This document shows positions 1 to 64,000 of a DNA stretch of 64,000 nt, piece after piece. Each line of letters begins with the position of its first letter. Position 1 is the stretch's first letter. The notes below the pieces were generated by a model. The model was not told the DNA's origin, did no database searches, and saw only the letters and a program-made list of their open reading frames with translations. Position numbers and translations under genes: made by a program. The stretch covers positions 9,501 through 73,500 of the forward strand of contig NZ_WLCM01000007.1 in the NCBI RefSeq assembly GCF_013317235.1, read 5' to 3'. This DNA comes from Leisingera sp. ANG59. Lineage in GTDB: Bacteria > Pseudomonadota > Alphaproteobacteria > Rhodobacterales > Rhodobacteraceae.

Positions 1-153
1 TGTCTCCGGGGCGGGCGCAGCCACAGGGCGGCTGTGTCAGGCGGCTGATTGCAAAGGAAAATGCAGGCTTGCCGCAGAGCGCGGGAGTGTCAAAGGCCGG
101 GATTGCGGCGGAATTTAACAAAATCCGCCACAATTGCGCAGGTTAACGGGGCC
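1..153. other. Intergenic edge, no gene seen
   Basis: Non-coding sequence downstream of pgeF at the window edge. It becomes AT-richer near 110-150. No convincing gene, hairpin terminator or promoter was seen. Confidence 0.5.
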
Positions 154-909
154 TTAAAGGCGGATGCAGGAGATCAGGCGGCCGTAGTCGGCCTCTTTTG
201 CATGGGTGGCGCGGCGGTAGGAGAAGAACTTCTCCGCGTCTGAATAGGTGCAGTGGCGGCTCCACTCGGCTGCGCCGATACCGGCCTGGCGCAGCTTGTA
301 CAGGCCGAGGCCGGGCAGGTCGAACAGGTAGCGGTCGCCCTCGCCATTGGCAAAGAAGCGGGCGTAGGCGTCGTCCTGCATCATGAAGTCGTCGAAGAAT
401 TCCGGGCCGACCTCATAAGCGCGCTGGGAAATGGTCGGGCCGATCACCGCGGCGGTGTTTTCGCGCCGGGCGCCGAGGCCCTCCATCGCGTCCAGCGTCG
501 CCTCCAGCACCCCGTCCAAGGTGCCGCGCCAGCCCGCGTGGGCAGCGCCGATGACGCCGGCTTCGGGGTCGGAGAACAGCACCGGCTGGCAGTCGGCGGT
601 CAGGATCGACAGCGCCAGCCCCGGCACATTGGTGACCATTGCGTCTGCCTGCGGCCGCTCCTGCGACGGCTCTGTCACCACCTGCACATCGGCGCTGTGG
701 ACCTGGTGCACGGCGCTCAGGTGTTCCGGCGGAACCTCCATTGCGGCGGCCACGCGGGCCCGGTTGATCCGTACCGCCTCGCGCTGGTCGGTGGAGCCGA
801 GGCCGCAGTTCAGACCCTTGTAGATGCCGGAGGACGCGCCGCCCTTGCGGGTGAAGAACCCGTGCCGCACCGGGCCAAGCAGATCGGACGTGAGAATTTC
901 AAGCGTCAT
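154..909 (-). CDS. pgeF: Peptidoglycan editing factor / laccase-domain protein PgeF (YfiH family)
   Basis: A 251-residue protein of the YfiH/COG1496 family, now regarded as a zinc-dependent cytoplasmic editing or purine-nucleoside enzyme. Visible motifs are HQVHS (68-72), ADC (105-107) and HAGWRG (124-129); by family knowledge H71, C107 and H124 form the metal site. The ATG at 907-909 overlaps the stop of the upstream methyltransferase gene as ATGA, which fixes the start; longer readings only run into that gene. It is the last gene of the lgt-midA-pgeF operon. Family assignment is firm, physiological substrate less so. Confidence 0.93.
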   Translation of the reverse strand: MTLEILTSDLLGPVRHGFFTRKGGASSGIYKGLNCGLGSTDQREAVRINRARVAAAMEVPPEHLSAVHQVHSADVQVVTEPSQERPQADAMVTNVPGLALSILTADCQPVLFSDPEAGVIGAAHAGWRGTLDGVLEATLDAMEGLGARRENTAAVIGPTISQRAYEVGPEFFDDFMMQDDAYARFFANGEGDRYLFDLPGLGLYKLRQAGIGAAEWSRHCTYSDAEKFFSYRRATHAKEADYGRLISCIRL

Positions 910-1973
910 GGGTTCAATCCTGGCAAAGGGGCAGCCTGTGGCGGGCAGAGGCCGAGCACTTTGAACAGGTTTCCCATTTCGTCCGGGTGCGTCAACCGCC
1001 GATGTGCGGCGATCAGGGAGTCCAGCGCCGCGCCCTGCAGCGGGGCGGCCAGGGCGCGGGCGCGGTCGGTGATGCCGAGCCGTTCCAGGAAAACGCCCTG
1101 CGGAGTGAGGCGGGTAAAGGCGCAATCGGCGGTTTTCGCTGCCATTGCCAGCGCCTCGAAATCCACATGCGCCGTCAGATCGGCCTCGCCGGGGGTCTGC
1201 AGCGGATCAGCGGGTTCATGCGCGCGCAGGGCCTGCAAGGTGTCCCCCAGCGCCCGCCAGTCGCCGTAGTCCACGATCAGCGCGGCGCCGCCATGGGCAG
1301 CGATTCGGGCGGCGATGGACTGGGTGACCGGGGCGGCGGCTTCGCAGATCTCGACCACATCGCCGTCCCGGGTGTCGGCCAGCCGGTGGTCCAGCGCAGG
1401 CTGCGGCGCGGCGGGGCTGAGGCCGAAGCTGAGGGCGCCGCCCTGCAGGCCGATGCGCTTCTCGCTCCAGCCGTCGCCTGCGCGGATGAACTGGCGGATG
1501 GGCAGCGCGTCGAAGAACTCGTTGGCGACCAGGAACAGCGGCTGAGCGGGCAGCGCATCCACGGTGTCCAGCCATTGGGGCGCGTAGCCGTCCAGCGCCT
1601 TGGCCTGGGCCGCGCGCAGGGTTGGCGAGGCCTCGACCAGATGGATCCGCATGGCGGCGTGGAAGCCGGGCACGCCGCGGGTGGCGCGCAGAAGATCCGC
1701 CATCAGGGTGCCGCGGCCGGGGCCCAGTTCGGCCAGCGCGAAGGGGGCGGGGGATCCCTGGTCCAGCCAGGCCTGGGCCAGCGACAGGCCCAGCAGCTCG
1801 CCGAACATCTGGCTGATTTCCGGCGCGGTGGTGAAATCGCCCTTGGCACCCAGCGGGTCGCGGGTGGTGTAATAGCCGAACTGCGGGTGCAGCAGGCAGT
1901 CGGCCATGTAGTCCGCTACCGACATCGGGCCATCGGTGCGGATGCGTGCGTGGAGATGGTTCAAAAGGCTCAT
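906..1973 (-). CDS. SAM-dependent methyltransferase, MidA/NDUFAF7 family
   Basis: 355 residues of the COG1565 (DUF185) family. In mitochondria the homologue NDUFAF7/MidA methylates an arginine of a complex I subunit; in bacteria the target is not established. The N-terminal block [10 protein letters not shown] (45-54) and the SAM-binding motif ELGPGRGTL (82-90) are clear, followed by a typical VEASP acidic-loop motif. The gene overlaps lgt upstream and pgeF downstream by 4 bp each, so the three are translationally coupled. This gene order is common in Rhodobacteraceae. Confidence 0.9.
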
Positions 1974-2869
1974 GCGGTGCTCCGGGCCGCGTGCCGGGCG
2001 CGGATCAGGAACCAGAGGCCGATCGCAATCATCGGCAGCGACAGCGCCTGGCCCTGGGTCAGGCCGATGCCGTCAATGTGCCAGGCCAGCCCCAGCGGGT
2101 TGCCGGGGGTGACGAACTGGGCGTCCGGCTGGCGGAAGAACTCGACAATGAACCGGGCGAGCCCGTAGCCCGCCAGGAACACGCCCAAGAGGCGGCCCGG
2201 GGTGTGGAAGGCATTGCGGCGCCAGGCAAGGTACAGGAGCACGGCACTGAGGATCAGCCCCTCCATCAGCGCCTCATAGAGCTGCGAGGGGTGGCGGGCG
2301 CAAAGCTCTCCCAGCGCCTGGCCGCAGTCCTGCGCCGCCGGGCCGGGGAAGGCGACGCCCCAGGGCAGGCCGGTCGGGCGGCCCCAGAGTTCGGCATTGA
2401 TGAAATTGCTGAGACGGCCCAGCAGCAGCCCCGGCGCGACGGTATGGGCCACCAGATCGGCCATTTGCAGGCGCGGGATGCCGTGGCGCGCGGCGTAGAT
2501 CCAGGAGGCTGCGATCACCCCGATCAACCCGCCGTGAAAGGCCATGCCGCCCTGCCAGATCTTCAGGATCTCCGCAGGGTTCGTCAGGTAGTAGGCGGGC
2601 TGGTAGAACAGCACAAAGCCGAGCCGCCCGCCGAGGATCACGCCGAGAATGATCCAGGTGAGAAGGTCTTCGACCTGCCCGGGTTTCATCGGCGGCTGAT
2701 TGGCAGGCCACAGCGCGGGGCGGCGCAGCGCCGCGACGGCCAGGCGCCAGGCGATGACGATGCCCGCGATATAGGCCAGCGCGTACCAGCGCAGGGCGAA
2801 CTCGAAAGAGCCGAGGGCGATCGAGAAGATCTCGGGCGAGAGGTCGGGGAATTGGAACATGGCCTGCAT
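1970..2869 (-). CDS. lgt: Prolipoprotein diacylglyceryl transferase Lgt
   Basis: 299-residue inner-membrane enzyme that transfers diacylglycerol from phosphatidylglycerol to the lipobox cysteine of prolipoproteins, the first step of lipoprotein maturation. The HGGLIG motif (112-117) and the Lgt signature [13 protein letters not shown] (151-163) are intact, and several hydrophobic segments are visible. A second ATG nine bases inside (2860) is an equally possible start. It heads the operon with midA and pgeF, diverging from ubiK. Confidence 0.97.
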
Positions 2870-2966
2870 GTGCGTCTGAATGCCTCTGCTCTCCGGGGGA
2901 AGTCAACGGCTTGCAGCCGGGCGTGTGCTTGCCCATATAGGACACAACCCCGAGACGGAGAAGAAC

Positions 2967-3212
2967 ATGCAGACCCGCAACAAGATCCTGGACGATATTT
3001 CGCAGCTGATGACCAATGCGATGGGCGTGGCCCAGGGCGCCAAGGACGAGGCGGAAACCGCGATGAAGAGCATGATCGACCGCTGGCTGGCCGACCGCGA
3101 TTTCGTCACCCGCGAGGAGTTCGACGCGGTGCGCGCGATGGCGCAGAAGGCGCGCGAGGAGAACGAGGCGCTGAAGGCGCGGCTGGACGCGCTGGAGGCG
3201 GCGCAGAAGTGA
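2967..3212 (+). CDS. ubiK: UbiK-type ubiquinone biosynthesis accessory factor (BMFP/YqiC family)
   Basis: An 81-residue protein with an amphipathic N-terminal helix and a charged C-terminal coiled coil rich in Glu, Ala, Arg and Leu, as in the BMFP/YqiC family. UbiK helps the soluble Ubi complex make ubiquinone under aerobic conditions; in Rhodobacteraceae the role is inferred by homology. The ATG follows GGAGAAGA. The gene is monocistronic, divergent from lgt, and followed by a terminator-like hairpin. Confidence 0.82.
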   Translation: MQTRNKILDDISQLMTNAMGVAQGAKDEAETAMKSMIDRWLADRDFVTREEFDAVRAMAQKAREENEALKARLDALEAAQK

Positions 3213-3256
3213 GCCAAGGCGCTGGCGGGCGTATTGCCTGCCCTGCGGTGAATGGA

Positions 3257-3291
3257 AGCCTGCTGCGGCGTGGTGCTGCGGCGGGCTTTTT
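3257..3291 (+). terminator. Rho-independent terminator after ubiK
   Basis: A 13-bp stem including three G-U pairs (arms AGCCTGCTGCGGC and GCTGCGGCGGGCT) with a five-base loop, followed by a T5 tract. Confidence 0.6.
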
Positions 3292-3481
3292 CGTGCCCCG
3301 TGTTTTTCCGGGGAGAGGCGGGCAGAGTGCCCGCCCGGCGGCGGTCTGCACAGCACGCATAGCTGCCCTGCGGGGCTGTGGATAAAAACAGGTCGCTTTC
3401 CGCCCGCTTGGTCGAAAACTGCGCAGCGGTTTGCGGGCCGGGCGGTACATGCTGGCTCAGCTTCATCAGAGGGATCACAGC

Positions 3482-4033
3482 ATGGTGTCTGTCTATACGG
3501 TGCCGGGGGCGTTCAGCACTCAGGAATGCGCGGAAATCATCCGCAAGGCGGAGGAGGCGCCGGACAGCGAGGCGCTGCTGGTGGGCCAGACCCGGGATCA
3601 CAACCTGCGCCGCGCCAGCGTGGTTTGGCTGGACGACGTGCCGGGCACCGGCTGGGTGATGGACCGGCTGATCTCGCTGGTGCGGCGGGCTAACAAGGAG
3701 CGCTTCGGCTTTGACCTGCGCGAGTTTGCCGAAAGCCCGCAGGCGGCCAGCTACAAATCCGAAGACAGCGGCCATTTCGCCTGGCACTCGGACATCGGCG
3801 ACGGGCCGGTGGCGGGCAAGCGCAAGCTGAGCCTGATCGTGCAGCTGAGCAAGCCCGGCGCCTATGACGGCGGCGACCTGGAGATCATGCCGGGCGCCCA
3901 TGTGGTGGCGGCCAGCCGGGTGCAGGGCAGCGCCACGGTGTTTCCCAGCTTCCTGCTGCATCAGGTGACTCCGGTCACCCGCGGCGAGCGCAAGTCGCTG
4001 ACCGTCTGGGCGCACGGGCCGGCCTTCCGCTGA
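3482..4033 (+). CDS. 2OG-Fe(II) dioxygenase, prolyl-4-hydroxylase-like (PKHD type)
   Basis: 183 residues. It shows the non-haem iron triad H102-x-D104 (WHSD) and H160 (HQVTPV), with R170 as probable 2-oxoglutarate-binding residue in the block ERKSLTVW. This fits Fe(II)/2-oxoglutarate hydroxylases related to PiuC/PKHD and prolyl 4-hydroxylases; the substrate cannot be read from sequence. The ATG at 3482 is chosen because AGAGGGA lies seven bases before it; an in-frame ATG at 3449 has no such site. No partner gene is obvious. Confidence 0.82.
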   Translation: MVSVYTVPGAFSTQECAEIIRKAEEAPDSEALLVGQTRDHNLRRASVVWLDDVPGTGWVMDRLISLVRRANKERFGFDLREFAESPQAASYKSEDSGHFAWHSDIGDGPVAGKRKLSLIVQLSKPGAYDGGDLEIMPGAHVVAASRVQGSATVFPSFLLHQVTPVTRGERKSLTVWAHGPAFR

Positions 4034-4165
4034 GCCTTGGGCCGCAATGACCCGCGGTCTTTGCAGCGCGGGCCCGCCATCCATGCGCCATTTACGATGT
4101 GTTCTGCTATATTGCACCCGGGCTGCCGTGCGGCGCCCGGGTGTGTTCAGCGGGGGACAGGTACG

Positions 4166-5242
4166 ATGGCGGCACAGAACGGCTATATGCTGATTGCGGA
4201 CATATCCGGGTACACGCAGTTCCTGACCTCCTCGGAGCTGGATCACGCCAATCCGATCCTGCAGTCGCTGCTGCAGGCGGTGGCGGAGCAGGTCGGCGAG
4301 CCGCTGCATTTCTGGAAGCTGGAAGGCGACGCGGTGCTGGCCTATTCGACCCGGGCTGAGCTGGTCTCCGGCGATCTGCTGCTGACGTTCTGCGAGAACC
4401 TCTATAACGCCTTTGCCGCCCGGCGGCAGGATATCGTGGCCAATACCACATGCCCCTGCCGCGCCTGCGCCAATGCCGGCGGGCTGGATCTGAAGGTCAT
4501 CGTCCACTACGGCGCCTTTGACGAGATGCAGGTGGGGCCGGTCAAGGATCTGTCGGGTGCCGACGTGATTCTGGTGCACCGGATGACCAAGACCGAGGCC
4601 GCGGCGGAAACCGGCGTGCGCAGCTATGCGCTGTTCAGCGATGCCGCGGTGCAGGCAATGCAGCTGCAGGCGGCGATGAAGCCCTATTCACAAGAAATCG
4701 AGCATTTCGGCGACGTCACCATGCAGGTCTATGACCTGGCCCGCGCCTGGGAGCACTTCCGGGCCGGGCAGGCGCGGGATTTCCTGGAGGAGGCGGACGG
4801 GATCTGGACCTACCGGCGCCGGTTCAAGGCGCCGCCGCAGCTGGTCTGGGAGGCGCTGACCGCGCCGGAATTCAAGCTGCGCTGGATGGATCAGGTCAGC
4901 ACCATGGAGATGGACAATCCGGACGGCCGCCTGGGGGCCGGATCGGTCTATCATTGCGGCCATTCCCTGGCGGAGTTTGTCTACCGGGTCACCGACTGGC
5001 AGCCGTTCGAGTATTTCTCGACCCGGATCAAGGATCCTGGCCGCGACGGCATCGAATTGCCTGAAACCTACCATCTGACGCCAGACGGGGACGGGACCGC
5101 GCTGCGCTATACCATGGGCCGGGCCTGTGACAGTGCAGGCAACCGGTCTGAGGTCTCGGAGCAGGAGGCGGTGGGGTTCCTGTCGGAATTCTGGCCGGCC
5201 TCTTTTGATGCGATGGATGCGGAGCTGGCGCAGCCGTCCTGA
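4166..5242 (+). CDS. DUF2652 / SRPBCC two-domain protein
   Basis: 358 residues. The N-terminal half (about 1-185) begins with a segment reading ADISGYTQFL followed by HFWKLEGDAVLAY, the pattern of DUF2652, which has a nucleotide-cyclase-like fold; a cluster CPCRAC lies in the middle. The C-terminal half (about 215-355) looks like an SRPBCC/START-type hydrophobic ligand pocket. The function is not known. The start at 4166 is preceded by GGGGGACAGG. It stands alone between the oxygenase and the YbjN-like gene. Confidence 0.78.
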   Translation: MAAQNGYMLIADISGYTQFLTSSELDHANPILQSLLQAVAEQVGEPLHFWKLEGDAVLAYSTRAELVSGDLLLTFCENLYNAFAARRQDIVANTTCPCRACANAGGLDLKVIVHYGAFDEMQVGPVKDLSGADVILVHRMTKTEAAAETGVRSYALFSDAAVQAMQLQAAMKPYSQEIEHFGDVTMQVYDLARAWEHFRAGQARDFLEEADGIWTYRRRFKAPPQLVWEALTAPEFKLRWMDQVSTMEMDNPDGRLGAGSVYHCGHSLAEFVYRVTDWQPFEYFSTRIKDPGRDGIELPETYHLTPDGDGTALRYTMGRACDSAGNRSEVSEQEAVGFLSEFWPASFDAMDAELAQPS

Positions 5243-5526
5243 TCCTGGCCTTTCACAGACCGCAAAATCCGGGCCTGGGGCGGTGCTCCGGGCTTTACCT
5301 CTGCGCCCGCCGGCTCCATAGTCACGCAGCCGGCATTTAGGGGGCTGTGGATTGTTCATCCACAAGTTATTGCAGATATCCCCAAAATAAAGGGTTGCCA
5401 GATCACCTTTTCGGCCCCACCATATCTAGTATGGGAGCGGGGATGCCTCCCCGGCCCGTAGCACAAAAACCTAGCTATAGGGCGCCTCTGTGCCCTGATG
5501 CGCTAGGCAAAATGAGAGGTGGCATC

Positions 5527-6027
5527 ATGGCACTATCCGAGCTTCACCTGGAAGAAGACGTCCATCCGATCGACATCGTTGAGACCTTGGCGTCGCACCA
5601 CGATTGGGACTTCGACAGGGTCGGGGACGATCAGATCGCGATGTCGGTGGAAGGGCAGTGGCGCACCTATTCGCTGACGCTGGCCTGGTCGGGCTATGAA
5701 GAATGCCTGCGGCTGGTCTGCAGCTTCGAGATGGAGCCGCCGGAGGCGGAGCTGCCGCAGCTCTATGAGCTGATCAACTGCATGAACGACCAGTGCTGGG
5801 AAGGCTCCTTCACCTATTGGGCGGACCACAAGCTGATGCTGTTCCGGTACGGGCTGATGCTGTCCGGCGGCCAAATGGCAACGCCGCAGCAGATCGACGC
5901 GATGCTGCACGCGGCGGTGGCCAATGCGGAGCGCTACTATCCGGCGATCCAGCTGGCGGTCTGGGGCCAGCGCAGCCCGCAGGAGGCGATGCAGGTCGCC
6001 ATTGCAGAGGCTTACGGGCGGGCGTAA
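5527..6027 (+). CDS. YbjN domain-containing protein
   Basis: A 166-residue soluble acidic protein of the YbjN family (bacterial sensory-transduction-regulator-like, structurally related to type III secretion chaperones). It contains family-like stretches such as LYELINCMND and an alternating beta/alpha pattern. The ATG at 5527 has AGAGGTG close upstream; an ATG at 5512 is possible. It is 40 bp ahead of proC and probably begins the ybjN-proC-csaA-dehydrogenase run. Exact role unknown. Confidence 0.8.
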   Translation: MALSELHLEEDVHPIDIVETLASHHDWDFDRVGDDQIAMSVEGQWRTYSLTLAWSGYEECLRLVCSFEMEPPEAELPQLYELINCMNDQCWEGSFTYWADHKLMLFRYGLMLSGGQMATPQQIDAMLHAAVANAERYYPAIQLAVWGQRSPQEAMQVAIAEAYGRA

Positions 6028-6067
6028 ACCTGTGCCCTGAACCTGATACGAAGGGGAGGGGCGAAAC

Positions 6068-6883
6068 ATGGATATGCAGGATATCGCTGCCCGCGGCCTG
6101 GTGCTGCTGGGCTGCGGCAAGATGGGATCGGCGATGCTGGCCGGATGGCTGGAGGGCGGACTGCCCGCATCCTCGGTCTGGGTGATCGACCCGCACCCGT
6201 CGGAGTGGCTGAAGAGCACCGGCGTTCACATCAACGCAGAGCTGCCCGCGGCGCCGGGGATCGTGCTGATCGCGGTGAAGCCGCAGATGATGGGCGAGGC
6301 GCTGCCCGTGCTGCAGAGCTACGGCAACGGCACCACCCTGTTCATTTCCGTTGCAGCAGGCACCTCTATCGCGACTTTCGAAGATGTTCTGGGCGCGCAG
6401 TCGCCGATCGTGCGGGCGATGCCCAACACGCCGGCCGCCGTGGGCCGGGGAATCACCGCGATTATCGGCAATGCCCATACCAGTGATGCGGATATCGGCC
6501 GGGCCGAGGGGCTGCTGCAGGCCGTGGGCCAGACCGTGCGGCTGGAAAACGAGGGCCAGATGGATGCTGTCACTGGCGTCAGCGGCTCCGGCCCGGCCTA
6601 CGTGTTCCACCTGATCGAGACCCTGGCTGCCGCGGGCGAAGCGCAGGGGCTGCCTGCTGAGCTGGCGATGAAGCTAGCCAAGGCAACCGTGGGCGGTGCC
6701 GGTGCGCTGGCAGAGGCGGCAGAGGAAAGCCCCAGCCAGCTGCGCATCAATGTGACCAGCCCCAACGGCACCACCCAGGCAGCTTTGGAAGTGCTGATGG
6801 ATGATGACGACGGTTTCCCGGCACTGCTGAACCGTGCCGTTGCCGCGGCCACCAACCGCTCCAAGGAGCTGTCGCGTGGCTGA
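6068..6883 (+). CDS. proC: Pyrroline-5-carboxylate reductase
   Basis: 271 residues. ProC reduces 1-pyrroline-5-carboxylate to proline with NAD(P)H, the last step of proline synthesis. The Rossmann motif GCGKMG (15-20) is near the N-terminus, the substrate block VTGVSGSGPAYVF follows, and the C-terminal helical dimerisation domain is complete. AAGGGGAGGG precedes the ATG. The 3' end overlaps the GTG start of csaA by 8 bp, so the two are coupled. Confidence 0.96.
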   Translation: MDMQDIAARGLVLLGCGKMGSAMLAGWLEGGLPASSVWVIDPHPSEWLKSTGVHINAELPAAPGIVLIAVKPQMMGEALPVLQSYGNGTTLFISVAAGTSIATFEDVLGAQSPIVRAMPNTPAAVGRGITAIIGNAHTSDADIGRAEGLLQAVGQTVRLENEGQMDAVTGVSGSGPAYVFHLIETLAAAGEAQGLPAELAMKLAKATVGGAGALAEAAEESPSQLRINVTSPNGTTQAALEVLMDDDDGFPALLNRAVAAATNRSKELSRG

Positions 6884-7214
6884 GATCAACTTCGATGACT
6901 TCATGAAAGTCGACATCCGCGTGGGCGAAGTGGTCCGCGCGGAGCCGTTTCCCGAGGCGCGCAAGCCGGCAATCAAGCTCTGGGTCGATTTCGGGGCCGA
7001 AATCGGCGTAAAAAAGAGCTCAGCGCAGATTACGGCGCATTACATGCCGGAAACGCTGGTGGGCAAGCAGGTTCTGGCCGTCGTAAACTTCCCGCCGCGG
7101 CAGATCGGCAAGTTCATGTCAGAGATCCTGGTTCTGGGCCTGCCGGATGAAAACGGAGAGATATTCCTGGCCGGGCCTGATGGAAAGGTCCCGCTGGGCG
7201 GGAGGATGCACTGA
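6876..7214 (+). CDS. csaA: CsaA-type tRNA-binding domain protein
   Basis: A 112-residue protein made only of a tRNA-binding OB fold (DFMKVDIRVGEV near the start, NFPPRQIGKFMSEILVLG in the middle), as in CsaA, a secretion-related chaperone of Bacillus and relative of YgjH and the MetG C-terminal domain. The start is a GTG at 6876, inside the end of proC, with AAGGAG seven bases before it. Function here is inferred from family only. Confidence 0.85.
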   Translation: MAEINFDDFMKVDIRVGEVVRAEPFPEARKPAIKLWVDFGAEIGVKKSSAQITAHYMPETLVGKQVLAVVNFPPRQIGKFMSEILVLGLPDENGEIFLAGPDGKVPLGGRMH

Positions 7215-7215
7215 G

Positions 7216-8169
7216 ATGAAAATCTGGATTGCGCGGCCGATGACGGCAGCGGTCACGGCACGGGCGCGGGAGGCCTTTGGTGATCTGGAAATCCGTGAGA
7301 CCAACGCGGTGATGAGCGAGGCGGAGATGCTTCGGGCTTTGTCCGAGTTCGACATCGTCGTGCCGACGCTGGGCGACAAGTTTTCGGCGGAGATCTTTGC
7401 CAAGGCGGGCACGCCCCGCTGCAAGCTGCTGGCCAACTTCGGGGTCGGCTACAACCACATCGACGTGGAGGCCGCGCGGGCGGCGGGCGTCGAGGTGACC
7501 AACACGCCGGGCGCGGTGACAGATGCCACCGCCGATATCGCGATGACGCTGATCCTGATGTCGGCGCGCCGCGCCTCCGAGGGCGAGCGGATGCTGCGCA
7601 AGGGCGATTGGGAGGGCTGGCACCCGACCCAGATGCTGGGCCTGCATGCCACCGGCAAGCGCGTCGGCATCGCCGGCATGGGGCGCATCGGCCAGGCGAT
7701 TGCACGGCGCTGCCATTTCGGCTTTGGCATGGATGTGTCCTATGTGGCGCGCTCCCCCAAGGAACTGGACTTCCCGGCCGACCGCGCCGAGAGCCTGATT
7801 GCGATGGCGGGTGAAGTGGACTTTCTGGTGGTGGCGGTCCCGGGCGGCGCGGAAACCACGCATCTGATCAACGCCGAAGTGCTGAACGCCATGCAGTCCC
7901 ATGCGCATCTGATCAACATCGCCCGCGGCGAAGTGGTGGAAGAGGCGGCGCTGATCGAGGCGCTGCAAAACAACCGGATCGGCGGTGCGGGTCTGGACGT
8001 CTATGAGTTCGAGCCCAAAGTGCCGCAGGCGCTGATTGATCTGGACAACGCCACCCTGCTGCCGCATCTGGGCACCGCCACCGAGGAAGTGCGCAGCAAC
8101 ATGGGCCATATGGCGCTGGACAACGTCGAGGCCTATCTGGCGGGCGCAGAGCTTCCCAACCGGGTTTAA
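7216..8169 (+). CDS. D-2-hydroxyacid dehydrogenase (glyoxylate/hydroxypyruvate reductase type)
   Basis: 317 residues of the NAD(P)-dependent D-isomer dehydrogenase family. The nucleotide-binding motif GMGRIG follows KRVGIA, and the catalytic trio is visible as Arg in NIARGEV, Glu in YEFEP and His in LPHLGTAT. The N-terminal FGVGYNHID block resembles D-glycerate dehydrogenases, so reduction of glyoxylate or hydroxypyruvate is the best guess. It starts one base after the csaA stop codon, so it is in the same transcript. Confidence 0.88.
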   Translation: MKIWIARPMTAAVTARAREAFGDLEIRETNAVMSEAEMLRALSEFDIVVPTLGDKFSAEIFAKAGTPRCKLLANFGVGYNHIDVEAARAAGVEVTNTPGAVTDATADIAMTLILMSARRASEGERMLRKGDWEGWHPTQMLGLHATGKRVGIAGMGRIGQAIARRCHFGFGMDVSYVARSPKELDFPADRAESLIAMAGEVDFLVVAVPGGAETTHLINAEVLNAMQSHAHLINIARGEVVEEAALIEALQNNRIGGAGLDVYEFEPKVPQALIDLDNATLLPHLGTATEEVRSNMGHMALDNVEAYLAGAELPNRV

Positions 8170-8206
8170 GCCAAGCTGTGCGTACGGCTGGAATGATGCA
8201 GCCGCC

Positions 8207-8812
8207 CTACGGGGCGGCTGTTCTGTCTTTGGGGGTGTCGCCGGTGGCCTCGCGCCAATGGCGGCGGCAGAGCGAGACATAGGTCTCATTGCCGCCGATC
8301 TGCACCTGGTCGCCCTCGGTCATCACCTGGCCTTGATCGTCCTGCCGCACAACCATGGTGGCCTTCTTGCCGCAATGGCAGATGGTGCGCACCTCGCGCA
8401 TCTCATCGGCCAGCGCCAAGAGAGTGGCAGAGCCGGGAAACAGGTTGCCCTGGAAATCCACGCGCAGCCCGTAGGCCAGCACCGGCACCCGCAGGTCGTC
8501 GACCACGCGGGCCAGCTGCCAGACCTGCTGAGGCTCCAGGAACTGCGCCTCATCCACGAAAATTGCTGCCAGCGGGCCGCGGGCCAGGCGCGTCTCGATC
8601 CGGGCATAGAGGTCGTCGCCTGCGGCGAACATATCCGCCTCCTCGCCGATGCCGATGCGAGACGCGATTTTGCCGGCGCCGGCCCGGTCGTCCAGCCGGG
8701 CGGTCAGCAGATAGGTCTCCATATGGTTTTCGCGGTAGTTGTGCGACGCCTGCAGCAGCACCGTCGACTTGCCCGCGTTCATGGTCGAGTAATTGAAATA
8801 AAGCTTGGCCAT
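8207..8812 (-). CDS. tdk: Thymidine kinase (type II)
   Basis: 201 residues. Tdk phosphorylates thymidine to dTMP in the salvage pathway. The P-loop STMNAGKST (9-17), a DEAQFL Walker-B block and a C-terminal zinc site (CHCGK and LCRRHW) match the tetrameric bacterial/human TK1 class. The ATG at 8810-8812 starts MAKLYFNYS as in homologues; upstream extension is unlike the family. It converges with the dehydrogenase, 37 bp apart. Confidence 0.95.
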   Translation of the reverse strand: MAKLYFNYSTMNAGKSTVLLQASHNYRENHMETYLLTARLDDRAGAGKIASRIGIGEEADMFAAGDDLYARIETRLARGPLAAIFVDEAQFLEPQQVWQLARVVDDLRVPVLAYGLRVDFQGNLFPGSATLLALADEMREVRTICHCGKKATMVVRQDDQGQVMTEGDQVQIGGNETYVSLCRRHWREATGDTPKDRTAAP

Positions 8813-9193
8813 GGCGGCGGGTTTACCTGCATGGGGGCGCCGGGGAAACCGGATTCTTGGACGCCGCCGCGGGACTGTCGAGGCAAAGGGGGAGACAAAG
8901 GAAGGCTCACCGGGGCAGACGCGGCCAGGGTGGAACAAAACCCTTTTCGGCGGCCAACGCCATTTGCCCCGGAGAGCACAAGTTCCGGGCAGACCAATTA
9001 CCCTGAAGGCAGGATGTCACTCACCCATCCTGCTTTGCACTGGACAACAGATGCCAATCGCACCATGTCACTTGCTAAATCCCTGAAAACCTGAGGGATG
9101 GATAAGGTATCGCAATTCCTCTACAACTCGGATATGGGAAATTAACTGGTTCGTTCCCCATGGGGCGCGGCGGTCAAGCCAGGCAGGAATTTT
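8813..9193. other. Intergenic region between tdk and the arsH operon
   Basis: About 380 bp with no gene. It must carry the divergent promoters of tdk and of the 9194 gene, but no clean -35/-10 pair was found. Two short hairpins are visible: GCAGGATG (9009-9016) with CATCCTGC (9026-9033), followed by TTT, and ATCCCT (9079-9084) with AGGGAT (9094-9099). Confidence 0.5.
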
Positions 9194-9658
9194 ATGGCGG
9201 AAATCGGGACGTATCTGAAAAAGCACACAGAGGCGCTGGTCAAGGATGTGGGTATCGAAGCTGCCTGCCAGATCACCGGCAAGTCAAAGGCGACACTGGG
9301 GCGGTATTACTCGGACAATGCAGAGCATGCCGACCGGTTCATGCCGGTGGATGCGGTGGCCAAGCTGGAAAGCGCGTCGTCCTATCCGCATGTGACCTCG
9401 GCGCTGGCGGATCTGAAGAACATCACCCTGTCCTACAACGGCAATGGCAGTGCCGAGGAAACCGGCCGCAGCGGCGGCGTGAACTCGGATGTGATTGCTC
9501 TCAGCCAGCGGTTCGCCCAGCTGATGTGCGAGTACCAGGCCGCGATGGAAGACGGCATCATCACCGTCAATGAGGCAAAACGCCTGCTTCGCGAGACGGT
9601 GCTGCTGCAGCAGGTGCTGCTGGATATGAAGCTGCATCTGGAAGAAGAAAGTGCCTGA
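9194..9658 (+). CDS. Small HTH-like protein of unknown function
   Basis: 154 residues, not assigned to a named family. Residues about 18-40 ([21 protein letters not shown]) resemble a helix-turn-helix, a glycine/serine-rich linker follows near 85-100, and the C-terminal 50 residues are predicted helical ([19 protein letters not shown]). A DNA-binding regulator is plausible but unproven. AGGCAGGAA precedes the ATG. It overlaps arsH by 8 bp, so the two are probably co-transcribed. Confidence 0.65.
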
Positions 9659-10379
9659 CACGCCTGATCTGAGCGATCTGCCCTGGATTGCGGCGGATCA
9701 GCTGCATCCGGTTGACGTGGACCTGCTGTCGGCGCCGGGTGATCCGCGCCACCCGCCGCGCATCCTGTTGCTTTACGGTTCCCTTCGCGAGGTGAGCTAT
9801 TCCCGCAAGACGGCGGAGGAAGCGGCGCGGGTGCTGCGCGCCCTGGGCTGCGAGACGCGGATCTTCGACCCCTCCGGCCTGCCGCTGCCGGATGATACGG
9901 GCGCGGCGGACCATCCTAAGGTGGCGGAGCTTCGCGAGCTGGCGGTCTGGTCCGAGGGCATGGTCTGGTCCAGCCCGGAGCGCCACGGCGCGATGACCGG
10001 CATCATGAAGCTGCAGATCGACTGGCTGCCCCTGTCCCTGCAGGGCGGCATCCGCACCACCCAGGGAAAGACGCTGGCGGTGATGCAGGTTTCCGGCGGC
10101 TCGCAAAGCTTCAACGCGGTCAATCAGATGCGCATCCTGGGCCGCTGGATGCGGATGGTGACGATCCCGAACCAGAGCTCGATCCCCAAGGCCTGGCTGG
10201 AATTCGAGGAAGGCGAACGGCTGCCCGAAGGCCCGTTCTACCGCCGCCTGGTCGATGTGATGGAAGAACTGGTGAAGTTCACCTGGCTGGTGCGCGGCCG
10301 CAAGGATTACCTGACCGACCGTTACTCCGAGCGGGTCGAAAGCGCCGAAGAGGTGCACAAGCGGGTGTCGCAGAAGTAG
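9651..10379 (+). CDS. arsH: ArsH-type NADPH-dependent FMN oxidoreductase
   Basis: 242 residues. ArsH is a flavodoxin-like NADPH:FMN oxidoreductase that in several bacteria oxidises trivalent organoarsenicals. The FMN-binding [11 protein letters not shown] near residues 43-53 and the block [18 protein letters not shown] are close to the family signature. The start is a GTG overlapping the preceding gene. No arsR, arsB or arsC is in the window, so arsenic resistance is inferred from the family, not the context. Confidence 0.88.
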
Positions 10380-10413
10380 CCCGGGGCGCAGGCACCCGGA
10401 GCCAAGCTGACAG

Positions 10414-10440
10414 AGCCCCGGCAGCGCCGGGGCTTCTTCG
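10414..10440 (+). terminator. Rho-independent terminator after arsH
   Basis: Perfect 9-bp stem AGCCCCGGC / GCCGGGGCT with loop AGC, followed by TCTTCGTT. Confidence 0.75.
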
Positions 10441-10878
10441 TTCCGGATCAGTTTTGCGGAGCGGGGAGAGCCCTTTGCCTCTCCGTTCGCCTCATAGGTG
10501 CGGGCAGCGGTTAAGCAATTGGGCGGTGCAGATCCGGCTCTTTAGCCGCTTGTTAAGGCTTATTTGCGCCGCAATTGGGCCGCGAAGTTACCGGCCGGGC
10601 CGGAAAAGCCGTAAAACCAGCGGAAACCAAGGATTTTTCTCCTAACGAAACAGGTGGCATTTTTCCTTGTTTTAAATAGGTTTTTTCGAAAATTGACGGC
10701 GCCCGTTAAGTAAATAAGGGGTTTATGCGCGCTGGCTTTGGCAACAAAGGCGCCGGTTAACCTTCTGTTAAGCCTGCCACATTCTGCGCATCTTTCTGCC
10801 AGCGCAGCACCGCAGCAGGCCCCATTCCGGCCCAAGGCCTCACCCATCCTGATGATGAGCAAACATGGAGTGTGGGTC
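10441..10878. other. AT-richer intergenic region before the secreted protease
   Basis: About 440 bp without a believable gene. The stretch 10550-10720 is clearly AT-richer than its surroundings, with many TTAA and AAATAG-like runs, as expected of a promoter/leader region. A short direct repeat CAATTGGGC occurs near 10517 and 10571. No specific regulator site is recognised. Confidence 0.45.
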
Positions 10879-11592
10879 ATGAAAGGGCTTCTGGGAATTT
10901 TCACTGCAATCGCCGTTGCAGCCGGCGCCAATGCCGCCGCGGCAGGGGGGCAGGGAACTGCCGTGCAGGCGGTGCCGGGCTGGCAGGCGGTGGGCCGGCT
11001 GAACATCGGCGGCCGGGCCATGTGCACGGCGACGCTGATTGCGCCGGACCTGGTGCTGACCGCTGCCCATTGCATGCATGACATCCGCCACGGGCGGCGG
11101 GTGAACCCGCGCAGCATCAAGTTCGAGGCCGGCCTCAACGGCCGCCAGTCCAAGGCCGCGCGCAGTGTGGCCAAGGTGGTGATCCACCCCGGCTACCGCC
11201 ACGGCCGGACCAGCCAGTTCCAGACCGGCACCGATATTGCCGTGCTGCGCCTGGACCGGGCGATCAGCGGCGAAGTTGTCCGCCCGCTGTCGCTGGCTGC
11301 CGCGCCGCAGAAAGGCGCTCAGGTGGACGTGATGTCCTATTCCCACAGCAACGCCTCCTCGCCGCGGCTGCAAAGCGCCTGCCATGTGATCGCGGCGCGC
11401 CAGAGCTCGGTCATCACCACCTGCCGGGTGGACTATGGCGCTTCCGGCTCGCCAGTGCTGCAGACACGGCCCGGCCGGCTGCCGCAGCTGGTATCGGTGA
11501 TTTCTTCCAAGGCGCGGATGGGCGGCAAGGGCGTGTCGCTTGCCGCCCCCCTGGGGCATGACCTGCAGAAGCTGATCGGCCAGGCAGGGTAG
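10879..11592 (+). CDS. Secreted trypsin-like serine protease
   Basis: 237 residues with a signal peptide (about 1-20, cleavage after GANA). The chymotrypsin-fold triad is visible: H64 in LTAAHC, D119 in GTDIAVL and S189 in YGASGSPVL. It is smaller than typical S1 proteases but complete, with extra cysteines suggesting disulfides in the periplasm or outside. The ATG at 10879 is preceded by GGAGTG; upstream in-frame ATGs at 10852 and 10855 would put residues before the signal peptide. Substrate unknown. Confidence 0.85.
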   Translation: MKGLLGIFTAIAVAAGANAAAAGGQGTAVQAVPGWQAVGRLNIGGRAMCTATLIAPDLVLTAAHCMHDIRHGRRVNPRSIKFEAGLNGRQSKAARSVAKVVIHPGYRHGRTSQFQTGTDIAVLRLDRAISGEVVRPLSLAAAPQKGAQVDVMSYSHSNASSPRLQSACHVIAARQSSVITTCRVDYGASGSPVLQTRPGRLPQLVSVISSKARMGGKGVSLAAPLGHDLQKLIGQAG

Positions 11593-11624
11593 GCCCGGTT
11601 CGCGCGGGCACATCTGCAAAAGCT

Positions 11625-11660
11625 AAAAGCCCCGGGGAATCCCCGGGGCTTTCTTGTGTC
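11625..11660. terminator. Bidirectional terminator between the protease gene and carB
   Basis: A 12-bp perfect stem AAAGCCCCGGGG / CCCCGGGGCTTT with loop AAT. T-rich sequence follows on the plus strand (CTTGTGTCTTT), and TTTTAGCTTTTG on the minus strand, so it can serve both convergent genes. Confidence 0.8.
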
Positions 11661-11695
11661 TTTCAGTGACGCACTGAGCGTGTCCGGGTGCGTGC

Positions 11696-15052
<3,357 letters not shown>

Positions 15053-15253
15053 GGCAGGCTTCCTTTGGTTTTTCGCGCGAGCAGGCTTTGAATCACGGGC
15101 GCTGGCGTGCGCCCAAATTGTCCTGCGTTATAGGGACCGCGCCGAAAGGTTCAAGGGGTATCGGAAACGGAATTGGAAATGCCGCATCCACCCCTTTTGT
15201 TCGCATAGCGAACAGATATATGTGGGGGCAAGAAACTCGCGGAGATTTTTTCA

Positions 15254-16465
15254 GTGCGGATTCGCTTTGACCGGGGCCCCAAGGGGGCTGGCACATGCTT
15301 TGACCAGCCGCTGCGCATGATCCGCGCGGACGGGCCGGAAGAGGTGTCTGCTGCGCTGGCGGCGCTGGATGCGGCGCGGGACGCCGGGCATTGGCTGGCG
15401 GGCTATGCGTCTTATGAGCTGGGCTATGCGCTGGAGCCAAAGCTGGCGGGCCGGATGCCAACAGACCGGCGGCTGCCGCTGATCTGCTTCGGGGTTTATG
15501 AAGAACCGCTGCCTCAAGATGCTCAGGGCAGCGCCCGGCCCGACGAGGAGGAAGCGAAGCGCCCGCCCCGTGGGGGGCGGGACGGGCGCTGCCCGGCTTA
15601 TCAGCCGGGTGATGCAGGATTAGAGGGCATTACACCCCGCTGGACCTACGAGCGCTACGCCGAAGCTTTCACTGAGGTGAACCGCAACATCGGCAAGGGT
15701 GACATCTATCAGGCCAACCTGACCTTTCCGATTGATGCGGACGCCTATGGCACGGCTGAGGAGCTCTATGCCGCCGTGCAAGCCAAGCAGGCGGTCGGCC
15801 ACGGCGTGCTGGTCGAACAGGACGGGCTGCCGGACCTGTTGTCGCGCTCGCCGGAGCTGTTCTTCCGCACCGATGCGGAGGGCGTGATCGAGACCCGCCC
15901 GATGAAAGGCACCCAGCCGCGCAGCGACGACCCGGTGGAGGACGCCCGCCGCCGCGACTTTTTGCGCCAGGATGAGAAGAACCGGGCCGAGAACCTGATG
16001 ATCGTCGACCTGCTGCGCAACGACATCAGCCGCGTGGCGCAAACAGGCTCGGTGCATGTGCCGGAGCTGTTTGCGGTGGAGAGCTATGCCACCGTGCACC
16101 AGATGGTGTCTTTGGTGCGGGCAAAGCTGCAGCCCGATGCCGGGCTGGCAGAGATTTTTGCGGCGCTGTTCCCCTGCGGTTCCATCACCGGCGCGCCCAA
16201 GATCCGCGCGATGGAGATCCTGGCCGAGCTGGAGCCCTGGGCGCGCGACATCTATTGCGGCACCATCGGCTGGGCCGCGCCGGACGGCGCGTCGGAGTTC
16301 AACGTGGCCATCCGCACATTGATGCTGGAAGACGGCCGCGCGACGCTCAACGTGGGCGGCGGCGTGGTCTGGGACAGCACTGCGGAATCGGAATATGAGG
16401 AAGCCCTATGGAAAGCCCGGTTCGCCCGCGTGACGCCCTCCAGAACGATCCCGCTTTCCGCCTGA
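15254..16465 (+). CDS. pabB: Aminodeoxychorismate synthase component I
   Basis: 403 residues. With a glutaminase partner, PabB converts chorismate to 4-amino-4-deoxychorismate for folate. The chorismate-binding domain is complete (NRNIGKGDIYQANLT, DLLRNDISRVAQTGSV, PCGSITGAPKIRAMEI, GTIGW). The start is a GTG at 15254 with GGAG ten bases upstream. Residues about 91-119, between the N-terminal part and the catalytic domain, are encoded by a GC-rich palindromic repeat (15526-15609) read in frame, an unusual insertion. pabC overlaps the 3' end. Confidence 0.93.
   Translation: MRIRFDRGPKGAGTCFDQPLRMIRADGPEEVSAALAALDAARDAGHWLAGYASYELGYALEPKLAGRMPTDRRLPLICFGVYEEPLPQDAQGSARPDEEEAKRPPRGGRDGRCPAYQPGDAGLEGITPRWTYERYAEAFTEVNRNIGKGDIYQANLTFPIDADAYGTAEELYAAVQAKQAVGHGVLVEQDGLPDLLSRSPELFFRTDAEGVIETRPMKGTQPRSDDPVEDARRRDFLRQDEKNRAENLMIVDLLRNDISRVAQTGSVHVPELFAVESYATVHQMVSLVRAKLQPDAGLAEIFAALFPCGSITGAPKIRAMEILAELEPWARDIYCGTIGWAAPDGASEFNVAIRTLMLEDGRATLNVGGGVVWDSTAESEYEEALWKARFARVTPSRTIPLSA
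15526..15609. repeat. Palindromic repeat inserted in frame in pabB
   Basis: Perfect 12-bp arms GGGCAGCGCCCG (15526-15537) and CGGGCGCTGCCC (15583-15594) with an inner GC hairpin, then a second hairpin CCCGGCT / AGCCGGG ending at 15609. The reverse complement has the same layout as the intergenic element at 30851-30928. The reading frame of pabB stays open through it. Confidence 0.75.
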
Positions 16466-17061
16466 TCGAAACGCTGGGCTGGCATCCGGGGCAGGGATTC
16501 CGGCATCTGGCGCAGCATCTGGCCCGGATAGGGCGCAGCGCGGCGGCCTTTGGCATTCCCTTTGATCCTGAGCAGGCGCAGGCGGTTCTGGCTGAGGCCG
16601 CCGGAAATGCGCCGCTGCGCTGCCGCCTGACACTGGATGCGGCCGGGCAAATGGAACTGACCACAGCACCGCTGGGAAACAGCCCCTCCGAATGGCGCCT
16701 CGGCATAGCGGGCACCAGGCTGGAGGCCGATGACATCTGGCTGCAGCACAAGACCACCCGCCGCGCGCTTTATGATACGGCGCGGGCCGGGATGCCGGAA
16801 GGCGTGGATGAGCTGCTGTTCCTGAACCGGCGCGGCGAGGTCTGCGAGGGCACTATCACCAATCTCTTCGTGACCCGTGCAGATGGCCGGATGGTGACGC
16901 CGCCGCTTTCCTGCGGGCTGCTGCCGGGCATTCTGCGGCAGGTGATGCTGGAAAGCGGCCAATGCTTGGAGGCTGTGCTGCGCCTAGAGGATCTGAGGGA
17001 CGCAAACGCCATCCACATGGGCAACTCGCTGCGCGGGCTGATCCCGGCCCGGCTGGTCTGA
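16408..17061 (+). CDS. pabC: Aminotransferase class IV, probable aminodeoxychorismate lyase
   Basis: 217 residues of the PLP fold-type IV family. The block KTTRRALYD carries the probable PLP lysine and LNRRGEVCEGTITNLFV is the family signature. Its 58-bp overlap with pabB strongly suggests 4-amino-4-deoxychorismate lyase, giving p-aminobenzoate. GAGGAAG lies five bases before the ATG. It is shorter than E. coli PabC (269), as is common in this group. Confidence 0.88.
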   Translation: MESPVRPRDALQNDPAFRLIETLGWHPGQGFRHLAQHLARIGRSAAAFGIPFDPEQAQAVLAEAAGNAPLRCRLTLDAAGQMELTTAPLGNSPSEWRLGIAGTRLEADDIWLQHKTTRRALYDTARAGMPEGVDELLFLNRRGEVCEGTITNLFVTRADGRMVTPPLSCGLLPGILRQVMLESGQCLEAVLRLEDLRDANAIHMGNSLRGLIPARLV

Positions 17062-17173
17062 CAGGCAGCGCAGCGGCGCTTTGCCGGCGGGGCTGGAAGG
17101 GGCGGGAGGTCCCGGCCGGCGTAAGGAACCGCGGGTTTCCGGCGCCAGACCGCGCGGAAATGGCCCTGTTTGC

Positions 17174-17202
17174 TTGACAAGCGGGCTGCAACCTTGTGTA
17201 CC
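17174..17202 (+). promoter_or_regulatory. Possible sigma-70 promoter of aspS
   Basis: Consensus -35 TTGACA (17174-17179) and a weak -10 TGTACC (17197-17202) separated by 17 bp, about 85 bp upstream of the aspS start. Only the -35 is strong. Confidence 0.45.
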
Positions 17203-17288
17203 ACCCCGGACGAATTCCGCGCCCTTTTGCGCATTTCCCGAATGACGGTCCCGAAGGACCCGCGACCCGCATAACGAAAGGCCGAGCC

Positions 17289-19067
17289 ATGCACGCCTAC
17301 CGCAGCCATACCTGCGCCGAACTGAACAAATCCAACGTGGGTGAAACCGTCCGCCTGTCGGGCTGGGTCCACCGCGTCCGCGACCACGGCGGCCTCTTGT
17401 TCATCGACCTGCGCGACCACTACGGCATGACCCAGGTCATGGCCGACCCGGACAGCCCGGTGTTTGCCGAGATCGAGAAGGTCCGCAGCGAATGGTGCAT
17501 CCGCATCGACGGCAACGTGCTGGCGCGCGACGAAAGCCTGGTGAACCCCAAGATCCCGACCGGCGAGATCGAGGTCTTCATCCGCGACATCGAAGTGCTT
17601 GGGAAATCCGAGGAACTGCCGCTGATGGTGTTCGGCGAGCAGGAATACCCGGAGGAAACCCGCCTGCGCTACCGCTACCTGGACCTGCGCCGCGAGAAGA
17701 TGCAGAAGAACATGCTGCTGCGCTCCAACATGGTGGCCTCGATCCGGCGCCGGATGTGGGACATCGGCTTCAACGAATACCAGACCCCGATCATCACCGC
17801 GTCGTCGCCCGAGGGCGCGCGCGACTTCCTGGTGCCGTCGCGCCTGCACCCGGGCAAGTTCTATGCGCTGCCGCAGGCGCCGCAGCAGTTCAAGCAGCTG
17901 ATGATGGTGTCGGGCTTTGACAAGTATTTCCAGATCGCGCCCTGCTTCCGCGACGAGGACCCGCGCGCCGACCGCTCGCCGACCGACTTCTACCAGCTCG
18001 ACATGGAAATGTCCTTTGTCACCCAGCAGGACGTGTTCGACACCATCGAGCCGGTGATGAAGGGCGTGTTCGAGGAATTCGGCGGCGGCCGCAAGGTGGA
18101 CCAGACCTGGCCGCAGATCTCCTATAAGGATGCAGCGCTGTGGTACGGCACCGACAAGCCGGACCTCAGGAACCCGATCAAGATGCAGGTGGTCTCCGAC
18201 CACTTCCGCGGCTCGGGCTTTGCGATCTTCGCCAAGCTGCTGGAGCAGGACGGCACCGAAATCCGCGCCATCCCGGCACCCACCGGCGGCTCCCGCAAGT
18301 TCTGCGACCGGATGAACGCCTTTGCCCAGAAAGAGGGCCTGCCGGGCATGGGCTACATCTTCTGGCGCGAGGGGGCAGACGGCATGGAAGCGGCAGGCCC
18401 GCTGGCCAAGAACATCGGCCCCGAGCGCACCGAGGCGATCCGCCAGCAGCTGGAGCTGGGCGTGGGCGATGCGGCCTTCTTCCTGGGCGGCAAGCCCAAG
18501 ACGTTCCAGACCGTTGCAGGCAAGGCGCGCAACGTGATCGGCGAAGAGCTGGGGCTGACCGAACAGGACCGCTTCGCCTTTGCCTGGATCGTGGATTTCC
18601 CGATCTACCAGGAGGACGAGGAGACCGGAAAGCTGGACTTCGACCACAACCCGTTCTCAATGCCCAAGGGCGGCATGGATGCGTTGCAAGGCGATCCTCT
18701 GGCCGTCACCGGCTACCAGTACGACCTGGCGTGCAACGGCTATGAGCTGGTCTCCGGCGCGATCCGGAACCACAAGCCGGAGATCATGTTCAAGGCCTTC
18801 GAAATTGCCGGTTACGGCGAGGAAGAAGTGCGCAAGCGCTTTGGCGGCATGGTCAACGCCTTCCAGTACGGCGCCCCGCCGCACGGCGGCTGCGCGGCCG
18901 GCATCGACCGCATGGTGATGCTGCTGGCCGACGAGGCCAACATCCGCGAGGTCATCATGTTCCCGATGAACCAGCGCGCCGAGGATCTGATGATGGCGGC
19001 GCCCTCCGAGCCGATGGCCGAGCAGCTGATGGAGCTGGGGCTGCGGGTGATCCCGCAGGATCAGTAA
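17289..19067 (+). CDS. aspS: Aspartate-tRNA ligase (bacterial type)
   Basis: 592 residues. Charges tRNA-Asp with aspartate. The N-terminal anticodon-binding OB fold (about 1-110, [15 protein letters not shown]), the class II catalytic core with motif 2 ([13 protein letters not shown]) and motif 3 ([12 protein letters not shown]), and the bacterial GAD insertion are all present. The N-terminus MHAYRSHTC is typical. AAAGGCCGAG precedes the ATG. Whether it also charges tRNA-Asn cannot be told here. Confidence 0.98.
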
Positions 19068-19088
19068 CCGCCGCAAGAGTTTTTCAGA

Positions 19089-19118
19089 GGCCCGGGCAGA
19101 TGTCCGGGCCTTTTTTCG
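19089..19118 (+). terminator. Rho-independent terminator after aspS
   Basis: GGCCCGG / CCGGGCC stem extended by a G-T pair and CA/TG, followed by T6. Confidence 0.8.
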
Positions 19119-19252
19119 TTGCGGCCGGAAATACTGCTGCGCAGGCGACGGAATGCGCGGAGATTTGCGTATCACTTGAAAATCACCTGTGGGCCGGGGC
19201 GGCGATGCCCTAACCTGCATGTGCACAGACAGTCCAGGGAGAGAGCAGGGCA

Positions 19253-20638
19253 ATGCGGTTTGACGGGGAAATGGCTGAGATCCGCTTTGGCGCCGGGCTG
19301 TCGCCGCTGGTGCCGCCGCCTGCCTCGGCGGAAGCCATGCTGGGGCGCCTGCAAGGGCCGGACGGCATCGCGCAGGCCTTTCCGGTTCCCGGTTTCGATG
19401 AGGCGATGGCGGGCGGCCGGACCTTCTGGCAGCTGCGGCAGGAGCGCAAGCGGCAGGAAGGCAAGCCCGGATATGAGGCAGCGGACAAGGCCTTCAAGGA
19501 CTTCCGGCGGGCGCGCAATCACGCCCGGATCGGATGGCACGGCCAGCGGCTGCTGCGCCATATCCATACCCGCGACGGCTTTCGCGAGCGGCTGGCGCTG
19601 TTCTGGGCCGATCATTTCACGGCGCAAGGCAAGAACGGCGCCCTGCGGGTTCTGGCGGCGCCATATGCGGAAACCGTGATCCGGCCGCATCTGGCGGGCC
19701 GGTTCGAGGACATGCTGATCGCCGCCGTCACCAGCCCGCTGATGCTGCACTATCTGGATCAGAAAGACTCTGCCGGCCCAGCCAGCTGGGCCGCAAAGCG
19801 GCGCAAGCGGCTGGCGGGGCTGAACGAGAACCTGGCGCGGGAGGTGCTGGAATTGCACACGCTGGGGGTGGACGGCCCCTACAGCCAGACGGATGTGCGC
19901 CAGCTGGCTGAGCTGTTCACCGGACTTTCCTTCAGCGGCAAGGACGGGTTTGTCTTCCGGCCCGGGATGGCGGAGCCGGGGTCTGAGACGGTGCTGGGAA
20001 AGGCATACGGCGGCGGCAATCCGGAGCTGGAGCAGGTGCTGGCGGCCTTGCGCGATCTGGCCCGCCATCCTGCCACCGCGCGCCATATCGCCAGGAAACT
20101 GGCGGTGCATTTCACCTCTGACGCGCCGGAACAAGCCTTGGTGGACCATTTGGCCGCACAGTACCGGGCCGGCAATGGCGATCTGATGCAGGTCTATGCG
20201 GCGCTGCTGGAGCATCCGGCGGCCTGGGCGCCGGAGCTGGGCAACGTAAAGCCGCCGTATGATTTTCTGGCCTCCGCCTGCCGGGCGCTGGCGGTGCCGG
20301 AGGCACGGATCGCACGCCTGAAACCGGGGCCGCTGAACGGTCTGCTGCTGGCGCCGCTGACGCCGATGGGTCAGCGCTGGGAGTTTGCTGCCGGTCCGGA
20401 CGGCTGGGCGGAGGCAGACACCGCCTGGATCACCCCGCAGGCGCTGGCCGCCCGGCTGCGCTGGGCGATGGCGGCGCCGCGGCGGCTGCTGCGGGAGCTG
20501 CCGGACCCGCGCGCCTTTGCAGAAGCCGCCCTTGGCTCCTATGCCAATGAGCGTATCCGTTTTGCCGCCCGCGCCGCGGAGACCCGGTCCGAGGGGATCG
20601 GCTTGATCCTTTCTTCTCCCGCCTTTCAGCGCCGCTAA
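19253..20638 (+). CDS. DUF1800 domain protein
   Basis: 461 residues matching the DUF1800 family, recognised by the block GLNENLAREVLELHTLGVDG-YSQ near residues 190-215 and by WADHF early on. Function is unknown. These proteins are almost always encoded next to a DUF1501 protein, as here (the neighbour starts 15 bp downstream), which suggests a two-protein system. No clear signal peptide is visible at the chosen start. Confidence 0.85.
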   Translation: MRFDGEMAEIRFGAGLSPLVPPPASAEAMLGRLQGPDGIAQAFPVPGFDEAMAGGRTFWQLRQERKRQEGKPGYEAADKAFKDFRRARNHARIGWHGQRLLRHIHTRDGFRERLALFWADHFTAQGKNGALRVLAAPYAETVIRPHLAGRFEDMLIAAVTSPLMLHYLDQKDSAGPASWAAKRRKRLAGLNENLAREVLELHTLGVDGPYSQTDVRQLAELFTGLSFSGKDGFVFRPGMAEPGSETVLGKAYGGGNPELEQVLAALRDLARHPATARHIARKLAVHFTSDAPEQALVDHLAAQYRAGNGDLMQVYAALLEHPAAWAPELGNVKPPYDFLASACRALAVPEARIARLKPGPLNGLLLAPLTPMGQRWEFAAGPDGWAEADTAWITPQALAARLRWAMAAPRRLLRELPDPRAFAEAALGSYANERIRFAARAAETRSEGIGLILSSPAFQRR

Positions 20639-20653
20639 CAGGAGGCCATTGTG

Positions 20654-21874
20654 ATGAAACTGACCAGACGTTCGCTGCTTGCCCGTTCTGCCGCGCTGGG
20701 CTGCTCGCTGGCGGCCAGCCCGCTGCTGACTCCGGTCACCCTTGCCGCGGCGCCCTGGGATGCAAGGCTGGTGGTGATCATCCTGCGCGGCGGCATGGAT
20801 GCGCTGGATGTGGTGCAGCCTTATGGCGATCCGGACTATGCCGGGCTGCGCCGGACCCTGTCCGGCGGCCCGGACGCAGGGGCATCGGATCTGGACGGGT
20901 TTTATGCTTTGCACCCGGGCCTGGCGCCGCTGCTGCCGTTGTGGCGGCAGGGAGAGCTGGGCTTCGTGCAGGCGGTCTCCACCCCCTACCGCGACCGGCG
21001 CAGCCATTTCGATGGCCAGGATCTGCTGGAGGCGGGAACCGCCGGACCGGGGCAGGCGGCGGGGGGCTGGCTGAACCGCCTGCTGCAGCTGCTGCCGGGG
21101 ATAGAGGCGCGCACCGCCTTTGCGATCGGCCAGGAGCGGATGCTGCTGATGGAAGGAGACGCGCCGGTGTCGCACTGGGCGCCGGGCGCCGGGCTGATGA
21201 TGAGTCCGCAGGCGGAGCGGCTGGCGGGCCTGCTGATGGAGGACGACCCGCTGTTCCACGCCGCGCTGAACGAGGCGCTGGAGCTGACCCGGCAGGATCT
21301 GTCCCTGGGCGCGGCGGACGGCGGGGATGATGGCGATGCGGACATGATGATGTCGATGATGACCGCGCCGAGGGGCAAGGCCCATGCCGAAGTGGCTGCC
21401 TATGCGGCGCAGCAGCTGCGCGGCGATAGCAGGATCGCGGCCTTTTCGATCAACGGCTGGGACACCCATCAGCGGCAGGCCAATGGCCTGAAAAACGCGC
21501 TGGGGCGGCTGGCAGAGACCATTCTGACCCTGCGGAACGGCCTGGGGCCGGAGGCCTGGGGCAAGACGGCGGTGGCGGCGGTGACCGAATTCGGCCGCAC
21601 CGTGCGCGAGAATGGCACCGGCGGCACCGACCACGGCACCGGCGGCGCGATGCTGCTGGCAGGCGGGGCCATCCGCGGCGGGCGGGTGCTGGGCCGCTGG
21701 CCGGGGCTGGCGGAGGCGGATCTTTACGACCGCCGCGACCTGATGCCGACCGCGGATGTGCGCAGTCCCCTAGCCTGGCTGCTGCATGGGCTGACCGGTG
21801 CCGGGCGGAGCGGGCTGGAGGCGGATGTGTTTCCCGGCCTGAATATGGGCGGCAACCCGGGGCTGTTGCTGTAA
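20654..21874 (+). CDS. DUF1501 family protein, Tat-exported
   Basis: 406 residues. The N-terminus has a twin-arginine signal (LTRRSLLARSAALG) followed by a hydrophobic stretch and an Ala-rich cleavage region near residue 32. The body contains LVVIILRGGMDALD and a C-terminal AVTEFGRTVREN-GTGGTDHG block, as in DUF1501, a distant relative of sulfatases/alkaline phosphatases. GGAGG is eight bases before the ATG at 20654; a GTG lies just ahead at 20651. It probably acts outside the cytoplasm with the DUF1800 partner. Confidence 0.87.
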   Translation: MKLTRRSLLARSAALGCSLAASPLLTPVTLAAAPWDARLVVIILRGGMDALDVVQPYGDPDYAGLRRTLSGGPDAGASDLDGFYALHPGLAPLLPLWRQGELGFVQAVSTPYRDRRSHFDGQDLLEAGTAGPGQAAGGWLNRLLQLLPGIEARTAFAIGQERMLLMEGDAPVSHWAPGAGLMMSPQAERLAGLLMEDDPLFHAALNEALELTRQDLSLGAADGGDDGDADMMMSMMTAPRGKAHAEVAAYAAQQLRGDSRIAAFSINGWDTHQRQANGLKNALGRLAETILTLRNGLGPEAWGKTAVAAVTEFGRTVRENGTGGTDHGTGGAMLLAGGAIRGGRVLGRWPGLAEADLYDRRDLMPTADVRSPLAWLLHGLTGAGRSGLEADVFPGLNMGGNPGLLL

Positions 21875-22186
21875 GGCCTTGCTACCAATGGTGCAGAGCC
21901 GGGGCAGGCAGCGGCTCCCGCCGGTTCGGCCCCGTTCAGGGAACGGTCCGTCCCATTGCGCCCGGCACCGCCTGAAAGGCGGTGCCGGGCGCAAGGCCGC
22001 CAAGCGGCACGGCGCAAGCCGTGCGGCTGCGGGCGCGGGAGAATTGCGGGCAAGAAGGGGAGAGGCAGGGGTGCAGCCTGATCCTTCTGAACGGGTGCAC
22101 TGCTGCAATGTGCCGCTGAAGTGGCTTGCTGGCCGCGGGTTTGGGTTTTGCGCCGGAAGAGGCGGCAGAGGCCGGTACTGCCGGGC
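21875..22186. other. Intergenic region with strong hairpins between convergent genes
   Basis: 312 bp with no gene. It contains a perfect 18-bp stem with a three-base loop (21956-21994), followed by shorter hairpins (GCCGC/GCGGC and ACGGC/GCCGT, to about 22030). It probably ends transcription of DUF1501 and of the small gene from the other side. No U tract follows. Confidence 0.6.
21956..21994. repeat. Perfect 39-nt hairpin
   Basis: Arms 21956-21973 and 21977-21994 pair perfectly over 18 bp (outer TTGCGCCC, inner CACCGCCT) with loop GAA. Far longer than a usual terminator stem and without a T run. Confidence 0.8.
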
Positions 22187-22330
22187 TTAACGTTCACGCC
22201 GCTGCAGGATCAGAGAGCGGCCGCTTGCATCGCTGGTACGGTTGCGGCGGATGGCGCGGGCTTCCAGGCGGACCTGGCCGTAGAGCACGATGACCAGCGT
22301 GGCGAGGGCGAGGATGGAGGCTTCCACCAT
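22187..22330 (-). CDS. 47-residue membrane protein
   Basis: A short gene starting one base after the stop codon of the response regulator. It encodes MVEASILALATLVIVLYG at the N-terminus, a single predicted membrane helix, followed by an Arg-rich cytoplasmic tail (residues 19-47). No named family was recognised. The spacing suggests co-translation with the regulator. It could be a small accessory of that signalling protein, but this is only inference. Confidence 0.6.
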   Translation of the reverse strand: MVEASILALATLVIVLYGQVRLEARAIRRNRTSDASGRSLILQRRER

Positions 22331-22331
22331 A

Positions 22332-23051
22332 TCAGATCGCCGCGCGGCGCTGCAGCCGTTCCTGCACCAGGCCAGCCAGCGTTGCAGCCTCCTGAGTGAG
22401 CGGTTTGCCCTTCTGCCGGGAGCGGGCCAGCCGGTCGGCGGCATCGGCCAGCGGCCGGTCGCCGGCACTGCGGGCAACGCCGCCCAGGAACTGCGCCAGA
22501 TAGGCCAGGGTCTTTTCCTCCTGCCCCATGTTCAGAACGTCGGCGGCATGGGCCATGTCGTCGCGGAAGGCGATCAGGTCCGGTTGCACCATTTCATCGT
22601 CCAGCAGGCGCGGGCCGGAAGGCTGGCGGTCTGCGGGCATGTTGGACAGCACGGCCTGCTGGAAAGCGGCCAGGGAGGTGATCGGTTTTTCCAGGAAGCC
22701 GGCGGCGCCGGCCTCGATCGCGGCCTCTGCCAGGCTGGAGTCGCCGGAGGTGGCCAGGATCACGCTGGGGCGCGGGTTGGCCTCCGCCAGCTCGCGGATC
22801 AGGTCGAGGCCGGATCCGTCCGGCAGCCCGACGTCGGCGATCAGCACCGAAGGGCGGTAGACCTGCAGGTGTCGGCGGGCGGACTTCAGGCAATCGGCGC
22901 GCCGGATCCGGGCACCGCTGCGCAGGCACAGCAGGCGCAGCGCCTCGCAGGCAAAGCGGCTGTCCTCCACCACCAGGATAGTCAGCCCCAGAAGCGGGCG
23001 CCGGGTGGTGGGCAGGCGCTGGGCTGCCGCAAACAGTTCCGAATCGTCCAT
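22332..23051 (-). CDS. Response regulator receiver protein without a DNA-binding domain
   Basis: 239 residues. A receiver domain spans about 22-145, with acidic residues E29 and D30, phospho-acceptor D73 (IADVGLPDGSG), T101 and K122 (LEKP). The remaining 90 residues are helical and show no known output domain or helix-turn-helix. The start is chosen for AGGAGG eight bases upstream. It may work through protein contacts. The kinase is not in the window. Confidence 0.88.
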   Translation of the reverse strand: MDDSELFAAAQRLPTTRRPLLGLTILVVEDSRFACEALRLLCLRSGARIRRADCLKSARRHLQVYRPSVLIADVGLPDGSGLDLIRELAEANPRPSVILATSGDSSLAEAAIEAGAAGFLEKPITSLAAFQQAVLSNMPADRQPSGPRLLDDEMVQPDLIAFRDDMAHAADVLNMGQEEKTLAYLAQFLGGVARSAGDRPLADAADRLARSRQKGKPLTQEAATLAGLVQERLQRRAAI

Positions 23052-23228
23052 GACACATCCTCCTAGCCGGATATGTTCCAACGCTAGGGAAACGAGGCTA
23101 ATTACTCGTTAACGCGGCGTGCGCTGCCGCCGGAAGCCGCGCCCCGTGCGGATTGGCGCACTTGCCGCGGCGCAGCAATGGCCCCATAACCGCTGCGGAG
23201 GAATGTTTGTGAGAGGAGCACAACAGAG

Positions 23229-23633
23229 ATGATCGGCCGACTGAACCATGTTGCCATTGCTGTCCCGGATCTGGAGGCGGCATCGGCGCAATACCGCAAC
23301 GCGCTGGGCGCCAATGTCGGCGCGCCGCAGGACGAGCCGGATCACGGTGTCACCGTGGTGTTCATCGAATTGCCCAACACCAAGATCGAGCTGTTGTATC
23401 CGCTGGGGGAGAATTCTCCCCTCAACGGCTTCCTGGAAAAGAACCCGGCAGGCGGCATCCACCATGTCTGCTATGAGGTGGAGGACATTCTGGCCGCGCG
23501 TGATCACCTGCAGGCCGAGGGTGCGCGGGTGCTGGGCTCGGGCGAACCAAAGATCGGCGCCCATGGCAAACCGGTGCTGTTCCTGCATCCCAAGGATTTC
23601 AACGGCTGCCTGGTGGAACTCGAAGAAGTTTGA
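23229..23633 (+). CDS. mce: Methylmalonyl-CoA epimerase
   Basis: 134 residues of the glyoxalase/VOC fold: the N-terminal LNHVAIAVPDLEAA and the metal-binding HH (IHHVCYEV) and terminal Glu region (CLVELEEV) match methylmalonyl-CoA epimerase. It interconverts S- and R-methylmalonyl-CoA in propionate and ethylmalonyl-CoA metabolism. meaB at 60 kb serves the next step. The DUF1467 gene follows, the usual order in Rhodobacteraceae. Confidence 0.93.
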   Translation: MIGRLNHVAIAVPDLEAASAQYRNALGANVGAPQDEPDHGVTVVFIELPNTKIELLYPLGENSPLNGFLEKNPAGGIHHVCYEVEDILAARDHLQAEGARVLGSGEPKIGAHGKPVLFLHPKDFNGCLVELEEV

Positions 23634-23689
23634 CGCTATGAGCACCCTGTCCCGGATGCGGGGCAGGGCAATTCCGGGAGATCAGGGAA

Positions 23690-23965
23690 ATGGGCATTAC
23701 ATCCGCAATCGTGCTTTATGCGGTGATCTGGTTCATGACTTTCCTGGTGATCATCCCGATCCGGCTGGAAACCCAGGGCGACAAGGGCGAGGTGGTGCCC
23801 GGCACCCATGCAGGCGCGCCGGAAAAGCACTTCCTGAAGCAGAAGGCCTGGATCACCACCGGCGTCGCCGCGGTGCTGTGGGGCGTGATCTGCGCGATCA
23901 TCCTGTCCGGGGTGATCTCGGTGCATGATTTCGACTGGATGGGGATGATGCCGGAACAGCAGTGA
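23690..23965 (+). CDS. DUF1467 membrane protein
   Basis: 91 residues with two predicted membrane helices (about 4-22 and 55-77) and a short loop between them. It matches DUF1467, a family of unknown function found next to mce in Rhodobacterales. GGGAGATCAGGGAA precedes the ATG. Confidence 0.82.
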   Translation: MGITSAIVLYAVIWFMTFLVIIPIRLETQGDKGEVVPGTHAGAPEKHFLKQKAWITTGVAAVLWGVICAIILSGVISVHDFDWMGMMPEQQ

Positions 23966-24288
23966 ACCGCACCAGTATCTGATTATCACGACAACAGGAT
24001 CTCCCGCCCGGTCTGGGAGGCATTGATATGCCTCAGGACCGGTTGGGCATGGCGCCGCGCTGGCGCGCGGCGCGGTTGCAGCCAGCCCGTTGGGCTGGAG
24101 CGGGTGGCAGCGCAAGATTGAACCTGGAAGAGATTTACTGAGAAGCGCTTCAAGGGCAGGACTGCCCCTGAAGGCGCCATCTGCCGCGTATTGCGGCCTT
24201 CGCCGCGTCAAGGCTGAACCGCGCGTGCCGCGCGGCGGCTGGCGCCGGCCTTGACCCGGATGCGGCCTGAGCCGTGGGTTGCCCCGGC
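23966..24288. other. Convergent intergenic region holding a hairpin block and a structured repeat
   Basis: 323 bp without a gene. The first part (about 24000-24110) is a run of hairpins, for example CCAGCCC / GGGCTGG at 24082-24098 and CCGCGC / GCGCGG just before. The second part (24139-24259) is copy 1 of the 120-nt structured repeat described separately. Confidence 0.7.
24139..24259 (+). ncRNA. Structured repeat copy 1 (candidate RNA element)
   Basis: Begins TGAGAAGCG. A 12-bp stem with one mismatch (CTTCAAGGGCAG / CTGCCCCTGAAG) follows, then a small CCGC/GCGG hairpin. An outer pair GTCAAGG / CCTTGAC then encloses two hairpins (CGCGCG-TGC-CGCGCG and GGC-TGGC-GCC), and the element closes with CCGG. 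Two homologous copies exist at 42555-42672 and, inverted, 35966-36087. Calling it RNA is inference from conserved pairing. Confidence 0.6.
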
Positions 24289-24978
24289 CTAGCGGCGGGA
24301 CAGCGCGTGGTAAATATGGGTGAAGGTGGCAGCGCCCAGGATCGGGATCACCAGGTTCACCAGCGGCACCGACAGCGGCACTGCCATCAGCGTCCCGGCG
24401 GCCCAGATGGTGGTGGAATGGCGGCGGCGCAGCTTTTTGGCCTCAGCCGTGCCGACCCGCCGGGCAGCGGCGAGGGTGAAATATTCCCGGCCCAGCAGGA
24501 AGCCGTTCAGACCCCAGAAGATGAACAGCGCCGCAGGCGGGAACGTCACATAGAGGAACAGCGCCAGGATGTTGGCCGCGATCAGCAGGCCAAGGAAGTT
24601 CACCGTGTCCCTGACTGCATCCCAGAACGGCACCTTTGCCGCCGGGGGCAGGGCGGGATAGTGCTTGTCCTCCACCGCCTGGGCGACTTCCTCCAGGAAC
24701 ATCGAGGTGATGGCGGAGGCCACCGGCACCATCAGGAACACCGACAGGAACAGCATGAAAAACAGCGAGCCGAAGGAGAGCAGGTCGTCGAGCCAGGTGA
24801 CTTTGCCCAGAATGGGCAGCGTGGCCTCCGGGCCGACAAGCCATTGGATCAGCATCAGGAAGCCCGCATAGGCCGCGATCAGCAGGGCGATGGTCAGCCC
24901 CAGCCCCAAGAACAGCACCTTACGGAAGCGCGGGTCGCCGGTCTGGCCGAGGGTTTTGAAAAAGGCGGTGAAGATCAT
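24289..24978 (-). CDS. EI24 domain integral membrane protein (CysZ-like)
   Basis: 229 residues with about four to five membrane segments (near 20-45, 68-95, 120-160 and 188-215). It matches the EI24/CysZ-like family; CysZ of E. coli carries sulfate, but this branch in Rhodobacteraceae has no proven substrate. The start overlaps the nitroreductase stop by 4 bp (ATGA), so the two are one operon. Confidence 0.8.
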   Translation of the reverse strand: MIFTAFFKTLGQTGDPRFRKVLFLGLGLTIALLIAAYAGFLMLIQWLVGPEATLPILGKVTWLDDLLSFGSLFFMLFLSVFLMVPVASAITSMFLEEVAQAVEDKHYPALPPAAKVPFWDAVRDTVNFLGLLIAANILALFLYVTFPPAALFIFWGLNGFLLGREYFTLAAARRVGTAEAKKLRRRHSTTIWAAGTLMAVPLSVPLVNLVIPILGAATFTHIYHALSRR

Positions 24979-25553
24979 GCGCTCATCCAGGTTGTGATTG
25001 CGTCGAGGTCCGGGCGCGGGCGCTCCGGCGGGGCGGAGCTTTCGGTGGCGATATGGATGATGCCGGCGATACGCTCGTTTTCCGCCAAGCCAAAGGCGGC
25101 TTCACAGAAGCCGCGGTCGTGGCTGGCCCAGCCGGTCAGCCAGTTGGCGCCCCAGCCTGCGGCCAGCGCTGCATTCAGAAGCGCCAGGCAGACCGCGCCG
25201 GCGGAATAGGTCTGTTCAATGGCCGGGACCTTGGGGCTGTCCTTCTGCACCTCGACCACGAAAACGGCAAGCTGACCCTGGTCGAACTGGCCGCGGCCCT
25301 TGGCAATGTCCTCCGGGCTTTTGCCAAGTCGTTTACCGGTTTCTTCTGTCAGCTCTGCCAGCCGCGCCATTGCGGGCCGCTCCACCACGATGAAGCGCCA
25401 AGGCTCCAGCTTGCCATGGTCGGGGGAGCGGGCGGCGGCGGTCAGGATCGGCAGCAGCTCATCCCGCGAGGGGGCGGGCGCCACCAGCGTCTTGGCCGGG
25501 CGCGAGCGGCGCGACAGCAGGAAATCAAGGGCTGCGTCATTGCGTGCAGGCAT
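24975..25553 (-). CDS. Nitroreductase family protein (YdjA-like)
   Basis: 192 residues of the FMN-dependent nitroreductase fold: LLSRRSRPAKTL at the N-terminus, RSPDHGKLEPWRFIVV, and GWGANWLTGW. The short length and motifs resemble YdjA. The physiological substrate is unknown. The start at 25553 gives the family N-terminus; upstream extension looks like non-coding sequence. Coupled to the EI24 gene. Confidence 0.88.
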   Translation of the reverse strand: MPARNDAALDFLLSRRSRPAKTLVAPAPSRDELLPILTAAARSPDHGKLEPWRFIVVERPAMARLAELTEETGKRLGKSPEDIAKGRGQFDQGQLAVFVVEVQKDSPKVPAIEQTYSAGAVCLALLNAALAAGWGANWLTGWASHDRGFCEAAFGLAENERIAGIIHIATESSAPPERPRPDLDAITTWMSA

Positions 25554-25750
25554 ATGTGAAACCTTTTTACATCTGGTGCCGCCTATCTCGGCGGCCGTGG
25601 GCGTTTTTTCAAGAGCCAATGGGCCTTGCGTGCCATCTGTGCCGGAAATGCAGCAGGCGGCGGGGCTCGGGTTTCGCTGGCAGGGTGATAGCCGTGGCAG
25701 AGCGGTGAAGTCTATGGCTTTTGCCGCCTGCACAGGGCATCAGTGACCTC

Positions 25751-26032
25751 ATGGGAAAACCGAAGAAGAAAGACCTGCCGGATCTGAGCCGCCTGTGCGT
25801 GCCGGGCGCGGAGATTGCAGTGCGCGCCACACCCAAGGCCGCGCGCAACGCCATCATGCAGGCAGAGGGCGGGCTGAAGGTCTCGGTCACTGCGGCGCCG
25901 GAGAATGGCAAGGCCACAGAGGCGATCCGCAGCCTGCTGGCCATGGCGATGGGCACCGCGGCGTCGAACCTGGAGCTGCGCCGCGGCGCAACCTCCCGGG
26001 ACAAGGTCTTTGTCTATACCGGCGCGGGCTGA
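25751..26032 (+). CDS. DUF167 (YggU) family protein
   Basis: 93 residues matching the DUF167/YggU family: VRATPKAARNAI, VTAAPENGKATEAI and SRDKVF are typical. Function unknown. Its stop is one base from the 3' end of the opposing 78-residue gene, so the two converge with no spacer. Confidence 0.87.
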   Translation: MGKPKKKDLPDLSRLCVPGAEIAVRATPKAARNAIMQAEGGLKVSVTAAPENGKATEAIRSLLAMAMGTAASNLELRRGATSRDKVFVYTGAG

Positions 26033-26033
26033 A

Positions 26034-26270
26034 CTACTCCTCGCCAACCAGGCGGTAGACGCCTTCGGGCAGGTCCAGTGCGGCGGCGAGGTCCCGCACC
26101 TGCAGGTGCGAGAGGGTGATTTTCTGCACGCTGTCGGTGCGCGGGTCGTATTGCTCGACCGTGACGCATTCGGCAAAGGAATTGATGGTCACATCCTCGT
26201 TGAGCGGGGTGCCGTTCTCGTCAACAAGGGTGATGACCGTCGAGTCGAATTCATGTTCGATGGTAAACAT
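26034..26270 (-). CDS. Conserved small acidic protein, unknown function
   Basis: 78 residues, acidic, predicted mostly beta (MFTIEHEFDSTVITLVDENG). No signal peptide or membrane segment. The family was not recognised; codon use is like that of the neighbours and the frame is clean, so it is probably real. It diverges from the M48 protease gene. Confidence 0.65.
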   Translation of the reverse strand: MFTIEHEFDSTVITLVDENGTPLNEDVTINSFAECVTVEQYDPRTDSVQKITLSHLQVRDLAAALDLPEGVYRLVGEE

Positions 26271-26419
26271 GGCCCCAGCCTGCACTGCCGGCAACCTGCT
26301 GGCAAGGCCTTGCAATTGCAGACTATCGTTCCAATGTAACGGCGGACTTCCGCCGCCTGCCAATTGCTATCCCCGGGGCTTGCGCGGTATTGTGCGGCTG
26401 ATTTGCAAAAGGATGTGCC

Positions 26420-27133
26420 ATGCGCCGTTTTCTGTGTCTCATCGCCCTGACTGCCAGCGCCTGCAACATGGTGGTGGAACCTGCGCCCCAGCCTGCCCGG
26501 ACCGCGCCGCAGCAGCCGGTGCAGGGGCTGGCGCCGGGTCAGGCGAGCAGCGCCTTTGCCGCGGTCACCCGCCGTGTGGAGCCGGTGGCGGAGCGGGAAT
26601 GCCGCAGCCGCACTCAAGGTTTGAACTGCGATTTCCTGATCCGCATCGACCCGAACCCGAACGCCGCCCCCAATGCCTATCAGAGCCTTGACCGCAACGG
26701 CCGGCCGGTGATCACCTTCACCCGGCGGATGCTGGGGCAGATCGCCAACCACGACGAACTGGCCTTTGTGATGTCGCATGAGGCGGCCCATCACATCCGT
26801 GGCCACCTGGCGCGGCAGGCGACGAATTCGGCGCTGGTCAGCGTCGGCGCCGGGCTGATCACCGCGCTGGCGGGGGGCGGGTCCGCCAGCGTGTCCACGG
26901 CGCAGGATATCGGCGGTTTTGTCGGCGCCCGCACCTATTCCAAGGATTTCGAGCTGGAGGCGGATGAGCTGGGCACCATCATCACCCACAAGTCCGGCTA
27001 CCGGCCCAGCGTCGGCGTGCGTTTCTTCAACCGGCTGCCGGATCCCGGCGACCGCTTCCTCGGTACCCACCCGGCCAATCCGGACCGGGTGCGGGTGGTG
27101 CAGGCCACCATCGCGCGCAACAATCTGAACTGA
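26420..27133 (+). CDS. M48 family metalloprotease, probable lipoprotein
   Basis: 237 residues. The N-terminus (MRRFLCLIALTASAC) is a short signal with a lipobox-like TASAC, so Cys15 could be lipidated, although -3 is Ala rather than Leu. The zinc motif HEAAH is at 120-124 and a third-ligand Glu occurs in FELEADELG. This is the periplasmic M48 type (related to LoiP/BepA), inferred to work in envelope protein quality control. YigZ follows 3 bp downstream. Confidence 0.85.
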   Translation: MRRFLCLIALTASACNMVVEPAPQPARTAPQQPVQGLAPGQASSAFAAVTRRVEPVAERECRSRTQGLNCDFLIRIDPNPNAAPNAYQSLDRNGRPVITFTRRMLGQIANHDELAFVMSHEAAHHIRGHLARQATNSALVSVGAGLITALAGGGSASVSTAQDIGGFVGARTYSKDFELEADELGTIITHKSGYRPSVGVRFFNRLPDPGDRFLGTHPANPDRVRVVQATIARNNLN

Positions 27134-27135
27134 CC

Positions 27136-27528
27136 GTGGCAGCCAGGGACACCTCTGCCCCCGGGCTGGAAAAGCTCGGCGTAGTGTTGACCGACCGCGG
27201 CTCGAAATACGCGGTGAGCGGCGCGCGTGTGACTTCGCGCGAGGACGTCGATGCGGTGCTGGCGGAGCTGAAGTCTGAGCGCGCCTACGCCAAGGCTACC
27301 CACAACACCTGGGCGGCGGTGCTGCCAACCGGCGGGCTCAAGGCCGATGACGGCGAAAGCGGCGCGGGCATGGTGATCCTGCGGATGCTGGAGCGCGAGG
27401 GGATCACAGACCACGTCATCATCGTCACCCGCTGGTACGGCGGCAAGAAGCTGGGCGGCGACCGTTTCCGCCGGGTGCAGGATGCGGTGCGCGCCTATCT
27501 GGACCACCGGGGCGGTAAGCCCGCGTGA
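27136..27528 (+). CDS. YigZ/IMPACT N-terminal domain protein
   Basis: 130 residues matching UPF0029 (YigZ/IMPACT N-terminal domain): AYAKATHNTWAAVLP, DDGESGAGMVIL and VTRWYGGKKLGGDRFRR. Related to the N-terminal half of YigZ; it lacks the C-terminal domain. Start is a GTG at 27136. Probably co-transcribed with the M48 gene. Confidence 0.83.
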   Translation: MAARDTSAPGLEKLGVVLTDRGSKYAVSGARVTSREDVDAVLAELKSERAYAKATHNTWAAVLPTGGLKADDGESGAGMVILRMLEREGITDHVIIVTRWYGGKKLGGDRFRRVQDAVRAYLDHRGGKPA

Positions 27529-27541
27529 AAATTCTCTCCGG

Positions 27542-27555
27542 TTGACCTGAGTCAA
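27542..27555 (+). promoter_or_regulatory. FNR/Dnr-type operator upstream of the DUF6455 genes
   Basis: TTGAC-CTGA-GTCAA is a perfect palindrome of the FNR/CRP-superfamily type. A -10-like TAAGCT at 27578-27583 would place the transcription start near 27590, so the box centre (27548.5) falls at about -41.5, the class II activation position. Binding by FnrL or a Dnr/NnrR-like protein is inferred. Confidence 0.7.
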
Positions 27556-27616
27556 ATCCGCTCCCGCCGCCAATCGCTAAGCTGCCCCGGCAATGCATCA
27601 TTACGGGGTATGCGCG

Positions 27617-27880
27617 ATGACCGCCGAAGCTGATCTGAAAATCCACGCCGAACTGTTCGACCGGATGGCCTGCGCCGTTGGCCTGGACCTGGAGGAAGAG
27701 GCAGTCAGCGGCCATCTGCGCTTTGACGAGATCGCCGAGGCGGTGCTGCGCTGCACCCGCTGCGGCGGTGTCGGCGCCTGCCGCAAATGGCTGGCTGATG
27801 GCATGCGCCCGGGTGCCGATGCCCCCGATTTCTGCCGCAACCGCGATCTGCTCGGCTATTTGAACGAGCAGCAGGCCTGA
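27617..27880 (+). CDS. DUF6455 cysteine-rich protein, paralogue 1
   Basis: 87 residues. A helical N-terminal half is followed by CTRCGGVGACRKW and a fourth cysteine in DFCRN, giving the pattern C-x2-C-x5-C-x18-C. Four conserved cysteines suggest a metal or Fe-S site. The start at 27617 has GGGGT upstream; an in-frame ATG at 27593 would leave almost no leader if the FNR promoter is right. First of three tandem paralogues. Confidence 0.8.
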   Translation: MTAEADLKIHAELFDRMACAVGLDLEEEAVSGHLRFDEIAEAVLRCTRCGGVGACRKWLADGMRPGADAPDFCRNRDLLGYLNEQQA

Positions 27881-27910
27881 CCGCTCCGCCCCATCCCAGG
27901 AGATCGAAAC

Positions 27911-28171
27911 ATGAAGCCATTGGGTGAGCCGCTGCGCCATTTGCGGCTGATGTCCCGCATGGGACAGGCCATCGGCGCCGACCTGTCCGGCGCCCTGGCC
28001 GCGGGCCGGATCAGCAATCAGGATTGGGCCGATATGGTCACCCGCTGCCGCGGCTGCAGCGCACCGGGCCAATGCGCTGCCTTCTTGGCAGAGCATGAGG
28101 ACGCCAGCGCCCCGATGCCCGGCTGCCTGAATTCCGAAGACCTGCTGCGCCTCAAGGAGCAGGCCCGATGA
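27911..28171 (+). CDS. DUF6455 cysteine-rich protein, paralogue 2
   Basis: 86 residues, same layout as its neighbour: RCRGCSAPGQCAAFL (C-x2-C-x5-C) with a fourth cysteine in GCLN near the C-terminus. CCCAGGAGATC precedes the ATG. It overlaps the next paralogue by 4 bp (ATGA). Sequence identity between paralogues is low outside the cysteines, so the duplication is old. Confidence 0.8.
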   Translation: MKPLGEPLRHLRLMSRMGQAIGADLSGALAAGRISNQDWADMVTRCRGCSAPGQCAAFLAEHEDASAPMPGCLNSEDLLRLKEQAR

Positions 28172-28446
28172 AGGACATGGCGGCGGAGGCCGAAGGCCTC
28201 GGCAATATCTTCCGCCACCTGTGGCTGCTGCGCGCCGTGGCAGAGGCCGCGGGCGTCGATCTGGACCAGGCGGTGAAGGGGGGCCGGCTCAGCGGCCTGG
28301 ACTATGCCCGGATGGTGACAAGCTGCCGCGGCGCGGGCTGCGGCAAGTCCTGCGCGCTGTGGCTGTCCGCCCGCCGGGGCGGCGAGATGCCCGCAGTGCC
28401 GGAGTTCTGCCCCAGCGCGGATGTGTTCAAGCGGCTGATGGGCTGA
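28168..28446 (+). CDS. DUF6455 cysteine-rich protein, paralogue 3
   Basis: 92 residues. The cysteine spacing is shifted (CRGAGCGKSC, C-x4-C-x3-C) with the last cysteine in EFCPS. Overlaps paralogue 2 by 4 bp. Function unknown; a role under low oxygen or nitric oxide is suggested only by the operator in front of the cluster. Confidence 0.8.
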   Translation: MKDMAAEAEGLGNIFRHLWLLRAVAEAAGVDLDQAVKGGRLSGLDYARMVTSCRGAGCGKSCALWLSARRGGEMPAVPEFCPSADVFKRLMG

Positions 28447-28479
28447 CCCGCCGCCGCGCGGCGCCTGCGGCTTAGCCTG

Positions 28480-28722
28480 TTACAGCTTGGAATGCGTCCC
28501 GTCGCAGAGCGGCTTCTTGCCCGAGTGCTTGCAGCCGCAGAAGAACAGCTTGCCGTCCTTCTCCGCCTTGTATTTCACCGGCTCGAACGCCGTGTCCTTG
28601 TGCGAGCCATCGCAGAACGGCTGCCGCTTGGACCTGCCGCAGGCGCACCAGAAATAGGTCTTTCCCGCGGTCACCTCGACCGGGAAGGGGGCTTTCTGGG
28701 CGATTTCCGGTGTGTCTGTCAT
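28480..28722 (-). CDS. CDGSH iron-sulfur domain protein with two motifs
   Basis: 80 residues holding two copies of the CDGSH [2Fe-2S] motif: CACGRSKRQPFCDGSH and CGCKHSGKKPLCDGTH. Each coordinates a cluster with three Cys and one His. Such double proteins are soluble electron or cluster carriers related to the mitochondrial MitoNEET/Miner2 group. The start at 28722 has GGAGAGCG upstream. Converges with the DUF6455 cluster. Confidence 0.9.
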   Translation of the reverse strand: MTDTPEIAQKAPFPVEVTAGKTYFWCACGRSKRQPFCDGSHKDTAFEPVKYKAEKDGKLFFCGCKHSGKKPLCDGTHSKL

Positions 28723-28758
28723 GGCTGGGCGCTCTCCCTGGCTGGTTGCATTCTTTGG

Positions 28759-28786
28759 GCGGGGCGGCTCTTTACAGCCGCCCCGC
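28759..28786. terminator. Strong hairpin between cupin and CDGSH genes
   Basis: Perfect 11-bp stem GCGGGGCGGCT / AGCCGCCCCGC with a six-base loop, just after the cupin stop codon. No U tract on either strand, so it may be an attenuator or mRNA-end stabiliser rather than a full terminator. Confidence 0.5.
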
Positions 28787-28790
28787 AAGA

Positions 28791-29147
28791 TTACTTTAGC
28801 TTGATCACGAAGTGCTTCAGCACTTTTTCCTTGATCTCCCAGGTGCCAGCGAAGCCTTTTTCGACAACAAAGGCATCGCCCGGGCCGACTTCGTTCGGGT
28901 CTTCGCCCTCAGCCGTGATGACGATCCGGCCTTCGATCATGTGAACGAATTCCCAGGCGTCATAGGTGGCGTGATAGGTGCCCGGCGTGGCTTCCCACCA
29001 GCCGCTGATGATGCCGCCGTCCTCGGAGGTGTATTCGATCCAGGTTTTCATCGAGGGGCTGCCCTCGGCTTTGGTCCAGCCCTCAAGGTCATCCAGAACC
29101 GGATCGACAGAGCGGTCAGGCAGTTTGGTAAATGCAGGTTTGGTCAC
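28791..29147 (-). CDS. Cupin domain protein
   Basis: 118 residues, single cupin barrel of the DUF861/ureidoglycine-hydrolase-like type (GGIISGWWEATPGTYHATYDAWEFVHMIEGRIVIT). The substrate is unknown. A GTG at 29147 is preferred because TGGAG lies six bases before it; a GTG at 29159 would add four residues but has no ribosome site. An AT-rich dyad lies just upstream. Confidence 0.78.
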   Translation of the reverse strand: MTKPAFTKLPDRSVDPVLDDLEGWTKAEGSPSMKTWIEYTSEDGGIISGWWEATPGTYHATYDAWEFVHMIEGRIVITAEGEDPNEVGPGDAFVVEKGFAGTWEIKEKVLKHFVIKLK

Positions 29148-29169
29148 GGTTGTCTCCACTGTTGAGGTC

Positions 29170-29218
29170 TTTTAGTTGTGTTTTTGAATTTCCTGTCAGG
29201 AAATAAACATAACTAAAA
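29170..29218. promoter_or_regulatory. AT-rich dyad upstream of the cupin gene
   Basis: Outer arms TTTTAGTT (29170-29177) and AACTAAAA (29211-29218) with an inner TTTCCTG / CAGGAAA palindrome. Its symmetry and position directly upstream of the cupin start suggest an operator. Confidence 0.5.
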
Positions 29219-29261
29219 GTGGAGATTCGGGAACGGGTTTTTCGTAGCGGTGCAGCTGATA

Positions 29262-29294
29262 AGCAAAAGGCGGCCCGGGTTCGGGGCCGCCTTT
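29262..29294 (-). terminator. Rho-independent terminator after rimO
   Basis: 11-bp stem AAAGGCGGCCC / GGGCCGCCTTT with a seven-base loop, followed on the minus strand by TTGCTTATC, 30 bp beyond the rimO stop. Confidence 0.75.
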
Positions 29295-29324
29295 GGAGCA
29301 GTTTGTGAGTGTCAGGGCAGCCGC

Positions 29325-30743
29325 CTACTGCGGCAGGCGCCCCCATAGATCATACTCCCCGGCCTCGTCCACCTCGACCGTCACCAGATTACCGGTTTGC
29401 AGCCCCTCTGTTCCCTCATCAATGAACAGATTGCCGTCGATCTCCGGCGCGTCGGCCTTGGTGCGGCAGGTGGCGATGCCGTCCTCGTCGATGTCGTCCA
29501 CGATGACCTGCAGGGTCTGGCCGACCTTGGCCGCCAGCTTGGCCTCAGAGATCGCCTGCGCCTTCTCCATGAAGCGCTCCCAGCGCTCCTGCTTCACCTC
29601 TTCCGGCACATGGTCCGGCAGGTCGTTCGACCGCGCGCCGTCGACGTTTTCGTATTTGAAGCAGCCGACCCGGTCCAGTTGCGCCTCGTCCATCCAGTCG
29701 AGCAGGTGCTGGAACTCCGCCTCGGTCTCTCCCGGGAAGCCGACGATGAAGGTGGAGCGCAGGGTGATGTCCGGGCAGGTCGCGCGCCAGGCGTTGATCT
29801 CGTCCAGCGTCTTGGCCGCCGCTGCGGGGCGGGCCATGCGGCGCAGCACATCCGGATGGGCGTGCTGGAAGGGGATGTCCAGATAGGGCAAGAGCGCATT
29901 GTCCGGGTCCGCCATCAGCGGGATCAGCTCGCGCACATGCGGGTAGGGGTAGACATAGTGCAGCCGCACCCACAGGTCCTGCGGACGGCCAAGCCGCCCG
30001 AGTTCCCTTGAGAGGTCTTGAATATGGCTGCGCACCTCCTCGCCTTTCCAGGGGTGGGCGGAATACTTGCGGTCGAGCCCGTAGGCGGAGGTGTCCTGCG
30101 AAATCACCAGCAGTTCGCGCACCCCGGCATCCACCAGCTTCTCCGCCTCGCGCAGCACCGCGTGCACCGGGCGCGACGCCAGCTTGCCGCGCATGTCCGG
30201 GATGATGCAGAACTTGCACTTGTGATTGCAGCCCTCGGAGATCTTCAGATAGCTGAAGTGCCGCGGGGTGAGTTTCACACCGGCTGCGGGCAGCAGGTCC
30301 ACGTAAGGATTCGGGGAGGGCGGTACCGCGGAATGCACCGCGTCCAGCACCTGTTCATACTGGTGCGGGCCGGTGACGGCGTGGATGCGCGGGTGATGCT
30401 CGCGGATGTAGTCCGGCTCGGCGCCCAGGCAGCCGGTGACGATCACCTTGCCGTTTTCCTTCAGCGCTTCGCCGATCGCCTCGAGGCTCTCCGCCTTGGC
30501 GCTGTCGAGGAAGCCGCAGGTGTTGACGATGACCGCGTCGGCACCGGCGTAGTCGGGCGAGATGCCGTAGCCCTCGGCGCGCAGCCGGGTTAGGATCCGC
30601 TCGCTGTCGACCAGCGCCTTGGGGCAGCCGAGCGAGACCATGCCGAGGGTCGGCTGGCCGTCACGGGGCGCCTCGCGGAACTGCGGTTCCGGAGCAAGGT
30701 CGGGGCGGAGGCTGGGCGGGTTGCTGGACGGGGTACTGGTCAT
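29325..30743 (-). CDS. rimO: Ribosomal protein S12 methylthiotransferase RimO
   Basis: 472 residues. RimO methylthiolates an aspartate of ribosomal protein S12. The N-terminal MTTase domain starts at [15 protein letters not shown], the radical SAM motif CNHKCKFC follows, and a C-terminal TRAM domain ends the protein. The start at 30743 leaves a 35-residue N-terminal extension rich in Ser/Pro, seen in related bacteria. Confidence 0.96.
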
Positions 30744-31003
30744 GCGCGCGCATATATCAGGAATGCGGCAGGAGGCAAGGAAAACGGGGGGTGCAAGCCG
30801 TGCACCGCCTGTACACCCCCTGTGCACCGGGGGGCTGCATTTACCCTTTGCCCGGCCGCAGGCCGGGCAGCGCCTGACCTTCCCCCTGGGAAGGCGCTAT
30901 CGCGCCCACCCAAGGTCAGGCGCTGCCCTCCGTTAGGTGTTGAAGCCGGAGCGCCAAAGCCCGTAGCCTGCAGCGAAGCGAATTTGAATGACGAGAGCGA
31001 TTG
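30744..31003. other. Intergenic region with palindromic repeat
   Basis: About 260 bp between divergent genes. Most of it is the palindromic element at 30851-30928. Promoters for rimO and the pentapeptide gene must be here but are not recognisable. Confidence 0.5.
30851..30928. repeat. Palindromic repeat, same family as the one in pabB
   Basis: Small hairpin CCCGGCC / GGCCGGG (30851-30867), then perfect 17-bp arms (30865-30881 and 30912-30928; left arm GGGCAGCGCCTGACCTT) with an inner hairpin. The layout equals the reverse complement of 15526-15609. Confidence 0.75.
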
Positions 31004-32475
31004 ATGCGTGGCGAGATTGAAACACCGGAGGCCACGAACGAACTGCAGCGCAAGCTGACCCCCGCCAACGAGAACCCCTGGTATGTGCTGATGACACTTT
31101 ATGGGGAGCGGGAGGGGAAAAGAGTTGACCTTGAGTTGCATGAGAAAAATCGGCGCGCGTGGAACGCTTGGGCGAGTCAGTCTCTTAGTTCGGAAGAAAA
31201 GGGTGAAGTGGTAAATAGTTCACGATTAACATGGGGTGAGCTGGAAGCATGGGAAAAGATTTCTGACGAAATAACTGCTCGGTACCTTGCGGAGTATTTG
31301 CGGCGCAACCCCAATGTTGACCACCCGCCTGAGCTGCCTGATCCAAGGAGGCTTATTAGCTGTAAGGAAATTGAGTTTTCTAAGCAAGTGCAGTTTTCTG
31401 GCATGCTATTTTGTGGTTCTGCTGATTTTGGAGAATCAATATTTTGTCATGGGGCGAACTATTCAGGCGCAATGTTTCTACGTGATGCGTATTTCTATTC
31501 CGTGAAGTTCGAAGGGAAGGCATTCTTCCCCTCTGTGAGTTTCTCACAATGGACTGAATTCGGGAAAGCTGAATTCAAGAAATTAGCATATTTTCAGTCT
31601 GCCAAATGGAGTGTGGATGTCGATTTTCGAGAAGCACTTTTTACGGGCGAAGCTAACTTTGAAGAGGCGAGCTTCAGGAAATCGGCCTTGTTCCAATCCG
31701 CAAAGTTTTTTCAGAATGCTCAGTTTAGCCTGACGACTTTTAAAGGATTTGTTTACTTTGCAGGCGCGGTGTTTGGCAGGCTTGGGGGAATACCATGCCT
31801 CTCGAATTTTTCCGAGTGCCACTTCTCAAAACCAACGTCGTTTCGTGGCGCGAAATTTCATGATGCCTTCCCGAATTTTTCTGGTACCATTTTGCATGAT
31901 AAAACCAGATTCACTGCGAAGTCGGTTCCTGCAGATGGGGGGAAGCGCTCGGTAGCAGTTTGTACTGGCCGGCTTCTCCTGCGCAAGACCTTGAAACAGC
32001 ACGCGAAAGCTGCGCCATCATCCGCCACATCCTCGCCAAACAAGGCCTCCCCGAAGACGAGCACTTCTACTTCCGCCGGGAGATGCATTTTGCCGGCAAG
32101 ATCGGCTCCATCTGGCAGCGGCTGCCCTATCTGCTGTTCGGACTGTTCTCCGAATACGGCCATTCCATCCTGCGGCCCACGCTGTGGCTGCTGGGCGTCT
32201 GGGCCTTGGGCTTTGCCGCCTTCTGGGGCTATTTCTCCGGCTGCTGCGTGCCAGCGCCGCATGAAGTGATCGAACGCCCGATGGGGTCGGCGATGGCGCT
32301 CAGCTTCTCCAACCTGTTTCCGCTGTTCGGGTTCGGGCGGGTCTATTTCGGTGCGGAGTTCATGATGAAGCTGCCTGCGGTACTGAAAACCCTATCTGGC
32401 TTCCAGACCGTCGCCAGCCTGCCGCTCCTTTTCTTCCTCGGCCTGGGCCTGCGGCAGCGGTTCCGGCTGCGGTGA
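31004..32475 (+). pseudogene. Pentapeptide-repeat membrane protein, frameshifted at a G6 tract
   Basis: Residues 1-130 are a leader domain (WYVLMTLYGEREG), then about 170 residues of pentapeptide repeats. After 31942 the frame is lost; the rest continues in another frame from about 31960 (LETARESCAIIRHILAKQG, DEHFYFRREM), then two membrane segments and a C-terminal GFQTVASLPLLFFLG. Adding one G to the G6 run at 31937-31942 restores one 490-residue frame. The 5' two thirds are markedly AT-richer than the 3' part. It may be mutational, phase-variable, or a sequencing error. Confidence 0.75.
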
Positions 32476-32488
32476 AAACATGAACGTC

Positions 32489-32507
32489 CCGGGCCGCTGC
32501 GGCCCGG
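32489..32507 (+). terminator. Hairpin after the pentapeptide gene
   Basis: Stem CCGGGCC / GGCCCGG with loop GCTGC, 14 bp after the stop codon; a further GC-rich palindrome (GGGCGCC and CCCCGGGGCGGGCGC) follows to about 32555. No strong T run. Confidence 0.4.
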
Positions 32508-32655
32508 TTCTCCCCGCCCCGTTACGCCAGAAGGGCGCCCCCCCGGGGCGGGCGCGGACCTCTCGAAGACGTGATGGTGTGGACAGCCCCACGCAGCGGC
32601 ATCGCAATGTGCCATGTTGGAGTTGTTGAACCCAACAGAAAAGGGAGCCATCCAC

Positions 32656-33666
32656 ATGCAGATTACAACATTGGGGATCGATATTGCCAAGTCTGTCTTT
32701 CAACTTCACGGAGTCGATGCAGATGGGAACGTCCTTCTCAGAAAGAAAGTCCGGCGTCGCGCCTTGATTGATGTTCTCACTGAACTCAGTCCCTGCCTGA
32801 TTGGCATGGAGGCCTGCGCGACCGGGCATCACTGGGGACGTGAGATTTCAGCTCTGGGCCACGATGTGCGTCTGGTCCCGCCAGCTTACGTCAAACCTTA
32901 TGTGAAGCGTCAGAAAAACGACATGGCGGATGCCGAGGCGATATGTGAAGCCGTCAATCGACCGAATATGCATTTCGTCGCGATCAAGAGTACCGATCAA
33001 CAGGCGGTTCTGATGCTGCATCGTGCGCGGGATCTTCTGGTGCGACAACGCACGATGCTGATCAATGCGCTTCGTGCCCATCTGGCAGAGTTTGGCATCG
33101 TCGCCGCGCGCGGGCCGCACAAGATACGCGAACTCCTCATCCATCTGCAGGATGACAGTTGCAGCGTCCCCGAGGTCGCCCAATCTGCGCTGCAAAGCCT
33201 GATCCGTCAGATGGATGGCCTGGAAGATGAGATTTCTCGGCTCGATCGAGAGATACGGACCTGGCACCGGCAGAGCGAGGCCAGCCAGAGGTTGGCTACA
33301 ATACCGGGGGTCGGAGTGCTCACCGCAACGGCCTTGGCAGCGACTGTTGGTGATCCGGCCCTCTTCCGATCCGCCCGCCAGTTCGCGGCCTGGCTTGGTC
33401 TGGTGCCACGACAAAACTCATCGGGCGGCAAGGAAAGATTGGGACGCATAACGAAGATGGGGGACGCTTATTTGCGCAAGCTTCTTGTCATTGGCGCAAC
33501 GGCTGTTCTCAGACGAGCGATCCAAGCACAAACACGAACTGGAGAATGGGTGCGTCACCTGCTGGAGAGCAAACCACCACGGTTGGTCAGCGTTGCATTG
33601 GCCAACAAGACCGCCAGGATCGCTTGGGCCATTCTGGCAAAAGGAGAAACTTACCGCACTGCATAA
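32656..33666 (+). CDS. IS110-family transposase (IS1111 subgroup)
   Basis: 336 residues. The N-terminal DEDD RuvC-like domain shows D9 (GIDIAK), E52 (GMEACATG), D89 and D92 (NDMADAEAI). The C-terminal Tnp_2 domain has PGVGVLTATALAA and the serine block NSSGGKERLGRITKMGD (S255/S256), as needed for a serine-dependent recombinase guided by RNA. AAGGGAG precedes the ATG. The gene is intact. Confidence 0.95.
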   Translation: MQITTLGIDIAKSVFQLHGVDADGNVLLRKKVRRRALIDVLTELSPCLIGMEACATGHHWGREISALGHDVRLVPPAYVKPYVKRQKNDMADAEAICEAVNRPNMHFVAIKSTDQQAVLMLHRARDLLVRQRTMLINALRAHLAEFGIVAARGPHKIRELLIHLQDDSCSVPEVAQSALQSLIRQMDGLEDEISRLDREIRTWHRQSEASQRLATIPGVGVLTATALAATVGDPALFRSARQFAAWLGLVPRQNSSGGKERLGRITKMGDAYLRKLLVIGATAVLRRAIQAQTRTGEWVRHLLESKPPRLVSVALANKTARIAWAILAKGETYRTA

Positions 33667-33907
33667 ACTTCGTGCGGCAAGCAAGTTGTCGCAAACAAGG
33701 ATGCAAGAGCAATCGGCGTGATGATGATCAATGCAGCCGCAACCGGAACACCCCGTGGTGTTGTCAGGGCGCCATAGCCCGTTAACGTGATAGGGATCCG
33801 GTCAGCGGACTTCATCAAGGCCAGCGGACAAATGCGCCGCGCAAACAGGCCGGACAAATGACCGCTAGCAATAAGATCTCAATCCTTAAGAAAACTCTTG
33901 CAAAACA
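33667..33907 (+). ncRNA. Candidate guide (bridge/seek) RNA region of the IS element
   Basis: The 240-bp stretch between the transposase stop and the right inverted repeat. In IS1111-type elements the guide RNA is encoded on this side. A direct repeat CGGACAAATG occurs at 33825-33834 and 33851-33860. The RNA itself is inferred from family knowledge; no RNA boundaries can be assigned. Confidence 0.45.
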
Positions 33908-33920
33908 GGGGCTGTCCACA

Positions 33921-34028
33921 AATGACAACACCATCCATTGACCCCTCTATGCATTGCGCCCCCGCGCTCAGGCGGTAAGCTGGGAAAAAGACCCTCGGGG
34001 AACAGGGGGACAAGGCAAGAGGAGCGGG
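33921..34028. other. Intergenic right flank of the IS element and leader of the AsmA gene
   Basis: About 110 bp between the insertion sequence and the AsmA start, ending with AAGAGGAG as ribosome site. No regulator site recognised. Confidence 0.4.
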
Positions 34029-35948
34029 ATGATGAAGCTGATAATCCGGGTCGTGACGGCGCTGGTGCTGACGGTGGTCGTGCTGGCGGCGCTGGTGCTC
34101 TTGCTGCCGGGCGAGAAGATCGCGCGGCTGGCCGCCGATCAGCTGGAAACCCAGACCGGGCGCAAGCTGGACTTCGGCGGCAAGGTGCGCTTCACCTTCT
34201 GGCCGACGCTGGGGGTGAAGGCCGATGCGGTGACGATCTCCAATGCGGACTGGGCCGGGCCGGAGCCGATGCTGCGGGCCGAACGGCTGACCATCGGGGT
34301 CTCCGCGGCAGAGCTGCTGCAGGGCGATGTGCGGGTCACTGAAGTCTCTGCCATCCTGCCGCATCTGAACCTCGCCACCAACGCGGAGGGCACCGGCAAC
34401 TGGGTCATGGGCGGCACCGGCGCGGCGCCGGGCGGCGCCCCGGGCGGCGGCGGCGGTGCCTTGCCGCTCCGGATCGAGGCGGTGGAGCTGACCGGCGCCT
34501 CGCTGCGTTATGCGGCGCACGGGCAGGAGCCGGTGGTGATGAAGAACATCGACCTCAGCCTGCTGTGGCCGGACCCGGCCGGCACCGCGAGCGCCAAGGC
34601 CACGCTGCGCCCGGCGGGGGAGCCGGTGGATGTGGACGCCGAGATCGGCACCTTTGCGGGTTTCCTGGCCGGTGAGGTGTCCTCGGTCGGGGCCACCGTT
34701 ACGGCACCGGGCGGCAAGGGCCGGTTTGACGGCCACGCCGATATCAACGGCGAGGCCAGCGGGCGGCTGACCTTCGGCGCCGAAGACGCCTTGCAGACCG
34801 GTGTGGCGCTCGGGGTGTTCCTGCCCGATGCGCTGGCGCAGAAGGCGGTGTTCGGCGCCGATGTGACCTATACCGCCGACGGGCGCCTGTCGATGCGGGA
34901 CCTGGCGCTGGAGCTGGGCGCCAACCGGCTGACCGGCGCGGCGGATGTGGAATTCAATGACCGTCCCAGCATCACCGCGCAGCTGCAGGGCGGGGCGCTG
35001 GATTTCTCCCGCTATGCTGCCGGGCACGGTGGTGCCGGCAGCGGCGGACCGGCACGCCGCGGCTGGCCGGAGGGGGTGATCGACGCCTCGGCGCTGGGGC
35101 TGGCGGACGCGGCGGTGGACCTGGCGTTTGACAGCCTTCGCACCGGCGGCCTGACCCTTGGCGCCAGCAAGCTGAACCTGACGGTGGAGCGCAGCCGCGC
35201 GGTGCTGAATTTCCTGCCTGCGGCGATGTTCGGCGGCCAGGTGCAGGGGCAGGTGGTCGCCAACAACCGCAGCGGGCTGTCGGTGGGCGGCAATCTGACC
35301 TTCACCGGCATCCGGCTGGAGCGTGCGCTGGGCGAAACCGCGGGATATGACCGGCTGAACGGCGAGGCGCTGGGCGCGCTGGAGTTCCTCGGCTCCGGCA
35401 ATTCGGTCGCGGCCATCATGCGCTCGCTCAGCGGCAAGGGCTGGCTGGAGGCGGGCAAGGGGTTCTTCACCGGCTTCGACCTGGAGCAGCTGATGCGCTC
35501 GGGCGGCAACGGCGGCAGCACCGTGTTCGACCAGCTGACCGCCAGCTACACGATCGAGGGCGGCAACCTGGGCAACGAGGACCTGCTGGTGCTGCTCAAG
35601 GGCTTCCGGGCTGATGGCAAGGGCAGGATCGGGCTGGGGGCGCGCGACCTTGATTACCTGTTCACGCCGCAGATCGTGCGGGCGGGCCGGGATCAGGTGC
35701 TGACCATCCCGGTGCGGATCACCGGCCCTTGGGAGGACCCGGACATCCGCCCGGACTTCGGCCAGGCGCTGCAGACCCGGATCGACGATGTCGAGCAGGA
35801 GGCCAAGGACCGGGTGCGCCAGAAGCTGGCCGAGGAGCTGAACCTGGAAACGGAGATCGCGCCGGAACAGGACATCAACGATGTGCTGAAGCAGCGCATC
35901 GAGCAGGAGGCCCGCGACCAGCTGCTGAAGCTCCTGGGCGGCGACTGA
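34029..35948 (+). CDS. AsmA family protein
   Basis: 639 residues. One N-terminal membrane helix (about 4-25) anchors a large periplasmic domain with the AsmA-type start (AARLAADQLETQTGRKLDFGGKVRFTFWPTLGVKA). AsmA-like proteins are bridge-like lipid carriers between inner and outer membrane in current models. A Gly/Pro-rich loop (APGGAPGGGGGA) lies near 140. A second ATG follows directly at 34032 with better spacing to GGAG. It ends in front of an inverted copy of the structured repeat. Confidence 0.85.
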   Translation: MMKLIIRVVTALVLTVVVLAALVLLLPGEKIARLAADQLETQTGRKLDFGGKVRFTFWPTLGVKADAVTISNADWAGPEPMLRAERLTIGVSAAELLQGDVRVTEVSAILPHLNLATNAEGTGNWVMGGTGAAPGGAPGGGGGALPLRIEAVELTGASLRYAAHGQEPVVMKNIDLSLLWPDPAGTASAKATLRPAGEPVDVDAEIGTFAGFLAGEVSSVGATVTAPGGKGRFDGHADINGEASGRLTFGAEDALQTGVALGVFLPDALAQKAVFGADVTYTADGRLSMRDLALELGANRLTGAADVEFNDRPSITAQLQGGALDFSRYAAGHGGAGSGGPARRGWPEGVIDASALGLADAAVDLAFDSLRTGGLTLGASKLNLTVERSRAVLNFLPAAMFGGQVQGQVVANNRSGLSVGGNLTFTGIRLERALGETAGYDRLNGEALGALEFLGSGNSVAAIMRSLSGKGWLEAGKGFFTGFDLEQLMRSGGNGGSTVFDQLTASYTIEGGNLGNEDLLVLLKGFRADGKGRIGLGARDLDYLFTPQIVRAGRDQVLTIPVRITGPWEDPDIRPDFGQALQTRIDDVEQEAKDRVRQKLAEELNLETEIAPEQDINDVLKQRIEQEARDQLLKLLGGD

Positions 35949-35965
35949 CGCCCCCCACAGCCGGA

Positions 35966-36087
35966 GGCCGGGTCAAGGAAGGCCGCAGGCCTCCGGGCAA
36001 CGCCCGGCGTGTCTTTGACGCGGCTGCAGGCGTCTTACACTGGGGAACGCGCATCTAAGGGCAGACTTGTACTTAGATCGCTTCTCA
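35966..36087 (-). ncRNA. Structured repeat copy 2 (candidate RNA element, minus strand)
   Basis: Read on the minus strand it begins TGAGAAGCG, then ATCTAAG / CTTAGAT, an outer GTCAA / TTGAC pair enclosing GCCGGGC-GTT-GCCCGG and GGCC-TGC-GGCC, and ends CCGG. These stems pair as in the other two copies but with different bases. It follows the terminator of the phosphohexomutase gene. Confidence 0.6.
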
Positions 36088-36090
36088 GCC

Positions 36091-36120
36091 AAAGAAAAAG
36101 CGCCCGCCAAAGGCGGGCGC
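36091..36120 (-). terminator. Rho-independent terminator after the phosphohexomutase gene
   Basis: 9-bp stem GCGCCCGCC / GGCGGGCGC with a three-base loop, then TTTTTCTTT on the minus strand. Confidence 0.85.
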
Positions 36121-36162
36121 GGATCGCCTGCGAAGCAGGCGAAATCCTTCTTGATCGGCGGA

Positions 36163-37659
36163 TCAGATGGTCTGGTCGTAGTCACCGACCAGCGGCTCGG
36201 TGCGGATCACCGCGTCGATATCCGCAAAGATCGCCCGCATCTCCGCCTCGCTGCCGGAGCTTTCGCAAACCACCACCAGGTTCGGGGTGTTCGATGACGC
36301 CCGCACCAGCCCCCAGGAGCCGTTGTCCAGGATCACCCGGGCGCCGTTCACGGTTACAACTTCCTTGATCGCCCGGCCTGCGAATTGCTCGCCCGCCTCA
36401 TGCTTGGCCACCAGCTTCTGCACCAGCCGCTCCAGCACGGCGTATTTCTCGGTGTCGGCGCAATAGGGCGACATGGTCGGGGTGGACCAGGTCTTGGGCA
36501 GCGCCTTGCGCAGGTCTGACATCGACTGGTCCGGGTTGCGGTCCAGCATCTTGCAGACCTCAACCGCGACCCGCATGCCGCAGTCGTAACCGCGGCCCAC
36601 CGGCTCGGCCAGGAAGTAGTGGCCGGACTTCTCGAACCCGGCCAGCGCCCCGATTTCCTTGACCCGACGCTTCATGTGGCTGTGGCCGGTCTTCCAGTAA
36701 TCGGCGGTGACGCCGTTCTTCTGCAGCTCGGGATCGCTGGCAAACAACCCGGTGGATTTCACATCCGCCACAAAGGTCGAATTCGGATAGAGCTTGCTGA
36801 GGTCGCGGGCCATGATCACGCCCACCTTGTCGGCAAAGATCTCCTCACCCTCGTCATCGACCACGCCGCAGCGGTCGCCGTCGCCGTCAAAGCCAAGCGC
36901 CAGATCGGCGCCGGAGGCCTTCACGGAGGCTGACATGTCGTGCAGCATCTCCATCGCTTCCGGGTTCGGGTTGTAATGCGGGAAGGTGTAGTCGAGCCGG
37001 TTGTGGCTCTCGACCACCTCGACGCCCATGCGCTTGAACAGCTCCGGCGCAAAGGCCGAGGCCGTGCCGTTGCCGGTGGCACAGACCACCTTCAGCGGGC
37101 GGGACATTTTGAAGTCGCCGACGAGATCGTCGAGATAGGCTTCCTTGACGCCCTCGACGAACTCGTAGGAGCCGCCGGGGGCAGGCTGGCCTTCGCCGTT
37201 CAGCACGATGTCGCGCAGCTCCGCCATCTCGTCCGGGCCGTGGGTCAGCGGGCGGTCAAAGCCCATCTTAACGCCGGTCCAGCCGTTGGGGTTGTGCGAG
37301 GCGGTGACCATGGCGACCGCGGGCACATCCAGGTGGAACTGGGCGAAATAGGCCATCGGCGACAGTGCCGGGCCGATGTCCTTTACTTGGATACCGGCTT
37401 GCATAAGGCCCAGGATCAGCGCGTTCTTGATGGCCAGCGAATAGTCGCGGTAGTCGTTGCCGACGGCGATCACCGGCTCGATGCCGCGCTTGCGCATCTG
37501 GGTGCCGAGGCCAAGGCCCAGGGCGGTCATGCCGGGGAGGTTGATCTCCTCCGGGTACTTCCAGCGCGCGTCATATTCGCGAAAGCCGGTGGGCTTGATC
37601 ATCGCGTCGCGCAGAAAGCTCCAGGTGTTCGGGGTCACCTCAGGCTGCGGTTTGGTCAT
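36163..37659 (-). CDS. Phosphomannomutase/phosphoglucomutase
   Basis: 498 residues of the alpha-D-phosphohexomutase family. The catalytic serine lies in TASHNPNGW, the metal loop is DGDGDR, and the substrate blocks FEKSGHYFLAE and RASSNTPNL are clear. It interconverts hexose 1- and 6-phosphates for surface sugar synthesis. Distance to kdsA is 21 bp; with kpsE and kpsT it forms a minus-strand surface-polysaccharide operon. Confidence 0.93.
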   Translation of the reverse strand: MTKPQPEVTPNTWSFLRDAMIKPTGFREYDARWKYPEEINLPGMTALGLGLGTQMRKRGIEPVIAVGNDYRDYSLAIKNALILGLMQAGIQVKDIGPALSPMAYFAQFHLDVPAVAMVTASHNPNGWTGVKMGFDRPLTHGPDEMAELRDIVLNGEGQPAPGGSYEFVEGVKEAYLDDLVGDFKMSRPLKVVCATGNGTASAFAPELFKRMGVEVVESHNRLDYTFPHYNPNPEAMEMLHDMSASVKASGADLALGFDGDGDRCGVVDDEGEEIFADKVGVIMARDLSKLYPNSTFVADVKSTGLFASDPELQKNGVTADYWKTGHSHMKRRVKEIGALAGFEKSGHYFLAEPVGRGYDCGMRVAVEVCKMLDRNPDQSMSDLRKALPKTWSTPTMSPYCADTEKYAVLERLVQKLVAKHEAGEQFAGRAIKEVVTVNGARVILDNGSWGLVRASSNTPNLVVVCESSGSEAEMRAIFADIDAVIRTEPLVGDYDQTI

Positions 37660-37680
37660 GTCTGAAATCTCTTTTGAAGG

Positions 37681-38514
37681 TCAAATACGAATGGGGTCGG
37701 CCTTGGCCAGCGCATCAAAGCGCATCAGGCTGTCGATCAGCTGCGGCATCTGGTCGAGATAGATCATGTTCGGCCCGTCGGACGGCGCGTTGTCCGGGTC
37801 CTGATGAGTCTCGATGAAGACCGATGCGATGCCGAGCGAGACCGCTGCGCGCGCCATCAGCGGCGCGAACTCGCGCTGGCCGCCGGTGGAGCCGCCCTTG
37901 CCGCCGGGCTGCTGCACCGAATGGGTCGCGTCCATCACCACCGGATAGCCGCCCTGCGCCATCTGCGGCAGCGAGCGCATGTCGGCGACCAGGGTGTTGT
38001 AGCCGAAGGAGGTGCCGCGCTCTGTCAGCAGGATGTTCTGGTTGCCGGTGCTTTCCACCTTGGCAACCACATTGGCCATGTCCCAGGGCGCCAGGAACTG
38101 GCCCTTCTTGATGTTCACCGCCTTGCCGGTGCGGCCCGCCGCCAGCAGCATGTCGGTCTGGCGGCACAGGAAGGCCGGGATCTGCAGGATATCGACGGCC
38201 TCGGCCGCCACCGCGCATTGTTCCTCGGTGTGGACATCGGTCAGCACCGGCACGCCGAACTCGCGGCGGATCATGTCCAGCACCTTCAGCCCCTCGTCGA
38301 TGCCGAGGCCGCGCTTGCCCGACAGCGAGGTGCGGTTGGCCTTGTCGTAGGAGGCCTTGAACACGAACTGGGCGCCTGCCTTGTCGCAGGCTTCCTTGAG
38401 CTGCCCGGCAATCATCCGGGCGTGGTCTGCGGTTTCCAGCTGGCAGGGGCCGGCAATGATGGTCAGCGGACGATCATTGCCGACGGTGAGGCCGGCGATA
38501 TCGATGTTTTTCAT
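37681..38514 (-). CDS. kdsA: 3-deoxy-8-phosphooctulonate synthase
   Basis: 277 residues. KdsA condenses arabinose 5-phosphate with phosphoenolpyruvate to Kdo-8-phosphate. IIAGPCQLET, FKASYDKANRTS, PAFLCRQTD and NIKKGQFLAP are diagnostic; the Cys in GPCQLE is that seen in metal-dependent KdsA types, and this one has Asn in VNIKKGQ. Kdo serves lipopolysaccharide core and the lipid linker of kps-type capsule, matching the next genes. Confidence 0.96.
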   Translation of the reverse strand: MKNIDIAGLTVGNDRPLTIIAGPCQLETADHARMIAGQLKEACDKAGAQFVFKASYDKANRTSLSGKRGLGIDEGLKVLDMIRREFGVPVLTDVHTEEQCAVAAEAVDILQIPAFLCRQTDMLLAAGRTGKAVNIKKGQFLAPWDMANVVAKVESTGNQNILLTERGTSFGYNTLVADMRSLPQMAQGGYPVVMDATHSVQQPGGKGGSTGGQREFAPLMARAAVSLGIASVFIETHQDPDNAPSDGPNMIYLDQMPQLIDSLMRFDALAKADPIRI

Positions 38515-38529
38515 GGGTACCCGATGGCT

Positions 38530-40170
38530 TTACGATGACACCTGCTCCCGCAGGATGGACGCGGTGAGCGAACACATCAGGTAGATACCGGAAAAGATCA
38601 GGAATGCCAAAACGGTATTCTCGAACTTGCGCGGATAGGAGGGTTCGTCGCTCGGAACCGGCTCCACCGCGGTGGTCAGGTAGCGGACCTGGCGGTTGGC
38701 CTCCAGGCGGGTGGTTTCCACTTGCTGCAAGGCCGATTGCAGCATCAGGTCGCGGGTCGCGAGATCGGCCTGCGCCATCTGGATCTGGATGCGCAGGTTG
38801 GCAAGCGAATTTTCGCCGGCCGAGGCATCGGTCATCCGGTTGTTGAGGCTGGCAATCACCGCCTCCAGCCGTTTGATATCAGCCTCGGCGCCGGACACCT
38901 TGGCCCGGTTGGGGCGGGCATTGTCCAGAAGCGCTGCCAGTTCCAGCCGCTTTTCCTCCAGCTGGATTTCAAAGGTGCTGATCTGGGTGCGCAGCGAGGC
39001 GACAACGCCCTCTGGGTCGAGGACGGCCCCCTGCTGCTGCAGCACCACCAGCCGTTCCTGCGCGGCGCGGCGCTGGGCCTCGGCGTCGGAAAGCGCGGTT
39101 TCGGCTTCGGACATCTGGTCGGCGCGTTTCTGCTGCGACAGGTTGTTCACTTTCTCCTGCGCATAGGAAATCAGCTTGCGCGAAAACTCCGCCGCGACTT
39201 GGGGATCCGCGGCAGAGACCTCCATCCGCACCACGCCCTCGGTCGGGTCATAACCGATTTTCACATTGCGGTTGTAGGTGGCATAGGCCTCCTCGTTGGT
39301 CGGGTCGCTCTCCAGCCGCTGGATCGGGTCCAGCCACTCCTGGGTGAAATGCGCCTTGAACCCGACCTCGCGGTCCAGCCGCAGCATTGCCTCCTTGGAC
39401 ATCAGGTAGCTTTGCACCGCAATCGAGTCCTGGCTGGTGGCAAACTGGGTGCCGGACAGCAGGCCGCCGACGCCGCCGCCGGCGCTGTCGGCCTTCAGCA
39501 CCAGGAATTCCGATTTGGAGGAATACATCGGCGTGGCCACCGCGTAGAAGTAATAGCCCGCCGCCAGGGTCGGCAGCATCACGAAGAAGGCAAGCCGTGC
39601 CGCCAGCAGCGTCAGCTTGCGGCGGCGGCGGCGGGCGATGTCGCGCTGGATGTCCTGGATTTCGCGGGCGCGCCGCTCGGCCGGGCTCAGCTCTGTCGAG
39701 GGCAGGGTGGTCTTGGCCGCGGGGACCGTCTGCGGCAGCTGGACCTTGCCGGGCGCGGGCGGGGCGCCTGCAGGCTGCGCCTTGTTCTGCGGCACCACCA
39801 GTTCCAGCATGTTGGCGCGCTTGAAAGGGTCGAGGCCGCGCTCCCGCAGCATCCGCACCGCCTCAAAGTCAGAGGTTGCGGGCAGGTTGTGCTTCTGCGC
39901 CATCCGCCGCGCCAGGCGCAGCTGGCGGCCGGTCAGCCCTTCCTGGCGGATCGCGTCGATATCGGTTTCCATTCTGGTTTCGCGGGCTGAGCTGACCATG
40001 CCTGAGAGCGGCGCGCCGGGCGCACCGGCAGCTGCTGGCGCAGCGGCGGCCGCCGCGGGCCTGGCGGCGGCTGCGGCAGGCTGTTCCGGCGCCTGCGGCT
40101 TGGCCTCGCTGCCGTCCGCAGGGCTGCTGCGGCGGATGCGGAACTTCTTAGCTCTCGGTTTCGTAGTCAT
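38530..40170 (-). CDS. kpsE: Capsule polysaccharide export protein, KpsE/Wzz type
   Basis: 546 residues. An N-terminal cytoplasmic region (about 1-184) with a long Ala/Pro tract precedes the first membrane helix (about 186-209). A periplasmic coiled coil follows, including QKRADQMSEAETALSDAEAQ, and a second helix lies near the C-terminus (about 520-540). This is the polysaccharide co-polymerase of ABC-dependent capsule export. Its start overlaps the kpsT 3' end by 23 bp. The long N-terminal extension is usual in Rhodobacteraceae but not in E. coli KpsE. Confidence 0.85.
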   Translation of the reverse strand: MTTKPRAKKFRIRRSSPADGSEAKPQAPEQPAAAAARPAAAAAAPAAAGAPGAPLSGMVSSARETRMETDIDAIRQEGLTGRQLRLARRMAQKHNLPATSDFEAVRMLRERGLDPFKRANMLELVVPQNKAQPAGAPPAPGKVQLPQTVPAAKTTLPSTELSPAERRAREIQDIQRDIARRRRRKLTLLAARLAFFVMLPTLAAGYYFYAVATPMYSSKSEFLVLKADSAGGGVGGLLSGTQFATSQDSIAVQSYLMSKEAMLRLDREVGFKAHFTQEWLDPIQRLESDPTNEEAYATYNRNVKIGYDPTEGVVRMEVSAADPQVAAEFSRKLISYAQEKVNNLSQQKRADQMSEAETALSDAEAQRRAAQERLVVLQQQGAVLDPEGVVASLRTQISTFEIQLEEKRLELAALLDNARPNRAKVSGAEADIKRLEAVIASLNNRMTDASAGENSLANLRIQIQMAQADLATRDLMLQSALQQVETTRLEANRQVRYLTTAVEPVPSDEPSYPRKFENTVLAFLIFSGIYLMCSLTASILREQVSS

Positions 40171-40807
40171 AGAGCTGTTTCGCTTCTTCCAAAGTGTCAA
40201 ACATGTGCAGCTGCCCCTGCAGAAGGACGGCAGCTGAACGGGCAAATTTTTCAAGCGTCTTGGCCTGGTGCGAGACGATGATAATGGTGGTGGTCAGCAG
40301 CCGTTCCTGCAGGATCTCGCCGGCCTTGCGGTTGAATTCCACATCGGTGGTGGAGGGCATGCCCTCGTCGATCAGGTAAATGTCGAAATCCAGCGCCAGC
40401 ATCAGCGCAAAGCTGAACCGTGCCCGCATGCCGGAGGAATAGGTGCCCACCGGCTGGTCGAAATATTCCTTGAGCCCGCAGAGCCAGCGGCAGTAGGCCT
40501 CGACATAATCCGGGTCGAGCCCGTAGAGCTTGGCAATGTAGCGGCAGTTCTCCATCGCCGACAGGCGGCTGATGACACCGCCCATGAACCCGAGCGGAAA
40601 GGACACCTTGCAGTTGCGGCGGATCTCGCCCTCGTCGGGTTTTTCGAGGCCTGCCATCATGTTGATCAGAGTGGTCTTGCCGGTGCCGTTCGGGGCCAGC
40701 ACGCCCAGCGATTTGCCGGGCTCGATACGGAACGACACGCGGTCAAGGATCACCTTGCGCTGGGTTCCAGTCCAAAAGGACTTGCTGACGTTTTCAAACT
40801 CAAGCAT
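40148..40807 (-). CDS. kpsT: Capsule/polysaccharide ABC exporter ATP-binding protein, KpsT type
   Basis: 219 residues. Walker A reads APNGTGKTT, the signature is YSSGMRARF, Walker B is FDIYLIDEG, and the switch His is in IVSHQ. The short length and signature match KpsT/Wzt-like ATPases that drive capsule export. No adjacent kpsM permease is present; the permease at 47.7 kb is a general ABC-2 protein, so the true partner lies elsewhere or is that gene. Confidence 0.88.
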   Translation of the reverse strand: MLEFENVSKSFWTGTQRKVILDRVSFRIEPGKSLGVLAPNGTGKTTLINMMAGLEKPDEGEIRRNCKVSFPLGFMGGVISRLSAMENCRYIAKLYGLDPDYVEAYCRWLCGLKEYFDQPVGTYSSGMRARFSFALMLALDFDIYLIDEGMPSTTDVEFNRKAGEILQERLLTTTIIIVSHQAKTLEKFARSAAVLLQGQLHMFDTLEEAKQLYDYETES

Positions 40808-41050
40808 CGCTTGTCCCGGTACTGCCCGTGCGGCCCGCTGGCGGGCTCTCTCGTCTGCCTCACTGCCAAGGCGCTTGCAGGGCGCCTATGGCCCTTTCTT
40901 ATCAAAAGGGTGTTAATGGCCTACGCGGTGAATTTGGCCTTATTATGTCGAATTGTGACATAAATCATCAACCAAATCTTAACCGATTTGCCGCGGATCC
41001 GGGCCGCAGGGTCCGGAAAATGCAGGCAGAAGAGGTTCGCGGGGTGCCAG
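40808..41050. other. Divergent promoter region of kpsT and the UDG-family gene
   Basis: 243 bp. The centre is AT-rich, with the dyad TTATGTC (40943-40949) N7 GACATAA (40957-40963), a likely operator. No other feature is seen. Confidence 0.5.
40943..40963. promoter_or_regulatory. Operator-like dyad upstream of kpsT
   Basis: Perfect 7-bp arms TTATGTC and GACATAA around a seven-base spacer, in an AT-rich divergent promoter region. The regulator is unknown. Confidence 0.45.
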
Positions 41051-41668
41051 GTGGCTGTTTCCAGTTCCGAAACAATTGAAAGCAGCCGGCGGCTGAAGGA
41101 GCAGATTCGCAACTGCCGGATCTGCGCAGAGCGATTTGCCGCCACCGCCACCGCGCATGAGCCCCGCCCGGTGGTGTGGTTCCGCCCCTCCGCCCGCATC
41201 CTGATTGCAGGACAGGCGCCGGGGCTGCGGGTGCACGGCAGCGGCAGGCCTTTCACCGACCCCTCCGGCGACAGGCTGCGGGCCTGGCTGGGCCTGGCAG
41301 AGGCGGAATTCTATGACAAGAACCGCGTTGCGGTGGTGCCGATGGGGTTCTGCTTTCCGGGATACAACGACAAGAAAGCCGACCTGCCGCCGCCCGCCGT
41401 CTGCGGAAAAACCTGGCACCACCAGGTGATGGCGCATCTGCCGGATGTGCAGCTCAAGGTGCTGGTCGGTGCCCATGCGCAGCGCTATCACCTGGGGCTG
41501 AAAGGGCCGGTGACAGATGTTGTCCGCGGCTGGCGGGATCATGCGCCGCAGGTCTTCCCCTTGCCGCACCCGTCGTGGCGTAATACCGGATGGCTGAAGA
41601 AAAACCCCTGGTTCGAGGCGGAGCTGCTGCCGGTTCTGCAAGCCCGGGTGAAGGAGCTGATGCAATGA
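41051..41668 (+). CDS. Uracil-DNA glycosylase family protein
   Basis: 205 residues of the UDG superfamily: the active-site block LIAGQAPGLRVHGSGRPFTDPSG and the C-terminal PLPHPSWRNTGW motif are clear. The branch is not the classical Ung; catalytic function is inferred. CRICAERF near the N-terminus could form part of a metal site as in family 4, but only two cysteines are seen there. The start is a GTG at 41051. Overlaps the SseB gene by 4 bp. Confidence 0.8.
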   Translation: MAVSSSETIESSRRLKEQIRNCRICAERFAATATAHEPRPVVWFRPSARILIAGQAPGLRVHGSGRPFTDPSGDRLRAWLGLAEAEFYDKNRVAVVPMGFCFPGYNDKKADLPPPAVCGKTWHHQVMAHLPDVQLKVLVGAHAQRYHLGLKGPVTDVVRGWRDHAPQVFPLPHPSWRNTGWLKKNPWFEAELLPVLQARVKELMQ

Positions 41669-42456
41669 CAGAGCAAACCCCGCTGGATCTGGCCCATGCC
41701 GCGATGGAGGCCACGCCGCAGGATGATGCCGCCCGGCTCCGGTTCTATGAGCGGCTGGCGGATGCCGAGCTTTTCCTGATGCTGTCGGAAGAGGCCGCGG
41801 GGGAGCAGATTTCGCCGGAGCTGTTCGAGACGCCGGAGGGCGCCTTTGTGCTGGTGTTCGACCGCGAGGAGCGGCTGGCGCAATTTGCCGGCAGGCCTGT
41901 GCCTTACGCGGCGCTGTCGGGCCGGATCGTTGCGCAGATGCTGGCCGGGCAGGGGATCGGGCTGGGGCTGAACCTGGAGGTGGCGCCGTCCGCCTTCCTG
42001 ATCCCGGCGGAAGCCATCAGCTGGCTGCATCAGACCTTGGGCCACGCGCCGCAGGAGGTGGAGGCAGGCGTCACCGAATTCACCGCCCCCAAGGGCCTGC
42101 CGGAAGCGCTGCTGACCGCGCTGGACGCCAAGCTCGCCACCGCCGGCGGTCTGGCGGCGGCGGCCTATCTGGCCGGTGTGCGCTATGCCTCCGGCGGGCA
42201 GGGGCATTTGCTGGGCTTTGTCGGCGCCAAGGAGGCCGCGCAGGCCTCCTTGGCCAAGGCCGCCGGCGAGGCGCTCACCTTCTCAGGCATCGAGGCCGGG
42301 GCGATGGATGTCGGCTTCTTCGCGGCCGAGGACCCGGTGGCCGCCAGCCTGGCCCGGGTCGGCCTGCGCTTTGACCTGCCGCAGCCGAAGGCGCCGCAGG
42401 AAATGAAGCCGGTGAAGCCCGGCAGCGACCCGGAAAAGCCGCCGCGGCTGGTCTGA
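41665..42456 (+). CDS. SseB family protein
   Basis: 263 residues. The N-terminal half (about 10-130) matches the SseB domain (LELMLSEE-like ELFLMLSEEAAGEQISPELFE, AFVLVFDREERLAQF); a C-terminal SseB-like region follows and the end is Pro/Lys-rich. SseB in E. coli was linked to serine tolerance; the real role is unknown. Coupled to the UDG-family gene through ATGA. Confidence 0.78.
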   Translation: MTEQTPLDLAHAAMEATPQDDAARLRFYERLADAELFLMLSEEAAGEQISPELFETPEGAFVLVFDREERLAQFAGRPVPYAALSGRIVAQMLAGQGIGLGLNLEVAPSAFLIPAEAISWLHQTLGHAPQEVEAGVTEFTAPKGLPEALLTALDAKLATAGGLAAAAYLAGVRYASGGQGHLLGFVGAKEAAQASLAKAAGEALTFSGIEAGAMDVGFFAAEDPVAASLARVGLRFDLPQPKAPQEMKPVKPGSDPEKPPRLV

Positions 42457-42519
42457 CCGGGCGGGAGCGCTCCCGCCTGTTCCTGCACATCTTTTGGATG
42501 TGCGTCACAGTTGGGAGCG

Positions 42520-42554
42520 GCGCTGTGCTGCGCACAGCGCGGGTGCTCTTTTTC
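42520..42554 (+). terminator. Terminator-like hairpin after the SseB gene
   Basis: 9-bp stem GCGCTGTGC / GCACAGCGC, loop TGC, then TCTTTTTCT a few bases later. Confidence 0.6.
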
Positions 42555-42672
42555 TGAGAAGCGTTCAAGAGCAGTTTTGCCCTTGAAGCGCCATATCGAG
42601 GGTGTATCCGCCTTTGACCGCCTCAAGGGGGAATCGCGCGTTGCGCGGCTGCTGGCGCAGCCCCTGATCCGG
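42555..42672 (+). ncRNA. Structured repeat copy 3 (candidate RNA element)
   Basis: Begins TGAGAAGCG directly after a terminator-like T run. Stem TTCAAG / CTTGAA follows. The outer pair CTCAAGGGG / CCCCTGA encloses CGCGC-GTT-GCGCG and GCTGC-TGG-CGCAGC, and it ends CCGG. Homologous to 24139-24259 and 35966-36087 with compensating base changes. Confidence 0.6.
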
Positions 42673-42690
42673 CCAAAGACGGGGGCTCGG

Positions 42691-43566
42691 TTACTCCGCC
42701 GCTTCCAGCTTGTCCTGAGTGCGGGTGTCGAAATCGCTGGCATCGTGGCGTTCATGCAGCTGCATGGCCGGATCGCCGGAGGTACGGTTCACCATGCGGC
42801 CGCGCTGCACCGCCGGGCGGGCGTCGATGGCCTTGGCCCAGCGGACCACGTTTTTGTAGCTGCCGGCATCCAGGAATTCGGCGGCATCGCCATAGTTGCG
42901 GCCCAGAACCAGCTGGCCGTACCAGGGCCAGATGGCGATGTCGGCAATGGTGTATTCGCTGCCTGCGACGAACTCATGCTCCGCCAGCTGCCGGTCCAGC
43001 ACATCCAGCTGGCGCTTGGTTTCCATCGTGAAACGGTCGATCGGGTACTGGAATTTCTCCGGCGCATAGGCATAGAAATGACCGAAGCCGCCGCCCAGGT
43101 AGGGCGCGCTGCCCATCTGCCAGAACAGCCAGTTCAGGGTCTCGGTGCGGGCCGCGCCCTCCTTGGGCAGGAAGGCGCCGAACTTCTCCGCCAGATGCAG
43201 CAGGATCGAACCGCTCTCGAACACCCGCACCGGCTCCGCGCCGCTGCGGTCCAGGAGCGCCGGGATCTTGGAGTTCGGGTTCACCTCGACAAAGCCGGAG
43301 CCGAACTGGTCGCCGTCGCCGATCCTGATCAGCCAGGCGTCATATTCGGCACCCGCGTGGCCCGCCGCCAGCAGCTCCTCGAACATCACGGTGATCTTCA
43401 CCCCGTTCGGCGTCGCCAGGGAGTAGAGCTGGAAGGGATGCTTGCCCGCGGGCAGCTCCTTGTCGTGGGTGGCACCGGCGATGGGGCGGTTGATGGAGGC
43501 AAACTCGCCGCCGTTCGCCTGTTCCCATTTCCAGACTTTCGGCGGGGTATAGGGGGTGTCGCTCAT
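42691..43566 (-). CDS. yghU: Glutathione-dependent disulfide-bond oxidoreductase YghU
   Basis: 291 residues of the nu-class glutathione transferase YghU/YfcG group: PYTPPKVWKWEQANGG at the N-terminus, INRPIAGATHDKELP, the thioredoxin-like domain with FVEVNPNSKIPALLD and ESGSILLHLAE, and the helical C-terminal domain. Reduces disulfides with glutathione. The start at 43566 matches homologues. Confidence 0.93.
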   Translation of the reverse strand: MSDTPYTPPKVWKWEQANGGEFASINRPIAGATHDKELPAGKHPFQLYSLATPNGVKITVMFEELLAAGHAGAEYDAWLIRIGDGDQFGSGFVEVNPNSKIPALLDRSGAEPVRVFESGSILLHLAEKFGAFLPKEGAARTETLNWLFWQMGSAPYLGGGFGHFYAYAPEKFQYPIDRFTMETKRQLDVLDRQLAEHEFVAGSEYTIADIAIWPWYGQLVLGRNYGDAAEFLDAGSYKNVVRWAKAIDARPAVQRGRMVNRTSGDPAMQLHERHDASDFDTRTQDKLEAAE

Positions 43567-43838
43567 CTGTCGGCCTTGTCCTGATTGTTTCCTGTTGCGT
43601 TTCAATCGCACGCGCTGCGGCGACCGGTTCCGGCAGAGATAAGGGGATTTTCGGAAATTCCAATGACTGGAAGGTCTGCGCGCGGAAAATTTACAATGTG
43701 CTCACATCCTCTCGTCCGCGGACACAGAGCCGTGAGCCCCCCTTCGCATTTGCCGCCGGGGCGGTAATGTCGATGCCAAGGCCGGTGCAGCGAGCCGGTG
43801 CCCAAGTTGAAGCGATCACCGAGGAAAGGGATGATTTC

Positions 43839-44357
43839 ATGAAGCGTCTTGTTTTTGCTGCTGCGGCAGCGCTGTCTTTTGCCCTGCCGGCCTTTGCCGG
43901 CGAGCAGTATGTCGACGGCACCGGCTATGCGGTTTCCGGCTATGACGTGGTGGCCTACCGCAGTCTGGAGATGAGCCCGGTCGGCACGCCGCAGACCGCC
44001 CCGGTGCGCGGCAGCACCGCGTTCACCGCGGACTACAACGGCGCAACCTGGGCCTTCGCTTCGGCTGAGAACCGCGACAAATTCCTGGAAAACCCGGCCT
44101 ATTACGCGCCGCAGTATGACGGCCACTGCGCCTATGGCGTCTCCAAGGGCGGCAAGGTGCCGGCCAACCCGAACCTGTGGCGCATCGTCGATGACAAGCT
44201 GTACCTCAACATCACCGACGTCGTGGTCGGCTTCTGGGAAGAGGACATCCCCGGCAATATCACCCTGGCCGAAAGCAACTGGCCGGGGATCGAGGGGAAA
44301 GCAGCGTCGGACAGCGTGATCCCGAAATTCACCTCCGAAGGGCCGGTTGCCAACTGA
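43839..44357 (+). CDS. Secreted YHS domain protein
   Basis: 172 residues with a signal peptide (KRLVFAAAAALSFALPAFA). The remainder matches YHS domain proteins (AVSGYDVVAY, WAFASAENRDKFLENPAYYAPQYDGHCAYG), a fold often associated with metal binding. The start is set by GAGGAAAGGGATGATTTC. Standing alone; role unknown. Confidence 0.83.
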   Translation: MKRLVFAAAAALSFALPAFAGEQYVDGTGYAVSGYDVVAYRSLEMSPVGTPQTAPVRGSTAFTADYNGATWAFASAENRDKFLENPAYYAPQYDGHCAYGVSKGGKVPANPNLWRIVDDKLYLNITDVVVGFWEEDIPGNITLAESNWPGIEGKAASDSVIPKFTSEGPVAN

Positions 44358-44439
44358 CGGCACAGATCCGCTGTCGCCGCCCCGGTTGCGCAGGCAGCAA
44401 GGGCGGCGTCCGGTCCCGGGCCGGTGCGGGGGAGGCGGA

Positions 44440-44835
44440 TTAGTTGGCCACCATCAGCGGCTTGCCGGCCTCTCCGACCTGAAAGACAACGATCTTGGCC
44501 CGCTCCGAGGTGCTGGCGTTTGAGCCGACCATGCTGATGTTCGGCCTTTCATAAAACGCTTCGCCGGCGCTGTATTCGACAGGGTCTTCCCCGTCGACAT
44601 CAATCTTCACCGTTCCTTCGATCACATAGACGAAGACGTGCCCTGGATGGTAATGATGCTCGGTTTCCCAGTCCGGGTCCACGTCGAAGACAACGATATT
44701 GGCTTCGGTTCCGGGCATACCTTCCAGCTCAGTCTTCAGAACCGGTTCCGATACGGTGTCGGCTGATGCCGGAGCAAGAGACAGGGCAATCGCTGCGCCA
44801 AGGGCGGCGCAGGCCGCGGATGCTGTGCGTTTCAT
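44440..44835 (-). CDS. Secreted cupin domain protein
   Basis: 131 residues with a signal peptide (ends PASA near 25). The cupin motif 1 region HHYHPGHVFVYVIEGTVKIDV and motif 2 (SAGEAFYERPN) are clear, giving His ligands for a metal. Likely periplasmic; substrate unknown. Hairpin arms CGCCGCCC / GGGCGGCG lie between it and the converging YHS gene. Confidence 0.83.
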   Translation of the reverse strand: MKRTASAACAALGAAIALSLAPASADTVSEPVLKTELEGMPGTEANIVVFDVDPDWETEHHYHPGHVFVYVIEGTVKIDVDGEDPVEYSAGEAFYERPNISMVGSNASTSERAKIVVFQVGEAGKPLMVAN

Positions 44836-44999
44836 GTTGGCCTCCTCGCTGTGTCAGGCCCGCCGCCGCCAGGGCGGTGGCGGACTTTGCTATGATACAC
44901 TTTTTTGAGTGTTCCCGGGAGGCGGAGCACTGCAGCTGCTGTGTCTGGGCTTGCGGCTGAGGCCGAACAAGAAAAAGGCGCCCCTGCGGACACTTTCAA

Positions 45000-45096
45000 T
45001 ATTTCCAGCCGCCGGATGCGCTCAGCCGCGGCGCGCGGACACCGGCTGGAACACCACGCCCAAATGCGCCTTGCAATCGGGTTTGCCTTGCCGCCG
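45000..45096 (-). pseudogene. Decayed copy of the gcrA 3' end
   Basis: On the minus strand this region reads GKPDCKAHLGVVFQPVSARRG then a stop (45022-45024). The true gcrA ends GKPYCEAHVGVAFQPMSSRRDRRR, and nucleotide similarity is roughly 80% over about 70 bp, extending into the 3' flank. It lies in the same orientation as gcrA (46960-47556) and starts right after the AraC stop. The rest of the gene is missing. Confidence 0.7.
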
Positions 45097-45104
45097 CTCC
45101 TGTC

Positions 45105-45968
45105 TCACGCCACGGAAACCGGCCCCGGCGCCCGTGCAAGGCGGTCCCAGGCACCGGGGGCCATGCCATAGGCGGCCCGGAACTGGCGGGTGAGATGCGC
45201 CTGGTCGCTGAAACCGGCAAGGGCCGCGGCCTCAGCCAGGGCTGCACCGCGTGAGATTGCGGCGCGGGCGCGGTCCAGGCGGCGCAGGGTCAGGTAACGG
45301 TAGGGGCTGGTGCCGTAGGCAGCCCGGAACTGCCGGGCCAGGCTGTAGCGGTCCTGCTGGCAGACCTCCTCCAGTTCTTCGGAGCGGACCGTGCGCTCAG
45401 CATGGGCTTCAAGAAAATCCCGGGCCCGTTCCATTGCGCGCAGGTCCGGCCGCTTGCGCGGGCGCCCCCGGGCAGAGCGGTCATGGCACAACAGGCCTTC
45501 GGCCAGCACCGCAATCGCCTGATCCTGCTCCAGCGGCTCCAGCGGGCGGCTCAGGTCGCCGCAGGCGGCATGCAAGGCCGGCAGCAGCCGCTGGTCGGAA
45601 AACACGGCGTCCCTGACAAAGGGCAGGGCGGCGGCCTCCGGCCCCAGCGCCGCCCGGATCATGGCTGGGGCGACATAGATCATCCGGTAGCGGAAGCCAT
45701 CCTCGCAGCCTGCCTGGCCGTCATGCAGCTCGTCCGGGTGAATGACCATGATCCGCCCGGCAGTGCTGTCGGTGCGGGCACCGCGGTAGCGGAAGCTCTG
45801 CACCCCCTGCAGCGTGTAGCCGATGGCATAGGTGTCATGCCGGTGCAGCGAATAGGCATGGCCGCCGAAAAAGGCCTCGATCCGCGCCAGCCCTTCCTGC
45901 CCGGGGGCCTCGCGCAGCCAGTCTTTTCTGCACGATCGTTCAAGACGCTGCGGGGGCTGCTTTGCCAT
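45105..45968 (-). CDS. AraC family transcriptional regulator with cupin sensor
   Basis: 287 residues. The N-terminal half has an AraC-type cupin arm (YSLHRHDTYAIGYTLQGVQSFRYRG, IMVIHPDELHDG); the C-terminal half has two helix-turn-helix units (EEVCQQDRYSLARQFRAAYGTSPYRYLTLRRL and AAALAGFSDQAHLTRQFRAAYGMAPGAW). Divergent from the cupin/DUF2000 pair 101 bp away, which it probably controls. Confidence 0.92.
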   Translation of the reverse strand: MAKQPPQRLERSCRKDWLREAPGQEGLARIEAFFGGHAYSLHRHDTYAIGYTLQGVQSFRYRGARTDSTAGRIMVIHPDELHDGQAGCEDGFRYRMIYVAPAMIRAALGPEAAALPFVRDAVFSDQRLLPALHAACGDLSRPLEPLEQDQAIAVLAEGLLCHDRSARGRPRKRPDLRAMERARDFLEAHAERTVRSEELEEVCQQDRYSLARQFRAAYGTSPYRYLTLRRLDRARAAISRGAALAEAAALAGFSDQAHLTRQFRAAYGMAPGAWDRLARAPGPVSVA

Positions 45969-46069
45969 AACAATTCCGGTTGGCGCGCGGTCCGGCCTGG
46001 GGGCCGGGATGCGCAATTCATGCAGCAAACTGGGGCTTTGGCCCCGGAAACGCAATAAGGAGCCCGTGA

Positions 46070-46486
46070 ATGCCCCCGGCAAAACTCAATATCCTGGCTG
46101 CGGCGGACCGCCAGATTACCCGCACCTTCGATCCGCATATCGTGGCCGATGTGAACGGCAGCCAGGTCAAGGTGGCCAAGTTCGGCCCTGAATTCGACTG
46201 GCATGCCCACCCGGCAGAGGATGAGGCGTTTCTGGTGCTGCGCGGCGCGGTGGCGATTGATTTCCGCGACGGCGCGGTGGAGCTGGGCGCCGGGGATTTC
46301 CTGCTGGTGCCGCGCGGGGTGGAGCACCGTCCGCGCGCCCTGAGCGAAGCGCCGGTGGTGCTGATGTTCGAACCGGCGGGAACCCTGAACACCGGCGATG
46401 CGGTCAGCGGCCTGACCGTTGCCGAGCCCAGGCGGCTGCTGCCCCAGCGCCAGGGCGGCAGTCCGGAGGGCGCACAGGATGTTTGA
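46070..46486 (+). CDS. Cupin domain protein
   Basis: 138 residues. Single cupin barrel with HAHPAEDEAFLVLRGAVAIDF (motif 1, His pair and Glu) and GDFLLVPRGVEHRPRA (motif 2). Its C-terminal end overlaps the DUF2000 gene by 8 bp. Role unknown; expected target of the divergent AraC protein. Confidence 0.85.
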   Translation: MPPAKLNILAAADRQITRTFDPHIVADVNGSQVKVAKFGPEFDWHAHPAEDEAFLVLRGAVAIDFRDGAVELGAGDFLLVPRGVEHRPRALSEAPVVLMFEPAGTLNTGDAVSGLTVAEPRRLLPQRQGGSPEGAQDV

Positions 46487-46886
46487 TACCAAGATCGCCA
46501 TTGTGGTGCGCGAGGATCTGGCCGCGTGGCAGAAACTGAACGTTACCGCCTTTCTGGCCACCGGCCTGGCGGGTGCCAGCCCGGATCTAATCGGGGAGCC
46601 TTATCTGGACAGGGACGGCAACCGCTATGCGCCGCTGGCCATTCAGCCGATGATCGTGCTGGCCGCAGACGCGGGCAAGCTGAAAACCATCCACGGCCGG
46701 GCGCTGTCCCGCGGTGCTGAGGTTGCGCTGTATACCGAAGAGATGTTTGCCACCGGCCATGACGCGGCCAACCGCGCCGTGGTAGCGGAATATTCGGCGG
46801 CGGATCTCAATATCGTTGGCCTGGCTCTGCGGGCAGAACGGAAGGCGGCCGACAAGATCACCAAGGGCGCCCGGATGCACCCCTGA
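46479..46886 (+). CDS. DUF2000 family protein
   Basis: 135 residues matching DUF2000 (TKIAIVVREDLAAWQKLNVTAFLATGL, ALYTEEMFATGHDAANRAVV), a family related to peptidyl-tRNA hydrolase 2-like folds. Function unknown. GGAGGG lies upstream of the ATG at 46479. Part of the AraC-regulated cassette. Confidence 0.82.
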   Translation: MFDTKIAIVVREDLAAWQKLNVTAFLATGLAGASPDLIGEPYLDRDGNRYAPLAIQPMIVLAADAGKLKTIHGRALSRGAEVALYTEEMFATGHDAANRAVVAEYSAADLNIVGLALRAERKAADKITKGARMHP

Positions 46887-46897
46887 GGCGCTCGCAA

Positions 46898-46933
46898 AAG
46901 CAAAGCCCCGGCGCCTTTACCAGGCCCGGGGCT
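46898..46933. terminator. Bidirectional terminator between DUF2000 and gcrA
   Basis: 8-bp stem AGCCCCGG / CCGGGGCT with a long loop; minus strand continues TTTGCTTTTG, plus strand GATATTTG. Confidence 0.55.
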
Positions 46934-46959
46934 GATATTTGCTGGCAGCGTGCCGGACC

Positions 46960-47556
46960 TCAGCGGCGGCGGTCGCGGCGCGACGACATCGGCTGGAACG
47001 CCACGCCCACATGCGCCTCGCAATAGGGCTTGCCCTGCTGGGCGGGCAGGCCGCAGAACCAGAAGTCCTCGGTCGCCGGGTCGCCGACCGGCCATTTGCA
47101 GGTGCGCTCGGTCAGCTCCATCAGGCCCAGCTTCTTGGCCTTCTTCTCGATCTCATTGACCTTGGCAAGCGCCTCGGGGCTGATTTCATTGGCGGAGGGC
47201 TGCGGCGGCAGCGGCTGGCCGGCCGGGATGATCTGGCGGCGGGCAGGCGTTGCGGGCTTGGCGTCCCCTGCCGGCTGCGCCGCGGCCGGGCGGGCCGGTT
47301 CGGTCTTGGGCTGCGGCTTGGGCTTGGCTGCTGCGGCAGGTTTCGGCGCGGCGGCCGCGGGGGCTGCTGCCGGCTTTTCCTTGGGCTCGGCCGCCTTGGC
47401 GCCGCCGCTGTTGCGGTTGGACAGGCCGAGCCGGTGCACCTTGCCGATCACGGCGTTGCGGGTGACGCCGCCCAGTTCCTTGGCGATCTGGCTGGCCGAC
47501 TGGCCCTCGCCCCACATTTTCTTGAGCAGTTCGACGCGCTCGTCTGTCCAGGACAT
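46960..47556 (-). CDS. gcrA: GcrA cell cycle regulator
   Basis: 198 residues. The N-terminal GcrA DNA-binding domain (SWTDERVELLKKMWGEGQSASQIAKELGG-TRNAVIGKVHRLGLS) is followed by an Ala/Pro/Lys-rich linker (about 60-115). The C-terminal sigma-70-binding domain carries CKWPVGDP, FCGLPAQQGKPYCEAH. GcrA acts with sigma-70 at promoters whose GANTC sites are methylated by CcrM. A decayed copy of its C-terminal codons is 1.9 kb away in the same orientation. Confidence 0.95.
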   Translation of the reverse strand: MSWTDERVELLKKMWGEGQSASQIAKELGGVTRNAVIGKVHRLGLSNRNSGGAKAAEPKEKPAAAPAAAAPKPAAAAKPKPQPKTEPARPAAAQPAGDAKPATPARRQIIPAGQPLPPQPSANEISPEALAKVNEIEKKAKKLGLMELTERTCKWPVGDPATEDFWFCGLPAQQGKPYCEAHVGVAFQPMSSRRDRRR

Positions 47557-47717
47557 CTGTTGCCTTTCCAAGCTAATAGCGGCCCCAGGGGTTCTGCGGC
47601 CGCCATCATATTCCGTGTGATCGCCCTATTCTAATCACTGCGGGCGGAGTTACAAGGCATCTTGCGCCTATTGCCTCAGCCGTTATGCAGTCAGGCCAAG
47701 GAAATTCAGGGGGCAGC

Positions 47718-48530
47718 ATGGCAGACCAGGGCTATCAGGTGGAATTGGGCGCGCGCCGCTTCGGGCGGGTGAACTGGCTGGGGCTCAAGGCGCTGGCCTG
47801 GCGCGAGGTGAAGCGGTTCCTGGCGGTCTGGACCCAGACCCTGCTGGCGCCGCTGGTGACCGCGGCGCTGTTCCTGATGATCTTCAACATCGCCATCGGG
47901 CCGAAGCGCGGCGACGTGATGGGGGTGCCCTTCCTGACCTTCCTGGCGCCGGGCATCATGATGATGACGGTGATCCAGAACGCCTTTGCAAACACTTCAT
48001 CCTCCATCGTTATTGCCAAGGTGCAGGGCAATATCGTCGACACGCTGATGCCGCCCCTGTCGGGGCTGGAGATCCTGCTGGGCTATCTGGCAGGCGCGGT
48101 GGCGCGCGGCACGCTGGTGGCGCTGGGCATCGGGCTGGGGCTGATGGCGGTGCTGCAGATCGTGCCCGCGCATCCCGTAACGGCGCTGCTGTTCATCGTG
48201 CTGGGGGCGGCGTTCCTGGGCGGCCTGGGCATCGTCGCCGGCGTGTTCGCGGACAAGTTCGACCAGATGGCGGCGATCACCAATTTTATCGTGACGCCCT
48301 TGGCCTTCCTCTCCGGCACTTTTTACTCGGTGGAGGCGCTGCCGCCGGTTCTCAAGGTGATCTCGCACCTGAACCCGGTGTTCTACCTGATCGACGGTGT
48401 GCGATTCGGGGTGATCGGCACCTCCGACAGCCCGCCGTTGCTGGGGCTGGCAGTGTGCAGCGGCGCCACCTTTGCCGTCTGCCTGCTGGCCTGGGGGATG
48501 CTGCGCACCGGCTACCGGCTGAAACCCTGA
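47718..48530 (+). CDS. ABC-2 type transporter permease
   Basis: 270 residues with about six membrane helices and the ABC-2 signature region (FLAPGIMMMTVIQNAFANTSSSIV, LFIVLGAAFLGGLGIVAGVFADKFD). Closest in feel to YadH/NodJ-like permeases. No ATPase gene is adjacent; kpsT (40.1 kb) also lacks a permease nearby, so pairing is possible but unproven. GGGGGCAG precedes the ATG. Confidence 0.85.
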   Translation: MADQGYQVELGARRFGRVNWLGLKALAWREVKRFLAVWTQTLLAPLVTAALFLMIFNIAIGPKRGDVMGVPFLTFLAPGIMMMTVIQNAFANTSSSIVIAKVQGNIVDTLMPPLSGLEILLGYLAGAVARGTLVALGIGLGLMAVLQIVPAHPVTALLFIVLGAAFLGGLGIVAGVFADKFDQMAAITNFIVTPLAFLSGTFYSVEALPPVLKVISHLNPVFYLIDGVRFGVIGTSDSPPLLGLAVCSGATFAVCLLAWGMLRTGYRLKP

Positions 48531-48535
48531 CGCCG

Positions 48536-49774
48536 CTATTCCGCAGGCAGCGCGCCGTCCGCGGGCGGGGACTCCAGCTTCTTGCGCCCCAGCCGCGGAT
48601 GCAGCTTGCCCGCCAGCAGCGCGGCATAGGCGGCCGCCGCGGCCCCCGCCGCAAAGATCCCGGCCAGCGGCGACACCATCAGCACCAGCCAGGCGGCCCC
48701 CGGCGTCAGGATGCCGGAGATGTCCCGGTAGCTGGAATAGACCGCCGACATCTCGGTGCGCTCCGAGGGTTTCACCGCCATCAGGAAGGGCAGCCCGCCG
48801 CAGATATCCAAGAGGATCAGCGCCGCGGACCCGGCCATCAGCAAGGCCACGGAGACATCGGGCCAGCCCTGCAGCGCTGCTGCGGCGCCGAAACAGGCCG
48901 TAACGGCCAGAAACCCCGTGCGCACCGCGAAGCGGATCGAATGCCGCTGCACCCAGCGCTGCAGCAGCGGCGCGGCAAACAGGCTGGCGTTGGTCACTGA
49001 CAGCAGGATGCCGCCGAGTTCCTGCCCCAGCCCCTTTTCGATGGCAAAGATCGGCAGGTAGACCACATAGATCCACCAGCCGGAGGAGCGGATCACCGCA
49101 AACAGGAAGCCGGTGATCAGCCGCGGCTGCTCCAGGAACCGCGGCAGGTATTTCAGCGGGTTGGAGGCCGGGCCGCGGGCGCGGGCGATCTGCTTGCCGT
49201 TGCCCATCCGCATCCACCAGAAGGCCGCCAGCATCATGAGCGCCGCCGCGGCGGAGATCAGGAAGGGGGCGGGCGCCCAGACCTCCAGCAGCAGCACGCC
49301 GGCCATCGGCCCGGCGGTCCAGCCAAGCGCCGAATAGAACATGCGCGAGGTCTCGCATTTGCCCAGCTCGACCCGGGAAATATAATCGAGCACATAGGCG
49401 TTGAAGCAGATGAAGGTGGTGACCGCCGCCACCGTGTTGAGCGCCAGCGCCGCAAGCACCGAGGCGGGGCTGCCTTCGATCGCCAGGGCTGCCGAGGCCA
49501 CGAACATCAGGGCGCCCAGGCTGTAGGCCCAGCGGCGCGGCACCAGCCGGATCAGCGCGGGCACCATCAGCCCGGCCAGCAGCGACAGGATGCCAACCGC
49601 GAAATAGGAGGCCGAGACCAGCCCGGCATCCCCCAGCGCCCGGTACATGATCAGCGGAAACACCGAAATCAGGATGCCGCGCACCACTGCCTCAAGCCCC
49701 GCCAGGATCCCGAAATCCCGGACCGAGGGCATCGGCGTGTGGCGCAGCCAATCGGGGATTCGCCTTTCGTGCAT
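48536..49774 (-). CDS. Major facilitator superfamily transporter
   Basis: 412 residues with about 12 hydrophobic segments and an MFS-like loop (SLGALMFVASAALAIEG region). Substrate unknown. Converges with the ABC-2 gene with only five bases between stops. Confidence 0.85.
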   Translation of the reverse strand: MHERRIPDWLRHTPMPSVRDFGILAGLEAVVRGILISVFPLIMYRALGDAGLVSASYFAVGILSLLAGLMVPALIRLVPRRWAYSLGALMFVASAALAIEGSPASVLAALALNTVAAVTTFICFNAYVLDYISRVELGKCETSRMFYSALGWTAGPMAGVLLLEVWAPAPFLISAAAALMMLAAFWWMRMGNGKQIARARGPASNPLKYLPRFLEQPRLITGFLFAVIRSSGWWIYVVYLPIFAIEKGLGQELGGILLSVTNASLFAAPLLQRWVQRHSIRFAVRTGFLAVTACFGAAAALQGWPDVSVALLMAGSAALILLDICGGLPFLMAVKPSERTEMSAVYSSYRDISGILTPGAAWLVLMVSPLAGIFAAGAAAAAYAALLAGKLHPRLGRKKLESPPADGALPAE

Positions 49775-49905
49775 CTGTTTTCTCCTGTCCTGCTAACAGG
49801 CAGGGTGGCGCGCCGGGCAGGCGGAAATTGCCGGTTTTCGACCTCGGCGTCGCCGCCGGGCCATTGGAATGAAATAACTTTTCGTGGGGACGGTTCGGGC
49901 GCGGG

Positions 49906-50817
49906 CTATTTCACCGCAGCCGCCGCGCGGCCTGCAGGCGGCCGCACCCGGCCTTCGCGCCAGGCCAGAATGGCGGCGCCCGCCAGGATGATGCAAGCAC
50001 CGAGGAAGGAGATGGCGTCCGGCACCGCGCCAAAGCCCAGGAAGTCGTAAAGTGCGGCAAACACCAGCGTGGCATAGCTGAACGGTGCCACGAAGGAGGC
50101 ATCGGCCCGCGCCATGCCGTTGATGAAACAGGCCTGGGCACAGGCCATCAGGAGGCCCAGCGCCGCCAGCGCTGCCCATTGCGCCGGGCTGGGCATCTGC
50201 CAGACCGGCAGCACCGCGCAGCTGGCAATCATCATCCCCAAAAGGTTGTTGAACCACAGCACCTGCAGCGGCCCTTCGCGGCCCGCCAGCTTCTTGATGA
50301 AAATCAGCTCCAGCCCCATCACCGCCGCCGCCCCCAGGGCCAGCAGTGCGGCGGGCTGAAAACTGGCAGGGGTGGGGCGCAGCAGGATCATCGCGCCGAT
50401 CATCGCAACCAGCGCCGCGCCCCAGCGCCAGGGGCCGACCCGTTCACCCAGGAGCGGGATCGCCAGCAGCATGCCGAAGACCGGGTTCAGGAAGGTGATC
50501 GCGGTGGCATCGGCCAGCGGAATATAGGCCACCGAGGCAAACATCAGCGTGACCCCGGCCCAGCCGAAGGTGGTGCGCCCGATGTGATAGCCCCAGTGCG
50601 GGCGGATGAAGCGCGGGCGCAGGATCAGCACGGCGGTTGAAATCGCCATGAAGGCAAACAGGAAGCGCCCGTGGCTGATCTGCAGCGGGTGCAGCGGCGC
50701 GCCCAGGCTCTCGGTTCCCAGCGCCTTGGCCATCAGGGTGGTGCCCGCAATGAATGTGGTTGCCGCCAGGATCAGGGCGGCGGCCAGGGCCGGGTTCTGC
50801 GGTGTGGCGATGCTCAT
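49906..50817 (-). CDS. EamA/DMT family transporter
   Basis: 303 residues with ten predicted membrane helices in two EamA repeats (ISHGRFLFAFMAIS..., TLVFAALYDFLGFG). Drug/metabolite exporter family. The start at 50817 gives MSIATPQNPALAAALIL; sequence upstream is intergenic. Substrate unknown. Confidence 0.87.
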   Translation of the reverse strand: MSIATPQNPALAAALILAATTFIAGTTLMAKALGTESLGAPLHPLQISHGRFLFAFMAISTAVLILRPRFIRPHWGYHIGRTTFGWAGVTLMFASVAYIPLADATAITFLNPVFGMLLAIPLLGERVGPWRWGAALVAMIGAMILLRPTPASFQPAALLALGAAAVMGLELIFIKKLAGREGPLQVLWFNNLLGMMIASCAVLPVWQMPSPAQWAALAALGLLMACAQACFINGMARADASFVAPFSYATLVFAALYDFLGFGAVPDAISFLGACIILAGAAILAWREGRVRPPAGRAAAAVK

Positions 50818-50934
50818 GGCACAAGCGGTGCGGCAAGCCGCCGCGGGATGCAAGGGGAAAGGGGCCGGCCGGTGACGCAAAGTGACAGCATGGCAGGGGC
50901 GCTGCCCCTCTTGGCCTGGCGGCCAATTCACCCC

Positions 50935-50950
50935 GGAGTATTTCAGCAAA
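50935..50950 (-). repeat. TTTGCTGAAATACTCC motif, copy 1
   Basis: Minus-strand copy of a 16-base motif also found after argD (52411-52426), followed by GGGG and then a GC-rich hairpin (GGGGCAGCGCCCC). Confidence 0.5.
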
Positions 50951-51226
50951 GAAGAAGGATCCGGGCGGAGGGCCGCGGCGAAACGGCGGGGCGGGCTGCA
51001 CAAAAGGGGTTTTCTTTCCCTGAAACCTCCACTATGGAACCCGCCTATGATCAAACGCGCATATACCCCCGTTTCGCGACGCCGACGCCGCCTGGCGTGA
51101 CCGGCCCTTGATCTAATGTGCCTGCCGTGCAGCACATCCCCCATCTGCAATCCATTGATCCACCGTTGACCCAAGGCCAGGCTTACGTCACAGCTTTGGC
51201 TTCCACCTTTGAAAAGGATGATCCCG

Positions 51227-52402
51227 ATGATCCCGTCCGTTCTGCCGACCTACAACCGTGCACCGCTTGAGTTCGTCAAAGGCGAAGGCGCCTGGCTGAC
51301 CACGGCGGACGGGCGCCGCTTTCTGGATCTGGGGTCGGGCATCGCGGTGAACGCGCTGGGCCATGCCCATCCGGCGCTGGTCGAGGCGCTGACATCGCAG
51401 GCGCAGAACCTGTGGCATGTCTCCAACCTCTACCAGATCCCGCAGCAGCAGGCGCTGGCGGACAAGCTGGTGGAGCATACCTTTGCCGACACCGTGTTCT
51501 TCACCAACTCCGGCACCGAGGCCTGCGAGCTGGCGGTGAAGATGGCGCGCAAGTATTTCTACGACAAAGGGCAGCCGGAGAAGGTGGAGATCATCACCTT
51601 CGACGGCTCCTTCCACGGCCGCTCCTCCGCGGGCATCGCCGCCGCGGGCTCCGAGAAAATGGTCAAGGGCTTCGGCCCGCTGCTGCCCGGTTTCGTGCAT
51701 CTGACCTTCGGAGATCTAGACGGTGTGACCAATGCCATCTCGGAGAAAACCGCCGCGATCCTGATCGAGCCGGTGCAGGGAGAGGGCGGCATCCGCCCGG
51801 TCCCCGACGCAGAGCTGAAGGCGCTGCGGTCAATCTGCGATGAGCATGGCCTGCTGCTGATCCTGGATGAGGTGCAATGCGGCGTCGGGCGGACCGGCAA
51901 GCTGTTTGCCCATGAATGGGCGGGTATCACCCCGGACATCATGATGGTGGCCAAGGGCATCGGCGGCGGCTTCCCGCTGGGCGCGGTGCTGGCGACCGAA
52001 AATGCGGCCAGCGGCATGACCGCGGGTACCCATGGCTCCACCTATGGCGGCAACCCGCTGGGCTGCGCGGTGGGCTGCGCGGTGATGGATCACATTGCCG
52101 ACGAGGCTTTCCTGGCCGAGGTGAACCGTAAGGCGGGCCTGCTGCGGCAGAAGCTGGAGGGGCTGGTGGCCGATCATCCGGAGGTGTTCGAGGAGGTCCG
52201 CGGTGCGGGCCTGATGCTGGGCCTCAAGTGCGCCGCGGCGAACGCCGACGTGGTGAAGGCAGGTTACGACAACGAGCTGATCACCGTGCCGGCTGCGGAC
52301 AATGTGATCCGCCTGCTGCCGCCGCTGACCCTGACGGACGAGGACATCGCCGAGGCCGCCAGCCGCCTTGAAAAAACCGCCGCCCAGGTCGCCGCGGCCT
52401 GA
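51227..52402 (+). CDS. argD: Acetylornithine aminotransferase
   Basis: 391 residues. Transfers an amino group to N-acetylglutamate semialdehyde in arginine synthesis. [20 protein letters not shown] binds PLP phosphate, [12 protein letters not shown] holds the PLP aspartate, and K243 in [13 protein letters not shown] is the Schiff-base lysine. An ATG at 51218 is possible; 51227 has AAGG nine bases upstream. argF follows 79 bp downstream. Confidence 0.94.
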
Positions 52403-52410
52403 TCTTCACC

Positions 52411-52426
52411 TTTGCAGAAATACTCC
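52411..52426 (+). repeat. TTTGCAGAAATACTCC motif, copy 2
   Basis: Eight bases after the argD stop, followed by CGGGGG and a GC hairpin (GGGGGCAGGCAGCCCCC). Confidence 0.5.
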
Positions 52427-52481
52427 CGGGGGTCCGGGGGCAGGCAGCCCCCGGCCTTCGCCAGAACAAAGCGATACGACC

Positions 52482-53408
52482 ATGAACCATTTCCTCGATA
52501 TCCATAAAACCGACCCCGCAGACCTGCGGGCGATCATCGACCAGGCCAAAGCCACCAAGCAGGCGCGCCTGGGCCGCCCCAAGGCGGCGCTGGATGATGA
52601 GCTGCCGCTGAAGGACCGGATGGTGGCGCTGATCTTCGAGAAGCCCTCGACCCGGACCCGGGTGTCCTTTGATGTCGGCGTGCGGCAGATGGGCGGCCAG
52701 ACCATGGTGCTCAGCGGCAAGGACATGCAGCTGGGCCATGGCGAGACCATCGCCGACACCGCACGGGTGCTCAGCCGCTATGTCGACATGATCATGATCC
52801 GCACCTTTGACGAGACCGTGCTGACCGAGATGGCGGAATACTCGGACGTGCCGGTGATCAACGGCCTGACCGACCGCACCCACCCCTGCCAGATCATGGC
52901 CGACGTGCAGACCTACGAGGAGCACCGCGGCCCGATCAAGGGCAAGAAGGTGGTGTGGTGCGGCGACGGCAACAACGTCTGCGCCTCCTTCATCCATGCG
53001 GCCGGCCAGTTCGGCTTCGACCTCACCTTCACCGGGCCGGCGCAGCTGGACCCGGAGGAGGAGTTCATGGGGCTGGCGCGCAAGGCGGGCTCTAGGATCG
53101 TGGTCGAGCGCGATGCGGCCAAGGCCGTGGAAGGCGCCGACCTGGTGGTCGCCGACACCTGGGTGTCGATGCACGACAGCCAGTCCTCGAAAGAGCGCCG
53201 CCACAACATGCTGCGCCCTTATCAGGTCAACGATGCGCTGATGGCGCATGCCAAACCGGATGCGCTGTTCATGCACTGCCTGCCGGCCCACCGCGAGGAG
53301 GAGGTGACAAGCGCCGTGATGGACGGGCCGCAGTCGGTGATCTTCGACGAGGCGGAAAACCGTCTGCACGCGCAGAAGGCCATCATGCGCTGGTGCATGG
53401 GCGGCTGA
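52482..53408 (+). CDS. argF: Ornithine carbamoyltransferase
   Basis: 308 residues. Makes citrulline from ornithine and carbamoyl phosphate (product of carB). Carbamoyl-phosphate loop STRTR (56-60), HPCQ and the ornithine site [11 protein letters not shown] are intact. The start at 52482 is the family N-terminus. In an argD-argF pair. Confidence 0.96.
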
Positions 53409-53431
53409 GCCGCAGGCGGTATTTGATTTGG

Positions 53432-53469
53432 AAGGGCGCGCGCAGCCGGGGCTGATGCGCGCCTTTTTC
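53432..53469 (+). terminator. Terminator after argF
   Basis: Stem GGCGCGC / GCGCGCC with an inner AGCC/GGCT pair, followed by T5. Confidence 0.75.
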
Positions 53470-53572
53470 ATGCGGACAGCGCCCGTGACGCGGGGGCACC
53501 GGCTTTTGCGCTGGCCCTTGCCGCCGTGATCGGCAAACCTTCTGCCATGGATTTCACCGCAAGGATTTTCCC

Positions 53573-54148
53573 ATGGACCGCAGCTCCGCCCTATTGATCG
53601 TCGACATGCAGCAGGAGATGGCCAATGTGGCCGCCTCGGGCCGTCCGCAGGCCAACCCGCAGGCGGAAGAGGTGGTGGCAGACCTGGCCGCGGCGTTCCG
53701 TGCGGCGGGGCTGCCGGTGGTGCATGTGATGCATGACGATCCGCGCCCCGAAAGCAAGTTCCGCCGCGATCTGCCCAGCGGCCAGCCCTTGCCCTGCGCC
53801 GTGCCGCAGGCGGGGGAGGCGGTGTTCTGGAAAACCGGCTCTTCCGGGTTCTGCGGCACCGGGCTGGATCGCCATCTGCGGGACGCGGGTATCACCCGGC
53901 TGGTGATCGTTGGCGGCGTGGCGGCGTTCTGCGTCAACTCGACCGCGCGCTCTGCCGCCAATCTGGGGTTCGGCGTCGAGGTCGCGGAGGACGCGCTGAT
54001 CGCCTTTGACATGCCCGCGCGCAACGGCGGCATGCTGGACGCAGGGACCGTTCTGGAGGTCACCCTGTCGGCCCTTCACGCTGGCTTTGGCAAGGTGGTC
54101 ACGGCGGCGGATGTGCTTGCGCAGCTGCCCGCCGGGGCAGAGGCCTGA
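53573..54148 (+). CDS. Isochorismatase-family cysteine hydrolase
   Basis: 191 residues. The triad is visible: D11 (LLIVDMQ), K87 (FWKTGSSGF) and C120 (GGVAAFCVNSTARSA). Nicotinamidase-like amidohydrolase fold; substrate unknown. Possibly in the same transcript as the SDR gene 90 bp downstream. Confidence 0.87.
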   Translation: MDRSSALLIVDMQQEMANVAASGRPQANPQAEEVVADLAAAFRAAGLPVVHVMHDDPRPESKFRRDLPSGQPLPCAVPQAGEAVFWKTGSSGFCGTGLDRHLRDAGITRLVIVGGVAAFCVNSTARSAANLGFGVEVAEDALIAFDMPARNGGMLDAGTVLEVTLSALHAGFGKVVTAADVLAQLPAGAEA

Positions 54149-54239
54149 CAAGGCCGCCAGCCACGGCCGGCTCCCATTACCCCTTGTGCCGGCACCGGAT
54201 TGCCGCCAGCATTTCCTTGTTTAGCAAGGGAGGTGCATC

Positions 54240-54959
54240 ATGGACGGAACATCCGCAACACCGCAGGCGCTGATCGTCGGGGCCGGGACCGGCCTGTCCG
54301 CGGCCTTTGCCCGGCAGCTGGCCGGCGCGGGCTATGTGCTGCATCTGGCAGCGCGCAATACCGCCAAGCTGGAGCTGCTGGCGGCGGAATCCGGGGCAGA
54401 GCTGCACGTGCTGGACGGCACCGATGCCGAGGGAACCGCGGCGCTCATAGACTGTCTGCCGGGCGATCTGAGGGTGGCCTGCTACAACCCCTCGGCCCGG
54501 CTGCGCGGCCCGGTGGCAGAGCTGGACCCGGCGGCGGTGCGCAAGGCGGTGGAGATCACGGCCTTTGGCGCCTTTGTGCTCGGCCAGGCGGCGGCCAAAC
54601 GGATGCTGTCGCAGCAGCCGGAAAACGGGCGGCGCGGCACCATCCTGTTCACCGGTGCCTCTGCCGGGGTGAAGGGGTTCGCGCACTCCGCGCCCTTTGC
54701 CATGGGCAAATTCGCGCAGCGCGGCCTGGCGCAATCCATGGCGCGGGAGCTGCATCCCAAGGGCATCCATGTGGCCTGGGTCAACATCGACGGCGGCATC
54801 CGCAATGCCTCGCGGCCGGAACGGGTCGAGGCCGCGGACAATCCCGACAGCATGCTCGACCCCGACGCCATCGCCCGGGAATACATGCATCTGATCTGCC
54901 AGCACCGCTCCGCCTGGAGCGACGAGCTGGTGCTGCGGCCCTGGGTCGAGCGGTTCTAG
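54240..54959 (+). CDS. SDR-fold protein lacking the catalytic tyrosine
   Basis: 239 residues with the short-chain dehydrogenase fold: GAGTGLSA nucleotide motif (14-21), S141 in FTGASAG, and K157. The usual YxxxK is FAMGK, so the catalytic Tyr is F153. It may bind NAD(P) without normal dehydrogenase activity, or use another residue. GGGAGG precedes the ATG. A very long inverted repeat follows. Confidence 0.83.
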   Translation: MDGTSATPQALIVGAGTGLSAAFARQLAGAGYVLHLAARNTAKLELLAAESGAELHVLDGTDAEGTAALIDCLPGDLRVACYNPSARLRGPVAELDPAAVRKAVEITAFGAFVLGQAAAKRMLSQQPENGRRGTILFTGASAGVKGFAHSAPFAMGKFAQRGLAQSMARELHPKGIHVAWVNIDGGIRNASRPERVEAADNPDSMLDPDAIAREYMHLICQHRSAWSDELVLRPWVERF

Positions 54960-54960
54960 G

Positions 54961-55036
54961 GGCTGACCCTTCAGGCAAAGAAAAACCCCCGCAGCCGGAC
55001 GGCGCGGGGGTTTTGCGTTTGCCTGAAGGGTCAGCC
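54961..55036. terminator. Long nested inverted repeat, bidirectional terminator
   Basis: Perfect 19-bp outer arms (54961-54979 and 55018-55036; left arm GGCTGACCCTTCAGGCAAA). Inside, AAACCCCCGC / GCGGGGGTTT forms a second stem with T/A runs on both strands. The right arm includes the last codons and the stop of the phosphate permease gene. Confidence 0.85.
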
Positions 55037-56512
55037 GACGAAGGTGTTGAGCAGCAGGTAGATCACCGCGGACAGCAGCGCGGCGGCCGGAACGGTGATC
55101 ACCCAGGCAGCCACGATGGTCATGAAGTGGCTGCGGCGCACCAGCTTGCGGCGGCGGCGTTCCTCCGGCGCGATGCGCTTGGCCTCCGGGCGGCCCGCGG
55201 CGGATTTCTTCAGGCGGCGCTCCATGTGCCACTCGCGGAAGAAACCGACGCCGAACACCGCGCCCACCGCGATATGGGTGGAGGAGACCGGCAGCCCCAG
55301 CCAGCTGGCCACGATCACGGTGATGGCGGCGGACAGCGACACGCAGTAGGCGCGCATCGGGTTCAGCTTGGTGATCTGGCTGCCGACCATGCGGATCAGC
55401 TTGGGGCCGAACAGGAACAGGCCGAAGGAGATGCCGAAGGCGCCGATCACCATCACCCAGGTCGGGATTGCGACCTTGGCGGCAAAATCGCCGAACTCGG
55501 TGGCGTGCACGATGGCGGCCAGCGGGCCGACCGCATTGGCGACGTCATTGGCGCCATGGGCAAAGGAAAGGAGGCCCGCGGAGATCACCAGCGGCAGGCC
55601 GAACAGCGCCTTCAGCGACTTGTTGCGGTTCTCCATGCCCTCGGACTGGCGCTTGATCAGCGGCGCGGTGATCACATAGGAGACGGCCCCGACGCCGGCA
55701 CCGATCAGCAGCGCGGTTTGCAGGTCAATCTTGATGATCTTCTTCAGGCCTTTGAGGGCCAGGTAGGCACCAAAGGCGCCGGCCATGATGCCGACCAGCA
55801 CCGGCACCCAGCGGCGCGCGGCTGCGATCTTGTCGTCCTGATAGATGATCTTGGCCTTGATGAAGGCGAGGAACAGTGCAGCGATGATGCCGCCCAGCAC
55901 CGGCGAAATGACCCAGCTGGCGGCGATCTTGCCCATGGTGGGCCAGTTCACTGCGGCGGTGCCTGCGGCGGCCACGCCGGCGCCCAGCACGCCGCCCACG
56001 ACGGAGTGGGTGGTGGACACAGGCGCGCCGACCCAGGTTGCCAGGTTCACCCACAGCGCCGAGGAGATCAGCGCCGCCATCATCGCCCAGATGAAGATGC
56101 TGCTGCTGGACACCGCGGCGGGATCGATAATGCCCTTGGAAATGGTCGAGACCACATCGCCGCCCGCCAGCAGGGCGCCTGCGCTTTCACAGATGGCGGC
56201 AATCACGATGGCGCCGCCCATGGTCAGCGCGTTGGCGCCCACCGCCGGGCCCATGTTGTTGGCGACGTCGTTGGCGCCGATGTTGATCGCCATATAGGCG
56301 CCGAACGCCGCGGCGGCGATCACCACCATGCTCATCGCTGAGCCGCCGAAGAAGACGCCGGCGGCGAGGCCTGCCACCACGATGAAGGCCAGCGCGATGC
56401 CTGGCGCCACCAAGGGGCGGGAGGCATAGCTGGTCGCCAGCTCCAGCTGGGAGATCCTGTTCAGATCCTTATCCAGCGTGTTCCATTGCGGGCGCTGATC
56501 TGTGTCGCTCAT
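55031..56512 (-). CDS. Inorganic phosphate transporter, Pit family
   Basis: 493 residues. Low-affinity phosphate permease of the PiT family with two repeats holding NIGANDVANNMGPAVGA and FAHGANDVANAVGPLAAI, about ten or more membrane helices, and an Arg-rich cytoplasmic loop near 430-450. Symporter for phosphate (metal phosphate). Codon-level overlap with the terminator at its end. Confidence 0.94.
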   Translation of the reverse strand: MSDTDQRPQWNTLDKDLNRISQLELATSYASRPLVAPGIALAFIVVAGLAAGVFFGGSAMSMVVIAAAAFGAYMAINIGANDVANNMGPAVGANALTMGGAIVIAAICESAGALLAGGDVVSTISKGIIDPAAVSSSSIFIWAMMAALISSALWVNLATWVGAPVSTTHSVVGGVLGAGVAAAGTAAVNWPTMGKIAASWVISPVLGGIIAALFLAFIKAKIIYQDDKIAAARRWVPVLVGIMAGAFGAYLALKGLKKIIKIDLQTALLIGAGVGAVSYVITAPLIKRQSEGMENRNKSLKALFGLPLVISAGLLSFAHGANDVANAVGPLAAIVHATEFGDFAAKVAIPTWVMVIGAFGISFGLFLFGPKLIRMVGSQITKLNPMRAYCVSLSAAITVIVASWLGLPVSSTHIAVGAVFGVGFFREWHMERRLKKSAAGRPEAKRIAPEERRRRKLVRRSHFMTIVAAWVITVPAAALLSAVIYLLLNTFVG

Positions 56513-56602
56513 CGTCGCTTTCCTGATTCCGGAGTCTGCGCACGCGCCTACCCCCGCTCAGGAAACGGTTCAAGCTTCTGACATGAAAATGTCACATAAC
56601 TT

Positions 56603-57061
56603 TTACAATTGGCGCAAAACGGTCTGCAATTGCGGCTCGTGCACCAGCCCGGCCGCTTCCGCGGGCTTCATCCACTGCCGCGTGCGTTCTGCGGATTCCG
56701 GGTAATCGTCTTCCAACTGCTCCACCTCGGCCTCGAAGATCAGCGTGGTCACCGGCTCTTCGGTGCCGTTGTCGTGGCGTTTGGTGAAGTGGTATTCGCC
56801 GATCGGCTGCGGCGTGATGCGGGCCGATTTGACGCCGGCTTCCTCCCAGGCTTCCTGCAGCGCTGAGGCCGGGCCGTCCTTGCCCTCGACCGGCCAGCCC
56901 TTGGGCAGGATCCAGCGCCCGGTGCCGCGGCTGGTGATCATCAGCACCTCTTTGCCGTCCGCGCCCATGCGGTAGCACAGCGCGGCGACCTGCACGCGGG
57001 CAGGGCGCTGCAGCATCGGTTTGATGATCTCGTTCCAGGCGCGGGTCAGCGGGCTTGTCAT
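56603..57061 (-). CDS. Nudix hydrolase
   Basis: 152 residues. The Nudix box is recognisable (LPKGWP, then ALQEAWEEAGV at about 67-77) but has Gln69 where Arg usually stands in REUxEExGU. The catalytic glutamates E70, E73, E74 are kept. Resembles diphosphoinositol/dinucleoside polyphosphate-type hydrolases. 90 bp upstream of the phosphate permease gene, same strand. Confidence 0.85.
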   Translation of the reverse strand: MTSPLTRAWNEIIKPMLQRPARVQVAALCYRMGADGKEVLMITSRGTGRWILPKGWPVEGKDGPASALQEAWEEAGVKSARITPQPIGEYHFTKRHDNGTEEPVTTLIFEAEVEQLEDDYPESAERTRQWMKPAEAAGLVHEPQLQTVLRQL

Positions 57062-57220
57062 GGGTGCTCAGCCTTTGTTGTTGGGGAAGATCCCGTGTTT
57101 ATGTGTGCAATTGTGGGAATCTACGCCTGATTGCCCGGGGGTGCAAGGTGATGCGCGCGGGCGGCAGGCCGTCGAGGGCAGGGCTCCCGCCCGCGCGTCA
57201 AAGCATCAAGGATGCAGTGC

Positions 57221-57258
57221 CGGCGGTTGGGCCGGGCAGCGCGCCTGCGGCGCGCTGC
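57221..57258. repeat. Partial GGGCAGCGC palindrome
   Basis: GCAGCGCGCC / GGCGCGCTGC with loop TGC (57236-57258) preceded by GCCGG-loop-CCGGG, in the same layout as the elements at 15526 and 30851 but shorter. Confidence 0.5.
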
Positions 57259-57264
57259 GGGCGC

Positions 57265-59724
57265 TCACTTGCGGCGTTTCGCCCGCAGCGTCGGGTCTTC
57301 CTGCGTCGGATCCTCTGGCCAGGGGTGTTTGGGGTACTGGGCGCGCATGTCCTTCCTCACATCCGCATAGGAGCCGGCCCAGAAGCCCGGCAGGTCGCGG
57401 GTGATCTGGATCGGGCGCTGGGCCGGCGACAAGAGCGACACCTTCAGCGGCACCCCGCCCACGGACGGATGCCGGGTCACCCCGAACATCTCCTGCAGGC
57501 GGACCGAGATTTCCGGGATCTCGCCGTCATAGCTGATCGGGATCTTGCGCCCTAGCGGGGTGATGAAGCTGCCCGGCGCCTCACGGTCCAGCAGTTGCGT
57601 CTGCTCCCAGCTCAGCGCGGCCTTCAGCGCGGGCAGCAGGTCGAAGCGTTTCCAATCCTCGGCGGATTTCACCCCGTCCAGCATTGGCAGCAGCCAGTCC
57701 TCCAGCGTTTCCGTCAGGCCGGAGAGGGAGAAGTCCGGCAGATCATGGCCTTCCGCCCGCACCAGCTCCACCCGCGCCGCCAGCCGCGCGGCCGCCCCTG
57801 ACAGCCGCAGGCCCAGGTCGCGCACCCCGTCCAGCATCGCCTGCGCCACCGCGTCCGGCGGCACGTCCTTCCAGATCCGGTCGTCCAGCACCACCGCACC
57901 AAAACGCTCCTGCTGGCGCGCCGCCACCCGGCGGTCGCGCTTGGACCACTCGCAGGTGTCTTCCCAGGCGACCTGATCGGCAAACAGCTCGCGGATTTCG
58001 GCCAAGGAGATCTGCGCCGCCATCCGGATCCTGGCCTCGCGCGGGTTGCCGTCGGTGTCCAGCGCCACGATGAAGGGCGCCCCCGCCAGCGTATCGCCGC
58101 CGTCCAGAACGGCCCCCTTGCCGCCGGACAGCACGAACCGCGGGGTATCGCCCTTGCGGCGCTGGCCGACGCGGTCGGGATAGGCGAGGGCTGCCATCAT
58201 CGCGGGCGACAGGCCGGCATCGCGGCGGCCTGCCTGTTTCTCCAGCCGCCGCGCCTCGCTCTTGATTCGCTCCACCACCGGGCGGTTCAGCTGATAGGGG
58301 TGATTTCGTGCAAACCCCTTAGGGTCTTTTAGCGCCTTCAGCCGCAGAGAGAGGTCCGCAGGCGCGCCGCGCAGCGGGTCGCGCTCACCTAAGAGCGCGG
58401 CCAGCGGTGCAGCGGCAGGGCCTGCCTGCAGCAGCATATGGCCAAGCCGCGGGTGCAGCGGCAGGGCGGCCAGCGCCTTGCCATGCTTGGTGATCCGCCC
58501 CTGCGCATCCAGCGCGCCTAGCATGGTTAGCAGCGTCTGGGCCTCCGCCAGCGCCCCCGCAGGCGGCTGGGTCAGGAACATCAGATCCTCGGGCGCGGCG
58601 CCCCACAGCGCCAGCTCCAGCGCCAGCGCGGTGAGGTCGGCGCTTTCGATCTCGGCCGGCGGGAAACCCATCAGCGCGCCTTCCTCGCCCCTGGTCCACA
58701 GCCGGTAGCAGATGCCCTCCGCCACCCGGCCCGCGCGGCCCTGGCGCTGGGTGGCCTCGGCGCGGGTGACCTTCTCCGTCACCAGCCGCGACATGCCGGA
58801 GCCGGGATCGAACCGCGCCCGCCGTGCCTGGCCCATATCCACCACCACCCGGATGTCCTGAATGGTCAATGAGGTCTCAGCGATCGAGGTCGCCAGCACC
58901 ACTTTGCGGCCCTGCGGTTCCGGCTGGATCGCTGCGCGCTGCTCGGCAAAGGGCAGGGCGCCGAACAAGGGGCGGATATGGCAGTGGCCGGGCAGGCGTT
59001 TTTCCAGTGCACCAGCAGCGCGGCGGATTTCGCCCTCGCCGGGCAGGAACACCAGGATGCCGCCGCCATTGCCGGGTCCGGCGGCGCGGGTTTCCTTCTC
59101 TGCCTGCACCACCAGATCCGCCAGCGCATCCGCGCGGTGTCCTCGCGCGGGCAGGGGGCGCTCCAGCCAGCGGGTCTCCACCGGATAGCTGCGCCCCTCG
59201 GACGTGACCATCGGCGCGTCCATCAGCGCCGCAACCGGCCCGGCGTCCAGCGTCGCCGACATCGCCAGCAGTATCAGGTCGTCGCGCAGCGCCCCTGCCA
59301 CCTCCAGGCATAAGCCAAGACCCAGGTCGGCGTTCAGTGAGCGCTCGTGGAATTCGTCAAAGATCACCGCGCCGACGCCGGGCAGGTCCGGGTCCGATTG
59401 CAGCATCCGGGTCAGGATGCCTTCGGTCACCACCTCGATCCGGGTGGCTTTCGACACCTTGGCGTCGCCGCGCACCCGGTAGCCGACGGTCTGGCCCGGT
59501 TTCTCGCCCAGTGTCTCCGCCATCCGCTCGGCAGCGGCGCGGGCGGCGAGACGGCGGGGCTCCAGCATCACGATGCGGCCCTTTGTCAGCCCGGCCTCCA
59601 GCATCGCCAGCGGCACCCGTGTGGTCTTGCCCGCACCGGGCGGCGCCTGCAGCACGGCACGGCCGCGGGCGCGCAGGGCGTCCAGCAGGTCGGGGAGGGC
59701 GTCTTCGATCGGCAATCTGGTCAT
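57265..59724 (-). CDS. hrpB: ATP-dependent helicase HrpB
   Basis: 819 residues. DEAH-type helicase: Walker A APPGAGKTT (27-35), DEFH box (123-126), SAT motif MSATLDAG, and the C-terminal HrpB domain (GVRDLGLRLSG..., SFITPLGRKIPISYDGE). RNA helicase of unclear role in bacteria. The start at 59724 is preferred; an ATG at 59769 would add 15 residues but has no ribosome site. Confidence 0.93.
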   Translation of the reverse strand: MTRLPIEDALPDLLDALRARGRAVLQAPPGAGKTTRVPLAMLEAGLTKGRIVMLEPRRLAARAAAERMAETLGEKPGQTVGYRVRGDAKVSKATRIEVVTEGILTRMLQSDPDLPGVGAVIFDEFHERSLNADLGLGLCLEVAGALRDDLILLAMSATLDAGPVAALMDAPMVTSEGRSYPVETRWLERPLPARGHRADALADLVVQAEKETRAAGPGNGGGILVFLPGEGEIRRAAGALEKRLPGHCHIRPLFGALPFAEQRAAIQPEPQGRKVVLATSIAETSLTIQDIRVVVDMGQARRARFDPGSGMSRLVTEKVTRAEATQRQGRAGRVAEGICYRLWTRGEEGALMGFPPAEIESADLTALALELALWGAAPEDLMFLTQPPAGALAEAQTLLTMLGALDAQGRITKHGKALAALPLHPRLGHMLLQAGPAAAPLAALLGERDPLRGAPADLSLRLKALKDPKGFARNHPYQLNRPVVERIKSEARRLEKQAGRRDAGLSPAMMAALAYPDRVGQRRKGDTPRFVLSGGKGAVLDGGDTLAGAPFIVALDTDGNPREARIRMAAQISLAEIRELFADQVAWEDTCEWSKRDRRVAARQQERFGAVVLDDRIWKDVPPDAVAQAMLDGVRDLGLRLSGAAARLAARVELVRAEGHDLPDFSLSGLTETLEDWLLPMLDGVKSAEDWKRFDLLPALKAALSWEQTQLLDREAPGSFITPLGRKIPISYDGEIPEISVRLQEMFGVTRHPSVGGVPLKVSLLSPAQRPIQITRDLPGFWAGSYADVRKDMRAQYPKHPWPEDPTQEDPTLRAKRRK

Positions 59725-60072
59725 TCCCGCCTTATCGCCAAAGCGGAGGGGGAGGTCTAGCGGTGTCATGAGAAGGAGTTTGTTGACAGAATGCGGAGGG
59801 TTGCAAAGGCCCGCGGGGTGGTGCCAATGCGCCGCCCCATGGGGGCGGGCCGGCGCAGCCCGGCTTGCAGCCGGGCGGGACAGTCACGGCAGTCCTTGTC
59901 GGGGGGGGTGCGCTCGAATGCATTTCTTTCACTGCGCAAACCGCATTCAGCGCGGCGGATTTGCCGCCTTTCCTGCAGCGCCCGCTGATGTAGGGTGCCC
60001 GCCAGACGGCAGGGGCTGGACTTTGCGGCACGGCTTGCGCCAAGGTCCGCCCAACACATCAGGAAGACACGC
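59725..60072. other. Intergenic region between hrpB and meaB
   Basis: About 350 bp, including a GC-rich palindrome at 59829-59875 (CGCCGCCCC / GGGGGCGG and CCCGGCT / AGCCGGG) that resembles the pabB element, and a weak AT stretch. No gene. The divergent promoters must be here. Confidence 0.5.
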
Positions 60073-61050
60073 ATGGACACCGAACAGCTGACTCAGAAGA
60101 TCCTCGATGGCGACCGCCGGGCGCTGGCCCGGGCCATTACCCTGGTGGAAAGCGGCCGCGAGGATCACCGTGCCAATGCGGGCGAACTGCTGTCGGAGCT
60201 GGCAAAACACAAGCGCCAATCGCTGCGCATCGGCCTGTCGGGCACGCCCGGCGTGGGCAAATCCACTTTCATCGAAAGCTTCGGCATGATGCTGACGGGG
60301 CTTGGACTGCGGGTCGCGGTGCTGGCCGTCGATCCAAGCTCCGCCCGCTCCGGCGGGTCGATCCTGGGAGACAAGACCCGGATGGAGCGTCTTAGCCGCG
60401 AGCGCAATGCCTTCATCCGCCCGTCCCCCAGCCAGAGCCACCTGGGCGGCGTTGCCCGCCGCTCCCGCGAGGCGGTTGCCTTATGCGAGGCGGCCGGGTT
60501 CGACGTGGTGCTGATCGAAACCGTCGGCGTCGGCCAGTCGGAAACCGTGGTGGCGGAAATGTCGGACCTGTTCCTGCTGCTGCTGGCGCCTGCCGGCGGC
60601 GATGAGCTGCAAGGTGTCAAGCGCGGCATCATGGAAATGGCCGACCTCATCCTGGTGAACAAGGCGGACGGGCCGCTGAAACCCGTCGCCACCCGCACCT
60701 GCGCCGATTACGCCGGTGCGCTGCGGCTGCTGCGCAAGCGCCGGCAGGATCCGGAGGGCTTCCCAAAGGCGCTGATGGTCTCAGCTGTTGAAGAGCACGG
60801 GCTGGACAAGGCCTGGGAAGAAATGCAGGCGCTGACCGCCTGGCGCAAGGAGAACGGCCACTGGGACCGCCGCCGCGCTGACCAGTCCTGCTACTGGTTT
60901 GACCAGGAGGTGCGCCAGGCGCTCTTGGCGCGGCTGGAAACACCGGACGCCAAGGCGCAGATGGCGGAACTGGCAGGAACTGTGGCCGAGGGCGGCAAAA
61001 GCCCGGGCGAGGCGGCGCGGATCATGCTGAAAGCGCTGGGCGCGGCCTGA
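60073..61050 (+). CDS. meaB: Methylmalonyl-CoA mutase-associated GTPase MeaB
   Basis: 325 residues of the ArgK/MeaB G3E family. GTPase motifs: Walker A GTPGVGKST (57-65), DPSSARSGGSILGDKTRM, ETVGVGQSE and NKADGPLK. Chaperone that protects and reloads the B12-dependent methylmalonyl-CoA mutase. mce at 23.2 kb is in the same pathway. The mutase is not in the window. Confidence 0.94.
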   Translation: MDTEQLTQKILDGDRRALARAITLVESGREDHRANAGELLSELAKHKRQSLRIGLSGTPGVGKSTFIESFGMMLTGLGLRVAVLAVDPSSARSGGSILGDKTRMERLSRERNAFIRPSPSQSHLGGVARRSREAVALCEAAGFDVVLIETVGVGQSETVVAEMSDLFLLLLAPAGGDELQGVKRGIMEMADLILVNKADGPLKPVATRTCADYAGALRLLRKRRQDPEGFPKALMVSAVEEHGLDKAWEEMQALTAWRKENGHWDRRRADQSCYWFDQEVRQALLARLETPDAKAQMAELAGTVAEGGKSPGEAARIMLKALGAA

Positions 61051-61149
61051 GGCGGCGCCGGCAGGACCGCAGCAGCGGGTGCCGCAGGCCCCTTGCAGCA
61101 GGCGGAAAAAGGGTGCAGTAAGCCCGGCAAGAAAGCTGAGTTGAATCAC

Positions 61150-61178
61150 TTGACGCTGTTGCCGGTTGAGCGTAAGAG
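61150..61178 (+). promoter_or_regulatory. Possible promoter of rpmB
   Basis: TTGACG (61150-61155) and TAAGAG (61173-61178) 17 bp apart, about 90 bp before the rpmB start. A GAATC (GANTC) site lies just upstream at 61143-61147. Confidence 0.45.
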
Positions 61179-61269
61179 CAGCGGACCAGTTTTCGGGCGC
61201 AGCCAATGGCCGCGCCCCTTGTGATTTGGCGCCGGACTGCCGGAGCCTCCAAAAACGAAGGATGAAGAT

Positions 61270-61560
61270 ATGTCGCGCCGTTGCGAACTGACCGGAAAAG
61301 GCCCGATGACTGGCAACAATGTCAGCCACGCCAACAACAAAACCAAGCGCCGCTTTCTGCCCAACCTGAACGACGTGACCCTGCAGTCCGAAGTTCTGGG
61401 CCGTGGCGTCAAGCTGCGCATCTCCGCAGCTGCCCTGCGCTCTGTCGACCACCGCGGCGGCCTGGACGCGTTCCTGGCCAAAGCCAAGGACGAAGAGCTG
61501 TCGGCAAACGCGCTGAAAGTGAAGAAAGAGATCGCCAAGGCACAAGCCGCACAGGCTTAA
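61270..61560 (+). CDS. rpmB: 50S ribosomal protein L28
   Basis: 96 residues: [28 protein letters not shown] is the L28 N-terminus and [16 protein letters not shown] follows; the C-terminal extension rich in Lys and Ala is usual in alphaproteobacteria. Single gene, followed by a terminator. Confidence 0.97.
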
Positions 61561-61597
61561 ATTCCTGGCCTGATCCCTTCACCGGATCGGATTACAC

Positions 61598-61632
61598 ACA
61601 CCGCGCAGGGGCAACCCTGCGCGGTGTTTGCG
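61598..61632 (+). terminator. Terminator after rpmB
   Basis: 13-bp perfect stem ACACCGCGCAGGG / CCCTGCGCGGTGT with loop GCAA, followed by TTGCGTTTG. Confidence 0.75.
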
Positions 61633-61697
61633 TTTGCGCAATCTGCCGCAGAGCCGGGTCTTGCAGGCCGTGCGCCTTGGGGGCATACCTGCCTGTG

Positions 61698-62048
61698 ATG
61701 ATACCCGCCTTCCGCATATGCCTTGGCCTGTTCCTGGCCCTGACCGTCGCTCTGACCGCCCACAGCGCTGCCGCCCGGCAGGGGGAGCGCGATGCCGCCG
61801 GCCGGATGGTGATCTGCACCGGCACCGGCCCTGTCACCGTCTATGTCGACAGCGAGGGCCAGCCGGCCAAGCCGCCGCACAATTGCCCCGACTGCGTGAT
61901 GCATGTGCTGGACGCGGTGGCGCAGCCTGCGGGGCTGGTGCTGTCGGCTGCGGCTTGCAGCGAAGTGACGGCAGGGCAGCAGGCTGCGCTCGCTTCGGCG
62001 CAGGATGTCCTGCGCGCCACCGCCCGCGCACCTCCTGCCGCCGTCTGA
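61698..62048 (+). CDS. Secreted DUF2946-like protein
   Basis: 116 residues with a signal peptide (about 1-26, ends SAAAR). VICTGTGPVTVYVDSEGQP and HNCPDCVMH resemble DUF2946, a small family of putative copper-related proteins. The start is the ATG at 61698; a GTG precedes it at 61695. It lies 55 bp upstream of the copper chaperone gene, which supports a metal role. Confidence 0.7.
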   Translation: MIPAFRICLGLFLALTVALTAHSAAARQGERDAAGRMVICTGTGPVTVYVDSEGQPAKPPHNCPDCVMHVLDAVAQPAGLVLSAAACSEVTAGQQAALASAQDVLRATARAPPAAV

Positions 62049-62103
62049 CGGCCAAGAAAACCACCCATTTGAAAACTGAACATCCACTGAGAGGAGACAG
62101 AAA

Positions 62104-62586
62104 ATGTCCCTGAAGTCTGTTGTCTTTGCAGCCGCTGCTGCCGCTGCCTTTGCCACCTCCGCCTTTGCAGGCGATGCCATGATCATGGTGCACGGCCAGT
62201 ACGCGCGGGTATCCTCGCCCACAGCCAAGGCCGGTGCGGCCTTCATGGAGATCATGAACAAGGGCGAAGCCGACGATCAGCTGATCGACGTGCGTTCCGA
62301 CGTGGCCGCCAAGGTGCAGCTGCACACCCACAAGGAAGGCGATGACGGCGTCATGAAGATGATGCATGTGGAGGAAGGCTTTGCCGTGCCGGCAGGCGAA
62401 ACCCACATGCTGATGCGCGGCGGCGATCATATCATGTTCATGGGCCTGAACCAGGAACTGAACCACGGCGACGTGGTGAAGGTTACGCTGGTGTTTGAGA
62501 AGGCCGGCGAGGTCGAGATCGAAGTGCCGGTGGATCTGGAGCGTAAGGCCGAGGGCCACGGCGACCATTCCGGCTATTCCAACTGA
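62104..62586 (+). CDS. Periplasmic copper chaperone PCu(A)C
   Basis: 160 residues with a signal peptide (ends AFAG near 23). The Cu(I) site is visible as HTHKEGDDGVMKMMHV, and the second part HMLMRGGDHIMFMGL completes the H-M-x-M pattern. The C-terminal GHGDHSGY adds a possible extra site. Delivers copper to cytochrome oxidase in homologues. GAGAGGAGAC precedes the ATG. Confidence 0.92.
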   Translation: MSLKSVVFAAAAAAAFATSAFAGDAMIMVHGQYARVSSPTAKAGAAFMEIMNKGEADDQLIDVRSDVAAKVQLHTHKEGDDGVMKMMHVEEGFAVPAGETHMLMRGGDHIMFMGLNQELNHGDVVKVTLVFEKAGEVEIEVPVDLERKAEGHGDHSGYSN

Positions 62587-62643
62587 TCCGCTAGGGCAGG
62601 GCGGGCGCGGCGTCAGGCCGCGCTGCAGCCCTCCTTCGCGCCC

Positions 62644-62670
62644 AAAGCCCGCCCTGTTGCGGGCTTTTTG
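62644..62670 (+). terminator. Terminator after the PCu(A)C gene
   Basis: 9-bp stem AAAGCCCGC / GCGGGCTTT with loop CCTGTT, T5 tract. Confidence 0.8.
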
Positions 62671-62680
62671 CCGCTTGGGG

Positions 62681-63382
62681 CTAGGTAAGCAGCTCCGCCA
62701 CCCAGGCAGGCACGGTCTCGCTGGCCGGGCCAAAGCGGCGCTCTGCAAAGCGGGAGGCGGCGGCGGAGGGCTCCAGGTTCAGCTCCACCGTATGGGCGCC
62801 CGCCAGATGCGCCTCGTCGACAAAGGCCGCCGCCGGATAAACCTCGCCCGAGGTGCCGATGGCGGCAAACAGATCCGCCCCGGCCAGATGGGCATAAATC
62901 TCCTCCATGAAATACGGCATCTCGCCGAACCAGACCACGTCGGGCCGCCCCGCAGGCGCCGCGCAGGCGGGGCAGGGTTGGCCGGTTTGCATCTGCATTG
63001 GCGCAGCCCAGCGGTGGCTGCACGCACCGCACAGCGCGCCCGCCAGCGTCCCGTGCATATGAAGCACGCGGGACGCGCCGCCGGCCTCATGCAGCCCGTC
63101 CACATTCTGGGTCACGATCACCACCTCGCCCGGATGGTCCGCCTGCAGCCGCGCCAGCGCCTGATGCGCCGGGTTGGGCGCTGCCCCTGCCGCCTGCCTG
63201 CGGCGCGCGTTGTAGAAGCCGTGCACCAGGTCCGGGTTGCGCGCGAACGCCTCCGGCGTTGCCACATCCTCGATCCGGTGCTGCGCCCAGAGGCCGCCCT
63301 CGTCGCGGAAGGTGGCCAGCCCGCTTTCAGCAGAAATCCCGGCGCCGGTCAGGATCACGATCTTCCGGCTGCTCTTTCCCAT
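62681..63382 (-). CDS. cobB: NAD-dependent protein deacylase (sirtuin)
   Basis: 233 residues. NAD site GAGISAESGL (13-22) and TFR, TQNVDGLH (91-98), catalytic His in HMHG (110), zinc Cys pairs CGAC and CPAC. Y57-x-x-R60 (FYNAR) matches the desuccinylase/deacylase motif of CobB and SIRT5. Diverges from the phosphatase gene, 50 bp apart. Confidence 0.94.
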   Translation of the reverse strand: MGKSSRKIVILTGAGISAESGLATFRDEGGLWAQHRIEDVATPEAFARNPDLVHGFYNARRRQAAGAAPNPAHQALARLQADHPGEVVIVTQNVDGLHEAGGASRVLHMHGTLAGALCGACSHRWAAPMQMQTGQPCPACAAPAGRPDVVWFGEMPYFMEEIYAHLAGADLFAAIGTSGEVYPAAAFVDEAHLAGAHTVELNLEPSAAASRFAERRFGPASETVPAWVAELLT

Positions 63383-63432
63383 CGCTGCAGAACCTCCTAT
63401 CACTGGCCCTGTCCAGCAGGAGCCATGACCCA

Positions 63433-63870
63433 ATGCCTACCCGTATTCTGTTTGTCTGCCTAGGAAACATCTGCCGCTCCCCGGCGGCCGAAGGCGTGTT
63501 CCGCGCGCTCTGTCCCGAGGTCGAGACCGACAGTGCAGGCACCGCCTCCTACCACGTTGGAGAGCCGCCCTACGGTCCGATGCAGGCGGCGGCGCGGGCG
63601 CGGGGGCTGGACATCTCCGACCTGCGCGCGCGGCAGTTCCGGCGCGGCGATTTCGAGGCCTTTGACCTGATCATCGCGATGGATGCCAGCAACCTGGAGG
63701 ACATCGAGGCCTTGCGCCCCTCAGGCAGCGAGACCCCGGTGCATCTGTTCACGGGCTATGCGCCGGAAACCGGCGCGGACCATGTGCCCGATCCCTATTA
63801 CACCCGCGATTTCGACGGCTGCCTCGACCTGATCGAGGCGGCAGCGAGAGGGCTGAAAACCGCACTCTGA
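63433..63870 (+). CDS. Low molecular weight protein-tyrosine phosphatase
   Basis: 145 residues. The P-loop CLGNICRS (C9 to R15, CX5R) and the acidic loop DPYYTRDFDG are intact. Bacterial LMW-PTPs act on tyrosine kinases of capsule export or on arsenate-like relatives; with the arsenate branch less likely here. The start is the ATG at 63433. Confidence 0.93.
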   Translation: MPTRILFVCLGNICRSPAAEGVFRALCPEVETDSAGTASYHVGEPPYGPMQAAARARGLDISDLRARQFRRGDFEAFDLIIAMDASNLEDIEALRPSGSETPVHLFTGYAPETGADHVPDPYYTRDFDGCLDLIEAAARGLKTAL

Positions 63871-63871
63871 C

Positions 63872-64000
63872 TTAGTCAGCGATCACCCGGAAGCCGCCGG
63901 CCAGGAACGGCAGCTGCTGCACCGCCGGGTCGATCATCTGGGTCTGCACCAGGCGGCGCACGGTCTCTGCCACGTCCCGCGGCACCCGGTCGGCCCAGTC
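63872..64000 (-). CDS. Partial gene, C-terminal 42 residues only
   Basis: Runs off the window edge. Minus-strand reading ends TAA at 63872-63874 and gives a C-terminus including RRLVQTQMIDPAVQQLPFLA. The family was not recognised. Codon use is normal and the frame is open to the edge, so a real gene is likely. Confidence 0.55.
   Translation of the reverse strand, partial: DWADRVPRDVAETVRRLVQTQMIDPAVQQLPFLAGGFRVIAD

Follow-up and report, generated by a model that had tools for sequence, protein, structure and literature searches.

What is the folded repeat that recurs between convergent genes of Leisingera sp. ANG59, and does its pairing reflect an RNA that folds or the DNA itself? The window analyzed here is a stretch of 64,000 bases (contig NZ_WLCM01000007.1, positions 9,501 to 73,500), and it holds three copies of a folded repeat of about 130 bases, each in a gap between convergent genes. 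An earlier note on this DNA had located the three copies, had read the compensating changes in their stems as selection on RNA structure and had listed a mobile palindromic repeat among its alternatives. The copies were found in the sequence at those places and on those strands.

Results

Three copies in convergent gaps of the window

The copies were scored with R1, a covariance model built from eight copies of the own genome; the E-values of our models are rough. Copy A lies at 24138..24269 on the plus strand (113.6 bits, E 4.8e-22) and consists of a lead (24138-24144), a hairpin H1 (24145-24177), a linker (24178-24192) and an outer helix P1 (24193-24214 with 24248-24269) that encloses the hairpins P2 (24219-24235) and P3 (24236-24247). 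It stands between a DUF1467 gene and a CysZ-like gene, and the latter, a convergent neighbor of the CysZ/EI24 family (24289..24978, minus strand), has its 3' end 20 bases from the end of P1. Copy B (42554..42682, plus strand, 114.4 bits, E 3.3e-22), with its lead at 42554-42560, H1 at 42561-42591, linker at 42592-42607, P1 at 42608-42629 with 42661-42682, P2 at 42634-42648 and P3 at 42649-42660, separates an SseB gene from a convergent glutathione S-transferase (GST) gene (42691..43566, minus strand). Copy C is on the minus strand (35958..36088, 99.7 bits, E 6.3e-19), between a phosphomannomutase gene and a convergent gene of the AsmA family (34029..35948, plus strand); its lead is at 36082-36088, H1 at 36049-36081, the linker at 36033-36048, P1 at 36012-36032 with 35958-35979, P2 at 35991-36007 and P3 at 35980-35990. 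The outer helix around two hairpins described in the earlier note is thus present, while the 3' limit given there was too short, P1 running on to 24269, 42682 and 35958.

The window contains the common start noted for the copies, TGAGAAGCG, at the three copies and nowhere else (0.67 occurrences expected; three were reached in 2 of 100 shuffles), and the base preceding it is C in all three. Gene calls bore out that all three copies lie between convergent genes. Only 13 of the 63 neighboring gene pairs of the window are convergent, so that the probability of finding all three copies in such gaps by chance is 0.007; these calls come from our own gene caller, which was trained on the window and miscalls genes in other genera. 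A terminator with a T run had been described before two of the copies, and a hairpin scan of the three gaps flagged hairpins before the element at two of them: immediately upstream of copy B, hairpins that resemble a terminator with a T run and belong to the gene on its left (42461..42546, plus strand), and an intrinsic-terminator-like hairpin with a T run, belonging to the phosphomannomutase gene, directly before copy C (36100..36120, minus strand). None was flagged before copy A. By eye, modules like the hairpins upstream of copy B precede many other copies. Within the element, P2 of copy C was the single hairpin flagged in the three gaps, on the opposite strand and with a weak tail, so that the element does not itself show the GC-rich hairpin with an immediately adjoining T tract that defines an intrinsic terminator.

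Anatomy and covariation

Single-copy folding energies are mildly unusual (z of -3.2, -1.6 and -1.9 for the three window copies), and the convincing evidence for the fold is comparative. It comes from an alignment of 69 copies, A8, for which 79 had been prepared and ten left out beforehand, five with failed anchors and five with an outer P1 score of at most 3; the omission of the latter five favors the P1 counts, both of mutual information and of covariation. An earlier alignment, A3, was discarded since two of its copies had been taken on the wrong strand. In A8, the consensus starts with CTGAGAAGCG and the order of parts is an unpaired lead CTGAGAA, H1, the linker, and then P1 around P2 and P3, which together form a cloverleaf. 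H1 has 13 pairs and a bulged purine near its base, the linker comprises about 16 bases around TCGAGTGTG, and P1, of about 20 pairs, is interrupted by a 2x2 internal loop (CS / CC) and encloses ACAAG, P2 and P3. The unpaired or linking parts, namely lead, linker and P1 flanks, are conserved across genera and loci.

Nested helices, including outer P1 pairs, were recovered de novo from mutual information with no structure assumed, and outer P1 complementarity reached 6.79 in the 77 of 79 copies that could be parsed, while shuffling of the partners gave 3.68 (sd 0.15). In A8, 89.7% of the cells pair and the covariation score is 0.427, compared with 0.124 in shuffled and at most 0.089 in slid alignments. 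The compensating base changes pointed out previously are therefore real: two-sided changes occur in 34 of the 42 pairs, and none of 500 shuffles reached the observed values. Covarying pairs beyond chance, a mark of conserved structured RNA, are thus present.

Two local peculiarities were also seen. In one copy of the own genome (L051 / L045, C14:85589-85801), a 9-base tandem repeat, CTCAATGCC, is expanded many times in the 3' arm of H1. By eye, copies of other genera (e.g. L269, L281, L286, L129) are preceded by a shared module that lies some 50-90 bases ahead of the lead and consists of a hairpin of the GCGCTTCCGCGCGC type followed by GGCGACGC.

Wobble pairs do not indicate an RNA fold

An RNA helix tolerates G-U and not A-C, whereas in DNA both are mismatches. 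In A8, G-U was found 67 times and A-C 83 times (p 0.22), and the balance was similar in all 79 prepared copies (80 vs 97), in a self-alignment of H1 (10 vs 13) and in the R1-fitted alignment A6 (46 vs 48). The R1-fitted alignment A5 gave a raw count of 102 G-U vs 56 A-C, in which 49 of the 102 G-U fell in two columns judged to be misaligned (the H1 bulge and the P2 tip), leaving 53:51 without them. The ratio varies between helices, from 17:6 in P2 to 6:20 in P1b (A8). The copies had been found with an RNA-type model, which if anything favors G-U.

Both positive controls behaved as expected of RNA. RNase P, with the Rfam model as reference structure, showed 95 G-U vs 7 A-C over 100 pairs in 21 genomes of the genus, one genus being covered by the control and many by A8. 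A Fisher test of the element against the variable pairs of RNase P (53:7) gave 2e-9, a value that is too small and overstates certainty, as the counts run over related sequences. The best hairpin within the 75 bases upstream of the copies yielded 19:4, while H1 treated by the same procedure yielded 5:7 (60 upstream and 84 H1 sequences passed the threshold). Since G-U is no commoner than A-C on either strand and both controls show a G-U excess, the selection on RNA structure proposed in the earlier note is not supported.

An element transcribed from both sides would find wobbles unfavorable on both strands. Yet the ten rows in which the right-hand gene is codirectional (one of them without a called left-hand gene) were equally unbiased, 12:10, so that transcription of both strands is not the sole cause of the missing bias. 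A minus-strand RNA from the 3' UTR of the right-hand gene, considered from stop-codon spacing and locus C, was not adopted in view of the 67:83 of the larger set. The minimum free energies of the two strands do not differ over the whole element (p 0.49). H1 folds better on the plus strand, with 26 G-U in RNAfold on plus vs 14 on minus, and this figure runs against strand equality; strand folding energies were not used as evidence because loops and closing rules differ between strands and folding itself seeks G-U.

Another feature of P1 is the sequence GANTC, which we take to be a CcrM site. It is present in both arms in 24 of the 53 rows not labeled Leisingera, where shuffling predicts 0.2% of rows, and in three of these 24 the center of the site does not pair. 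None of the 16 Leisingera-labeled rows (the label is our own) has it in both arms. Its occurrence in both arms could be due to shared ancestry of the arm sequence.

Copy number and taxonomic spread

Covariance model searches found about 21 copies in the own genome and many in relatives. The 5.33 Mb assembly has 21 R1 matches at E < 0.001, and a similar set was obtained with R2, a model of 69 diverse copies that includes the outer helix. Each of the 21 genomes of the genus has between 11 and 25 R1 matches. Among 61 relatives, R1 matched in 25, comprising all 21 of the genus, 4 of 16 other family members and 0 of 24 outside the family. In a family sample, 49 of 345 genomes had at least one match, a count that takes in the own genome and a congener and corresponds to 48 of 344 genera. 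With R2, 11 of the 385 genomes of a class sample matched, nine of them outside the family; five of these nine align to the cloverleaf alone, and among the remaining four at least G490 is almost devoid of H1. Copy numbers from these two samples are floors, since ten candidates were scored per genome in the family sample and eight in the class sample.

An exact pattern scan of public genomes returned 108 stretches, from Leisingera, Phaeobacter, Pseudophaeobacter, Tritonibacter, Epibacterium, Shimia, Pelagimonas, Sulfitobacter, Roseivivax, Thalassococcus and others. Four records with unrelated names (Nocardia, Streptomyces, Bifidobacterium and a Thermoplasmata MAG) also contain pattern stretches (L114, L117, L137 and L176); the model was run on the first three of these stretches and gave no match. 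Full-length copies were seen in L121 and L154, from records named Nocardioides marinus DP1N28-1, an actinobacterial name that may be wrong. Among PLSDB plasmids, five from Leisingera matched copy L029 used as query, and none matched L314 or L282.

Placement behind genes

In the own genome, the right-hand gene is on the opposite strand at 20 of 21 copies, and 15 of the 20 copies with both neighbors called lie in convergent gaps. Named public records agree, with an opposite-strand right-hand gene in 61 of the 69 cases that have a called one (73 copies). By eye, the right-hand neighbors are diverse. The copies thus occur as dispersed extragenic hairpin repeats at gene ends. Some copies of other genera stand before a codirectional gene, L261, L271 and L281 behind a betaine-aldehyde dehydrogenase gene and L279 behind a choline-sulfatase gene.

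This placement is what a bidirectional RNA element would lead one to expect, in which both convergent transcripts need the hairpins for termination, 3'-end protection or collision. Besides the convergence itself, such an element would be in line with the distance of the right-hand gene, which ends at most 40 bases from the R1 match in 16 of the 20 own copies where it is on the opposite strand, and with the simple scan, which flags no terminator of the right-hand gene in gaps A and B. We nevertheless regard it as doubtful: the codirectional rows are equally without bias, neither strand has a strong T tract after H1, and some copies (such as L037 and L231) lie, by eye, between two terminators.

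History of the loci

Orthologous loci were located through neighboring genes in the 21 genus genomes. A model match behind the AsmA gene (locus C) was present in all 21, whereas the element was found at locus A in 18 genomes (two weak matches) and at locus B in 6 (one weak match), with a decayed remnant by eye in L232. Where locus B has no match, the gap measures 68-82 bases in 12 of 15 genomes; it is the whole gap that differs between genomes at this locus. At locus C the arms of H1 change jointly between species (ATCTAAG/CTTAGAT, ATGTAAG/CTTACAT, ATGCAAG/CTTGCAT), and at locus A there are partial copies and internal deletions between short repeats. Retention extends beyond the genus: the copy beside a glycerol kinase gene on its left, L031, has a counterpart (L264) in another genus with the same two neighbors, whose proteins are 82% (left) and 77% (right) identical.

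Pairwise identity among the 13 own copies compared does not exceed 71%, which gives no sign of recent movement. At the loci compared across the genus genomes, no empty site with a target duplication, as expected of a MITE-type transposable repeat, could be cleanly made out. From this low identity and the retention at orthologous loci we infer that the copies are old and mainly inherited, with some decay by deletion.

The repeat could also be a relic that is largely neutral, with quasi-palindrome correction (template switching) and not selection on structure maintaining the complementarity of its arms. This reading would account for several of these observations. It predicts equal G-U and A-C, as observed, and fits the partial copies and deletions of locus A as well as the diversity of neighboring genes. 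The conservation of lead, linker and P1 flanks and the persistence at locus C and at the glycerol kinase locus in two genera speak against it, and we consider it rather unlikely.

Mobile elements near the repeat

By eye, no transposase adjoins the copies of the own genome. This genome has three matches to Y1 transposases; the two that were typed are of the IS200 type, with REP_Tyr_transpos below cut-off, and the best R2 score beside the three (L382-L384) was 6.5 bits (E 0.31), which is no match. No linkage to RAYT was found at these three matches.

Sequences of the IS110 type were met repeatedly. At locus C, an IS110-type sequence adjoins the border of lead and H1 in L250 and L251, and an insertion inside H1 is common to L247, L252 and L258. 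The window itself has an IS110-family element at 32576-33920, not inserted in a copy of the repeat, with its transposase at 32647-33666 (NCBIfam transpos_IS110, 361 bits) and about 250 noncoding bases at its 3' side; by eye, inverted repeats (TGTGGACAGCCCC / GGGGCTGTCCACA) lie close to the ends of the element.

Outside the family, two IMG/VR contigs, L358 and L327, have an IS110-family transposase with the cloverleaf core about 30 and 90 bases behind it, and a weak IS110-type match is near L314. Genome G707 carries three near-identical copies within a larger repeated unit that has a weak IS110-type match (E 9e-4). A reading of the cloverleaf as a constant component of IS110 elements was discarded, as L367-L371 have no core; relatives of the L358 element (48-49% identical) have none in the 330 bases downstream. 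The small contig L358 also carries, beside its IS110 transposase and cloverleaf core, an Rfam RT-17 RNA (3070-3167) by a reverse transcriptase. In IMG/VR the full exact pattern had no match, and the core pattern was found in 46 contigs; by eye, both inner hairpins can form in 13 of these, which represent 11 distinct sequences. Two IMG/VR contigs, L320 (14353 bases) and L334 (14408 bases), have the core exactly at their end, and their size and large protein may point to a gene transfer agent cluster.

A bolder proposal is to be taken as tentative: the copies would be sites selected for their DNA fold (a hairpin plus a cloverleaf, in many genera with paired GANTC in the outer helix) and recognized by some enzyme, and the core would be a promiscuous mobile DNA module ranging from Rhodobacteraceae to contigs of 30% GC and lying behind IS transposases.

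Comparison with known systems

Intergenic palindromic repeats of about 100 bases are known in Alphaproteobacteria, such as RIME of rhizobia and Bru-RS of Brucella. The repeat is like them in being intergenic and palindromic and in its host class. The attC core sites are RYYYAAC and GTTRRRY. The attC-type motifs in the parts of PMC8632094 consulted, e.g. OTH-22-1, are a parallel in being covarying folds found comparatively that act as DNA; they carry RYYYAAC.

With REP and BIME sequences the repeat shares that they are short extragenic imperfect palindromes at gene ends which can form single-strand hairpins. Unlike the REPs detected in PMC2817692, all of which, in the sections consulted, carry a GT(A/G)G head, it has no such head followed by a GC-rich imperfect palindrome, and it has about 21 copies where those sections give usually over 100. 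It further departs from REP/RAYT systems in its two-domain structure and in that, instead of a RAYT gene flanked by copies, the own genome has three Y1 matches with no copy beside them. According to the consulted text of PMC11187229, REPs of Pseudomonas aeruginosa are a target of ISPa11, an IS1111-family element. What ties the repeat to IS110/IS1111 elements is the IS110-type sequence at the border of locus C and the core behind the transposases of L358 and L327; the own-genome copies, by eye, have no adjoining transposase.

In agreement with the earlier note, which had not recognized the motif, Rfam 15 gave no match at gathering score in the whole window. When seven copy-bearing loci were scanned permissively, 11 matches below threshold appeared, of which the best was to the upstream module: a SorX-like module, below gathering score, lies directly upstream of L031. 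Matches to the SorX and SorY sRNAs (RF02784, RF02651) cover this upstream module and not the repeat. Elsewhere in the own genome, SorX (RF02784) scores above gathering at C29:36869-36941 and C1:345144-345224; there are weaker matches too, one of them, at C25:65182-65247, directly upstream of a copy. A single-strand RNA element, either a 3'-UTR-derived sRNA or a structure of the mRNA 3' end, is improbable: it would suit the strong covariation, the SorX/SorY-like module directly upstream of one copy and the copies that stand, in three other genera, between a betaine-aldehyde dehydrogenase gene and a codirectional gene, but the repeat has no G-U excess on either strand, unlike RNase P and the upstream hairpins, and no Rfam match.

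Literature searches turned up no description of the family; PMC4809877, PMC2864571, PMC8632094 and PMC2267715 were consulted by term, and the last contains none of the terms. The consulted parts of PMC8632094 report other Rhodobacterales motifs and state that many lower-ranking and mobile or repeat motifs were binned, and the element may be among the latter. The repeat is probably a family of its own and is absent from the libraries searched.

Discussion

We observed directly the architecture of the repeat, its Watson-Crick covariation, its placement at gene ends, its inheritance at fixed loci and the lack of an RNA-type wobble bias. They are best explained by an old interspersed extragenic palindromic repeat that is constrained at the level of DNA, a reading to which we assign a probability of roughly 0.5 and in which the earlier suggestion of a mobile palindromic repeat finds support. 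According to it, the pairing would be kept because the DNA itself folds, either as a single-stranded hairpin or as a cruciform recognized by a protein. The copies would have spread long ago by means of a trans-acting recombinase or transposase, their landing sites being tolerated positions behind stop codons, and would have been inherited since. It is tempting to speculate that their present role may be that of a DNA-structure site between converging transcription units, in the manner of REP/BIME; on this analogy, the best reading is that the repeat works like a REP/BIME without being one. Against this explanation stand the lack of recent movement, of a clean empty site and of a linked transposase; an element kept so long in place could also have a role as RNA, and a processed 3'-end RNA, one option of the earlier note, may yet exist.

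Covariation commonly counts as strong evidence that an RNA is functional; the repeat provides a controlled counter-case, in which strong covariation comes without an RNA-type wobble bias. Should it hold, it would be a warning for RNA-discovery pipelines, and if the reading as sites selected for a DNA fold is true, the wobble test would quite generally allow DNA folds to be distinguished from RNA folds in comparative data. For these bacteria, the family offers old extragenic repeats at defined orthologous loci where gain, decay and insertion can be traced, and the counter-case, if it holds, would open a way to study processes that depend on DNA structure between convergent genes, in a group of ecological importance.
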